This document shows, piece after piece, positions 1-38,672 of a stretch of 38,672 nucleotides of DNA. The position numbers were made by a program, and so were the translations under genes. Positions within the stretch are counted from its first letter, which is position 1, and the number at the start of each line of letters is the position of its first letter. Where the stretch lies: NCBI GenBank assembly GCA_009691305.1, contig SICS01000007.1, positions 1 through 38,672 of the forward strand, given 5' to 3'. The stretch comes from Candidatus Peribacteria bacterium (GTDB lineage Bacteria > Patescibacteriota > Gracilibacteria > Peribacterales > Peribacteraceae). The notes under the pieces were generated by a model, which saw nothing but the letters and a program-made list of their open reading frames with translations, was not told where the DNA came from and ran no database searches.

Positions 1-737
1 GGAAAGACCACCACTGCCCTCCACATTCTCCTCCATCTCGAAGGCTCTTGGACGAAACGCCACAGCCATTCCAGACCGATGCTGCGGATGAAGGCCGGGG
101 CACGCTTGCGGACGCCCGCGAGGAAGTCGAACGTGCCTCCCACGCCCATCGCGACCCGGACGGACGGCATTTTCGAAAGATGCTCGGCGATCCAGAGGTC
201 CTGCTTGGGCGCGCCGAAGGCAACGAGGAGCAGATGCGGCTGCGAGGCGTTGATGCCACGGAGGATGTCGTCGGTGTATTCCGCTTTCGGGTTGCCGCTG
301 AAGGTTCCGGCGACGGTGAGGTGGGGATTTGTTGATTGAAGGACTGCCGCAGCCTTCTCCGCCACCCCTGGGGCGGCTCCCAGAAGGAAGACGGGATGGG
401 TCTCATCCAATGACTGGCACAGCGCCTGCACAGTATCGACCCCCGTGACCCGCTCCGGGAGACGCTGCCCCTTCAGGCGCGCGGCAAAGAGGAGCCCTTG
501 GCTGTCCGGGAGATTCAGCGCGCTCTTTCTGAGCGCATCGGCGAACGGTGGATTCGTCGTCGCTTCCACCAGCATCTCGTTGTTTGGCGTCATCACATGC
601 CTGCCCACCGTAGCTCCGTGAGGAGCGGAGATGGGATGCGCCCCGCCCTCCCGCAGGAAGCTCTGAAGCATGCCGACGGCCTCACCCATCGTGACGGCAT
701 CGATAGGGACCCCGAGGAGGGAGATTCGTGAAGACAT
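1..737 (-). CDS. WecG/TagA/CpsF family glycosyltransferase, 3'-truncated by the window edge
   Basis: Translating the complement from the ATG at 737 gives an open frame running off the left edge (245 full codons). It begins MSSRISLLGVPIDAVTMGEA and carries family signatures: a NNEMLVEA-type acceptor-site segment, the stretch LLLVAFGAPKQDLWI, and the hallmark MGVGGTFDFLAGVRKRAP followed by GLEWLWRFVQEPSRWRR. Members transfer N-acetylmannosaminuronic acid or ManNAc to a lipid-linked sugar for cell-surface polymers at the inner face of the membrane. Length before the edge is almost the whole domain (about 240 residues usual), so little is missing. A -10-like TAATCT lies at 751-746, 8 nt before the ATG, suggesting a leaderless transcript. 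The gene is divergent from the lipoprotein at 779. Family assignment is firm; the exact sugar is not readable. Confidence 0.93.
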   Translation of the reverse strand, partial: MSSRISLLGVPIDAVTMGEAVGMLQSFLREGGAHPISAPHGATVGRHVMTPNNEMLVEATTNPPFADALRKSALNLPDSQGLLFAARLKGQRLPERVTGVDTVQALCQSLDETHPVFLLGAAPGVAEKAAAVLQSTNPHLTVAGTFSGNPKAEYTDDILRGINASQPHLLLVAFGAPKQDLWIAEHLSKMPSVRVAMGVGGTFDFLAGVRKRAPAFIRSIGLEWLWRFVQEPSRWRRMWRAVVVF

Positions 738-745
738 TGGATATC

Positions 746-767
746 AGATTATCAGAGTTCTGATACT
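746..767. promoter_or_regulatory. Divergent promoter region with palindromic operator candidate
   Basis: The 41-bp gap between two divergent start codons contains TATCAGA-GT-TCTGATA (750-765), a perfect 7-bp inverted repeat with a 2-bp centre. It overlaps the -10-like TAATCT of the leftward gene (751-746) and the GATACT of the rightward gene (762-767). The arrangement would suit a dimeric repressor controlling both genes. The palindrome is seen directly; the regulatory role is inferred. Confidence 0.4.
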
Positions 768-778
768 CTCCGACACGC

Positions 779-1531
779 ATGCGTCCCATTGTCTTCACTG
801 TCCTGGCTTCCCCCCTGCTCTTGCTAACGGCATGCGTGGCTCCCCCACGCGCCAGCGTCCAGCAGGAATCCTCATTTGCATCATCTTCGCAGATGGCAGC
901 GGAAACCGCATCGTCCTCAACCCAGGGCGACCTCTTTGCGATGATGCCGTTCCGCAGTTCCAAACCGAAGAATACGGGCACGGGCGGGATGGTGTCACGG
1001 ATTGCCGACCGCGGGATCCTGGAAATCGGCATGGCGAACGCACCGTTGGAGCTGACAGTCTTCACTCATTACTCGTGCCGCTACTGCCAAGAATTCTCTC
1101 GGGACCTGTTGCCGCGATTGAAGGAGGAATTTGTGAATGATGGGATGCTCCGCGTCCGCTTCGTCCCCACTCCCCTCAAGAAATATCCAAACTCCGCGCT
1201 CGAGGCCTCCGCCATTCTCTGCGCGAGCGTGCTGGGGAAGGGTAACGAGATGCATGCGGCCATGACAACGGCCAAACTGCGTGACCGAAAGTCACTGATC
1301 ACGTTGGCGATCTCCTTGAAGATCCCCGCAGCGGACTTCACGAAGTGTCTGGCTGCGAAGGAGACGAAGAAACTCCTCGCGCAGCAGCAAGCATTGGTCA
1401 CCGAACGCAACGTCACCCTGATCCCGACGTTCATCCTCACATCAGCAGCAACTGCGAGTGGTGAAACCATCACAGGGCTCCCCTCCTACGCAGATTTGAG
1501 GGGGTGGATCCGCAAAGAAATCACTGATTAA
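779..1531 (+). CDS. DsbA-like thioredoxin-fold lipoprotein
   Basis: This is a 250-residue protein. Its N terminus is a lipoprotein signal: hydrophobic segment, then LLTAC with the lipidated Cys at 19. A Ser/Thr/Ala-rich linker follows to about residue 65. The thioredoxin-like domain starts near residue 80 and holds the redox motif CRYC (Cys100, Cys103) after FTHYS, and a TLIPTF segment with the cis-proline expected in DsbA/DsbG-type domains. It probably acts outside the membrane in disulfide formation or isomerisation; no DsbB/VKOR partner is visible in the window. It faces trmD tail to tail, with a hairpin between them. The start is the first ATG before the signal peptide; a GATACT -10 lies 11 nt upstream, so the leader is very short. 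Confidence 0.85.
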   Translation: MRPIVFTVLASPLLLLTACVAPPRASVQQESSFASSSQMAAETASSSTQGDLFAMMPFRSSKPKNTGTGGMVSRIADRGILEIGMANAPLELTVFTHYSCRYCQEFSRDLLPRLKEEFVNDGMLRVRFVPTPLKKYPNSALEASAILCASVLGKGNEMHAAMTTAKLRDRKSLITLAISLKIPAADFTKCLAAKETKKLLAQQQALVTERNVTLIPTFILTSAATASGETITGLPSYADLRGWIRKEITD

Positions 1532-1626
1532 ACAAAACAGCACACACAAACCTGGGGGGCCACCGCCCGCCACGGGGGGTGTGGGGGCAGGCGGAGTGGG
1601 CACTGGCGGGCGGAGCGCTTTCTTTG

Positions 1627-1659
1627 CTTCTTTCTTTGTCGCCCTGATAAAGAAAGAAG
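1627..1659. terminator. Perfect 11-bp hairpin between convergent genes
   Basis: CTTCTTTCTTT (1627-1637) pairs perfectly with AAAGAAAGAAG (1649-1659) across an 11-nt loop. It directly abuts the trmD stop codon at 1660-1662 and follows the lipoprotein gene. The AT-only stem is unusual for an intrinsic terminator; it may be a dispersed repeat doubling as a bidirectional terminator. Confidence 0.5.
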
Positions 1660-2355
1660 TTAGCGGAGCTGCTCTTTTCTCCATTGTTCTATCTTCTTAT
1701 GATGCCCACCCAACAGAACATCCGGTACCTTCATCCCACGAAACTCTTCGGGACGCGTGTAGTGGGGATACTCTTTCTTCCGGTCGAGCGCCTTCGAGAA
1801 GCTCTCCTCATGCGCTGATGCCTCTTTGCCGAGAACTCCGGGCAATTGCCTTGCGACGGCATCGATCAACACCATCGCGGGAAGCTCGCCGCCTGTGAGC
1901 ACGTAATTCCCGATGGAAATCTCCTCATCAATCCACCCGTCGATCACCCGCTGGTCGACGCCTTCGTAGTGGCCGCACAGCAACAGCAGATGATCCTTCT
2001 TGGCCAGTTGCTCAACACGCGTCTGCGTCAGTTTCTTTCCTCGAGGGGAGAAATAGATACGATGCGCTTTTGGATTTCGGATTTCGGATTTCGAACCTTT
2101 TTTTCCGTTATCCGTAATCCGCAATCCGCCACTAATCTCTTCTATCGCCGCACTCAAAACATCCACTCGCATCACCATCCCCGCTCCTCCGCCATAGGGG
2201 CTGTCATCGATCTGCTTGTACTTCCCCAGCGCCCATTTGCGAAGATCATGGATATCAATCTTCATCAGTTTGTCATCCTGAGCTCGTCGAAGGATGCTCT
2301 CGGTGAGAGGTCCTGTGAACATTGCCGGGAAGAGGGTGAGGACGTCGATGCGCAT
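1660..2355 (-). CDS. trmD: tRNA (guanine-N1-)-methyltransferase TrmD
   Basis: TrmD methylates guanine 37 of tRNAs, preventing +1 frameshifting. The 231-residue protein shows the family blocks: MRIDVLTLFP start, DDSPYGGGAGMVM, LLLLCGHYEGVDQRV, EISIGNYVLTGGELPAM (SAM-binding trefoil knot), VLGKEAS and PHYTRPEEF. A start 12 codons further upstream is possible but would add a non-homologous tail; the ATG at 2355 is preceded 6 nt away by TATGCT (2367-2362), matching the leaderless pattern of this genome. The segment between VLSAAIEEI and HRIYFSPRGKKL contains about 18 extra residues (GLRITDNGKKGSKSEIRN) encoded by a palindromic repeat at 2072-2130. The early ILRRAQDDK segment also resembles another dispersed repeat (GTCATCCTGAGC type), though RAQ is normal in the family. 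Usual neighbours rpsP, rimM and rplS are absent. Confidence 0.95.
   Translation of the reverse strand: MRIDVLTLFPAMFTGPLTESILRRAQDDKLMKIDIHDLRKWALGKYKQIDDSPYGGGAGMVMRVDVLSAAIEEISGGLRITDNGKKGSKSEIRNPKAHRIYFSPRGKKLTQTRVEQLAKKDHLLLLCGHYEGVDQRVIDGWIDEEISIGNYVLTGGELPAMVLIDAVARQLPGVLGKEASAHEESFSKALDRKKEYPHYTRPEEFRGMKVPDVLLGGHHKKIEQWRKEQLR
2072..2130. repeat. Palindromic repeat inserted in frame in trmD
   Basis: The plus strand reads direct GGATTTCGG copies, a T-run, then TCCGTAATCCGCAATC (2111-2126). The same 16-mer occurs at 12213-12228 inside an unrelated gene. It is in frame, adds about 18 residues to TrmD, and lies between conserved blocks, consistent with insertion into a surface loop. Confidence 0.75.
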
Positions 2356-2384
2356 AGGACCAGCATACAGAAGTAATCGTACTA

Positions 2385-2413
2385 TTGACACAAATATATT
2401 TTAGTATTATAAA
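2385..2413 (+). promoter_or_regulatory. Sigma70-type promoter, leaderless
   Basis: TTGACA (2385-2390), a 17-nt spacer and TATAAA (2408-2413) stand 6 nt before the ATG at 2420. The expected transcription start coincides with or lies next to the start codon. Confidence 0.75.
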
Positions 2414-2419
2414 GTAATT

Positions 2420-3388
2420 ATGAAACAGCAGATGACACCCACCGAGGCACTCAATGTAATTGACCAGTCGTATGCTACAAAGTTCGCAGCGGAGTCCAGT
2501 GGATGGATAGAGATGGGTGCATATGACGTTGTCGCAAAACTAGCCGAGGTAAAAGACGGTCAAATACTGGTGGATATTGGTTCGGCCTTCGGTCCCTTAG
2601 CAGTCGTCATCGCAAATCAACTACAGCGCACCCAACAAGCCGCACGCATCATCTGTGTAGAACGTAGCGCATTCCTAGTGAGAGAATTCATTCAGATATT
2701 AGAGAATGCCCGGCTCCTGACGGGCGCCTACATGATGTGGCAACCTGTCCTGGAAATGAAGGATAATAAATGTCTGGTGACTCGTGATTTCATACTCGAT
2801 ATAAAACAACTAAAAAAATTGAAGATCGACGAACGGAAGAACGGTGTTTGGATCATCTGTGATGATGTGCGTTCGAGAAAAATCCTTGATCATGCACTAC
2901 CGAAAGAAATTGACGCGATGACGTTCACATTCCCCGGTGCGGGGACATCTGCAGCGTATGAGGCTCCATATTGTGCAAAGGGACCGGCGAATGATGCAGA
3001 AATGATGGCAAGTATGCGAACCGTTTCCGATGAGGTACGGCGTGCAACCTATGCACTGGCAAGTGAACGGGTACGTGCAGGAGGACGCTTGGTGGTGGCT
3101 GAGCGTGTACCCCGACCTGAAAATCTCGAAGACAAAGCAAGTGCTTTTGCCACAATGATGATGGACCAATTTTCCCGGAGAATGAAACCATTTGACCGCT
3201 ACTGGGTGGCACACGAGACTGCATTCATAAAGCAAGATGTACGAAATCTTCAAGGACCGTTGCAATGGTCTCTGCAGCTAACACCGAACAGTCGTGAGAT
3301 TCAATTTGATGCTACCAACATGGGTGCAACTGCATTCATTGTCTGTCTTGAAAGAAATGAAGTGCCGTTTGAGCAGCCGACATCCTAA
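2420..3388 (+). CDS. Putative class I SAM-dependent methyltransferase
   Basis: This 322-residue protein has a Rossmann-like N-terminal part: ILVDIGSAFGPLAVVIANQL resembles the glycine-rich SAM-binding motif I, and ICVERSAF has an acidic residue at the end of the second strand as in motif II. WIICDDVRS and GGRLVVAERVPRP may form later strands. I do not recognise a specific family, and the substrate is unknown. Codon use is visibly more AT-rich than in neighbouring genes (many AAA, ATA, GCA), which suggests later acquisition. It has its own strong consensus promoter and faces korB tail to tail with a 4-nt gap. Other SAM-binding or plain Rossmann proteins remain possible. Confidence 0.6.
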   Translation: MKQQMTPTEALNVIDQSYATKFAAESSGWIEMGAYDVVAKLAEVKDGQILVDIGSAFGPLAVVIANQLQRTQQAARIICVERSAFLVREFIQILENARLLTGAYMMWQPVLEMKDNKCLVTRDFILDIKQLKKLKIDERKNGVWIICDDVRSRKILDHALPKEIDAMTFTFPGAGTSAAYEAPYCAKGPANDAEMMASMRTVSDEVRRATYALASERVRAGGRLVVAERVPRPENLEDKASAFATMMMDQFSRRMKPFDRYWVAHETAFIKQDVRNLQGPLQWSLQLTPNSREIQFDATNMGATAFIVCLERNEVPFEQPTS

Positions 3389-3392
3389 TACA

Positions 3393-4289
3393 TCACACCA
3401 ACTCCTCCATAAACTCGCCAACATCAACCTTTCCCACTTCGTCCACGCACTGCGTCTTCTTCCCCTCTCGCGGTTTGAGCCGATCGTAGAAGTTTGGCAC
3501 ATCTTCGCGCTGGTAGAGAATGCCCGTGGCGATTCTCTTTGAGGAATCCATCGCGAGGGCTCTGGCTTTTGCTGCTTCACAGTGCGGATCATGGCCCTCG
3601 GTGTTGGCGTCGTAACATTTCTCGAGCAGGTACTCGTGCGTCGCGAAGTGGTTGTAGGTGGGGCATGCCTGGAGGACATCGACGAAGGCGAAGCCGTGCT
3701 TCTGGTGCTCGATTGCAGCCTTGAAAATCTGCGTGAGCTGCGGGATGTTGCCGCTGAAGCCGCGCGCGACGAAGGTGGGCTCGAGCGAGAAGACAAAGTC
3801 CATCGAGTTGAGCGTGTGCTCCGGCATGCCGTTGGGCGCAGTGTTCATCGGCTGATCCTGCCACGTGAGCGAGCTCGCCTGGCCGGTGGTGAGGCCATAG
3901 TTGGCGTTGTTGTGCAGGATGAAGGTGATGGGGTAATTGCTGCGGATACCGTGCACGAAGTGCCCGATGCCCTCGCTGAAGCTGGCACCATCGCCGCCGA
4001 ACGCGATCACGGGAAGATTCATATTGCTGAGCTTTGCTCCCGCGGCGAACGGGATCACACGACCATGGAGGCCGTGGAAACGGTACCCGGCCAGCTTGTC
4101 AGACCCGTTGCCGTGGCACCCGACATCAAAGCACATCAATGTCTTGGTCGGCTCGATGTGGAGTTCGACCAGTGCGCGCTTGATGGCCGTCCAGATGCCG
4201 TAATCGCCGCAGCCGTCGCACCATGAGCACTGCGTGGCGCAGTGATAGTCCTTCATGGAGGGGCCGGTGGATTGGAGAGGGATGGGCAT
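3393..4289 (-). CDS. korB: 2-oxoacid:ferredoxin oxidoreductase, beta subunit (KorB-like)
   Basis: The 298-residue beta subunit binds thiamine diphosphate. Visible motifs are WCDGCGDYGI near the N terminus (family WCPGCG-type), CFDVGCHGNGSD, HGLHGRVIPFAAGAKLSN, and the TPP/Mg motif GDGASFSEGIGHF with HNNANYGLTTGQ. With KorA it oxidatively decarboxylates a 2-oxoacid (2-oxoglutarate, pyruvate or a branched-chain acid) to its acyl-CoA, passing electrons to ferredoxin or flavodoxin in the cytoplasm. It is the last gene of a three-gene minus-strand run (flavodoxin, korA, korB) with a 9-nt gap after korA. No separate 4Fe-4S delta subunit is seen. Substrate specificity cannot be read from the sequence. 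Confidence 0.9.
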   Translation of the reverse strand: MPIPLQSTGPSMKDYHCATQCSWCDGCGDYGIWTAIKRALVELHIEPTKTLMCFDVGCHGNGSDKLAGYRFHGLHGRVIPFAAGAKLSNMNLPVIAFGGDGASFSEGIGHFVHGIRSNYPITFILHNNANYGLTTGQASSLTWQDQPMNTAPNGMPEHTLNSMDFVFSLEPTFVARGFSGNIPQLTQIFKAAIEHQKHGFAFVDVLQACPTYNHFATHEYLLEKCYDANTEGHDPHCEAAKARALAMDSSKRIATGILYQREDVPNFYDRLKPREGKKTQCVDEVGKVDVGEFMEELV

Positions 4290-4298
4290 GGATATGAG

Positions 4299-6104
4299 TT
4301 ACGGGTTTCGAGTTACGAGTTTCGAGAGATTCGAAAGCAATTCATCATAGAAAAACGGGCGGCCGTCATATTTCAAAATCTTCTCTTTGATGTCGATGCC
4401 GCAGGACATTTTGATCACCATGCCCAGCTGGCCGCCGTGATTGCACTCGACGAGGATCGTCTGCTTGGCCGACTCCATCAGCTTCTCGAGCTTGGCCGTC
4501 TTCATCGGCCAGAGATAGGTGTAATGGAGATAGGCAACCCGTCGATCCCGCGCCCACGAAGGGGCGCTGCTAAGGATATCCATGATCACCCCCTTGTTGC
4601 TCCCCCAAGAGACAATAAGCAGATCAAGATCGTCATTTTTCACTTTTAACTTTTCATTTTTCACTTCCAAGAGCTCAGGCTCAGGAAGCACCCGCTCCAG
4701 AGCTTTCATCTTCTTCATCCGCTTCTCCATCTGAGCGATAGCATTTGCCGATGTCTCGTCGACGGTGCCATCGGCATTGTGCTCATCGCCCTGGGAACAG
4801 AACGTTGCGGCGTCTGCACCGGGGAGCCAGCGAGGAGAGATGCCATCTTTGACTGTGGGATCGTAGCGGTCTGTGCTCTTCAATTTCTTGAGTTCGGCGG
4901 GTGCGGTGACGAGTTTGCCTCGGCGGATCTCCGCCTTCTTCTGGTCGTACGTCGCCTGCGTGAAGAGCGCTTCGGCCGTCTGCTTATCGGTCATCACGAT
5001 CACGGGCGTCTGGAATTCCTCCGCGAGGTTGAACGCCTCGGGCATCAGGTCGAAACAATCCTGCGCGTCACTGACCGAAAGCACGCAGCGGGCAAATTCG
5101 CCGTGCGAGGAACCGATGGCGAGGAGCAGATCCCCCTGAGCAGTCCACGTTGGGAGGCCGGTCCCGGGACCGGGACGCTGCGCAAGGACAAAGACCGACG
5201 GGTTCTCGATGATGCCATTGAGTGAGAGGGTCTCCGTCATCAAGTCGAAGCCTCCGCCGGACGTTCCTGTTGCAGCTCGAGTTCCCATCAACATTGCGCC
5301 GCTCATCACCTGCGCGGCAGTGATTTCATCCTCGGCCTGCTTGATCACCATGCCTGTCCTGTTCTGCTCGTCAGCAATAAAGGAGAGTAACGGTGACGCG
5401 GGTGTCATCGGATACCCGACGTAGAGACGACAACCTGCATGGATGATCCCAAGCCCCATCGCCTGGCTACCTGTGATCAGCATGTGATTCTTCCATTGCG
5501 GTTTTGGAGGTGGGAGTTCAGCGGAGACGTCGACGTCTCCGCTCATTGCGGATTTGGTAAACGCGACCCCTTCATCAATGCATGTGAAGTTCATCTTCAC
5601 CAATTCCTCGCCCTTGTGGCCGAACTGAGCGCGAACAAGCCCCTTGAGGTCATCGATATCGCGCCCGAGAAGCGTCCAGACCACGGAGGTGATAAGGACG
5701 TTGCCCAAGATTGGCTTCCCGTTGATCTTTTTCAGGATGTCCTCGGTTGGGAGATACACCACAGCGATGTTGCGCTTGGTGAGAGTCTTCTGGATTTCCG
5801 GAGAAAATTTCCACATCGGTGTCTGGTGGATGACGATGCCGCCGTCTTTCACTTCATTGATGTTCCTCTCGAGTCCGTGGTGATTAAACGCGACGAGGAT
5901 ATCCACCGTCGTCTCGTTGCTTTCGATTTTTTGATCACTGACGTCGAGCTGGTAACTGGAGTGCCCCCCTTTGATGAGCGACATGTACTCGCGGTACCCG
6001 AACACGCAGTACCCAGCGTGCTTGAGACCCTTGGCGCAAATCTCCCCGACGGAGTTGACGCCTTGCCCCTGCGCGCCGGTGATTTTGAGGGAAATGCGGG
6101 GCAT
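4299..6104 (-). CDS. korA: 2-oxoacid:ferredoxin oxidoreductase, fused gamma-alpha subunit (KorA-like)
   Basis: A 601-residue fusion. Residues about 1-190 are the gamma domain (ITGAQGQGVNSVGEI, YREYMSLIKGGHSSYQL). Residues about 210-600 are the alpha domain (YVGYPMTPASPLL, AEDEITAAQVMSGAMLMG, ATGTSGGGFDLMTE). The start MPRISLKI at 6104 lies 1 nt from the flavodoxin stop, so the two are translationally linked; an upstream extension would enter the flavodoxin gene. Two repeats lie in the gene: an AT-rich run encoding EVKNEKLKVKNDD (4633-4668) between helices of the alpha domain, and a CGAAACTCGTAACTCG-type repeat forming the C-terminal codons and stop. It supplies acyl-CoA, possibly for the ADP-forming synthetase at 8810. 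Confidence 0.92.
   Translation of the reverse strand: MPRISLKITGAQGQGVNSVGEICAKGLKHAGYCVFGYREYMSLIKGGHSSYQLDVSDQKIESNETTVDILVAFNHHGLERNINEVKDGGIVIHQTPMWKFSPEIQKTLTKRNIAVVYLPTEDILKKINGKPILGNVLITSVVWTLLGRDIDDLKGLVRAQFGHKGEELVKMNFTCIDEGVAFTKSAMSGDVDVSAELPPPKPQWKNHMLITGSQAMGLGIIHAGCRLYVGYPMTPASPLLSFIADEQNRTGMVIKQAEDEITAAQVMSGAMLMGTRAATGTSGGGFDLMTETLSLNGIIENPSVFVLAQRPGPGTGLPTWTAQGDLLLAIGSSHGEFARCVLSVSDAQDCFDLMPEAFNLAEEFQTPVIVMTDKQTAEALFTQATYDQKKAEIRRGKLVTAPAELKKLKSTDRYDPTVKDGISPRWLPGADAATFCSQGDEHNADGTVDETSANAIAQMEKRMKKMKALERVLPEPELLEVKNEKLKVKNDDLDLLIVSWGSNKGVIMDILSSAPSWARDRRVAYLHYTYLWPMKTAKLEKLMESAKQTILVECNHGGQLGMVIKMSCGIDIKEKILKYDGRPFFYDELLSNLSKLVTRNP
4633..4668. repeat. AT-rich repeat inside korA
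   Basis: Near-tandem units of the CATTTTTCAC / CTTTTAACTTTT type form a 36-nt AT-rich tract in an otherwise GC-rich gene. It is in frame, encoding a Lys/Glu/Asn-rich segment. Composition alone marks it as inserted or expanded. Confidence 0.65.
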
Positions 6105-6105
6105 G

Positions 6106-6564
6106 TTATGGACGGATCCATGTGAGGAATTTTTCGCTCCATTTCCTGATCTTCTCCTCCTGCCCGTAGGGCTCGTTAATGACCACAAGGGCGTCACCCA
6201 AGACTTTGCCGCCGTGCTTCTGGATGAAGTTCCGCAAATGTTCGCCCGCGCGGGAGGTGTAGAAGTAGCGGTCATCACCCAGCGCGATGATGGCGACGTT
6301 CTTGCCCTTCAGGTCGACGTCTTTTGCCGGCCCGTGCACGAACGTGTGCATATGGGGGTTGAGTTGGCCTTCGATGCCGCCCGTGTTCCATGTGCCGCTG
6401 CCGAGAATCAGGAAATCGGCCTTCATCAAATCCTCCGGCTTTGCCAGGTCGACCAACCCTTTCGTGACGATCACTCCTGCTTTCTGCAAAAGAGGGATCA
6501 GCGTGTCCACGACGTATTCCGTATGTCCGCTGGTAGAGGCGTAGATGATGTGGACGGAAGACAC
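6106..6564 (-). CDS. Flavodoxin family protein
   Basis: A short-chain flavodoxin of about 152 residues. It begins SSVHIIYASTSGHTEYVVDTL, where the T/S-x-T/S-G-x-T FMN-phosphate loop (STSGHTE) follows the first strand. LILGSGTWNTGGIEGQL and ALGDDRYFYTSRAGEHL are the second and third FMN-contacting loops. The GTG at 6564 is chosen because TACAAT (6576-6571) sits 6 nt upstream; the open frame extends to 6738 but that part contains a palindromic repeat (CCTGCCTG-TCC-GGCAGGCAGG, about 6598-6618) and no homology. As first gene of the run with korA and korB it is probably the electron acceptor of the 2-oxoacid oxidoreductase, in place of ferredoxin. Confidence 0.88.
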   Translation of the reverse strand: MSSVHIIYASTSGHTEYVVDTLIPLLQKAGVIVTKGLVDLAKPEDLMKADFLILGSGTWNTGGIEGQLNPHMHTFVHGPAKDVDLKGKNVAIIALGDDRYFYTSRAGEHLRNFIQKHGGKVLGDALVVINEPYGQEEKIRKWSEKFLTWIRP

Positions 6565-6712
6565 GCAGGGATTGTACCTGTGGATCGGCGAAAACGCCTG
6601 CCTGTCCGGCAGGCAGGGAAAATTGACATCGCACATAATGCACGTGCGGTAGGCGCAGCCCTCCTCCTCGAAACGCCGTTTTTCCGCTATAATAAGAAGA
6701 TTTACAGCACAT

Positions 6713-8791
6713 ATGCCCCACGAAGCTCCACGCAACACCCAACAACCGACTGGCGCTCCACAGACTCCTGAGCAACCGCAGGATGTGCAGAAGCAGACTC
6801 AAGATGTTCAACAGCAAGTGCGTGAACACGTGCAAACGGCATCGAGCGGTCTTCAGGGGATTTTGAGCAAGCTCGGTGGCAAAGCGCTGGAAGCATTCTT
6901 CAGGATGTTCGATAGAGGGCCACGCCCAGAAGGACACACCACGGAGCCGGTGGACTTGCATAGGCGTATGACAGCACCAACGTCGCCGACTCAAGAGATT
7001 GTCACGAAAAGGGAATTCGGCAACTCGCGATTGCAACGTCGCACCCAGCCGAGCACTCCTCGACCCGTTACGACTCCCGAGCCACCGTCAGGCGTTCACA
7101 GCAACATGCCCAGGCTGCCCGATCCACTTCCAACAACACCCGCTCCTGCCCCCACACCAACGCCCGCTCCTGACCGTGGAAGAGCGCCGCGCGAGAGCAT
7201 AGAAACTCCCGGAGAGTTTGATCCGGTCTTCTTTCAAGAGACACTGTGGGTGTACGGCACGGAAAGCGGCGGATGGCGCACGGGCAACGAAGACGTCGTG
7301 CTCCGGAGGACGACACATGAAAATGCCCTGATGCAGGGCTACAGGAAAAGCGGCGCGGCGCTGCAGATCGCTCGCAGCGAGCGAGCCGAGCTGGAAGCGG
7401 CGATCAAAGGGGCGATGGTCGGGAAAACGTTCCTCACCGAGCCTTCAGGGGGCGTGCAGTATGAGCAGCTGTGCGTGGACCAGCCGTTCAAATTCACGAA
7501 GCTCGATATCAACACCACATCCCGCGACGTCTTTGTGAACGGCGACGCGACCGTGTTCCTGCACAGCCAATGGATCGGTGCGGAGAGCTGGAAATCGCCT
7601 GTGGACCTGGGGAACGGGCTACGTCTCGGACGCATGGGGGAAGAAGTGCGTGACCCTGTCCGGCATCTCCGGTTCAAGCGCATTGCACAGGGCATCTCGG
7701 TGGAAGCGGACGAAGGGGCAAGCGGGACACGCGTGTTCCGGCTCTGGGGCAAAGATGTGACGATCAATGTCCGTGAAGCGGTCCCACAGATGAACCCGCC
7801 GCGGGACGTGCAGGTGGATGAGCGGAAGGAAATGCTGGTCGTCCCGATGCGCGCGCCGCTCTATGCCGACTTCAATGGCACACGCCGCCCGATCGCCGAC
7901 GGGGAGCGCGTGACAGACCCTGCGACCGGCGCTGCAATCACTGTCACACGCGGCTACGGGAACGCGCCGATGATGACCGGCGTACGCGCTGGGAACGTCC
8001 GGATCTACCTCGGTCCGCAGGACGGCACGGGGACTGTTATTGATGTGCGCGAGCCGGCGAACTACGTGAGCAGGATCGATCCGATAGAGCTCCGGGGCAC
8101 AGCCTTGTTCCTCATCCAGCCGCGCAGCAGGCCACTGTCCATCCGCGGACCGGACGGACAGGAGCATGTCCTTCCGCCCGTTGCGGACGGACAGCCGTAC
8201 TCGATTCTCAACCTCAACGGCATCCGCATCTATCGCCACCGGTGCGCCCCACCCATCGATCCGCGAAACGATTCCATCTCTTTCAGTGATTACCGCGACG
8301 AGCGGGTCCGGACGCCGGGAGAATGGCAGTTCAGCATGTCAGGGACACTCATGGGGACGTTGCGTGTCGGCATGCCCGGAGCGGCGCGGCCGGCGCCTAC
8401 CAGCCAACCGCAGGAAGTGCGTATCCCTGAGTGGCCCGCGCCGTCGGCTTCCGCCATCAATCCGGCAAACTATGAAGTCGTGCGGGCGAATTTCATCTGC
8501 TTTACGCTGAATGCCGGCAACATCGAAATCTGGCAAAAGAAAGGCATGGGCATGGGAGTCTTTGGGTGGCGCAATATGGCGACCGGGGCGGAAATGCAAG
8601 AACACGAATTCGCACGAAGGACTTCCGTGGCGTACTTTGAAGACACTGTGGCATCGACATTCCTGAATGCCCCACGGGAAGGCACGAGAGTCACGGCTAT
8701 CGGCGGCGGCGGGACTTGGGAATACCGACGTTTCAGCGTGCGACTTGCGAATGGCAACAGGGAGGAGCAACTGCGGTGGGGCCGAGCATAA
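6713..8791 (+). CDS. Uncharacterised 692-residue protein with disordered Pro/Gln/Thr-rich N terminus
   Basis: I do not recognise this gene. Residues 1-45 are Gln-rich (VQKQ, VQQQ) with an amphipathic helix (SGLQGILSKLGGKALEAFF). Residues about 55-165 are Pro/Thr-rich and low in complexity, for example PAPAPTPTPAPDR. From about residue 170 to the end the sequence is folded and rich in Val, Gly and Asp, with strand-like repeats such as VFVNGDATVFLHSQWIG, FRLWGKDVTINVRE and NVRIYLGPQDGTG. This suggests a large beta-rich domain or several related modules. There is no signal peptide or transmembrane segment. TATAAT occurs at 6688-6693, 19 nt before the ATG, so this transcript probably has a short leader. 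It may be cotranscribed with the synthetase 18 nt downstream. Confidence 0.75.
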   Translation: MPHEAPRNTQQPTGAPQTPEQPQDVQKQTQDVQQQVREHVQTASSGLQGILSKLGGKALEAFFRMFDRGPRPEGHTTEPVDLHRRMTAPTSPTQEIVTKREFGNSRLQRRTQPSTPRPVTTPEPPSGVHSNMPRLPDPLPTTPAPAPTPTPAPDRGRAPRESIETPGEFDPVFFQETLWVYGTESGGWRTGNEDVVLRRTTHENALMQGYRKSGAALQIARSERAELEAAIKGAMVGKTFLTEPSGGVQYEQLCVDQPFKFTKLDINTTSRDVFVNGDATVFLHSQWIGAESWKSPVDLGNGLRLGRMGEEVRDPVRHLRFKRIAQGISVEADEGASGTRVFRLWGKDVTINVREAVPQMNPPRDVQVDERKEMLVVPMRAPLYADFNGTRRPIADGERVTDPATGAAITVTRGYGNAPMMTGVRAGNVRIYLGPQDGTGTVIDVREPANYVSRIDPIELRGTALFLIQPRSRPLSIRGPDGQEHVLPPVADGQPYSILNLNGIRIYRHRCAPPIDPRNDSISFSDYRDERVRTPGEWQFSMSGTLMGTLRVGMPGAARPAPTSQPQEVRIPEWPAPSASAINPANYEVVRANFICFTLNAGNIEIWQKKGMGMGVFGWRNMATGAEMQEHEFARRTSVAYFEDTVASTFLNAPREGTRVTAIGGGGTWEYRRFSVRLANGNREEQLRWGRA

Positions 8792-8809
8792 CCCTGAATT
8801 TCAACCACT

Positions 8810-10888
8810 ATGTCTTTCCTCTCCCCCACCTCCATCGCGGTTATTGGCGCCTCTACAGAAGAGGCGAAAGTTGGACATATGGTCCTGAAAAATATCCTGA
8901 CGCAGGGCTACAAAGGCGCGGTGTACCCGGTGAACCCCAAGGCGCCGGAGATCCTGGGAAAAAAGGCGTACCCATCCGTCGCCGCGATTGACGGCACTGT
9001 CGACCTCGCCGTGATCGTGACCCCAGGCAAGACCGTTCCAGGATTGCTGGAAGAGTGCGGCGCAAAGGGCATCCGCTCCGTAATCGTGATCAGCGCTGGG
9101 TTCGGCGAGACCGGGACGAAAGAGGGCCACGCGCTGGAAGAAGAGGTCGTGCGCATCACGAAGCAACACAAGATCAACTTGGTGGGCCCAAACTGCCTCG
9201 GCATCATCCGGCCCTCCATCGGCATGAATGCGTCGTTCGCGGGGAACTTGAAGAAGCCCGGTTCGATCGCGCTCCTGAGCCAGTCGGGGGCGCTCGCCGT
9301 TGCACTGCTCGATTCGGCGGGAAAACTCGGGATGGATTTCTCGCTCGTCGTCAGCATGGGCAACAAGTCCGTGATGAGCGAGTGTGATTTTCTCGAACTC
9401 TGCCGCGATGACCCCGAGACGCACGTGATCGGGATGTATTTAGAGAGCATCGTGGACGGAAAACGATTCCTGAAGATGGCGGGCGAGATCTGCAAGACCA
9501 AACCGATCGTGCTGATCAAATCCGGCGTCTCCGAGCGCGGCAAGAAAGCGGTGTCCTCCCACACGGGGGCGCTCGCCGGCTTTGACGCGGCGATTGATGC
9601 GATGGCGGCGCAAACCGGCATCCGACGCGCCCACAACACCGAGGAATTTTTGGATTTCCTGCGTGCCCTCGCCTTCCAGCCACCCCTCCTCACGCCGAAC
9701 ATCGCCATCATCACGAACGCCGGCGGCCCGGGCATCCTGGCCACCGACGCCGCAGACCGACAGAAGCTGATACTCGCAGAATTGGAGCCGAAGAATGCGG
9801 AGGCACTGAAGTGCCTCCTACCAATTGCAGCAAGCGTGAAGAACCCGATCGACGTGTTGGGTGACGCGCTCGGCGACCGGTACGGCGCGGCACTCGAAGC
9901 GTGTGCGCGGGACCCGAACATCGATGGCGTCGCCGTGATCCTGACGCCTCAGGTGATGACGCCCTCCACGGACATCGCAAAGGCCATCGTCGAACTCCAC
10001 AAGAAACAAAAATTGATGCCGATCGTCACGAGCTTCATGGGCGACACGAACGTGGCGGAGGCTGTGAAGATCCTGCATGAGCACAGCATCCCGAATTTCT
10101 CGACGCCGGAGAGGGCGGTTGCTGCCCTGGCCGTCTTGAAAACTGAGCGCATGTCGCCTGCCCTGAACGCGGCCGAAGGGTCGACGTGCGATCTGTCCGC
10201 AGGTCGAAGACCTGTGGCTGTAGACCTAACGGGAATGCATGGGCTGATCTCCGAGGAAGACACGGCGACGCTCTTTGAAGCCTATGGCCTCCCCCTCCCC
10301 TCCTCGATCGTCGCTCGCGACCCCGATGAGGCCGTGACGTTCGCGGAGCGGCTCGGCTATCCGCTCGTCGTGAAGATCAGCTCGTCCCAGATTCTCCACA
10401 AAACCGACGTGGGATGCGTGAAGGTGAATATTCGCACGGAGAAGGAACTACGCGCAGCCTTCACCGAAGTAACGGAAAACGCGAAGAGGCATTTCCCGAC
10501 GGTGACCCTCCACGGCGTGCTGGTGCAGGAGTACCTCCCCGCCGGTGACGAGTTCATTGTGGGCGCAATCAAGGACCAAAACTTCGGCCACCTGGTGATG
10601 GTGGGCCTAGGCGGCATCTACACCGAACTCTTCCGCGACACCGCGTTCCGCGTGGCGCCTGTGGGCGATGAGGAAGCCTACGCGATGCTGCAGCAGCTCC
10701 ACTCATGGAAAATGCTACTGGGCCTGCGCGGGAAATCACAGCGCGACATCGTCGCACTGGCCCAGGTCATCATCGGGGTCAGCAAACTCGTTGGCGATTG
10801 CCCGCAGATCGCCGAATTGGACCTGAACCCCGTCATTGTCCGCGAAGACAGTGTGGTGATTGCGGATGCAAAAGTGGTGATTGAGTGA
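8810..10888 (+). CDS. Acetate/acyl-CoA ligase (ADP-forming), fused alpha-beta
   Basis: At 692 residues, this is the fused form. The alpha part (1 to about 460) has the CoA-binding Rossmann domain (SIAVIGASTEEAKVGH, YPVNPKAPEILGKKAYPS), GPNCLGIIRP, LLSQSGALA and the phospho-histidine loop SSHTGALAG with His251. The beta part (about 480-692) is an ATP-grasp domain (YPLVVKISS, HKTDVGCVKVN, VQEYLPAGDEF, AELDLNPVIV). The enzyme makes ATP from acyl-CoA by substrate-level phosphorylation, a typical last step of fermentation. At the alpha/beta junction, codons for STCDLSAGRRPVAVDL overlap a palindromic CAGGTCGAAGACCTG sequence (10200-10214), another probable repeat insertion in a linker. Acetyl-CoA is the likely but unproven substrate; the product may be coupled to the KorAB reaction. 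Confidence 0.9.
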   Translation: MSFLSPTSIAVIGASTEEAKVGHMVLKNILTQGYKGAVYPVNPKAPEILGKKAYPSVAAIDGTVDLAVIVTPGKTVPGLLEECGAKGIRSVIVISAGFGETGTKEGHALEEEVVRITKQHKINLVGPNCLGIIRPSIGMNASFAGNLKKPGSIALLSQSGALAVALLDSAGKLGMDFSLVVSMGNKSVMSECDFLELCRDDPETHVIGMYLESIVDGKRFLKMAGEICKTKPIVLIKSGVSERGKKAVSSHTGALAGFDAAIDAMAAQTGIRRAHNTEEFLDFLRALAFQPPLLTPNIAIITNAGGPGILATDAADRQKLILAELEPKNAEALKCLLPIAASVKNPIDVLGDALGDRYGAALEACARDPNIDGVAVILTPQVMTPSTDIAKAIVELHKKQKLMPIVTSFMGDTNVAEAVKILHEHSIPNFSTPERAVAALAVLKTERMSPALNAAEGSTCDLSAGRRPVAVDLTGMHGLISEEDTATLFEAYGLPLPSSIVARDPDEAVTFAERLGYPLVVKISSSQILHKTDVGCVKVNIRTEKELRAAFTEVTENAKRHFPTVTLHGVLVQEYLPAGDEFIVGAIKDQNFGHLVMVGLGGIYTELFRDTAFRVAPVGDEEAYAMLQQLHSWKMLLGLRGKSQRDIVALAQVIIGVSKLVGDCPQIAELDLNPVIVREDSVVIADAKVVIE

Positions 10889-10903
10889 GGGTATGCTATC
10901 CGC

Positions 10904-11782
10904 ATGCCGATTGTGTCCGTCTGTCTTCCGACGTATGAGCCCGATCCCGCGTATTTGAAGGCGGCGATTGAGTCTGTCCTCGCGCAGACATTCACCGACT
11001 GGGAACTGATCATCCATGACGATGCATCCAAGAAGGATGTGATTGAAGTCGTGCGTCCATTCCTGAGTGACCCACGCATCCGGTTCCACCGCAGTGACGT
11101 CCGCCTGCGCATCGGGGGCAACTGGAACGCGTGCGCATGGATGGGCAGCGCGCCGTTCGTCGCGTACATGTTCCAGGACGACCTGTGGCATCCAGACTAC
11201 CTTCAGAGGTCCCTGGAGGTCCTGCAGCGCGAACAGGACGTGGGCTTCACCGCCGCCGACCATACGTACCTGATCGAGGGATCCACAGCTGCATCGTCGA
11301 CCGGGATCTACGGCGAAGTCGATGCGCTCCGGAAGTCCCAAATGACGGAGGGGCGGATCCACCGCGAGGCATTCCTGACGGCGTGGATCGAACGGGGGCT
11401 GCGACCGAATTTGATCGGTGAGCCGAGCTTCGTCGTGCTGCGGCGGTCGCTGATGGAGGAGGTCGGGCCATTTTTGGAGGACATGAAGCAGGGGTTGGAC
11501 GCCGAGTACTGGGTGCGCTGCCTCCTGAGGACAGATGGGTGGTGGCTCGCGGGCTCTCTGGGCGAGTTCCGCGTGCATGCGGCGGCGGCCACCGCGAAGA
11601 ATGAGGAGAGCGGTGCCGGCAAAGCTGATCGGCTGCGGATCTTCCGCTCCCTTGCCAAAGCGCTCCCCCCCGGCCCGATGAAAACACTGGCAAAACGGAA
11701 GCTGCGATGGGAATTCCTGGGCATGATGGCAAAATTCTTTGTACGAGCAGCGGCCCTTCGTGGCCGCGGAACACGCAGGTAG
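10904..11782 (+). CDS. Glycosyltransferase family 2
   Basis: The 292-residue protein starts with the GT-A signature VSVCLPTYEPDPAYLKAAIES, then ELIIHDDASKKD (first Asp pair of the nucleotide-sugar site). YMFQDDLWHPDYL carries the DxD-like metal motif, and GLDAEYWVRCLL the acceptor-side acidic region. There is no membrane segment except a weak hydrophobic C terminus, so it is cytoplasmic or peripheral. It transfers a sugar to a growing surface glycan; sugar identity is unknown. TATGCT (10892-10897) lies exactly 6 nt before the ATG, so it has its own leaderless promoter despite the 15-nt gap to the gene before. Confidence 0.9.
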   Translation: MPIVSVCLPTYEPDPAYLKAAIESVLAQTFTDWELIIHDDASKKDVIEVVRPFLSDPRIRFHRSDVRLRIGGNWNACAWMGSAPFVAYMFQDDLWHPDYLQRSLEVLQREQDVGFTAADHTYLIEGSTAASSTGIYGEVDALRKSQMTEGRIHREAFLTAWIERGLRPNLIGEPSFVVLRRSLMEEVGPFLEDMKQGLDAEYWVRCLLRTDGWWLAGSLGEFRVHAAAATAKNEESGAGKADRLRIFRSLAKALPPGPMKTLAKRKLRWEFLGMMAKFFVRAAALRGRGTRR

Positions 11783-11828
11783 CAATACTGGCCGCGCCCG
11801 CGAAGGGGCGCTGCTATGATCTTTCTAC

Positions 11829-13514
11829 ATGGATCAGAAAATCGCCCTTATCGCCGGTGCCGGCCCCGCAGGACTGACTGCCGCCTACGAACTCCTCGCG
11901 CGCACGGACATCAAACCGCTCGTGTGCGAATCGACGGATGCCATCGGTGGCATCGCGCAGACGTTCAACTACAAAGGCAACCGCATCGACATCGGCGGCC
12001 ATCGCTTTTTCAGCAAGAGCGACCGCGTGATGAACTGGTGGTTTAACATCCTGCCGAAACAAGGGGCTCCTGCTGCGGACACGGCTGACAAAAACCATGA
12101 GATCGAATATGCAACAGAGGCCGTCATCAAATATTTGTGTCCTGAATGTGCGGACGGGGTTACGGAAGGCGAATTACGAATTGCGGAAAAATCTGACATT
12201 CGTAATCCGCACTCCGTAATCCGCAATCGCCCAGCTCCAGATCCCGAAAAAGAAGACGCTGTGATGTTGCAGCGACCTCGGCTGAGCAGAATCTTCTACC
12301 GCAAACACTTCTTCCCCTACCCCATCACCATCACGCTGAACGTGGCGCGACGGCTGGGGCTGTGGAACACGTTCCTGATCGGGTTGAGTTACATCCGCGC
12401 ACAGATGTTCCCACTCAAGGACGAGACGTACCTGGACGCGTTCTTCACCAACCGCTTCGGACACCGGCTCTACAAAACCTTCTTTGAGAAATACACCGAG
12501 AAAGTCTGGGGCATCCCCTGCAACCAGATCCGCGCCGACTGGGGCGCGCAGCGCATCAAGGGCTTGTCACTCAAACGCGCGGTGGTGCATGCCGTGAAGG
12601 ACCTGCTCAGCAGCGACTTCTCCAAGGCACAGCAGGAACGGGAGACATCGCTCATCACGCGCTTCTTCTATCCCAAGTTCGGTCCGGGACAGATGTGGGA
12701 GACCGTCACAGAACAAGTGAAGAAGTGCGGCGCCGAGGTCCGCATGAAAACGCGCGTCGCGGGAGTGCACCTGACCGATGGGAAGGTCACCTCCGCCACG
12801 GTCGAGAACATTGAGACGGGCAAACGCGAGGAAATCGCCTGCGATTACTTCTTTTCCACGATGCCGATCAAGCACTTGGTGGGGATGATGACGCCACGGC
12901 CGCCTGCAACCGTGGTCGAAGTCGCCGAAGGCCTCCAGTACCGCGACTTTTTGACCGTCGGGTTGCTGCTCAGCAAGCTCCACGTACAGGAACGCGGGAA
13001 AGTGGTCGCCGAGCGCGTCCCGGACAACTGGATCTACATCCAGGAGGGCGACGTCCGCGTGGGACGCGTACAGATCTTCAACAACTGGAGCCCCTACATG
13101 GTCAAAGACTGGAAGAACACGGTGTGGATCGGGCTGGAGTACTTCGTCAACGAAGGCGGCGACCTCTGGATCAAGCCCGACCAGGACATGATCGACCTGG
13201 GCGTGCACGAGATGGAGAAGATCGGCTTCCTGCAGAAGGCCGATGTCCTGGACGCGTGCGTTCTGCGGATGCCCAAGGCCTACCCGGCGTACTGGGGCAG
13301 CTTCGAACAGCTCCACGTGGTGCGCGACTACGTGAACACCATCCCGAACCTCTACCTCGTCGGCCGCAACGGCATGCACCGATACAACAACCAGGACCAC
13401 TCGATGCTCACCGCGATGATGGCCGTCGATAATATTTGTGAGGGGCGGACGGACAAGATGAATTTGTGGGATGTGAACCTGGAGATGGCTTATCATGAAG
13501 AAAAGAAATCCTGA
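11829..13514 (+). CDS. NAD(P)/FAD-dependent amine-oxidase/UDP-galactopyranose-mutase-like flavoprotein
   Basis: The 561-residue flavoprotein opens with the dinucleotide-binding motif [19 protein letters not shown] and the acidic strand-2 end [14 protein letters not shown], followed by [27 protein letters not shown] and [17 protein letters not shown] (flavin-contacting C-terminal block) match oxidoreductases often found in polysaccharide loci. A role in modifying or isomerising a sugar or a polyprenyl-linked sugar is an inference. Residues about 113-136 ([20 protein letters not shown]) are encoded by a palindromic repeat sharing a 16-mer with trmD. TATGAT (11815-11820) sits 8 nt before the ATG. 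Confidence 0.85.
12166..12230. repeat. Palindromic repeat inserted in frame in the flavoprotein gene
   Basis: CGAATTACGAATTGCGG on the left and ATTCGTAATCCGCACTCCG on the right form an imperfect inverted repeat. TCCGTAATCCGCAATC at 12213-12228 is identical to 2111-2126 in trmD. It keeps the frame and codes for a hydrophilic segment. Confidence 0.75.
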
Positions 13515-13518
13515 AATG

Positions 13519-13549
13519 CCTGCCCGCCGTAGCCTTGGCGGAGGCGGGG
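13519..13549. repeat. Intergenic CCTGCCCGCC palindromic repeat
   Basis: CCTGCCCGCC and GGCGGGG flank the core GTAGCCTTGGCGGA just after the flavoprotein stop. It resembles the GGCAGGCAGG palindrome at 6598-6618. It could also act as a terminator stem but has no T-run. Confidence 0.45.
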
Positions 13550-13584
13550 CGTATCACGAGGAGAAGAAATAGTGATGTCAGTCG

Positions 13585-14622
13585 TCACCAATGTTCTGGA
13601 GATTTTGATAATCGTTGCGCAATATCATTCCATTCCAATGTCGTTACTTCTTTCCCATTGCCCAGTTGGACTGTGATTATTGTGCCTATTGGAAGTGTGT
13701 GTGGTGCCGAACCCTTGTTGGCAGGAAGCGATTGATATGCTTTTAATACACTATTTGGTTCAAGGTCAGCATGCCCATATATCGTCACGTCGGCCACTTT
13801 ATTCGGAACATGGGAAAACAAAAGTTTGAATTCCACTGGAGGCGCCTTTTGAAGTTCTCCATAGACATAATCTGAAGCGCCATCTTTTCTGAAATTGGAA
13901 TTTTGACTGAAACGCGTGCGGAAGAGAACGCCACCCCAGACGCTGTGTGGAAGCCAGACTGTTTGATCCCCGGAAATGAATGGGGCATTCAAGCTGGACG
14001 AACAGAATCGATTAGCAAAACCAGGAACTACCGAATCCATATCGCAAACCCATTCATGAAGCCGGGGGACAGTGACTGACCCGTCAGGAGCCATGGGGCG
14101 TGTGGACATTTTTTTCACGGATTCCCGGACGACAATTTCAAAATTTGAGGTGCTTCCACAAATTTCACGCAGGACCCCACAGCACCCTGCATGAAAATGG
14201 GAACGATTAACGCTGGGAGCCAGTAAAATACTTGCCTCCGGCGTTCCCCAGCCCGATGATCCTTCAATGATCACCGGAGGAAGGAATGTCATTCGATAGC
14301 CTTCTCGCCATGAAGTTCCCGGATCTCCGGAGTCGCGGATACACCACTCAATAAACCCCGCGAATGCTTCCCGGAGATTTTCAGTAGCAGGAATGGCTCT
14401 GTCGATTGCTGCATGACTCACCTCGTGTCGCAACATTCTTGGAGTTGCTCCTCTACCAATTGTTATTGTCGAATCGCACGAAAGAGCAATTCTGTTTTGC
14501 CAGAGCAAGTACGTATGTGCAACATCACATCCTTGTTGGTTGTCGTTCGACTTAACTCCTACATGTTGTTTATGGGCAGAGAGAAGGCCTGCTTTTTTCA
14601 AACGTGCGAAACCATCTCTCAC
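13585..14622 (-). CDS. Distal part of a decayed gene; putative zincin-like protein
   Basis: This open frame of 345 residues from a GTG at 14622 contains MLRHEVSHAAIDRA, a match to the HExxH zinc-protease motif, followed by a possible third ligand region (ENLREAFAGFIEW). The rest is unrecognised; it has several Cys residues (CCGVLREICG) and a C-terminal Thr/Val-rich strand region. The same reading frame continues upstream past an in-frame TAG at 14733-14731 for another 65 codons (see next feature). This is therefore probably the larger fragment of one disrupted gene rather than a gene starting at 14622; a GTG start overlapping an out-of-frame TGA is possible but has no promoter or Shine-Dalgarno. 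Composition is more AT-rich than the neighbours. No signal peptide is seen. Confidence 0.55.
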   Translation of the reverse strand: MRDGFARLKKAGLLSAHKQHVGVKSNDNQQGCDVAHTYLLWQNRIALSCDSTITIGRGATPRMLRHEVSHAAIDRAIPATENLREAFAGFIEWCIRDSGDPGTSWREGYRMTFLPPVIIEGSSGWGTPEASILLAPSVNRSHFHAGCCGVLREICGSTSNFEIVVRESVKKMSTRPMAPDGSVTVPRLHEWVCDMDSVVPGFANRFCSSSLNAPFISGDQTVWLPHSVWGGVLFRTRFSQNSNFRKDGASDYVYGELQKAPPVEFKLLFSHVPNKVADVTIYGHADLEPNSVLKAYQSLPANKGSAPHTLPIGTIITVQLGNGKEVTTLEWNDIAQRLSKSPEHW

Positions 14623-14730
14623 CAGTGGCTCAAACTCCGCCTGAAAATTTGCAGATCCGCCGGAATAATCGGCGCTCGGTGCAAAGGCAATGGTGGGGCT
14701 TTCTGCTGTTTCGCTCGGTTTTTCATTGCT

Positions 14731-14931
14731 CTACAGCAGAGAGAGCAATCGTCCCCGAGTATTCCTCGCGAGTTCACTGTTTGGTTTCTCTTTCAGGATC
14801 AAATCGCAGGTTGTCAGCCCTTCCTGAAGCACTGCCAATAGGCGAGCAGGTTCTGCCTTTTTTGCTTCTATCGCATCAAGAGCGTTAAGAGCGGCAGCAA
14901 GCCAATTGAAATGATGTTGAGATTCAGCTAT
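14731..14931 (-). pseudogene. 5' fragment of the zincin-like gene: start codon ATA, ends at in-frame TAG
   Basis: Reading leftward from 14931 gives ATA GCT GAA and then 64 sense codons of helical, hydrophilic character (WLAAALNALDAIEAKK, ARLLAVLQEGLTTCDLI) ending at TAG 14733-14731. After the TAG the same frame continues (SNEKPSETAESPTIAFAPS) into the 13585-14622 frame. No ATG, GTG or TTG occurs within the first 30 codons. ATA lies exactly 6 nt after the -10 TAATAT, the spacing seen at other leaderless genes, so ATA probably replaces a lost ATG. Start loss plus nonsense mutation indicate a pseudogene. Confidence 0.6.
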
Positions 14932-14937
14932 ATATGT

Positions 14938-14966
14938 ATATTAACACATTTTATCGTGTATATCAA
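14938..14966 (-). promoter_or_regulatory. Promoter of the decayed zincin-like gene
   Basis: On the minus strand, TTGATA (14966-14961), a 17-nt spacer and TAATAT (14943-14938) form a near-consensus promoter. It points into the fragment that begins 6 nt downstream with ATA. Confidence 0.6.
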
Positions 14967-14988
14967 TAATATGCGCCTCTCCGCTATT

Positions 14989-15900
14989 TCAGGTATTCCT
15001 CGTATACCACTCCACCGACTTTTGGATGCCGTCGCGGAATCCGACCTTGGGATCGTAGCCGAGGGCTTCTTTTGCTTTCGTGATGTCGGCGACGTAGCGG
15101 ACAACTTCACCCGTGCGCGAGGCGCCCAGCGTGACTTCGGACTTACTCTTCAGCAGTCGCTTGAGGGATTTTGCAAGGGCAAGGAGCGCGGTGCCTTCGC
15201 CGTACGCGAGGTTGAACGTCTGGTTCTTGACCGTGTCGAACTTGAGGATGGCGGCGATGATTCCTTCCACGGTGTCGTCGATGTAGGTGAAGTCGAGGCA
15301 CTTATCTTCGCCGAAGATCATGACCGGCTCGGTCGCGCGCATCTTGCGGATGAAGAGTGGGACGATGCGGTCGGAGTCGTCGTACATGCCGTACACGTTG
15401 CTGAACCGGAAGATGATGTGGTCGATGCCGTAGCAGCGCGTGTAGCTTTCGACGAGCGCCTCACCGGCGATCTTGCTGGCGGTGTAGGGGCTCTCGCAGT
15501 TCTCGATGCGAGCGAGCGACTCTTTGAACTTCCGCGCGGGCAGGTTGCCGTAGCACTCACGTGAGGAGGCGAAGAGGACTTTCCGGATGCCCTTCTTGCG
15601 CGCGAACTCGAGGACATTGAACGTGGTGATGATGTTATCGCGCGCGCGGGCGGGGTCCCCCACCAGGTCGTACACGCGGGCGTTGGCGGCCAAGTGAACG
15701 ATCACGTCGACCCCGTCGGCATTGATGTTTTGTGTCGCGCCTTCGTCGCGCAAATCGACCAACGTGGTGATGGAGTTCACGGCCGGCTGCCATTTGTTCT
15801 TGGTCCAATCGACTCCCATCACGTCATACGAGCGCTGGAGGAGGGTTTCGCAGAGACGGGTGCCGATGGTTCCGGAGGAACCGGTGACTAAGATCTTCAT
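14989..15900 (-). CDS. NAD-dependent epimerase/dehydratase (extended SDR)
   Basis: This 303-residue extended SDR starts MKILVTGSSGTIGTRL (GxxGxxG NAD motif). It has a DLRD adenine-site acid, HLAANARVYD, LFASSRECYG (catalytic Ser region) and the YxxxK catalytic pair in SPYTASKIAGEALV. The substrate half has FRFSNVYGMYDDSDRIVPLFI and DFTYIDDTVEGI. It converts a nucleotide sugar (4-epimerisation or 4,6-dehydration); specificity is not determined. The start at 15900 is used because the 17 preceding codons belong to a repeat and TACTCT (15913-15908) lies 7 nt upstream. It is divergent from the GT2-GtrA gene, with a MITE-like repeat pair in the gap. Confidence 0.9.
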   Translation of the reverse strand: MKILVTGSSGTIGTRLCETLLQRSYDVMGVDWTKNKWQPAVNSITTLVDLRDEGATQNINADGVDVIVHLAANARVYDLVGDPARARDNIITTFNVLEFARKKGIRKVLFASSRECYGNLPARKFKESLARIENCESPYTASKIAGEALVESYTRCYGIDHIIFRFSNVYGMYDDSDRIVPLFIRKMRATEPVMIFGEDKCLDFTYIDDTVEGIIAAILKFDTVKNQTFNLAYGEGTALLALAKSLKRLLKSKSEVTLGASRTGEVVRYVADITKAKEALGYDPKVGFRDGIQKSVEWYTRNT

Positions 15901-15925
15901 CGCCTCAAGAGTATCGGAAAAAAAT

Positions 15926-16045
15926 GCCAGAAACCAGGATCCAAAAGCCAAGTAAGGGCAGTAGACAGGGGAAAGCTGAAGTCCTTTCTCACCTCTTCTT
16001 CCGATTACTTGGTTTCTGGGTCCTGGAATTTGGAACCTCTCACCG
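15926..16045. repeat. MITE-like inverted-repeat element without ORF (copy 1)
   Basis: The left arm includes CCAGGATCCAAAAGCCAAGTAAG (15935-15957, here read in two parts: CCAGGATCCAAAAG then CCAAGTAAG). The right arm (16004-16045) is its inverted counterpart: CGATTACTTGG, then TCCTGGAATTTGG. About 45 nt of non-coding sequence lies between. The arms match the termini of the four-helix-bundle element at 36130-36575. Confidence 0.7.
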
Positions 16046-16082
16046 CTGGTTCTTGGCTTCAGCTTCAGTTAGACTCCTTTCG

Positions 16083-17171
16083 ATGCTTTCAGTAGTCCTC
16101 CCCACCTACAACGAGAAGGAGAACCTCCCGGAACTCCTGGAGAAACTCCGGGGCATCCTGCAGGGGCTGCCGCATGAGGTGATCGTCGTGGACGATAACT
16201 CGCCGGACGGAACGTGGAAGGTGGCGCAGGAGATCGCCGCGCAGCAGGAGAACGTGCGCGTGATCCGACGAGTCGGGCGGCGCGGGCTCTCGTCGGCAGT
16301 GATCGAAGGGTTCCTGGCCGCGAAGGGTGATGTGTTGGCCGTGGCTGATGCCGATGGGCAACACGACCTCTCGTTGCTGACAAAATTGTATGACGCAGTA
16401 AAAGGAGCGAAGGTGGGAATCGCCGTGGGTTCGCGGTACACCGAGGGTGGGAGCGTCGGCCAGTGGGACGAGCGGCGGCACATGATGAGCAGAATCGCGA
16501 CCAGCCTCGCCATGCGTCTCTGCAGGGTGAAGGTGACGGACCCGATGAGCGGGTTCTTTGCAGTTGACCGGGTAGCGTTCGAGGAAATCCTCCCGCGCCT
16601 GAACCCGATGGGCTTCAAGATCCTGCTGGACCTCCTGGTCCACGCGCCCGCGGGGCTGACAGTAAAGGAAGTGCCGTTCACGTTCGGGGTGAGGACGCAC
16701 GGCGAGAGCAAACTGAGTCGGCGCGTGCAGGTGGAGTTCCTGGAGTACCTATACGACGCGGCATTCGGGCGCATCATCCCGCTCACGCTCGTGGAGTACT
16801 GCGTGGTGGGCGTGCTCGGGGTGGTCGTGAACCTGGCGGCATACTTCGCGATCGAGAAAGTGATGGGCGAATCGTCGGCGACGTTCCTGCCCGCCCTGCC
16901 CGTGCTTGCGGGCATCGAAGCCGCGATCGTCTTCAACTTCTTCCTCAACAACGCGTGGACATTCGCATACGCCAAACTGTGCGGACTGCGCGCGGTGACG
17001 GGTTTCATGAAGTACAACATCATCTGTGCGTTCGGTGCGCTGGCCAACTTCGCGGTCACCACCTTCCTCTATGGGAACGGGATGTCTGTGATCGTAAGCC
17101 TCGCGGTGGGCGCGTTCCTGGGGATGATCTGGAACTACACCATCGGTAGATTGTTCACCTGGAATGTGTAA
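16083..17171 (+). CDS. Polyprenyl-phosphate glycosyltransferase: GT2 domain fused to GtrA-like membrane domain
   Basis: The protein has 362 residues. Residues 1 to about 225 form a DPM1-like GT2 domain: LSVVLPTYNEKENLPELL, EVIVVDDNSPDGT, VADADGQHDL (metal-binding DADGQ), VGSRYTEGG, DPMSGFFAV. Residues about 235-362 are a GtrA-like domain with four membrane segments (VEYCVVGVLGVVVNLAAYF, IEAAIVFNFFLNNAWTF, FGALANFAVTTFLY, LAVGAFLGMIWNYTIGRLFTW). It should make a polyprenyl-phosphate-linked sugar and help move it across the membrane for GT-C enzymes such as the one at 17588. The start at 16083 follows TAGACT (16070-16075) by 7 nt; the upstream open frame is repeat. The last 14 codons are duplicated at 17227-17268. 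Confidence 0.93.
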   Translation: MLSVVLPTYNEKENLPELLEKLRGILQGLPHEVIVVDDNSPDGTWKVAQEIAAQQENVRVIRRVGRRGLSSAVIEGFLAAKGDVLAVADADGQHDLSLLTKLYDAVKGAKVGIAVGSRYTEGGSVGQWDERRHMMSRIATSLAMRLCRVKVTDPMSGFFAVDRVAFEEILPRLNPMGFKILLDLLVHAPAGLTVKEVPFTFGVRTHGESKLSRRVQVEFLEYLYDAAFGRIIPLTLVEYCVVGVLGVVVNLAAYFAIEKVMGESSATFLPALPVLAGIEAAIVFNFFLNNAWTFAYAKLCGLRAVTGFMKYNIICAFGALANFAVTTFLYGNGMSVIVSLAVGAFLGMIWNYTIGRLFTWNV

Positions 17172-17179
17172 GGACTGCC

Positions 17180-17226
17180 TTGTCATCCCGAGTAGCTCGT
17201 GGCGGAGCCACGAGCGTATCGAGGGA
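17180..17226. repeat. REP-like hairpin repeat (copy 1)
   Basis: The inner stem is GCTCGTGGC-GGA-GCCACGAGC, perfect over 9 bp. An outer stem pairs TCATCCCGAG with TCGAGGGATGG. The same architecture occurs at 27762-27811 with base-pair-preserving changes. It separates the two copies of the GtrA tail. Confidence 0.7.
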
Positions 17227-17268
17227 TGGAACTACACCATCGGTCGGCTATTCACATGGAACGTCTAA
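17227..17268 (+). pseudogene. Orphan second copy of a GtrA-domain C-terminal tail
   Basis: These 42 nt encode WNYTIGRLFTWNV and a stop, identical in protein to the end of the gene at 17130-17171. The first 18 nt are identical; seven later differences (AGA/CGG, TTG/CTA, ACC/ACA, AAT/AAC, GTG/GTC) are all synonymous. That pattern indicates a relic of a homologous gene that diverged under selection, not a recent slip duplication. Confidence 0.7.
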
Positions 17269-17288
17269 GTCGTGGCATACTGATCGCC

Positions 17289-17597
17289 GTGAAACATGTT
17301 CCCGCCGCACGGCAGCGATTCCTCTTCGTCCTGATTCTCCTGGCCGCAGGGGTGATGTTGCTGTGGCGCATCGGGAACCTGCTACCCCTCTACACCAACG
17401 CCCATCTCCGTGCAGACATCCGCACGACCCTGGTGACAGTGACCGACCGCGAAGGGTGGCTGCTATCGAACGTGTCACTGCGAGCTGTCTCCTTTGATGA
17501 ACTGACCATCGTGTACCGCGACCACCACAGCGGCTTCGACCCCGAGACGTGCTACACGATCCTGATGAAAGACGCTTCCCTCCACCCATGCGACTGA
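17289..17597 (+). CDS. Small single-pass membrane protein of unknown function
   Basis: The protein has about 102 residues. A basic N terminus (KHVPAARQR) precedes one membrane segment (FLFVLILLAAGVMLLWRIG). An extracytoplasmic part of about 70 residues follows (NAHLRADIRTTLVTVTDRE, ETCYTILMKDASLHPCD) with two Cys. The GTG at 17289 is preferred because CATACT (17276-17281) lies 7 nt upstream; an in-frame ATG at 17256 lies within the orphan GtrA tail and is the main alternative. The 3' end overlaps the next gene by 10 nt, indicating translational coupling to the GT-C-like protein and a shared role in surface glycan assembly. No family is recognised. Confidence 0.6.
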   Translation: MKHVPAARQRFLFVLILLAAGVMLLWRIGNLLPLYTNAHLRADIRTTLVTVTDREGWLLSNVSLRAVSFDELTIVYRDHHSGFDPETCYTILMKDASLHPCD

Positions 17598-18790
17598 AGC
17601 GGGAACACATCATCGGGGTTTGCCTGGAGCTCTTTGCGATCGCGCTCGCCAACTGGCAGGCTCTCGGCGGCGTCCGGACGGATGAGGCGAAGTACCTCCT
17701 GAACATCCCCTACCCCCATCCGCCGCTCCTGCGCTGGGTGATGTCGGCGACGGAGGTGATGCCCTTCCAGGAAATGTTCTGGCGGCTGCTCCTCGCCTCG
17801 CTCTTGGTGCAAGCGATGTGGCTGGTGTGGGACATGACGCACAAGTTCCATTTGGAAGACCGTATCGTCGTGTGCGCCGGGTGGCTCTTCTCCTCCGCGC
17901 TGCTCGTGCAGGCAGGCTCGATTGTGCTGGCACCGGTGACTGCGCTGGAAGTGGTTGTGCTCCTCTGGCTGTGGTCGCGGCCCGAGATCGCGGCGAGAAA
18001 CGCCGCACTGATCGGACTGTTCTGGCTCGCAGCAGTCTTCTCCGGGTTTCAATCCGTGCTCTTCTACCCTCTCGTCTGGAGCATCCTCCGCCACACCGGC
18101 CTTTCGCGCCGAAAAACGGCGCTCTATGTTCTCGCTCCTATCGGCCTCCTCTTGCTGTGGCTCCTGACCAACCCCCTCGTCCTCGCAACCATGGCGATCC
18201 ACAGCAACGACGGCGCGCACATCGCACTAGGCGAACGCTTGATTGGTGCCACGCGTCTCTGGATTGTGGGCGGCGCGGGTGTCATCAGCGCAGTGGGCAC
18301 GTACGGGATTGTCCGCTCGAAGGATTGGGCGCTCATCGGTTCCTTCCTGCTCGTGACGGCGTACGTAACGGCATCGGTGCCGTATCCTTTCTACGCAATC
18401 CTGTTCACACCGCTCTTCGTCGCAGGAACGTGGAAGCTTTTCGCGGGACGCCACCATCCCCACGCCTTCCCGCTGCTCGCTTGCTTCATCTTCGCCAGTG
18501 CGACCATCACGTGGTTCGTGCAACCGGCAAGGCTTCCGGCTGGCGACGCGCGCGCGGTCATGCAGGCGATCGAATCCGGAACCGGAACGACTGCTGGCGC
18601 CGTCCTGATCTCCGGTCCGTTCGGCCACGAGTGGCAGTATGAGTCCCGAAGGAATGTGATGCGGTACAAGCCAGAGCTCGTGAAAGACGCGTCTGCCGTC
18701 GTCTGTCTCGCCAAATGTGCACCGATGTTCAAGACGAAAGGATGGAAGAACCTCACAGGTCTCGACGTGGAGACGTGGGTGAAGAAATAG
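17588..18790 (+). CDS. Polytopic GT-C-like glycosyltransferase
   Basis: This 400-residue protein has about nine hydrophobic segments, among them IIGVCLELFAIALANW, LLLASLLVQAMWLVW, LFWLAAVFSGFQSVLFY, LYVLAPIGLLLLWLL and FPLLACFIFASATITWF. The first loop has GGVRTDEAKYLLNIPYPHPP. An Asp-Glu pair followed by a HPP element is the pattern of ArnT/PMT-type GT-C enzymes, which take sugars from polyprenyl phosphate on the outer side of the membrane. It overlaps the preceding small gene and follows a GT2-GtrA gene that could supply its donor. The C-terminal soluble part (DARAVMQAIESGTGTTAG) is unassigned. GT-C membership is inferred from the motif and topology. Confidence 0.75.
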   Translation: MRLKREHIIGVCLELFAIALANWQALGGVRTDEAKYLLNIPYPHPPLLRWVMSATEVMPFQEMFWRLLLASLLVQAMWLVWDMTHKFHLEDRIVVCAGWLFSSALLVQAGSIVLAPVTALEVVVLLWLWSRPEIAARNAALIGLFWLAAVFSGFQSVLFYPLVWSILRHTGLSRRKTALYVLAPIGLLLLWLLTNPLVLATMAIHSNDGAHIALGERLIGATRLWIVGGAGVISAVGTYGIVRSKDWALIGSFLLVTAYVTASVPYPFYAILFTPLFVAGTWKLFAGRHHPHAFPLLACFIFASATITWFVQPARLPAGDARAVMQAIESGTGTTAGAVLISGPFGHEWQYESRRNVMRYKPELVKDASAVVCLAKCAPMFKTKGWKNLTGLDVETWVKK

Positions 18791-18791
18791 C

Positions 18792-18855
18792 TGTCATGGT
18801 GAGCGGAGCGAACTATAGACAGCGGATGTCGCTCTTCGCTCCGCTCAGAGTGACA
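18792..18855. repeat. Palindromic repeat, TGTCATGGTGAGC family
   Basis: TGTCATGGTGAGCGGAGCGAA (18792 onward, read as TGTCATGGTGAGC plus GGAGCGAA) is mirrored by TTCGCTCCGCTCAGAGTGACA ending at 18855 (read as TTCGCTCCGCTC plus AGAGTGACA). It lies between convergent genes and touches the epimerase stop. Relatives occur at 35723-35761 and 37571-37602. Confidence 0.6.
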
Positions 18856-19893
18856 TCAAGAAAGCCATTTCAGAATTCTAATAACCCCCATCTTCGCAGG
18901 CTGCCGATGGGCGGATACGCCTTCGCCCCCTTTGAGGTCCTTCCGATGGTCCCGGTAGTACTCATACGCCTTCCAGAGCATTTCGCCGTTGGTGAGTGTC
19001 GGCATCCATCCGAGTTCCCGCTTGATCTTTGAGGTGTCGAACTCGAAATCTTCCGCGATCATCTTGTACTGATACGGCCCGAGCGGTGAGAGACCGAGCC
19101 AGTACATCAGCTTCATCCCAAACAAGGTCAGACCTTTCGGGAGGGATGCAACGCGACTGCCGCTTTGGGCTCGATCGATCACTTCTTGATAGACCTCCCG
19201 GAACATCTTCACGTTGTCGGAGCCGATGTTGAAGAGCGCGGTCCCTGGGTAATCGACAGCCTTGATGCAGGCTTCGACCAAGTCGCCCGCGTAGATGAAC
19301 TGGTAGCGGTTGTAACCGCCCCCGACCGTCCAGACCTTGCGGCCTTCGTCGATGAATTCGAAGAGGATCGCAAGTAACCCGAGCCGCCCGGCATCGGTGA
19401 TCGTGGGGCAGCGGAAGATGACCGTGTCTGTCGTGCCTCGCTCGTTGATGAGGATCTTCTCCCCTTCCCACTTTGACTGTCCGTAGATCTCCACGGGCTT
19501 CGGTGTGTCCTCCTCACGGATCGGGCGGCCGAAGTTTTCGCCCCAGAGACAATTGCTGGATATGAAGATGACTTTGGAGATCGTGCTGGCCTTTGCGAAC
19601 TCGATCACGGAGCGCGTTCCGTCGACATTGGAGCTCCAGAGGAACTTTGTATCCTTGACCGCATGCGCGAGGATCGCGGCGCAGTGGAAAATGACATCGA
19701 CCTTCCTGTCGCGCGTGGAGTCCAGAAGCAATTGCCCGTTCCGGATGTCCCCTTGGATCGACGTGAGCTGAGGATACTGGTCATCGTCCTTCACGAGGTC
19801 GATGTTGATCACCGACCACCCGCGTTCCAAGAGCTGCCGCTTCAGGATGCCCCCGAAGAAGCCTGAACCGCCGGTAACCAACGCTGTGCGCAT
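18856..19893 (-). CDS. NAD-dependent epimerase/dehydratase (extended SDR)
   Basis: The protein has 345 residues. It opens MRTALVTGGSGFFGGILKR (GxxGxxG), with INIDLVKDD at the cofactor acid and HCAAILAHAV after strand 4. FISSNCLWGENFG supplies the catalytic Ser, and EIYGQSKWEGE the YxxxK pair. The C-terminal half (FIYAGDLVEACIKAV, FNIGSDNVKMFREVYQEV) is typical of SDRs acting on nucleotide sugars or steroid-like substrates; sugar modification is most likely from context. CATACT (19905-19900) sits 6 nt before the ATG. The start codon lies only 36 nt from the oppositely oriented start at 19930, so the two promoters interleave. Confidence 0.88.
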   Translation of the reverse strand: MRTALVTGGSGFFGGILKRQLLERGWSVINIDLVKDDDQYPQLTSIQGDIRNGQLLLDSTRDRKVDVIFHCAAILAHAVKDTKFLWSSNVDGTRSVIEFAKASTISKVIFISSNCLWGENFGRPIREEDTPKPVEIYGQSKWEGEKILINERGTTDTVIFRCPTITDAGRLGLLAILFEFIDEGRKVWTVGGGYNRYQFIYAGDLVEACIKAVDYPGTALFNIGSDNVKMFREVYQEVIDRAQSGSRVASLPKGLTLFGMKLMYWLGLSPLGPYQYKMIAEDFEFDTSKIKRELGWMPTLTNGEMLWKAYEYYRDHRKDLKGGEGVSAHRQPAKMGVIRILKWLS

Positions 19894-19929
19894 GTCGACA
19901 GTATGTCACAAACCGGGTACCATCACCCC

Positions 19930-21639
19930 GTGCTTCCGCGACTTCCGGATACCCTCGGAAAATATGTACTCCTGTTGCTGATCGTCCCTGCGCTCACATT
20001 CGCCATGGGCTTGCGCAACGACTTTGTGGACTGGGATGACCCGGCGTTGATAACGGAGAACCCGATCTCGCACGGTTTGACGTGGGACAACGTGAAAGCG
20101 TCGTGGACCTCGTACGATCCGGAGCTCTACATTCCCCACACGTTCCTCACCTACCAAGTGGACTACACGATCGGGGGGCTCCATCCGTTCATCTACCACC
20201 TCCACAACCTCCTCTTCCACCTGCTCAACGTCCTACTCGTCGCATGGCTGGTCTTCCTGCTGGTGGGGAGCGCGCCCATCGCCCTCGTGTGCGGACTCCT
20301 CTTCGCCGTGCATCCGCTGAATGCGGAGACCGTGCTCTGGGCGAGCGCGCGCAAAGATCTGCTCTCCAGCACGTGGTTCTTCGCCTCGATCATTGCGTAC
20401 CTGTACGCGCGTGAACGGAGGAAGACGTCGCTCTGGATCGTCAGCCTCCTCTGCTTCGTCTCCGGCCTCCTCTCGAAAGTGATGATCGCCACGCTGCCGG
20501 TGATCCTGCTGCTGATTGAATGGCGGGGTGTCACCCTGAGCTCGTCGAAGGGCGACACCGATCGGCGATCATGGTTCGACGGGCTCACCATGACACGCCT
20601 TCTCCCCTACGTCGCACTCAGCATTCTCTTCGGCATCATCGCACTACTGGGGAAGAAAGCATTCGTCGCAGCAGCATCACTTCAGGAGACGATCCTTCTC
20701 GCAGGAAAGGCGGTGATGTTCCTGCTGCTCAAGTTCGTCGCGCCGATCCGCCTCTCCGTCCTCTACCCCTACACCGACCCCATCTCGTTCGCCTCCCCCG
20801 GGCTCATCGTTGCACTCCTCGCCGTCATTGTACTCACGATCCTCGCCATCATCGCGGCGCGGAGAGGACACCGTGACGTCCTGTTCGGCTGGCTGTGGTT
20901 CCTCGTCTGCCTCTCACCGACCTTCCTCCTCTATCGGCGCGGAGAGCACTTCGGCGACATCTACTTCACTTCCGGCCGGTACTTCTACGCCGCTGGGGTC
21001 GGGCTGATGTTGCCACTCGTCACGCTCGCCGCATCGCGGGTAACGACGCAGACGTTGAAGGGGATGGCAGTCGCAGTCCTCGGGGTGTCCGCGATCCTAA
21101 GCATGATGCAGGCGTTCGTATGGAAAGACACGGAGTCGCTCTTCCGCAACGTCCTGACCTTCTATCCGAATTCTCAGATCGCACACGTCACGATCGGCAA
21201 TCACTATCAGTCTCTCGGGGATCTTGAGCGGGCATTCACGCACTATGACAAGGCACTGACAATCCGCCCCACGTCGCTCGCGTATTTCAATCTGGGCAAC
21301 GCACTGCTTACGCTCAATAGGGCAGATGAGGCGATTGAGGCGGGCAAGCAGGCGCTGGAGCTGGACCCCGCGCTCGTGATCGCGCATGTGAACCTTGGCG
21401 TCGGGTACGTGAAGAAAGAGATGATCGATGAAGCCGTCGCGTCTTTCCAGAAAGCGATCGAGCTGGACCCCAATTCTGTACAGGGGCACTTCAACCTGGG
21501 TGTGATGTTTGAGAAACAGAAAAAATGGGAGGTTGCAGTACGAGAGTATAAACGAGTATTGGATTTGAATCCGACTCTGCAAGTGGCAGTCGAAAGATTG
21601 GCTGCTGCTAGGAAAAATCTGCCCGGGATCCCCTATTGA
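19930..21639 (+). CDS. TPR-containing polytopic glycosyltransferase (TMTC/GT-C-like)
   Basis: The protein has about 569 residues. The first luminal-type loop has NDFVDWDDPALITENP, the DD motif of TMTC-like GT-C proteins. About ten membrane segments follow to residue 400, with HPFIYHLHNLLFHLLNV and HPLNAETVLWASARKD between them. The C-terminal 140 residues form three to four TPR units (AYFNLGNALLTLNRADEAIE, VNLGVGYVKKEMIDEAVASF, GHFNLGVMFEKQKKWEVAV). It probably glycosylates exported proteins or glycans at the outer membrane face. The GTG at 19930 is preferred because TACCAT (19918-19923) lies 6 nt upstream; an ATG 9 codons earlier (19903) is the alternative. Codons for GVTLSSSKGDT derive from a dispersed palindrome. 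Confidence 0.85.
   Translation: MLPRLPDTLGKYVLLLLIVPALTFAMGLRNDFVDWDDPALITENPISHGLTWDNVKASWTSYDPELYIPHTFLTYQVDYTIGGLHPFIYHLHNLLFHLLNVLLVAWLVFLLVGSAPIALVCGLLFAVHPLNAETVLWASARKDLLSSTWFFASIIAYLYARERRKTSLWIVSLLCFVSGLLSKVMIATLPVILLLIEWRGVTLSSSKGDTDRRSWFDGLTMTRLLPYVALSILFGIIALLGKKAFVAAASLQETILLAGKAVMFLLLKFVAPIRLSVLYPYTDPISFASPGLIVALLAVIVLTILAIIAARRGHRDVLFGWLWFLVCLSPTFLLYRRGEHFGDIYFTSGRYFYAAGVGLMLPLVTLAASRVTTQTLKGMAVAVLGVSAILSMMQAFVWKDTESLFRNVLTFYPNSQIAHVTIGNHYQSLGDLERAFTHYDKALTIRPTSLAYFNLGNALLTLNRADEAIEAGKQALELDPALVIAHVNLGVGYVKKEMIDEAVASFQKAIELDPNSVQGHFNLGVMFEKQKKWEVAVREYKRVLDLNPTLQVAVERLAAARKNLPGIPY
20528..20558. repeat. GTCACCCTGAGC palindrome inside the TPR glycosyltransferase gene
   Basis: GTGTCACCCTGAG is followed by CTCGTCGAAGGGCGACAC. 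It encodes VTLSSSKGD in a loop between membrane segments. The same family occurs within prfB (about 32975-33000) and at 37540-37562. Confidence 0.65.
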
Positions 21640-21670
21640 CCTCTGCAACACAAACGGTTACACTGTGTAC

Positions 21671-21955
21671 ATGAGAAAGAAAGCCACTGCCAACATTCAT
21701 GTACGACTCCCCGCCAAACTCAAACATGATGCAGAAAGCGTCCTCAATGCTCTCGGTCTCGATACCTCCGGAGCTATTCGCCTATTTTATACTCAGATCA
21801 CGCTGCAGGGGACGCTGCCATTCTCATTGCCAAAAATACGCCCGATGTCCAAGAAGACCGAAAGGATTGTCCGCGAGGCACTTGCAGAAGGTGGCGGCCT
21901 CGGCCCCTTTGATAGCGCGGAGGAAGCCCTGAAGGCTCTATATGCCGCAACTTAA
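21671..21955 (+). CDS. RelB/DinJ-family antitoxin
   Basis: A 94-residue protein with the ribbon-helix-helix start expected of RelB/DinJ antitoxins: ATANIHVRLPAKLKHDAESV, then LGLDTSGAIRLFYTQITLQGTLPF. It should bind and neutralise the toxin encoded immediately downstream and repress the operon. The ATG at 21671 follows TACACT (21659-21664) by 6 nt. Its 3' end overlaps the toxin start by 14 nt, typical of type II toxin-antitoxin operons. The C-terminal part (EGGGLGPFDSAEEALKALY) would be the toxin-wrapping segment. Confidence 0.9.
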   Translation: MRKKATANIHVRLPAKLKHDAESVLNALGLDTSGAIRLFYTQITLQGTLPFSLPKIRPMSKKTERIVREALAEGGGLGPFDSAEEALKALYAAT

Positions 21956-22211
21956 ATTCCTGCCCAGGTTCATGAAGGACATGAAACGCTGGAGAAGATC
22001 CGGCCAATCCATGCAGCCATTTGATGAGTTTGTCCTGATCGCCCGAAATTCCTGGCCACCTCCCGCAAAATATGAGGCACACATGTTGGGAGGGAACTTG
22101 GAGGGGCTATGGGATATTCATCTTCGTCAAAATTGGGTGCTGTTGTTACGCTTCGAAAATGACACCCTCTATTTCGTGCGCATGGGAACACATGCCGACC
22201 TCGGACTATAA
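21942..22211 (+). CDS. YafQ/RelE-family mRNA interferase toxin
   Basis: The 89-residue protein follows the YafQ pattern: KFLPRFMKDMKRWRRSG, then AHMLGGNLEGLWDIHLRQNWVLLLRFENDTLYFVRMGTHADL as consecutive blocks. The GTHADL element contains the His-Asp pair in the position of the catalytic residues of YafQ. It would cleave mRNA in the ribosomal A site when not bound by the antitoxin. The ATG lies within the end of the antitoxin frame, giving coupled translation. Its stop overlaps the stop of the convergent epimerase gene by 6 nt. Confidence 0.88.
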   Translation: MPQLKFLPRFMKDMKRWRRSGQSMQPFDEFVLIARNSWPPPAKYEAHMLGGNLEGLWDIHLRQNWVLLLRFENDTLYFVRMGTHADLGL

Positions 22212-23153
22212 GCCGTTGTACTTCCGATACCACTCCACAAACTTCGGAACGCCCTGCTGGATCATCGTCTTGGGGCTGAACCCCAGCTTCTCCTTTGCAT
22301 GCGAGATGTCGGCCGAGGTGGTGCGCACATCGCCGGGCTGCATGGGGAGCAGCTCCTTCTTCGCTTCTTTGCCGCAACTCGTCTCGACCATCCGCACGTA
22401 CTCCATCAGTTCCTCCTTGCGTCCGCAGCCGAGATTGAAGATCTCCTCGGGGTAATTCTTGTCGATGGAAGCGACGATGCCCGCGACGATGTCCTCCACG
22501 TACGTGAAGTCACGCTGCATCTTCCCTTCGCCGAAGATCTGGAGTGGGCGGTCGTGGAGCAGCGCGTCCGTAAAGAGGAAGAGCGCCATGTCCGGGCGCC
22601 CCCACGGGCCGTAAACCGTGAAGAATCGGAGGCCTGTGACGTGGATGCCGTAGAGGTGGTGGTACGTGTGCGCCATCAGCTCGTTGTCCTTCTTGTTCTG
22701 TCCGTAGAGCGAGAGTTGGTTATCCGTCCGATCCGATTCCTTAGCGGGGTGGCTGTCGTTGCCGCCGTAGACGGAGGAGCTGGAGGCGTAGATGAACCCG
22801 GGGATCTTCTGGAGACGCGCTTCGTCGATCACTTCGAAGAATCCGTGGATGTTGTTCTCGATGTATTCCTCCGGATGCTCGAACGAATACCGGACGCCCG
22901 CAAGCGCGGCGAGATGGCACACGCGGTCACAGCCCTGCATGCACTTTTTGACTGTCGCGCGGTCCAGGATGCTGCCCTTCACGAACGTGAATCCTTTCGT
23001 GCCCTCGAGTTGCTTCAACCGCGCCTCCTTGAGCTTTGGGTCGTAGTACGGGCTCATGTTATCGAGCCCCACGACCTCGTCGCCGCGCTGCAGGAGCGCC
23101 TGCGCAGTGTGGAACCCAATGAAGCCGGCGGCACCGGTCAGGAAAATCTTCAT
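22206..23153 (-). CDS. UDP-glucuronate 4-epimerase-like SDR
   Basis: The protein has 315 residues: MKIFLTGAAGFIGFHTAQAL, VVGLDNMSPYYDPKLKEARL, HLAALAGVRYSFEHPEEY, YASSSSVYGGN and SLYGQNKKDNE (YxxxK). FFTVYGPWGRPDMALFLF is the hallmark of UDP-GlcA 4-epimerases. It interconverts UDP-glucuronate and UDP-galacturonate with NAD. UDP-glucose dehydrogenase, which makes UDP-glucuronate, is encoded on the same strand 757 nt upstream, so both likely feed acidic surface polysaccharide. TAAACT (23166-23161) lies 7 nt before the ATG. UDP-GlcNAc or UDP-Glc epimerase activity is less likely. Confidence 0.88.
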   Translation of the reverse strand: MKIFLTGAAGFIGFHTAQALLQRGDEVVGLDNMSPYYDPKLKEARLKQLEGTKGFTFVKGSILDRATVKKCMQGCDRVCHLAALAGVRYSFEHPEEYIENNIHGFFEVIDEARLQKIPGFIYASSSSVYGGNDSHPAKESDRTDNQLSLYGQNKKDNELMAHTYHHLYGIHVTGLRFFTVYGPWGRPDMALFLFTDALLHDRPLQIFGEGKMQRDFTYVEDIVAGIVASIDKNYPEEIFNLGCGRKEELMEYVRMVETSCGKEAKKELLPMQPGDVRTTSADISHAKEKLGFSPKTMIQQGVPKFVEWYRKYNGL

Positions 23154-23245
23154 GGGACGGAGTTTAGTCTATCCAAGGCCAAAAAGCACGGGGGGCATCG
23201 ATAATTCTTGCGTACGGGGTTTTCGCTGACAAAATGCTGTCCTTT

Positions 23246-23512
23246 ATGAGCAACAACGGATTGATCGGACAGAAGAAGGAAATCCACGCATTGGTGGAAA
23301 AAGTGCAGTGGAAAGGAATCACTATCAGTGCGAAAGAGAGAGCTCGGGTTACGAGGAAGGTGAGCGACGAAATTCTCAGCTACATGAACGTCTGTAGGGT
23401 CAGTTGGAAGGAAGCTTTTTTCGCAATTGCCGAAGACGTGGCAACAGAGTTTTGCTTGAGAAAACGCGAAGCGATTCCCATCAAAGACCGTGAATCAACT
23501 TACGAGTTTTAG
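23246..23512 (+). CDS. Small protein of unknown function
   Basis: An 88-residue, charged, helical, cytoplasmic-looking protein (LIGQKKEIHALVEKVQW, SAKERARVTRKVSDEIL, SWKEAFFAIAEDVATEF). No family is recognised. The ATG at 23246 is chosen over the in-frame ATG at 23234 because AATGCT (23233-23238) lies 7 nt upstream. Base composition is more AT-rich than the flanking sugar genes, as in the next two small ORFs, which suggests an accessory island inserted between the epimerase and ugd. Confidence 0.5.
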   Translation: MSNNGLIGQKKEIHALVEKVQWKGITISAKERARVTRKVSDEILSYMNVCRVSWKEAFFAIAEDVATEFCLRKREAIPIKDRESTYEF

Positions 23513-23605
23513 CCTACACAGAGGGGAAAAAACACACTATCGGATCTTTGTTCTTGAACCTGATTCAAAATTGTCGCAATCTTTGCGTCCTTCCCCTCAA
23601 AAGAG

Positions 23606-23800
23606 ATGACCCCAGACTTTGCTAAAGTGATGTCCTATGAATCTAGGTTAGAGAAAAATGGGACTCCGCGTCCTACTGCAGAAGACGTCTTCGACGCAAT
23701 TCACGCAAGGGTCCGAATCGGCCATTGTGTCGGACAAGCTGAACACATTCGCAATGCGTGTGAGTGGGCAGAATTATCAACACACACATTGAACGACTGA
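23606..23800 (+). CDS. Small ORF of unknown function
   Basis: A 64-residue frame (SYESRLEKNGTPRPTAEDVF, HARVRIGHCVGQAEHIRN). No family or clear promoter is seen. An in-frame ATG at 23630 is an equally good start. Its stop overlaps the ATG of the next ORF as ATGA, an arrangement of translationally coupled genes, which is the main support for it being real. Confidence 0.35.
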   Translation: MTPDFAKVMSYESRLEKNGTPRPTAEDVFDAIHARVRIGHCVGQAEHIRNACEWAELSTHTLND

Positions 23801-23940
23801 TGACGGCTTTCGAAAGTGGCAGTGCGACAACAAACACTCGAATCCGAGGAGAATATCTTTCCATTGCACAGGAACTAAAAGTTGTATTGAAGAAAAAAGA
23901 GACACCGACTCATACCGCTGAGGAAATTCCGATCCCGTGA
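23800..23940 (+). CDS. Very small ORF coupled to the preceding one
   Basis: A 46-residue frame (RIRGEYLSIAQELKVVLKKK) begins in the ATGA overlap with the previous ORF and ends inside the 3' end of ugd on the other strand (31-nt tail overlap). It has a charged helix and a Thr/Glu/Pro tail. It could be the continuation of the previous ORF after a frameshift. Low support. Confidence 0.3.
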   Translation: MTAFESGSATTNTRIRGEYLSIAQELKVVLKKKETPTHTAEEIPIP

Positions 23941-25256
23941 TACCTGAGGCCGGCAGACGTGACTTCCCCCGGTTCATACACATTGCGCCCGTCCCAGAGA
24001 TCTTTCCCCTTCATCACTTTTTTGAGATCGCCCAAGTCGACGCCGCGGAAGATGTCCCATTCAGTGAGCACCACGACTGCATCCGCGCTCTTCGCCGCAT
24101 CCATCGGTGACTGCGCGAAGTTTAGATCTTTTGGAAGCAGTTTTTTTGCATTCTCCATCGCCTCGGGATCAAAGGCTTGAACAGTGTGCCCCGCATCAAT
24201 GAGCATCGGGATCAGATCGAGGCTCGGCGCCTCGCGCATGTCGTCTGTCTTCGGCTTAAAGCTAAGTCCCCAGATCGCCACTGTCGAATTTTTGGAGAGT
24301 GACTTCAGAATTTTGTCGAAGAACCGCTGGCGCTGCCGCGTATTGATCTTCTCCGTTGCTTCGACGATCGCGAAGTCGAGGTTGTGCTCTTTGGCCGTCG
24401 CCATCAGCGCCTTCACGTCCTTGGGAAAACAGCTCCCGCCGTAGCCGATGCCGGCGTGGAGGAAGCGCGAGCCGATCCTGTTATCGAGCCCCATGCCTTT
24501 GGCGACATCGCGGATGTTGCCCCCGGTGAGTTCGCAGAGTTCCGTGAGCATGTTGATGAAGCTGATCTTGGTAGCGAGGAACGCGTTGCTCGCGTACTTC
24601 ACGATCTCCGCGCTCTCGCGGCTCATGAACACCAGAGGTTTCCCGACCCGGGTAATTGGGCGATACAACTCCTCCATCGCCTTCCAAGCCGAGCCCGGAC
24701 CCGAGCCCGAGCCCGAGCCCGATTCTCCATTGATTCCAACAACAATCCGATCTGGCATCAAAGTATCTCCTACGGCCATGCCCTCACGGAGGAACTCGGG
24801 GTTGCTGACGACAGGGATGCGGTACGAGACGCCGCGTTGTGTGAGCACTGCCGATATTTTCTCCTCGCACTTCTCCCCGGTGCCAACGGGGACGGTCGAC
24901 TTGTTGACGAACACCAGGTCATGGTCGGCGTGCTGGGCGACCGTTTCGGCCACGATGAACACAGCGCGGAGGTCGGCCTTGTGGTCGGCGCCTTGCGGCG
25001 TCGCGACCGCCGAGAACACCACCTGCACCTGCGGGAGCACAGACGCGAGGTCGGTTGTGAACGAGAGCAGCTTGCTCGCGAGGCCCTTCTTGATCAGCTC
25101 TTCAAGGCCCGGCTCATAGATGGGGCTCTTGCCCTCCTTGAGCATCGCGACCTTGGCGGCGTCGATATCGACACCCATCACGGTGTGGCCCAGTTCTGCG
25201 AAGCATGCGGCGGAGACGAGGCCGACATAACCAGTTCCAACGACAGCAATCTTCAT
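23910..25256 (-). CDS. ugd: UDP-glucose 6-dehydrogenase
   Basis: The 448-residue enzyme oxidises UDP-glucose to UDP-glucuronate with two NAD+. Visible motifs are MKIAVVGTGYVGLVSAACF, GVDIDAAKV, FVNKSTVPVGTGEK, NPEFLREGMAVGD, LTELCELTGGNIRDVAKGMG, the catalytic cysteine block GIGYGGSCFPKDVKAL, and IWGLSFKPKTDDMREAPS. Length is within family range. Codons for GSGSGSGPGS (24689-24722) form a Gly/Ser insertion between VGINGESG and AWKAMEELY, produced by a GGGCTCGGGTCCGGG-type repeat also found at 35403-35486. TAAACT (25268-25263) stands 6 nt before the ATG, supporting a leaderless start. Confidence 0.95.
   Translation of the reverse strand: MKIAVVGTGYVGLVSAACFAELGHTVMGVDIDAAKVAMLKEGKSPIYEPGLEELIKKGLASKLLSFTTDLASVLPQVQVVFSAVATPQGADHKADLRAVFIVAETVAQHADHDLVFVNKSTVPVGTGEKCEEKISAVLTQRGVSYRIPVVSNPEFLREGMAVGDTLMPDRIVVGINGESGSGSGSGPGSAWKAMEELYRPITRVGKPLVFMSRESAEIVKYASNAFLATKISFINMLTELCELTGGNIRDVAKGMGLDNRIGSRFLHAGIGYGGSCFPKDVKALMATAKEHNLDFAIVEATEKINTRQRQRFFDKILKSLSKNSTVAIWGLSFKPKTDDMREAPSLDLIPMLIDAGHTVQAFDPEAMENAKKLLPKDLNFAQSPMDAAKSADAVVVLTEWDIFRGVDLGDLKKVMKGKDLWDGRNVYEPGEVTSAGLRYHGIGISSAV
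24689..24722. repeat. GAGCCC tandem repeat inside ugd
   Basis: Near-perfect hexamer units (GAGCCCGGACCC, then GAGCCC three times) on the plus strand encode alternating Gly-Ser. The related sequence CGGGCTCGGGTCCGGG lies in the infC-rpmI gap. Confidence 0.75.
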
Positions 25257-25282
25257 GGGAGGAGTTTAGCTCGAATGGAAGG

Positions 25283-25417
25283 CCAGAACTAGGATCCAAA
25301 TTCAAGGCTCCAAATGCCAAGTAAGCCAAAAAGCCAATGACAAAAAAACCTTCCAATTCCAACCTTTCTCCTCCCCTTACTTGGCATTTGGATCCTGGCT
25401 CTTGGAATTTTTCTCCG
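25283..25417. repeat. MITE-like inverted-repeat element without ORF (copy 2)
   Basis: The left arm reads AGGATCCAAATTCAAGG then CTCCAAATGCCAAGTAAG. The right arm reads CTTACTTGGCATTTGG then ATCCTGGCTCTTGGAATTT. About 45 nt of A/C-rich non-coding DNA lies between. The arms match the termini of the four-helix-bundle element at 36130-36575. It fills the gap between divergent ugd and the PfkB kinase. Confidence 0.7.
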
Positions 25418-25430
25418 ATAGTCTGGCAGT

Positions 25431-26381
25431 ATGAAAATCTTAGTGACTGGTTCAATAGCGTATGACGTCTTGCTTCAGTATGACGGCTCCTTTAAGGATG
25501 CATTGGAGAAGACCGACCTCGAGGTCCTCTCCGTCTCGTTCTTCAGCCCGCACTACGCGCGTCACCACGGCGGCACGGCGGCGAACATTGCGTGGAACCT
25601 GCGGCTGCTCAACCAGACCCCGATGCTGGTGGGAACGGTCGGGAACGATGGAGGATCGTACCTCGCCCTCTTAAAGGAGCGCGGCGTCGCCGTCGACCGG
25701 GTGGAGACGCTCCCGCAGTACGTGACCTCCACGGCCATCATCGGAACGGATAACGCCGAGCGGCAGATCGCCTTCTTCCATCCGGGCGCAGACGCGTTCG
25801 GCTCGTGGCCGAACATGGAAGATGACCGCGAGGACATCGCGTGGGGGCTCGTGGGAGCGCGAAACCCGGGGATGATGATGCACGCGGCACGGTGGTGCGC
25901 ATCCCAGAAGATCCCGTGGATCTTCGACCCCGCCCAGCAGATCATCGGGCTGAGCAAAGATGAACTGATCTCAGGCATCAGGACCAGTAGTGGCGTGATC
26001 GTGAATGCGTACGAGTGGAGTCTGCTGAGCGGCAAGACCGGCCTGTCGGCGGATGAATTCCTGAAGTTGAACCCCCTCCTCGTCGTCACAAACGGCGAGC
26101 ACGGCCTGACGATTTACAGTGAAAAGGAAGGCACCATCGTCCTGCCGACCTACAAGCCGGCGAAAGTGATCAACCCGACCGGTGCGGGAGATGCGCTGCG
26201 TGCGGGGTTCCTGACAGGACTCAGTGCCGGATGGACGCTCAAGCAGTGCGGACAACTGGGCGCGTCGTTGGCGTCCTTTGTGGTGGAGCAAGAAGGCACG
26301 CTCATCGATTTCCTCGACTTAAACGACGTCCTGGGACGGGCAGAAGTGACGTATGGGGAGTTGTTGCCAGCCCTCCCATAA
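25431..26381 (+). CDS. PfkB-family carbohydrate/nucleoside kinase (adenosine kinase candidate)
   Basis: The protein has 316 residues. VTGSIAYDVLL opens the fold, HHGGTAANIAWNLRLL is the first PfkB signature region, VGTVGNDGGSYLALLKERGV follows, and VINPTGAGDALRAGFLTGL is the second signature with the catalytic GAGD aspartate. The family phosphorylates sugars or nucleosides with ATP. The next gene encodes S-adenosylhomocysteinase, whose product adenosine must be removed; archaeal-type PfkB adenosine kinases have this length, so adenosine kinase is the favoured guess. TAGTCT (25419-25424) lies 6 nt before the ATG, next to the arm of a MITE-like repeat. Ribokinase-type specificity cannot be excluded. 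Confidence 0.85.
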   Translation: MKILVTGSIAYDVLLQYDGSFKDALEKTDLEVLSVSFFSPHYARHHGGTAANIAWNLRLLNQTPMLVGTVGNDGGSYLALLKERGVAVDRVETLPQYVTSTAIIGTDNAERQIAFFHPGADAFGSWPNMEDDREDIAWGLVGARNPGMMMHAARWCASQKIPWIFDPAQQIIGLSKDELISGIRTSSGVIVNAYEWSLLSGKTGLSADEFLKLNPLLVVTNGEHGLTIYSEKEGTIVLPTYKPAKVINPTGAGDALRAGFLTGLSAGWTLKQCGQLGASLASFVVEQEGTLIDFLDLNDVLGRAEVTYGELLPALP

Positions 26382-26480
26382 ATCCTAAATCCTAAGCCCT
26401 AAACTCTAAACAATTTTCAAATTTCAATAATTCTAAACATTGATCATTGTTTAGAATTTTGGATTTAGTGCTTAGGATTT
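26379..26480. repeat. Long AT-rich hairpin repeat
   Basis: AAATCCTAAATCCTAAGCCC at the left is mirrored by GGATTTAGTGCTTAGGATTT at the right. The centre AAACATTGATCATTGTTTAG also folds back. It starts at the PfkB stop codon and ends just before the ahcY promoter TACTCT. Confidence 0.65.
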
Positions 26481-26499
26481 CTCTGTTACTCTTGATCAG

Positions 26500-27753
26500 A
26501 TGTCTCACGTAAAGGACCCCTCACTGGCCGCGCAGGGAAAGCTGAATTTGGAGATCGCCGAACGCCGCATGGGCGCGCTGCTCACGCTGCGAGACCGCTT
26601 CGCCAAAGAGAAGCCGTTCGCGGGGATCACGATCGGCATGGCACTGCACGTGACCAAAGAGACCGGCATCCTGGTGCGCACGCTCGTCGCGGGAGGCGCC
26701 AAGGTCGCCATCACCGGCTGCAATCCGCTCAGCACGCAGGACGATGTCGCAGCAGCACTGGCCGAAGAGAAGGATGTGCTCGTCTGGGCATACAAAGGAG
26801 AGTCCAAGGAGGACTACTACAAGTTTTTGAATGCGGTGATTGAGACCAAGCCCCACATCACCATCGACGATGGCTGTGACTTGGTGACCGAGATCCACAC
26901 CAAGCATCCGGAGCTGCTGAAGGACCTGATCGGCGGATGCGAAGAGACCACCACCGGCATCATCCGACTCAAGGCCATGGAGCGTGACGGCGCACTCAAG
27001 ATCCCGATGATCGCGGTGAACGACAACAAGACGAAGCATTTGATGGATAACTACTACGGCACGGGACAATCGACGTTCGATGGCATCCTCCGGTCGACGA
27101 ATCTATTGATCGCGGGAAAGATCGTCGTGATCCTCGGCTACGGCAGCTGCGGTAAGGGAGTCGCGATGCGCGCGAAAGGCCTGGGCGCACAGGTGATCGT
27201 CACCGAAGTCGATAACTTCGCCGCATTGCAGGCCACCATGGACGGCCACCGCGTCATGACGATGGCCGACGCCTCTATGATCGGCGACCTCTTCATCACG
27301 GTAACGGGAAACCTCCACGTGGTCCGCTGGGAACACATGGAGAAGATGAAGGACGGCGCGGTCCTGGCAAACTCCGGCCACTTCGACTGCGAACTCGACC
27401 TGGAATCACTCGAGAAGAAGGCCAGCCGCAAGCGCCGGGTGCGCCATTACCTAGACGAGTACCTGCTGCCCTCCAAGCGTGTGATCTACGTGGCAGGTGA
27501 AGGCCGCCTGGTGAACCTTGCCTCTGCCGAAGGCCACCCGAGCGAAGTGATGAGCCTCAGCTTCTGCGGTCAGGCGCTCGCCTGCGAATACCTGGTGAAG
27601 AACAAAGGGAAGATGAAGGCCGAAGTGATCACCCTGCCCCCCGAAATCGACGACCACATCTCCGCCGTGCAGCTCACGACGATGGGGATCGGAATCGATG
27701 AACTGACCGCGGAGCAGAAGAAATATCTGGGGAGTTGGAAAGAAGGGACTTGA
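26500..27753 (+). CDS. ahcY: Adenosylhomocysteinase
   Basis: The 417-residue enzyme hydrolyses S-adenosylhomocysteine to adenosine and homocysteine, relieving inhibition of methyltransferases. Visible blocks are GMALHVTKETGILVRTLVAG, GCNPLSTQDDVAAAL, GCEETTTGIIRLKAME, AVNDNKTKHLMDNYYGTGQS, the NAD-binding GYGSCGKGVAMRAKGLGA, and GHPSEVMSLSFCGQAL. It lacks the insertion of about 40 residues found in the long form, as in archaeal and thermophile-type enzymes. The usual VTEVDP reads VTEVDN here. TACTCT (26487-26492) is 7 nt before the ATG. The adjacent PfkB kinase may remove the adenosine. Confidence 0.95.
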   Translation: MSHVKDPSLAAQGKLNLEIAERRMGALLTLRDRFAKEKPFAGITIGMALHVTKETGILVRTLVAGGAKVAITGCNPLSTQDDVAAALAEEKDVLVWAYKGESKEDYYKFLNAVIETKPHITIDDGCDLVTEIHTKHPELLKDLIGGCEETTTGIIRLKAMERDGALKIPMIAVNDNKTKHLMDNYYGTGQSTFDGILRSTNLLIAGKIVVILGYGSCGKGVAMRAKGLGAQVIVTEVDNFAALQATMDGHRVMTMADASMIGDLFITVTGNLHVVRWEHMEKMKDGAVLANSGHFDCELDLESLEKKASRKRRVRHYLDEYLLPSKRVIYVAGEGRLVNLASAEGHPSEVMSLSFCGQALACEYLVKNKGKMKAEVITLPPEIDDHISAVQLTTMGIGIDELTAEQKKYLGSWKEGT

Positions 27754-27761
27754 TTGAAGTA

Positions 27762-27811
27762 TGTCACCCTGAGTAGCCCGTCGCGGAGCGGCGGGCGTAT
27801 CGAAGGGTGGC
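27762..27811. repeat. REP-like hairpin repeat (copy 2)
   Basis: TGTCACCCTGAGTAG and CGTATCGAAGGGTGG form the outer stem; GCCCGTCGC-GGA-GCGGCGGGC forms the inner stem with one wobble. Compared with 17180-17226, several paired positions changed together. It is located between ahcY and the RAYT gene. Confidence 0.7.
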
Positions 27812-27893
27812 AGGGGGCACCTAAAATGGTCGCAGCGACGGAGGATCGTAGCGATTTAATTGCAGCGGCGAGACGAGGGATATTCATAATTTC

Positions 27894-27915
27894 GCGGCGA
27901 CGACGGCGTCGCCGC
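27894..27915. repeat. GC-rich REP palindrome upstream of the RAYT gene
   Basis: GCGGCGACG-ACGG-CGTCGCCGC has perfect 9-bp arms. An exact inverted copy of all 22 nt lies inside the RAYT gene at 28345-28366. The remaining gap (27812-28040) shows only degenerate CGGCGA-type pieces (for example around 27864) and no gene. Confidence 0.75.
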
Positions 27916-28040
27916 TGGCCGGTTCCATAGGGGTGTGGAACATCCGTTATTGGCATCCTGCAGCCGAGAATTGAAACATAGGAAAAACAAAATATTTGGC
28001 GACACCTTCCCACAAATTTGCTGACCTGCAGACTGTGGCC

Positions 28041-28607
28041 ATGACGCAATTTCATCCATTTCAGCGTGGGATATTCCACATCACGACGAATGCAAAGGAT
28101 AAGGAGCCGTGGTGTACCTTCGGGGATACGCCCTACATCCTCATCAGCAATCTGATGATCACGAAACATCTGCACAACGCGAGAATTTATGCGTTTTGTA
28201 TCCTTCCCGACCACATGCATATCATCATGAAAACGGGCAGATATGGGATCAGTACATTCATGAAATCATTCAAGGAAAACAGTTCACGTGAAATCCGCAG
28301 GTATAGAAAACATCTCGCGGATTCCCCGGATGTAGATGTGGGCAGCGGCGACGCCGTCGTCGCCGCGGAATTTCCAATCCGCCCTGCCGTCGCCGCGGAT
28401 TCTCCCATCGCTACCGACCGTTTCGGCGGTGTCTTCCATGGATGGCAACATGGTTTCGATTCCAGCTACATCAAGAAAGACGAACCCATGCCACGCCTTC
28501 TCCGCTACGTCCACCACAACGCCGCCCGTCATCGCCTTGTCCGGTCTGCCGACGACTGGCCCTGGACATCACTGCATTTCCGGCGCCTTCTTGATGAAAT
28601 AAAATAA
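28041..28607 (+). CDS. REP-associated tyrosine transposase (RAYT, IS200-like Y1 family)
   Basis: A 188-residue Y1-type transposase. FQRGIFHITTNAKDKEPWC begins the fold, YAFCILPDHMHIIMKTG carries the HMH form of the HUH metal motif, and GWQHGFDSSYIKKDEPMPRLL holds the likely nucleophilic Tyr. YVHHNAARHRLV is the final helix (YIxxNPVKxxLV in relatives). RAYTs cut and rejoin single-stranded REP hairpins. The ATG at 28041 follows CAGACT by 6 nt. Between HUH and the Tyr is an insertion of about 35 residues (DVGSGDAVVAAEFPIRPA and more) encoded by REP-like palindromes, including an exact inverted copy of the upstream REP. Fold and catalytic parts look intact. Confidence 0.88.
   Translation: MTQFHPFQRGIFHITTNAKDKEPWCTFGDTPYILISNLMITKHLHNARIYAFCILPDHMHIIMKTGRYGISTFMKSFKENSSREIRRYRKHLADSPDVDVGSGDAVVAAEFPIRPAVAADSPIATDRFGGVFHGWQHGFDSSYIKKDEPMPRLLRYVHHNAARHRLVRSADDWPWTSLHFRRLLDEIK
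28345..28366. repeat. REP palindrome inside the RAYT coding sequence
   Basis: Exact reverse complement of 27894-27915. A shorter related piece, CGTCGCCGCGGATT, follows at 28388-28401. Both are in frame in the transposase gene. Confidence 0.75.
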
Positions 28608-28669
28608 GCGTCATAATTGGCAATTTTCATCTATCCTAAGCCAAAAATTCGTCACAGCGGAATAAAACA

Positions 28670-28697
28670 TTGCATAGAGGAATCGATTCCGTAGAAT
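28670..28697 (+). promoter_or_regulatory. Promoter of the 28723 gene
   Basis: TTGCAT (28670-28675), 16-nt spacer, TAGAAT (28692-28697). The ATG is 25 nt beyond the -10, so this transcript has a leader of about 20 nt, A/T-rich and without Shine-Dalgarno. Confidence 0.65.
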
Positions 28698-28722
28698 GCC
28701 GTAAATTTATTTACCAACTCTT

Positions 28723-29118
28723 ATGAATCAAGAAAACCAAGTTCTGACCCAAGAGCAATTGAGTAAAGAAGTCCTCTCTACCAAAGAAGGGGCCGATGCT
28801 AGGACAGAAACTACCAACTATACCACTCCCCCGAAAATTTCCGACGCTGATGCTCTGAGACAAGAAGTGGAACGTGCCGCAATGCAGCTCATCGCCGAAA
28901 GACCCGAATTACTCGATAAAGTGGCCGCTCGTCATGAGATCCTTTCCCTGATGATCAACGGATTCAGTGGAGTGGATGGAATAATGACTCCTCAGAGGGT
29001 GAAATTGGTTCGCACGGAGTTGGGACGACTGCTGAAACTCCAAAAAGGAAAGGGTGTCGTTAAAACAAAAACTGCTGCACGCAGAGGATATGAAGAAGTC
29101 GAGGGATGCACTACCTAG
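28723..29118 (+). CDS. Hypothetical protein, hydrophilic and helical
   Basis: A 131-residue cytoplasmic protein. The first 45 residues are Glu/Thr/Gln-rich and probably disordered (NQENQVLTQEQLSKEVLSTK). A helical part follows (ALRQEVERAAMQLIAERPEL, DKVAARHEILSLMINGFSG, PQRVKLVRTELGRLLKLQKG) and a basic tail (KTKTAARRGYEEVEG). No family is recognised. It has a good promoter and precedes a broken small gene by 36 nt. Composition is more AT-rich than polX downstream. Confidence 0.6.
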   Translation: MNQENQVLTQEQLSKEVLSTKEGADARTETTNYTTPPKISDADALRQEVERAAMQLIAERPELLDKVAARHEILSLMINGFSGVDGIMTPQRVKLVRTELGRLLKLQKGKGVVKTKTAARRGYEEVEGCTT

Positions 29119-29154
29119 TGAATGCAACCATTCTTTCCTTTTCCCCCCTCCCCC

Positions 29155-29415
29155 ATGCCAGTTAACGTCGCAGTCCCCGATATCTACCACGCAATGGAGG
29201 CCGCTGATCAGAAAATTAGGGATACCAACCCAGAACACTCGGCCGAATTTCGAAGCAAAATGCTCGGAGTTCTGTAAACCTCAGAACGTGTGAGAGAGCC
29301 CGATGGCCATGCGGATTTTTTCTCCGCAGAAACCGCTAGAAAAATACTTCAATGCGCAGAAGGCCTTATTCAAGACCTCGGTCTCGATGTTCGTGTTGAG
29401 ATGGAGGAGGCATGA
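29155..29415 (+). pseudogene. Small gene interrupted by an in-frame TAA
   Basis: From ATG 29155 the frame encodes 40 residues (PVNVAVPDIYHAMEAADQKI, AEFRSKMLGVL) to TAA 29275-29277. The same frame then continues with 45 sense codons (ERVREPDGHADFFSAETARK, GLIQDLGLDVRVEMEEA) to TGA 29413-29415. Both halves have coding character and no frameshift is needed. A GTG at 29290 could restart the second half. Best read as one protein of about 86 residues with a nonsense mutation; a pair of tiny coupled genes or a sequencing error are alternatives. Confidence 0.5.
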
Positions 29416-29432
29416 GAGAGTAGAATGCTCGC

Positions 29433-30440
29433 ATGAGTATGAACGCAACGATCGCCCAACTCCTCCGCCAAATCGCGGTGCTGCTCGAGGAGCAAGGCAT
29501 CGCGTTCAAACCAGCCGCGTACCGCAAAGCTGCCAAGACCGTGGAGGATTTTGCGACGGACATTTGCCTGATTGAAACCGAGAAGGATTTGCGGAACCTG
29601 CCGGGAATCGGTGAGGCGATCGCTGCCAAGATTCGCGAGTACTGCGTAACGGGGCGGATCAAGCACCTGGATGATTTGATGGCTGAGCAGGGCGGTGTCT
29701 CCCCTGCCCTGATGGCAATTGAGGGCCTGGGGCCCAAGCGCGTGCGCCTCTTGCAGAAGGAGCTGGGCATCGCGACCGTCGCACAGCTGATCGAAGCAGC
29801 GCAGAAGGGGAAGTTAAACGGCCTGCCAGGGTTCTCGGAGGTGATGGAGAAGAAGATCCTCGAGAACGCGGGCCTCGTGGGAGAGCGAGCGAAGCGCTAC
29901 CCCTTGGCAGACGTGAAACCGCATGCGGAACGAGTGCTCAAGACGATCCGGGATGTGCCCGGCGTGGAGCGCGCGGAGATCGCGGGATCGTACCGACGGG
30001 AGAAGGCGACGGTCGGCGATATCGACATCCTCGTCGTCACCCCACTTCGTCCGCCTGAGGCGGACTCCGCGGGGCAAGCCAGTGTTTCTGAAGCCATTGC
30101 TACACTTCCGATGGTCCGCGATATCACCGCACAGAGCGATAAGAAGCTCTCGTTCGATGTCATCTTGGACAAAGAATCACGGCTGCGTGTGGACGTCCGC
30201 TTCGTGAAGAAGGACCAGTGGGGCTCCGCGATCCTCTACTTCACCGGTGACAAGGATCACAACATCGCGATGCGGAAAATCGCGATAAGAAACGGATGGA
30301 AGCTGAGCGAGTATGGGCTGTTTGAAGGCGAGAAAGTTCTGGCGTCGAAAGAAGAGAAAGACATCTACGAAAAACTGGGGCTCACGTGGATTGAGCCGAA
30401 AGAGCGGGGCGGCGTCCTGCCGGATCCCCTGCCCTTCTAG
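29433..30440 (+). CDS. Family X DNA polymerase (PolX) without PHP domain
   Basis: The protein has 335 residues. The N-terminal 8-kDa-like and helix-hairpin-helix region (AAYRKAAKTVEDFAT, LRNLPGIGEAIAAKIREY, IEGLGPKRVRLLQKELG) is followed by the nucleotidyltransferase domain (EIAGSYRREKATVGDIDILV with the DxD pair, RVDVRFVKKDQWGSAILYFTG with the third Asp). It fills short gaps in base-excision or end-joining repair. Most bacterial PolX proteins are near 570 residues with a C-terminal PHP nuclease; here that domain is absent and the frame simply ends. Codons for PLRPPEADSAGQAS (30040-30074) come from a palindrome inserted just after the DxD strand. TAGAAT (29421-29426) lies 6 nt before the ATG. 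Confidence 0.9.
   Translation: MSMNATIAQLLRQIAVLLEEQGIAFKPAAYRKAAKTVEDFATDICLIETEKDLRNLPGIGEAIAAKIREYCVTGRIKHLDDLMAEQGGVSPALMAIEGLGPKRVRLLQKELGIATVAQLIEAAQKGKLNGLPGFSEVMEKKILENAGLVGERAKRYPLADVKPHAERVLKTIRDVPGVERAEIAGSYRREKATVGDIDILVVTPLRPPEADSAGQASVSEAIATLPMVRDITAQSDKKLSFDVILDKESRLRVDVRFVKKDQWGSAILYFTGDKDHNIAMRKIAIRNGWKLSEYGLFEGEKVLASKEEKDIYEKLGLTWIEPKERGGVLPDPLPF
30040..30074. repeat. Palindrome inserted in frame in polX
   Basis: CCCCACTTCGTCCGCC-TGA-GGCGGACTCCGCGGGG: 16-nt arms with a few mismatches. It codes for a Pro/Ala-rich loop. Confidence 0.75.
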
Positions 30441-31168
30441 CGCAGAGTAAACGTGGCCCGCACCGTCACCATCACCTCTTTATCGATGCTGCTGGTGTCG
30501 TAGGCGCCGTAATCCTCGACGGAGGTTGAGCCTGGGGCAAGGACCTGCACGACGCCAATGCTGGCGGACTTGAGGGAACCCACGCCGTGGCCGTCGCTGC
30601 CGGCGATGTTGGTCGCACGGGCGCGGGCATCCTTCATCGCGTCCGTGAGGAGCTCGACGCGGAGGTCGGGCAGCTTGCTGTAGCCGTACTCAAGCGACTG
30701 CGTGGAGAAGAGCACGCCCTTACTGATAAGCGCGTCGACGTTCTTGGCAACCTTCGTGATGCCGGCAACGTCCGTGGAGCGGATCTCGACGTTCTGGCGG
30801 AGGATCTGTCGGCGTGGCATGCCGTCGTTGGTGCTGTAGTCCATATCCATGAAGACCGGCGAGACCGTCGCGTTCTTCTCGTCAATGGCATTCGTCTTCA
30901 GGAAGGCCGCGACCGCAGCGGCATCCTTGCGCATCTGGTCGTACCCGTCCTTCAATTGGTCGGAGCCGACGGTGCGCGTGAACTGCGCGGTCCATTTGAC
31001 CGTATCCGACGTGATCGAGCTTCTCGCCGAACCCGTCACCTGCAGCGCGTTATCGAACGACCGCACGCTGTAGAACGTCCACGAGCCAATGATCGCGGCC
31101 AACACAAAACCACAGGCGAGGATCAGGGCGGAGAGATTGTTGGTAAATGCTGCACGCAGGTCGCTCAT
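30437..31168 (-). CDS. SIMPL domain (DUF541) membrane-anchored protein
   Basis: The protein has 243 residues. One N-terminal membrane segment (LSALILACGFVLAAIIGSWTF) precedes an exported SIMPL domain: ALQVTGSARSSITSDTVKWT, DGYDQMRKDAAAVAAFLK, RQNVEIRSTDVAGITKVAKN, LRVELLTDAMKDARARATNI and EVMVTVRATFTLR. SIMPL proteins are surface or periplasmic and of poorly known function. The start MSDLRAAF at 31168 follows TACGAT (31180-31175) by 6 nt; the longer frame to 31240 has no support. Its TAG and the polX TAG share the palindrome CTAG, so the genes overlap tail to tail by 4 nt. Confidence 0.85.
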   Translation of the reverse strand: MSDLRAAFTNNLSALILACGFVLAAIIGSWTFYSVRSFDNALQVTGSARSSITSDTVKWTAQFTRTVGSDQLKDGYDQMRKDAAAVAAFLKTNAIDEKNATVSPVFMDMDYSTNDGMPRRQILRQNVEIRSTDVAGITKVAKNVDALISKGVLFSTQSLEYGYSKLPDLRVELLTDAMKDARARATNIAGSDGHGVGSLKSASIGVVQVLAPGSTSVEDYGAYDTSSIDKEVMVTVRATFTLR

Positions 31169-31248
31169 GGACGGATCGTATCGTATACATGAAAAAACGG
31201 CAATCACTGGCCTTCGCAGGCATCTACACGTGCAGTACACTCTGCCGT

Positions 31249-31339
31249 GGAGAGATGGCCGAGTGGTCGAAGGCGCGCGACTCGAAATCGCGTAACCCCC
31301 AAAAGGGGTTCGAGGGTTCGAATCCCTCTCTCTCCGCCA
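31249..31339 (+). tRNA. tRNA-Ser (anticodon CGA)
   Basis: The acceptor stem GGAGAGA pairs with TCTCTCC, followed by the discriminator G and encoded CCA (31337-31339). The D-arm region is TGGCCGAGTGGTCGAAGGC. The anticodon stem-loop CGCGA-CTCGAAA-TCGCG gives anticodon CGA. A long variable arm (ACCCCCAAAAGGGGT) is the class II feature of tRNA-Ser, and GGTTCGAATCC forms the T loop. It reads UCG codons. Confidence 0.96.
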
Positions 31340-31370
31340 GCCAAAAAACCCTCATCGGCAGTGAAAGTAT

Positions 31371-31398
31371 TTGACGCTGAAAATGGACCTCCTAGACT
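31371..31398 (+). promoter_or_regulatory. Leaderless promoter of a decayed gene
   Basis: TTGACG (31371-31376), 16-nt spacer, TAGACT (31393-31398), then exactly 6 nt to ATG 31405. Confidence 0.65.
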
Positions 31399-31404
31399 CC
31401 TGCC

Positions 31405-31667
31405 ATGAAGAATAAATCTGCGGAAGCAGCATTCACCAAAGTGGATAGGAGATGCTTCGCTGAATATTTTCCCGAGATTCCGTGGAAGATCTCCGGGTGA
31501 TTTTGGCCGGAATTAAGGGCACTCTGCGGGACGAACCGTTCACGAAGGATCCCGGCGACTTCCCCCTCGAATAGGTCCCATACCGAATTGACGGATACTC
31601 TAATGAGTATGGGCAGGATTGGGATTTAGCGGATAGAAATGCGGAATTTTGGCTTATATTCGCCTAA
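31405..31667 (+). pseudogene. Decayed small gene: frameshift plus in-frame TAG
   Basis: The ATG at 31405 opens 31 codons (KNKSAEAAFTKVDRRCFAEY, FPEIPWKISG) ending at TGA 31498-31500. A second frame, open from about 31476, reads EDLRVILAGIKGTLRDEPFT, then KDPGDFPLE, hits TAG 31572-31574, and continues in the same frame as VPYRIDGYSNEYGQDWDLAD and NAEFWLIFA to TAA 31665-31667. The protein-like character of all three pieces and the intact upstream promoter indicate one gene of about 85 residues broken by a frameshift and a nonsense change. No family is recognised. The rest of the 31340-31790 gap holds only the two promoters. Confidence 0.5.
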
Positions 31668-31730
31668 AAGGCTGATTTTCGGGCTTCCACGCCGCAGAGC
31701 ATTGAGAACTGCACGTCTACCAAATTGGCC

Positions 31731-31758
31731 TTGCAGGGGGCATTTTGACCCCTAGAAT
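31731..31758 (+). promoter_or_regulatory. Promoter of the histone gene
   Basis: TTGCAG (31731-31736), 16-nt spacer, TAGAAT (31753-31758). The leader to ATG 31791 is about 27 nt, strongly C/T-rich, and lacks a Shine-Dalgarno sequence. It shares spacing and the TAGAAT box with the promoter at 28670. Confidence 0.6.
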
Positions 31759-31790
31759 CCCCCTGTCCCTATTTCTTACCCCCTTCTCGT

Positions 31791-31961
31791 ATGAGTTACG
31801 TAGTCGCATCCGCGATCAAGGACATGCTCAAGAAGCTCGGCATGATGACCGCCGGCGATTTCCCCGAGGCCGCTTCGGCAGCCATGGAGGATATGTGCAA
31901 GAAGGCAGCCGCTCGCGCCAAGGACAACGGCCGCGTTACGGTCCGCCCCTGCGATCTTTGA
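31791..31961 (+). CDS. Bacterial histone-fold DNA-binding protein (DUF1931-like)
   Basis: A 56-residue protein. The sequence fits one histone fold: helix 1 YVVASAIKDMLKKLGM, loop MTAGDFPE, long helix 2 AASAAMEDMCKKAAARAKDN, then loop 2 and the start of helix 3 GRVTVRPCDL. The last element matches the archaeal histone GRKTIKAEDI pattern, including the Arg-Thr DNA-contact pair and the terminal Asp that pairs with an Arg. It would form dimers and compact or bend DNA. Known bacterial single histones are of similar size, about 60 residues. It has its own promoter, a pyrimidine-rich leader and a strong terminator, as expected of a highly expressed chromatin protein. The assignment is by motif, without a database search. 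Confidence 0.8.
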   Translation: MSYVVASAIKDMLKKLGMMTAGDFPEAASAAMEDMCKKAAARAKDNGRVTVRPCDL

Positions 31962-31988
31962 TCTAGAACAACGTGTGTTTTTGAAAGG

Positions 31989-32011
31989 ACCTTCCGTACG
32001 GAAGGTTTTTT
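31989..32011 (+). terminator. Intrinsic terminator of the histone gene
   Basis: The perfect palindrome ACCTTCCGTACGGAAGGT (31989-32006) ends in a T6 run (32006-32011), 27 nt after the stop. It also lies just past the prfB stop on the other strand and might serve both, but the T-run favours the plus strand. Confidence 0.85.
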
Positions 32012-32023
32012 CAAATGCTGAAA

Positions 32024-33134
32024 TTACGCTCCTGCCTGCCTCTTCAACTCCGCATCAATAAACATCTGCAGATCCCCATCGAGCACTCCCGCCGTGTTGC
32101 TCGTCTCCACATTCGTCCGGAGATCCTTCACCATTTGATACGGGTGCAACACGTAGCTGCGCATTTGTTGTCCGAAGTCCGCACTCTCACTCGCGCCTTT
32201 GAGATCCTTCTTCTGCGCGAGTTCCTCTTCGCGTTTCTTCTCGAGCAGTTTGGCACGGAGGATGTTCATGGCGAGGGCGCGGTTCTGGAGCTGCGAACGT
32301 TCCGTCTGGCAGGCGACGACGATGCCGCTGGGGAGATGGGTGAGGCGGATCGCGGATTCCACTTTGTTCACGTTCTGCCCGCCGGCGCCGCCGCTGCGGT
32401 ACGTGTCGACGCGGAGGTCGTTCAGGTTGATCTCGATCTCCTTGGTTTCGGTGATCTCGGGGAGGACTTCCACAAGGGCGAAGCTGGTCTGGCGGAGGCC
32501 CTTGGCGCCGAAGGGCGAAATGCGGACGAGGCGATGCGTGCCCTTCTCGCACTTCAGGTGCCCGTACGCCATCTCCCCCGTGATGTGGAAGGTGGCCGTC
32601 TTGATCCCCGCCTCCTGCCCATCGGTCTTCTCCAGCAGGTTCGACTTCCATCCCTTCCGTTCGCAGTAGCGCAGGTACATCCGCACGAGCATCGCCGCCC
32701 AGTCCTGGGCTTCGGTGCCGCCCGCGCCACCGCTGATGGTGAGATAGCAATTGCCCGCGTCGAACTCGCCGCCCAGGTAGAGCTGGAGTTCCTGGTCGAC
32801 CCAGCGTTTCCGGAGGGCATCGAATTGCGACTCGAGCTCCGGCAGGTCGGCATCGGTGGAAATGCCCGCGAGCTCGCGGAGTTCACTCAGTTCCTGCGCG
32901 ATGGCCGAGACCGGCTCCCATTGCTTACGGAGCGCTTTAAGCTTGTTAAAGAGGTCCTGTGCCCGTTTCTGGCCTTGCCCTGAGCTTGCCGAAGGGTCAC
33001 TCCAAATCCCGGGGTCCATCGTCTCCCGTTCCAGGTCGGCTATTTTTTTTGGGATTCCTTTGCCGTCAAAGAGAGTCCTTGCCCGTGTTGACGGCCGACT
33101 GCAGCTCGCCGAGTTTTGTGAGGAGTTCGTCCAC
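32024..33134 (-). CDS. prfB: Peptide chain release factor 2 with programmed +1 frameshift
   Basis: RF2 reads UAA and UGA. The main frame carries the GGQ peptidyl-hydrolysis motif in [20 protein letters not shown], and [16 protein letters not shown] upstream. The N-terminal piece starts at GTG 33134 ([20 protein letters not shown]) and ends CTT-TGA-C at 33071-33065. Slipping past the TGA (33068-33066) by one base joins it to [20 protein letters not shown], the usual RF2 continuation. An AAGGA Shine-Dalgarno-like element lies 4 nt before CTT. So the gene autoregulates by RF2 level. The coding joins are complement 33134-33069 and 33067-32024. Codons for [11 protein letters not shown], about residues 43-53, come from a GTCACCCTGAGC-family repeat. 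A TATACT -10 lies at 33163-33158. Confidence 0.95.
32976..33001. repeat. CCCTGAGC palindrome inside prfB
   Basis: GCCCTGAGCTTGCCGAAGGG followed by TCAC is a member of the family also seen at 20528-20558 and 37540-37562. It is in frame and encodes DPSASSGQG after the normal W-x-DP element of RF2. Confidence 0.65.
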
Positions 33135-33252
33135 GGAAAAGGGTGAAAGTACCCGCAAAGTATACCGCGTATTAGGGGTTCCGTGAATGTTTTTCCGACC
33201 CCCCGTACCTTCCAATTTTGCCATATTTCGGCTATACTATAAGGAAAACATC

Positions 33253-33855
33253 ATGACAAACGAAATGGACATCTCCCCGGCCCCGCGCCGCCCCAACCTC
33301 TCGACATTGCTGTGGCATATGGCCTGGCCGTTCCTGATTTTCAGCTGTGTCCTCTTCTCACTCCTCGCGCTCTCGTGGATCCTGCTCCTCCCCCGCTACA
33401 CGCGGATCGATGTGGGCGGGCAGCTCCGCACCGCCGAAGGCATCCTGTCATACCGCGAAGAACTGACCGCGCAGATCACCCAGAAGGAAGAGCAGCGCCG
33501 GCAGTTGGTTCTCGCCGTCCATGACCCGCAGTTCGAGTGGCTCAAAGACCAGCGCCGGGCACGGATGACGTTGGATGAATTGAACGACGCATTGGTGACA
33601 CTGGCGAAAGAGACGACGGGGAAAGACGATGTGGTCGCCTTCACGTCACTGCAGTACGACCCGGGGAAACGGACGCTCGCGGTGAAGGGTGACATCCGCA
33701 ATGTCGGCACCCGCAGCATGACTGCGCTGGCCGCATATGTTGCTGCGATCCGCACACTGCCCTTTGTCGCCTCCACCACCACCCCGACCTTCACCCGCGA
33801 TGAAAAACCTGATGGGTTCCACTCGCCGTTCATGCTCACCGTCACCCTGAAATGA
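33253..33855 (+). CDS. Single-pass membrane protein, PilN/PilO-like candidate
   Basis: The protein has 200 residues. A short cytoplasmic N terminus (EMDISPAPRRPNL) precedes one membrane helix (MAWPFLIFSCVLFSLLALSW), a coiled-coil-like stretch (EELTAQITQKEEQRRQLVLA) and an alpha/beta C-terminal domain (KDDVVAFTSLQYDPGKRTLA, GDIRNVGTRSMTALAAYVAA). This architecture resembles type IV pilus inner-membrane proteins PilN/PilO, but I see no decisive motif. The start at 33253 has AAGGA 6 nt before it and TATACT (33233-33238) upstream, one of the few clear Shine-Dalgarno starts here. It ends in an ATGA overlap with the next gene. Confidence 0.55.
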   Translation: MTNEMDISPAPRRPNLSTLLWHMAWPFLIFSCVLFSLLALSWILLLPRYTRIDVGGQLRTAEGILSYREELTAQITQKEEQRRQLVLAVHDPQFEWLKDQRRARMTLDELNDALVTLAKETTGKDDVVAFTSLQYDPGKRTLAVKGDIRNVGTRSMTALAAYVAAIRTLPFVASTTTPTFTRDEKPDGFHSPFMLTVTLK

Positions 33856-34724
33856 ACACATGGCTTCGTTCCACCGGCGCGTTCATGGGGGGATCCATGC
33901 TCCTCGCGCTCTCCGTGATGATGCTGCAGGGGCATTTCCAGGCTCTCAAGGATATCCGTGAATATGGGCTTCCCCTGGCTGCGGAAATCCCCCCGCTGGA
34001 GCGCAGGAACACACTGCTGGGACAGCAAATGGAACTGAGTACGCTCGAAGCCAGCCTCCGCACCGATTCGACGTCCGAGAAACTCCACGTCTACGTGCTG
34101 CCCGAGGCCGATGACCTCAAGCGCCCGCTCGCCTTCCTGGAAACGGCCAGCACATTTCTCCAGAAGCGGTCGCTGCTGCGCTCGATGTCGGAGATCGAGG
34201 TGGGTGACCCCACGGACGTCGCGCTCCCCGACCCGCTCGAGAACCTCCAGTCGCGCACACTCCACTTCAGTGCAGTGCTGCGGCCCGAGGGTCGCGCCGA
34301 CTTGCTCTCAATCCTCAAGCTCTCCGGCATGCTGACGGTTGGCGACATCCTCTCGCCGGAGAACATCAAGACGCTCTTCAGCCTCACCGAGACGCAGAAC
34401 TACGCCGGCATCGTGCCGGTAGAACAGTTCCTCTCCGCCGACGTGCTCTCGTACGCGCAGGACCCCACGCTCTACGACCAGCGCCTCTCGCAGGCACTCT
34501 CGTCGGAGGAATTCCTGAAATCGTTCAAGAGCCTCCTGCAGGCATCGGGGCTCCCGCATGTGCGCGAGTTCCTGACAGGCGACCTGGGACGGACGCTCGT
34601 GGCACAGAAGTTGTGGCCTGTGCAGTTCATGACGGTCGAGAAGGAATCTCTTCGAGATCGTGGGGACGGATGGGTGGAGGTGGATCTGGAACTGAAGGCG
34701 TACTCACGGGGGGAGAATAAGTGA
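33852..34724 (+). CDS. Single-pass membrane protein coupled to the preceding gene
   Basis: The protein has 290 residues. An N-terminal membrane helix (GAFMGGSMLLALSVMMLQG) precedes a coiled-coil-like region (IPPLERRNTLLGQQMELSTL), then an extracytoplasmic domain with a lipo-pilus-like FHFSAV/beta pattern (LQSRTLHFSAVLRPEGRADL) and a C-terminal strand pair (QFMTVEKES, VEVDLELKAYSRG). It begins within the ATGA overlap with the previous gene, so the two products probably form a complex, as PilN and PilO do. No catalytic motif is visible. The PilO-like call is by architecture only. Confidence 0.5.
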   Translation: MNTWLRSTGAFMGGSMLLALSVMMLQGHFQALKDIREYGLPLAAEIPPLERRNTLLGQQMELSTLEASLRTDSTSEKLHVYVLPEADDLKRPLAFLETASTFLQKRSLLRSMSEIEVGDPTDVALPDPLENLQSRTLHFSAVLRPEGRADLLSILKLSGMLTVGDILSPENIKTLFSLTETQNYAGIVPVEQFLSADVLSYAQDPTLYDQRLSQALSSEEFLKSFKSLLQASGLPHVREFLTGDLGRTLVAQKLWPVQFMTVEKESLRDRGDGWVEVDLELKAYSRGENK

Positions 34725-34732
34725 TGGAGGGC

Positions 34733-34813
34733 TGGGGTAGGGTTGGGGCTAGGAAAGATGCTGTTCTTTCATGTGTGAAATGTGATCCTAGCCCTATCCC
34801 AATCCCTAACCCT
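34733..34813. repeat. Long inverted repeat before infC
   Basis: TGGGGTAGGGTTGGGGCTAGG (34734 onward, read as GGGTAGGGTTGGGGCTAGG) is mirrored by CCTAGCCCTATCCCAATCCC and TAACCC at the right (34794-34812). About 35 nt lie between the arms. It directly follows the membrane-protein stop and may act as a terminator or a leader structure for infC. Confidence 0.7.
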
Positions 34814-35396
34814 TTCTGTAGAGTGTTTCTGCTTCCACTCCCTTTCACCTCTGAGACAGCGTCATCACTCCAACCGGCCGGTCAAACAACTCGAGCGCCG
34901 CCCGAGGATCAATGAGCAGATCACGGTACCCGAGGTGATGCTGGTCGCCGATGACGGAGCCACCCGCACACTGACGACGAAGGCGGCATTAGAGGAGGCA
35001 CGCGCGCTCGGCTACGATTTGATCGAAGTGTCGCCCAAGGCCGTCCCGCCCGTGGTGAAGATCGGCGAGTTCGGGCACTTCCTGTACCAGCTCCAGAAGA
35101 AGGAACGGAAGCAGCGCTCGCACAGCAAGCAGGTAGAAGTGAAAATGCTCCGCATTGGGTACCGCACCGAGAAACACGACATCGACCGCCTGGTCGGCCG
35201 AGCACGCGAGTTCTTTGAGGAGCGCCACTTAGTAAAGTTCAACATGCGCCTGCGCGGACGTGAGCTGGGCAACAAGGAATACGGCATCAACAAGCTGAAA
35301 GGCATCGTCGAAGCCCTCAAGGACGTGGGCGATGTGGAGCAGGAGATCAAGCGCCAGGGGGACCAATTCACCGTGATCTTAAAACCGAAACGATAG
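34782..35396 (+). CDS. infC: Translation initiation factor IF-3
   Basis: IF-3 binds the 30S subunit and checks start-codon pairing. The conserved protein begins near [18 protein letters not shown]; further blocks are [60 protein letters not shown] and [14 protein letters not shown]. The start is unresolved: the only ATG/GTG/TTG in frame upstream is GTG 34782, inside an inverted repeat, which would add a non-homologous tail. A CTG at 34851 would give a basic N terminus ([17 protein letters not shown]) like other IF-3 proteins. Rare start codons are normal for infC (AUU in E. coli), where IF-3 represses its own synthesis. First gene of infC-rpmI-rplT. Confidence 0.93.
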
Positions 35397-35402
35397 CCGT
35401 TT

Positions 35403-35486
35403 CGGGCTCGGGTCCGGGATCGGGCTCGGAAGGGAGGAAAGTGGCTTTTTAGCAGTCCCAAACCCGAGCCCCAGCCCAAGCCCGCT
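35403..35486. repeat. GC-rich inverted repeat between infC and rpmI
   Basis: CGGGCTCGGGTCCGGGATCGG at the left (read CGGGCTCGGG then TCCGGGATCGG) pairs with CCCGAGCCCCAGCCC and AAGCCCGC at the right. It belongs to the family inserted in ugd at 24689-24722. It may attenuate transcription between infC and rpmI. Confidence 0.65.
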
Positions 35487-35487
35487 C

Positions 35488-35515
35488 TTGCCTTTACAAC
35501 AAATTCCACTACACT
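35488..35515 (+). promoter_or_regulatory. Promoter of rpmI-rplT
   Basis: TTGCCT (35488-35493), 16-nt spacer, TACACT (35510-35515). The ATG follows after 11 nt, giving a leader of only a few bases. Confidence 0.6.
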
Positions 35516-35526
35516 CTGGCTCTCCT

Positions 35527-35721
35527 ATGCCAAAGATGAAGTCCCACAGCGGCGCGAAGAAGCGGTTCCGAAAGACGGGATCCGGCAAGCTGGCATTCAA
35601 GCGCCGCGGCCGCAGCCACCTTCTGCAGCAGAAGAGTAAGCGCCAGAAGCGCCTGAACCGCACCGTCATCGCCCACACCCGTGATTTGAACCGTCTCCAG
35701 GCATTGCTTCCGAATTTGTAA
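35527..35721 (+). CDS. rpmI: 50S ribosomal protein L35
   Basis: A 64-residue, strongly basic protein with the family start [20 protein letters not shown], then [20 protein letters not shown] and a C-terminal helix. It is a structural protein of the large subunit. Length is normal. It lies between infC and rplT as in most bacteria, with its own promoter. The ATG at 35527 is preferred over an in-frame start at 35488, which lies within the promoter. Confidence 0.95.
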
Positions 35722-35722
35722 C

Positions 35723-35761
35723 GTCATGGTTCGAGGCGCGCGCCGCGCACCTCACCATGAC
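35723..35761. repeat. Palindrome between rpmI and rplT
   Basis: GTCATGGTTCGAGG and CCTCACCATGAC flank CGCGCGCCGCGCA. It is a TGTCATGGTGAGC-family member within a ribosomal operon. Confidence 0.6.
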
Positions 35762-35778
35762 ATCCCCCTTCAATTCCC

Positions 35779-36129
35779 ATGAGAGTAAAACGTGGCATCG
35801 TCCGGCATCGCAGACACAAGAAGATCCGCGCCCTCGCGAAGGGTTACCGCGGCATGCGCCGCAGCACGTTCGTCAAAGCGAACGAAGCCGTGATCCGCGC
35901 CGGCACCAACTCGTACGTCTCCCGCCGCCTCAAGAAGCGCGACTTCCGCTCCCTCTGGATCACCCGCTTGAATGCTGCCTTGAAGATGAAGGGCCTCCGC
36001 TACTCCACCTTTATCAACCAGATGATGAAGAAGAAGATTGAACTCAACCGTAAGACGCTCAGCGAACTCGCGATCCATCACCCGGAGGTGTTTGATAGGG
36101 TTGTGGCGACGGTGGGTGTGAAGGCCTAA
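35779..36129 (+). CDS. rplT: 50S ribosomal protein L20
   Basis: The 116-residue protein matches L20 throughout: RVKRGIVRHRRHKKIRALAK, GYRGMRRSTFVKANEAVIRA, SRRLKKRDFRSLWITRLNAA and a C-terminal region LNRKTLSELAIHHPEVFDRV. It is needed for early assembly of the 50S subunit and in several bacteria represses the infC-rpmI-rplT operon by binding its mRNA. Its stop codon (36127-36129) directly touches the left repeat of the four-helix-bundle element. Confidence 0.96.
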   Translation: MRVKRGIVRHRRHKKIRALAKGYRGMRRSTFVKANEAVIRAGTNSYVSRRLKKRDFRSLWITRLNAALKMKGLRYSTFINQMMKKKIELNRKTLSELAIHHPEVFDRVVATVGVKA

Positions 36130-36575
36130 ATTCCAGGATCCAGGCTCCAAATACCAAGTAAGGAGGGTATGTTCCATAGAGGTTTGGATGAAAGAACCCA
36201 TGATTTTGGATGCAGAGTTCGAAAGTGGGTTCGGACATTGCCCCTCACTCCCCTGATCATCGATGACATCAAACAATTGATCCGATCCTCAGGCTCCGTA
36301 GGGGCAAACTACATTGAAGCGAACGAATCACTAGGCAAGAAAGACTGTGGCAAATGCATGAAGATCTGCCGGAAAGAGGCGAAGGAAAGCGGCCATTGGC
36401 TGCGCATGTTGGATATCAGGCAATCTGCAGAGCATGAGAAAGAACGCCAAGCATTGATCCAGGAATCACATGAACTCACCTGCATCTTCCACTCCATCAT
36501 CACCAAATACTATTCCTAAACCTATTCTTCTTCTTTTCCTTACTTGGCTTTTGGATCCTGGAATTTGGATCCTAC
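36130..36575. mobile_element. Four-helix-bundle gene flanked by terminal inverted repeats
   Basis: The left end is AAATTCCAGGATCCA followed by GGCTCCAAATA and CCAAGTAAGG (36128-36163). The right end, read on the minus strand, is AAATTCCAGGATCCA, AAAG, CCAAGTAAGG (36568-36539). The ends enclose only the four-helix-bundle ORF. The element sits exactly between the stop codons of rplT and the convergent membrane-protein gene. Copies of the paired ends without an ORF are at 15926-16045 and 25283-25417. No transposase lies inside; the mobilising activity is unknown. Confidence 0.65.
36169..36519 (+). CDS. Four helix bundle protein (23S rRNA intervening-sequence / S23 family)
   Basis: The 116-residue protein has the family pattern: RGLDERTHDFGCRVRKWVRT, then LPLTPLIIDDIKQLIRSSGS, VGANYIEANESLGKKDCGKC, MKICRKEAKESGHWLRMLDI and a final helix ESHELTCIFHSIITKYYS. 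Relatives are encoded in intervening sequences of 23S rRNA genes and as free-standing genes, and share their fold with Avd, the accessory protein of diversity-generating retroelements. Here no rRNA or reverse transcriptase is nearby. The gene is framed by inverted repeats, and the left repeat end (GTAAGGAGG) supplies its Shine-Dalgarno sequence, 2 nt from the ATG. Function is unknown; linkage to a repeat suggests a role in element spread or RNA handling. Confidence 0.92.
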   Translation: MFHRGLDERTHDFGCRVRKWVRTLPLTPLIIDDIKQLIRSSGSVGANYIEANESLGKKDCGKCMKICRKEAKESGHWLRMLDIRQSAEHEKERQALIQESHELTCIFHSIITKYYS

Positions 36576-37507
36576 AACAGGTCTGAAACAACCTCCTCCA
36601 CTCTCCCCTTCTCTTTGTGCAGCTTCCCGTAATACGCCACCAATGCGAGAGTGAACAGGAGCCCCGAGCAGGCGTAGATGACGTCGCTGAAGATGACGCT
36701 GATGATGTCCAAACCAGGGAGGGCTGAGTATTGGATGAAGGAGACCAAGCCACCCAAGATCAGCGACGGGATGAGGAGCAGGAGCCCCATCGCCAGGAGA
36801 GTCCAGAAAATTCTCCAGGATTTGCCACGCACGACCGCACTGCTCTTGCGCAATGCATCGCGGTACCGGAGATCGCTGCTCGTGAGGACGATGCCGTAGA
36901 AGGCCGTCCGCAGCTGGTAGATCAGGGCAGGGACCAGCAGTGGCAGCGTGAGGAACAGCGGGCTGCAGCGGACGAAGAACGAACTGAATAGAATGGGCAT
37001 GCTGCCACCACCGCCCTGGAAATACGTCCCGGCGGCGGAGAATGCTGGGGAGAAGGTGGCACGGCACTCCTGTGACCCGAGCAGGAAGAGCACCGCGGGG
37101 ATCACCGCGAGCATCGCCCACTCGAGCGTGATGACGGAGCGGAGCAGTGACGTGAAGAAGAGGGGGAAGATCATGCGGGCGGAATCGTTGCGGACGGCGC
37201 GGAACGACGTGCGCGAGCGCCCCGCGCGGTTCACCACCATGCGCCTACCCACGAGCAGCACGCATGCAAACCCCCAGAACGTGACGAACGTGAGGAGGAT
37301 GGAGGCGAGCACGTACCCAATGTCGCCGATCTGGTCGATCGCCTGTGCCTCGCTCACCGGCCAATAGGCCGTCAGCAGATCCATGATCACCACCGGGAGG
37401 ATCAGGAACCACACCAGCACATGGAAAAGGGCAGGTTGTTTCCGCAGGAAAAGCCAAGCCTCAGTAATGAGGTGGAGCGGATGAGCGGAAGATCGTCTCT
37501 TAGCCAT
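36572..37507 (-). CDS. Polytopic membrane protein of unknown function
   Basis: The protein has 311 residues with about six membrane segments (FHVLVWFLILPVVIMDLLTA, LASILLTFVTFWGFACVLL, LEWAMLAVIPAVLFLLG, FLTLPLLVPALIYQLRTAFY, IFWTLLAMGLLLLIPSLILG, DVIYACSGLLFTLALVAYYG). The pattern of long paired helices resembles DUF-type multipass proteins common in CPR genomes, but no named family is certain. The start MAKRRSSAH at 37507 has TATATT (37520-37515) 7 nt upstream and ATGACA at -35 (37543-37538), the latter inside a repeat. Its stop (36574-36572) touches the right end of the four-helix-bundle element. Confidence 0.7.
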   Translation of the reverse strand: MAKRRSSAHPLHLITEAWLFLRKQPALFHVLVWFLILPVVIMDLLTAYWPVSEAQAIDQIGDIGYVLASILLTFVTFWGFACVLLVGRRMVVNRAGRSRTSFRAVRNDSARMIFPLFFTSLLRSVITLEWAMLAVIPAVLFLLGSQECRATFSPAFSAAGTYFQGGGGSMPILFSSFFVRCSPLFLTLPLLVPALIYQLRTAFYGIVLTSSDLRYRDALRKSSAVVRGKSWRIFWTLLAMGLLLLIPSLILGGLVSFIQYSALPGLDIISVIFSDVIYACSGLLFTLALVAYYGKLHKEKGRVEEVVSDLL

Positions 37508-37532
37508 TGGAATTAATATAGAACTGGGCTTA

Positions 37533-37602
37533 GGCGTTGTCATCCTGAGCTTGCGAAGGACGACAACGCCGATGTCTATGGTTCGCAAGCTCACCATGAC
37601 AT
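37533..37602. repeat. Double hairpin repeat
   Basis: Hairpin 1: GGCGTTGTC (37533-37541) with GACAACGCC (37562-37570), enclosing ATCCTGAGCTTGCGAAGGAC. Hairpin 2: GATGTC (37571-37576) with GACATC (37597-37602), enclosing a TTCGCAAGCTCACCAT repeat core. The two families (GTCATCCTGAGC and TGTCATGGTGAGC) are fused here. The first supplies the -35 of the membrane-protein promoter. Confidence 0.65.
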
Positions 37603-37618
37603 CGGCTAGCCCTAGCCC

Positions 37619-38581
37619 TTACTTTCGCTTTACCCGAATGAAGCCGGACACATCGACCGTGGAGAGCTTCTTCTCCTCTTTCGCGAGGATGTCCAAAAGT
37701 AGGTTGATGCCGATGGCGTCGCTGGCCATGTGGCTGCACTGGATCATGTTGAGGTGGTGCTTCTTGCCCTCCTCGACCTCCTTCTCGGTGAAGTGCATGG
37801 CAAGGATGGTACCGACGCCGGCGTGCGACTGCTTCTCGATGAAGTCCTCGGGGCCGTTGGTGCCGCCAGTGAATTCGGTGGCGACAACTTTGCCCGGTCG
37901 GCTGTTCTCGGAACCGTTCACGATGATGGTCGGGTTGCCCTTCTTGCCATACCACTCGTACTCGGGGATCTCGTTACAGGCATTCACGATGTCCTTGAGC
38001 GTGTCGTGCGTCTTCTTGCAGATCGTCTTCTCCATGAAGCGCCAGACGAGGTTGTCCGTGATCGTATGGCAGCAGAAAGCGGGGATGCCCAGGAGTTCGG
38101 CGGCGCGCTCGGTGCGGAACAGGTTATCGGCGTGGATGGAGCGCCAGATGCGGTCCATGCGCGGGCGGAGCAACCCTTCACTGTGGTTCACGGGGACTCC
38201 CGCAAGCGCGTAGACGTCCACCTGCACGGGCATGGCCTTATCGAGGTCAGCGAGTGCGCGGCCCTCCGGATGGTGGATCAGGACGGCATCGATCCGTGTC
38301 CCCTTCTCACGCAAACGGTCAGCGAGGAGCATTTCCTGGATTTCCCCGTCGATGCAGACCATCAGTGTCTGGACGTCCTCCTCCCCTGTCCCATTGATGA
38401 CGCGGGAATCCGGATACGGGTTCCACGTGCGCTGCTCGTCGAACCATTCCTTCTCTTTGCCTTCCAGCTTGGCACCGCGCTCTTTGACACGCTTGAACAT
38501 TTTCTCGAGGTAGGGCTTGCCGCGCGGGTCGGCGTCGATGCCGATCTCCACGGCACGCTTGAAGAGTTTTTGAAGTTTCAT
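37619..38581 (-). CDS. NIF3-like (DUF34) putative metal-binding protein
   Basis: The protein has 320 residues. It begins KLQKLFKRAVEIGIDADPRG, then RTWNPYPDSRVINGTGEEDV. LADRLREKGTRIDAVLIHHP with EGRALADL matches the metal-binding His pair of NIF3 proteins; GVPVNHSEGLLRPRMDRI and a late IQCSHMASDAIGINLLLD (second metal-ligand region) support it. It differs from classic NIF3 (about 250 residues) by an N-terminal extension of about 60 residues found in a subgroup of bacterial and archaeal homologues. Activity is unknown; GTP cyclohydrolase-like or phosphatase roles have been proposed for relatives. The ATG at 38581 is the first in frame; no clear -10 is seen within 10 nt. Confidence 0.75.
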   Translation of the reverse strand: MKLQKLFKRAVEIGIDADPRGKPYLEKMFKRVKERGAKLEGKEKEWFDEQRTWNPYPDSRVINGTGEEDVQTLMVCIDGEIQEMLLADRLREKGTRIDAVLIHHPEGRALADLDKAMPVQVDVYALAGVPVNHSEGLLRPRMDRIWRSIHADNLFRTERAAELLGIPAFCCHTITDNLVWRFMEKTICKKTHDTLKDIVNACNEIPEYEWYGKKGNPTIIVNGSENSRPGKVVATEFTGGTNGPEDFIEKQSHAGVGTILAMHFTEKEVEEGKKHHLNMIQCSHMASDAIGINLLLDILAKEEKKLSTVDVSGFIRVKRK

Positions 38582-38645
38582 AAAATCGAGGGAAAGTGAT
38601 CGTATGGGAGCGTAGAGATTTTTTTGGATCGCGGAAAGTGTTTTT

Positions 38646-38672
38646 CGTAGCTTCGTGTCTTCGTTACTTCGT
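38646..38672. repeat. Octamer tandem repeat at the right edge
   Basis: CGTAGCTT, CGTGTCTT, CGTTACTT and CGT follow one another, an 8-nt period that continues past the window. The rest of 38582-38645 shows only a T7 run (38620-38626) and no gene. Confidence 0.5.

Follow-up and report, generated by a model that had tools for sequence, protein, structure and literature searches.

The window, a stretch of 38,672 nucleotides, was found to contain a genuine conserved gene for a bacterial histone that has probably been vertically inherited, and its product was best classed as a face-to-face (FtF) alpha3 histone and not as a Bdellovibrio-type dimer. The histone belongs to a kind already known; what is new is the lineage of its hosts, in which it occurs consistently. 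The host genome is that of a Candidatus Peribacteraceae member (Peribacterales, Patescibacteria/CPR; 1.07 Mb, 99% complete), of which the window is contig 27. The open reading frame (ORF) runs from ATG to TGA and encodes a single-domain protein of 56 amino acids (MSYVVASAIKDMLKKLGMMTAGDFPEAASAAMEDMCKKAAARAKDNGRVTVRPCDL) with a net charge of +2 (nine K/R against seven D/E; family median +3). The preliminary description had read the protein as a bacterial histone that stands alone, has a single fold and belongs to a CPR-type cell, and this was borne out by sequence matches to solved histones and by fold comparison. The features of the locus are given in Table 1.

Table 1. Features of the histone locus (positions in the window).
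Feature	Position	Strand	Remarks
tRNA-Ser (CGA)	31249..31339	+	ARAGORN; upstream neighbour
sigma70-type promoter	31730..31758	+	CTTGCA ... TAGAAT, -10 at 31753-31758
pyrimidine-rich 5' leader, SD-less	31765..31790	+	putative transcription start ~7 nt past -10
histone gene	31791..31961	+	56 aa; phmmer to 9qt0/8fvx/8cmp, AF2 pLDDT 93, Foldseek HLp TM 0.98, order-wide conservation
intrinsic terminator hairpin	31978..32015	.	between histone and convergent prfB; -20.3 kcal/mol, z -5.1
prfB (release factor 2)	32024..33019	-	PCRF + RF-1 domains; convergent neighbour

No match to PF00808 (CBFD_NFYB_HMF) was found anywhere in the window's genome, the control archaea being matched, and an archaeal nucleosomal histone of the PF00808 type was dropped on this ground. 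The score against DUF1931 (PF09123) was sub-threshold (12.5 bits against a cut-off of 21.8) and, together with the single fold, ruled out the identity of a DUF1931 pseudodimer, followed by a likewise sub-threshold match to the NCBIfam model archaea_histone. These negative and sub-threshold Pfam and NCBIfam scans were not counted as evidence of absence, and they would account for the gene having been missed in annotation. The phmmer search against solved structures gave Leptospira HLp (E 3e-5) and Bdellovibrio HBb (E 2e-4) as the two best matches. The preliminary description would have given up the histone reading had profile searches returned no histone-fold hit; this came true for the profile models named above but not for the solved histones and the fold match, and the identity was settled by the phmmer matches to solved bacterial histones together with the fold comparison.

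The AlphaFold2 model of the window histone, built with an alignment of 74 natural sequences, had a pLDDT of 93 and contained helices at residues 6-15, 24-45 and 53-55, so that alpha3 was truncated to three residues within a histone fold and the helix-loop-helix-loop-helix spacing read earlier from the sequence was recovered. In the Foldseek comparison, HLp was found at the top (TM 0.98, 0.5 Å) followed by HTkC (0.92) and HBb (0.91), with a probability of 1.00 and with E-values that failed the 0.001 threshold, as the shortness of the chain would lead one to expect. The model of a natural fused doublet (L128) had a pLDDT of 93, a pTM of 0.84 and loop-loop bridges, and resembled the Methanopyrus doublet histone as well as single-chain H2A-H2B. 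Because this relative was modelled as a handshake, handshake pairing is predicted for the family.

The FtF histones form a two-sided tetramer, held together at the end of alpha2 by one arginine and one asparagine, and contain in addition the RxTxxxxD motif (PMC11390915), and the tetramer residues of HLp are R49, N53 and R55 (PMC12701072). These were found to correspond to R42, N46 and R48 in the window histone, whose FtF signature was R42/N46/R48/T50/D55. The two dyad residues of the FtF profile, R48 and N52, were present as R42 and N46, and the RxTxxxxD motif (R48, T50, D55) and the conserved alpha1 lysine (K10) were present as well; the HBb type is marked by the absence of these R48/N52 dimer-dimer residues, and both were present here. 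The residues N46, R48, T50, D55 and K10 were found to be conserved in 78/78 Peribacterales histone domains, and R42 in 72/78, the other six being N-terminal halves of fused doublets. The window histone agreed with every FtF sequence or fold test that could be made, its tetramer state being a prediction.

The HLp of Leptospira perolatii (PDB 9QT0/9QT1/9QT2; PMC12701072) was found to share with the window protein the fold, the R/N/R residues, the RxTxxxxD motif and most of the DNA-contact positions. The HLp contacts K17, K21, T27, G29, T57 and R59 (PMC12701072) were all kept in the phmmer alignment, as K10, K14, T20, G22, T50 and R52, and the contacts K54 and T56 were replaced by G47 and V49. 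The two proteins differ in that they are ~34% identical, HLp contains an N-terminal extension that has no counterpart in the window protein, HU is retained in Peribacterales but missing from Leptospira, and the main split of the tree separates the two histones. A basic N-terminal tail is usual in the bacterial FtF histones described so far (PMC11390915), and none was found in the window histone. The archaeal FtF histones (HTkC, PDB 9F2C; Haloferax D4GZE0; Diapherotrites L121, L130 and L134) were found to be likewise tailless, with a chain that stops right after the motif aspartate and with identical signature residues, and the Diapherotrites L121 protein was 62% identical to one Peribacterales histone and fell on the Peribacterales side of the tree. 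The window gene differs from these in its bacterial host and bacterial promoter, and the Diapherotrites genes contain GGAGG-type sites whereas the window gene contains an SD-less pyrimidine leader.

A histone match (E<=0.01) was found in 68 of the 74 Peribacterales genomes sampled, which represent one family, in frame, mostly with an identical start and with identities down to ~40%. Among the near-complete genomes 55/57 contained the histone, and the two without a match suggest that it may be non-essential. The usual Peribacterales histone was found to contain MSYVVAS at the N-terminal end and NGRKTVRxxDL at the C-terminal end. In the class outside Peribacterales, two genomes with a match were found among 288 searched, whereas the phylum sample contained 11 further matches in four families, ten of them with the FtF residues; the match in genome G500 was weak and not histone-like. 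Loci L162-L171 were FtF-type histones of three other Patescibacteria families (f34, f41 and f71), most with clear SD sites, and the scan of viral contigs for histone relatives gave none. For the scan of genome contigs, the 19-row alignment was too diverse as a query and a closer set of sequences worked. The prfB gene was found convergent and downstream of the histone in 46/68 loci and nearby in 53/68.

The promoter of the window gene was found to be widely conserved, with an exact TAGAAT/TACAAT ending 28-38 nt before the ATG in 60/68 relatives and a -35-like CTTGCA/CTTGCG in 50/68. No SD-like motif was found upstream of the histone in any of the 68 relatives, and the last 20 bases of the leader contained a mean of 17.4 C/T, position -14 (T in 92%) and positions -11 to -9 (C in ~80%) being the most conserved. 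The other CPR histone genes examined contained AAGGAGGT- or GGGGGT-type sites. The terminator hairpin was found to contain 16 pairs, including the flanking A-U pairs, and a 4-nt loop, and since A- and T-runs flank both sides it may serve the histone as well as prfB; a hairpin followed by a T-run was detected 3' of the histone gene in 52/68 relatives. The pyrimidine-rich leader and the strong terminator, first described from this one sequence, were thereby both confirmed, the leader as an order-wide trait across 68 loci. The near-consensus promoter and the strong terminator point to a message that is monocistronic and probably well expressed.

A chance ORF or an assembly contamination might be suspected from the shortness of the ORF and from Pfam matches that all remain below threshold, but this explanation has practically no probability left and is already refuted. 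Against its closest relatives the gene differed in third codon positions. The substitutions between the window gene and L002 were distributed as 3/3/16 over the codon positions, that is, heaped at third positions, and dN was well below dS (0.055 against 0.59), so that the gene is under purifying selection; the presence of the match throughout the order, these third-position substitutions and the synteny with prfB identify the gene as real and as no contaminant, and promoter and terminator are conserved as well. For the genuine gene, a product acting as an HBb-like dimer histone, with DNA bent by the dimer and with no tetramer, is very unlikely. HBb/Bd0055 of Bdellovibrio (PDB 8CMP, 8FVX) is an alpha3 histone with a truncated third helix and is the second-best solved relative in E-value, at a TM of 0.91; however, it contains S and D at the positions of R42 and N46, the FtF markers, whereas the window histone and its relatives retain both, and HLp is closer by sequence and by structure. 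The Bdellovibrio-type dimers are described as lacking that FtF arginine and asparagine (PMC11390915). The preliminary description had cited Bdellovibrio; among the kinds of histone already known, the face-to-face one, with Leptospira HLp and archaeal HTkC, comes closest.

The explanation that accounts for the whole is that the FtF alpha3 histone acts as a nucleoid-associated protein, forming a tetramer and bending or wrapping DNA beside HU, and this is considered quite likely. A translation start without Shine-Dalgarno sequence, visible in the sequence, would give rise to an expressed protein, and two 56-aa chains would pair as a histone handshake dimer (fold modelled for the window protein, pairing for the fused relative). 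With R42, N46 and R48 as contacts, two dimers may then close into a tetramer by joining at either side, as the residues suggest, and DNA would be carried round the rim via K10 and K14 of alpha1, T20/G22 of loop 1 and T50/R52 of loop 2 and would be bent or wrapped in an HLp-like manner; the tetramer, the DNA wrapping and the abundance and expression of the window histone are putative throughout. An HU/IHF-type protein was found in 55/57 near-complete Peribacterales genomes, and a histone replacing HU, as in Leptospira, was rejected because of this co-occurrence; the histone would act beside HU and not in its place. A narrow role, for example in local regulation or as a partner to HU, and not that of a general chromatin protein, would fit a second bulk packing protein not being strictly needed where HU is nearly always present, and would fit the two near-complete genomes without a detected histone gene. 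It remains an unlikely reading: the window histone was found to contain no extra domain, a high level of expression is suggested by the promoter, by the terminator and by the leader, which is of the same type as that of the HU gene, and in Leptospira the histone of the HLp type is strongly expressed (PMC11390915).

Proteins of ~119 aa with two fused histone folds were found in four Peribacterales-type genomes (G018, G039, G073 and the L122 record, the last being titled Uhrbacteria yet containing the Peribacterales leader), and R42 was replaced by A in the N-terminal half of all four, whereas a separate doublet in G077 retains the arginine. In the model of the Haloferax FtF histone, the partner of this arginine is a C-terminal carboxyl contributed by the dimer facing it (PMC11390915), and the loss of R42 would fit the proposed interface since a fused N-terminal half has no free C-terminus. 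Fused folds also occur in the known doublet histones (Methanopyrus 1F1E; DUF1931 pseudodimers), but the Peribacterales doublets consist of two FtF-type domains nested in the singlet family and are no DUF1931 members, and the window copy is a singlet. With its natural doublets the family presents an instance in which histone genes have fused recently. The natural fused doublets of the collection were L127, L128, L067, L122 and L160, and a UDP-glucose dehydrogenase gene was found to adjoin the doublets of G018, G039 and G073.

The tree, which is limited by its 56 columns and in which the long HBb branch falls among archaeal rows, contained a split with support 95/96 that places Peribacterales and DPANN archaea on one side and HLp, other bacterial FtF histones and other CPR families (L162-L171 of f34, f41 and f71) on the other. 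The simplest reading of this split is at least two separate acquisitions of a histone in CPR; a single clade of Peribacterales histones was not rejected (p-AU 0.217). A single acquisition of the histone before the radiation of Peribacterales is probable, with the FtF histones of DPANN archaea as its source or as relatives of shared origin, and inheritance has probably been vertical since, the direction of transfer being conjectural. Contigs titled Uhrbacteria (L122), Euryarchaeota (L087) and Rokubacteria (L133) were found to hold a Peribacterales-type histone locus or histone, and these titles probably denote mislabelled or mixed bins.

In published surveys, the bacterial FtF histones belong mainly to Spirochaetota, Planctomycetota, Bdellovibrionota and Myxococcota, and bacterial histones are rare and patchy. 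Full-text literature searches on histones with Patescibacteria, candidate phyla radiation or Peregrinibacteria returned no reporting paper, though the supplementary tables of the surveys may already list some CPR members; the publication describing five complete genomes of Peribacteria makes no mention of histones. Peribacterales, an order of ultra-small, reduced CPR cells, would be the third lineage with a histone as a fixed trait, after Bdellovibrionota and Leptospirales, and the transfer of histones between archaea and bacteria becomes testable, with Peribacterales grouping with DPANN and the other CPR families with HLp.

The pyrimidine leader was found not to be specific to the histone, a possibility that was rejected because HU and other genes share it. 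The HU genes of 25 Peribacterales genomes contained a leader of the same type (mean of 17.3/20 pyrimidines; L189, L173-L176 and L191-L210), and in the window's genome similar leaders (L177, L180-L182, L185, L187 and L188) were found before ORFs for type IV pilin-like, SLH-domain, PurA-like and sigma region 4 proteins. Several of the genes sharing the leader, among them those for the SLH proteins, the pilin-like protein and a 21-aa lysine-rich peptide, probably encode abundant proteins.

The 16S rRNA gene of the window's genome is cut by a contig end, and the 16S genes of relatives (L214-L221 and L224-L249) were therefore compared with those of other class members (L250-L274). The CCUCC anti-SD was intact in 3/34 Peribacterales genes against 20/25 of the others and lost in 31/34 (GGAACAUCUCC, GGAACACUUCC, GGAACAUUUCC) against 5/25, the 34 Peribacterales genes containing a GGAACAYYUCC or similar tail. 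Taken with the shared leader, the loss of the anti-SD may suggest SD-independent initiation for abundant proteins, as a lead; the genome-wide SD count, made with crude ORF calling, was too noisy for use. A dual chromatin of archaeal-type FtF histone and HU throughout the order, both probably highly expressed via the conserved pyrimidine leader (~TTTAYTTCYTTYCCCC) with an SD-independent start on anti-SD-eroded ribosomes, is a tentative and rather doubtful extension.

Just past the 16S tail, UUACCAGGGAG or GGGAA was found to be conserved, varying in step with the tail, and CUCC/GGAG or UUCC/GGAA could pair there as a hairpin. A lysine-rich peptide of 21 aa (MVKKKKKATKKKKKSSKKKKR) in the window's genome was also found behind a pyrimidine leader, and a 40-aa ORF (MPVNVAVPDIYHAMEAADQKIRDTNPEHSAEFRSKMLGVL; 29155-29277, + strand) with no Pfam match was found in the window directly after an unbroken run of 22 pyrimidine bases.
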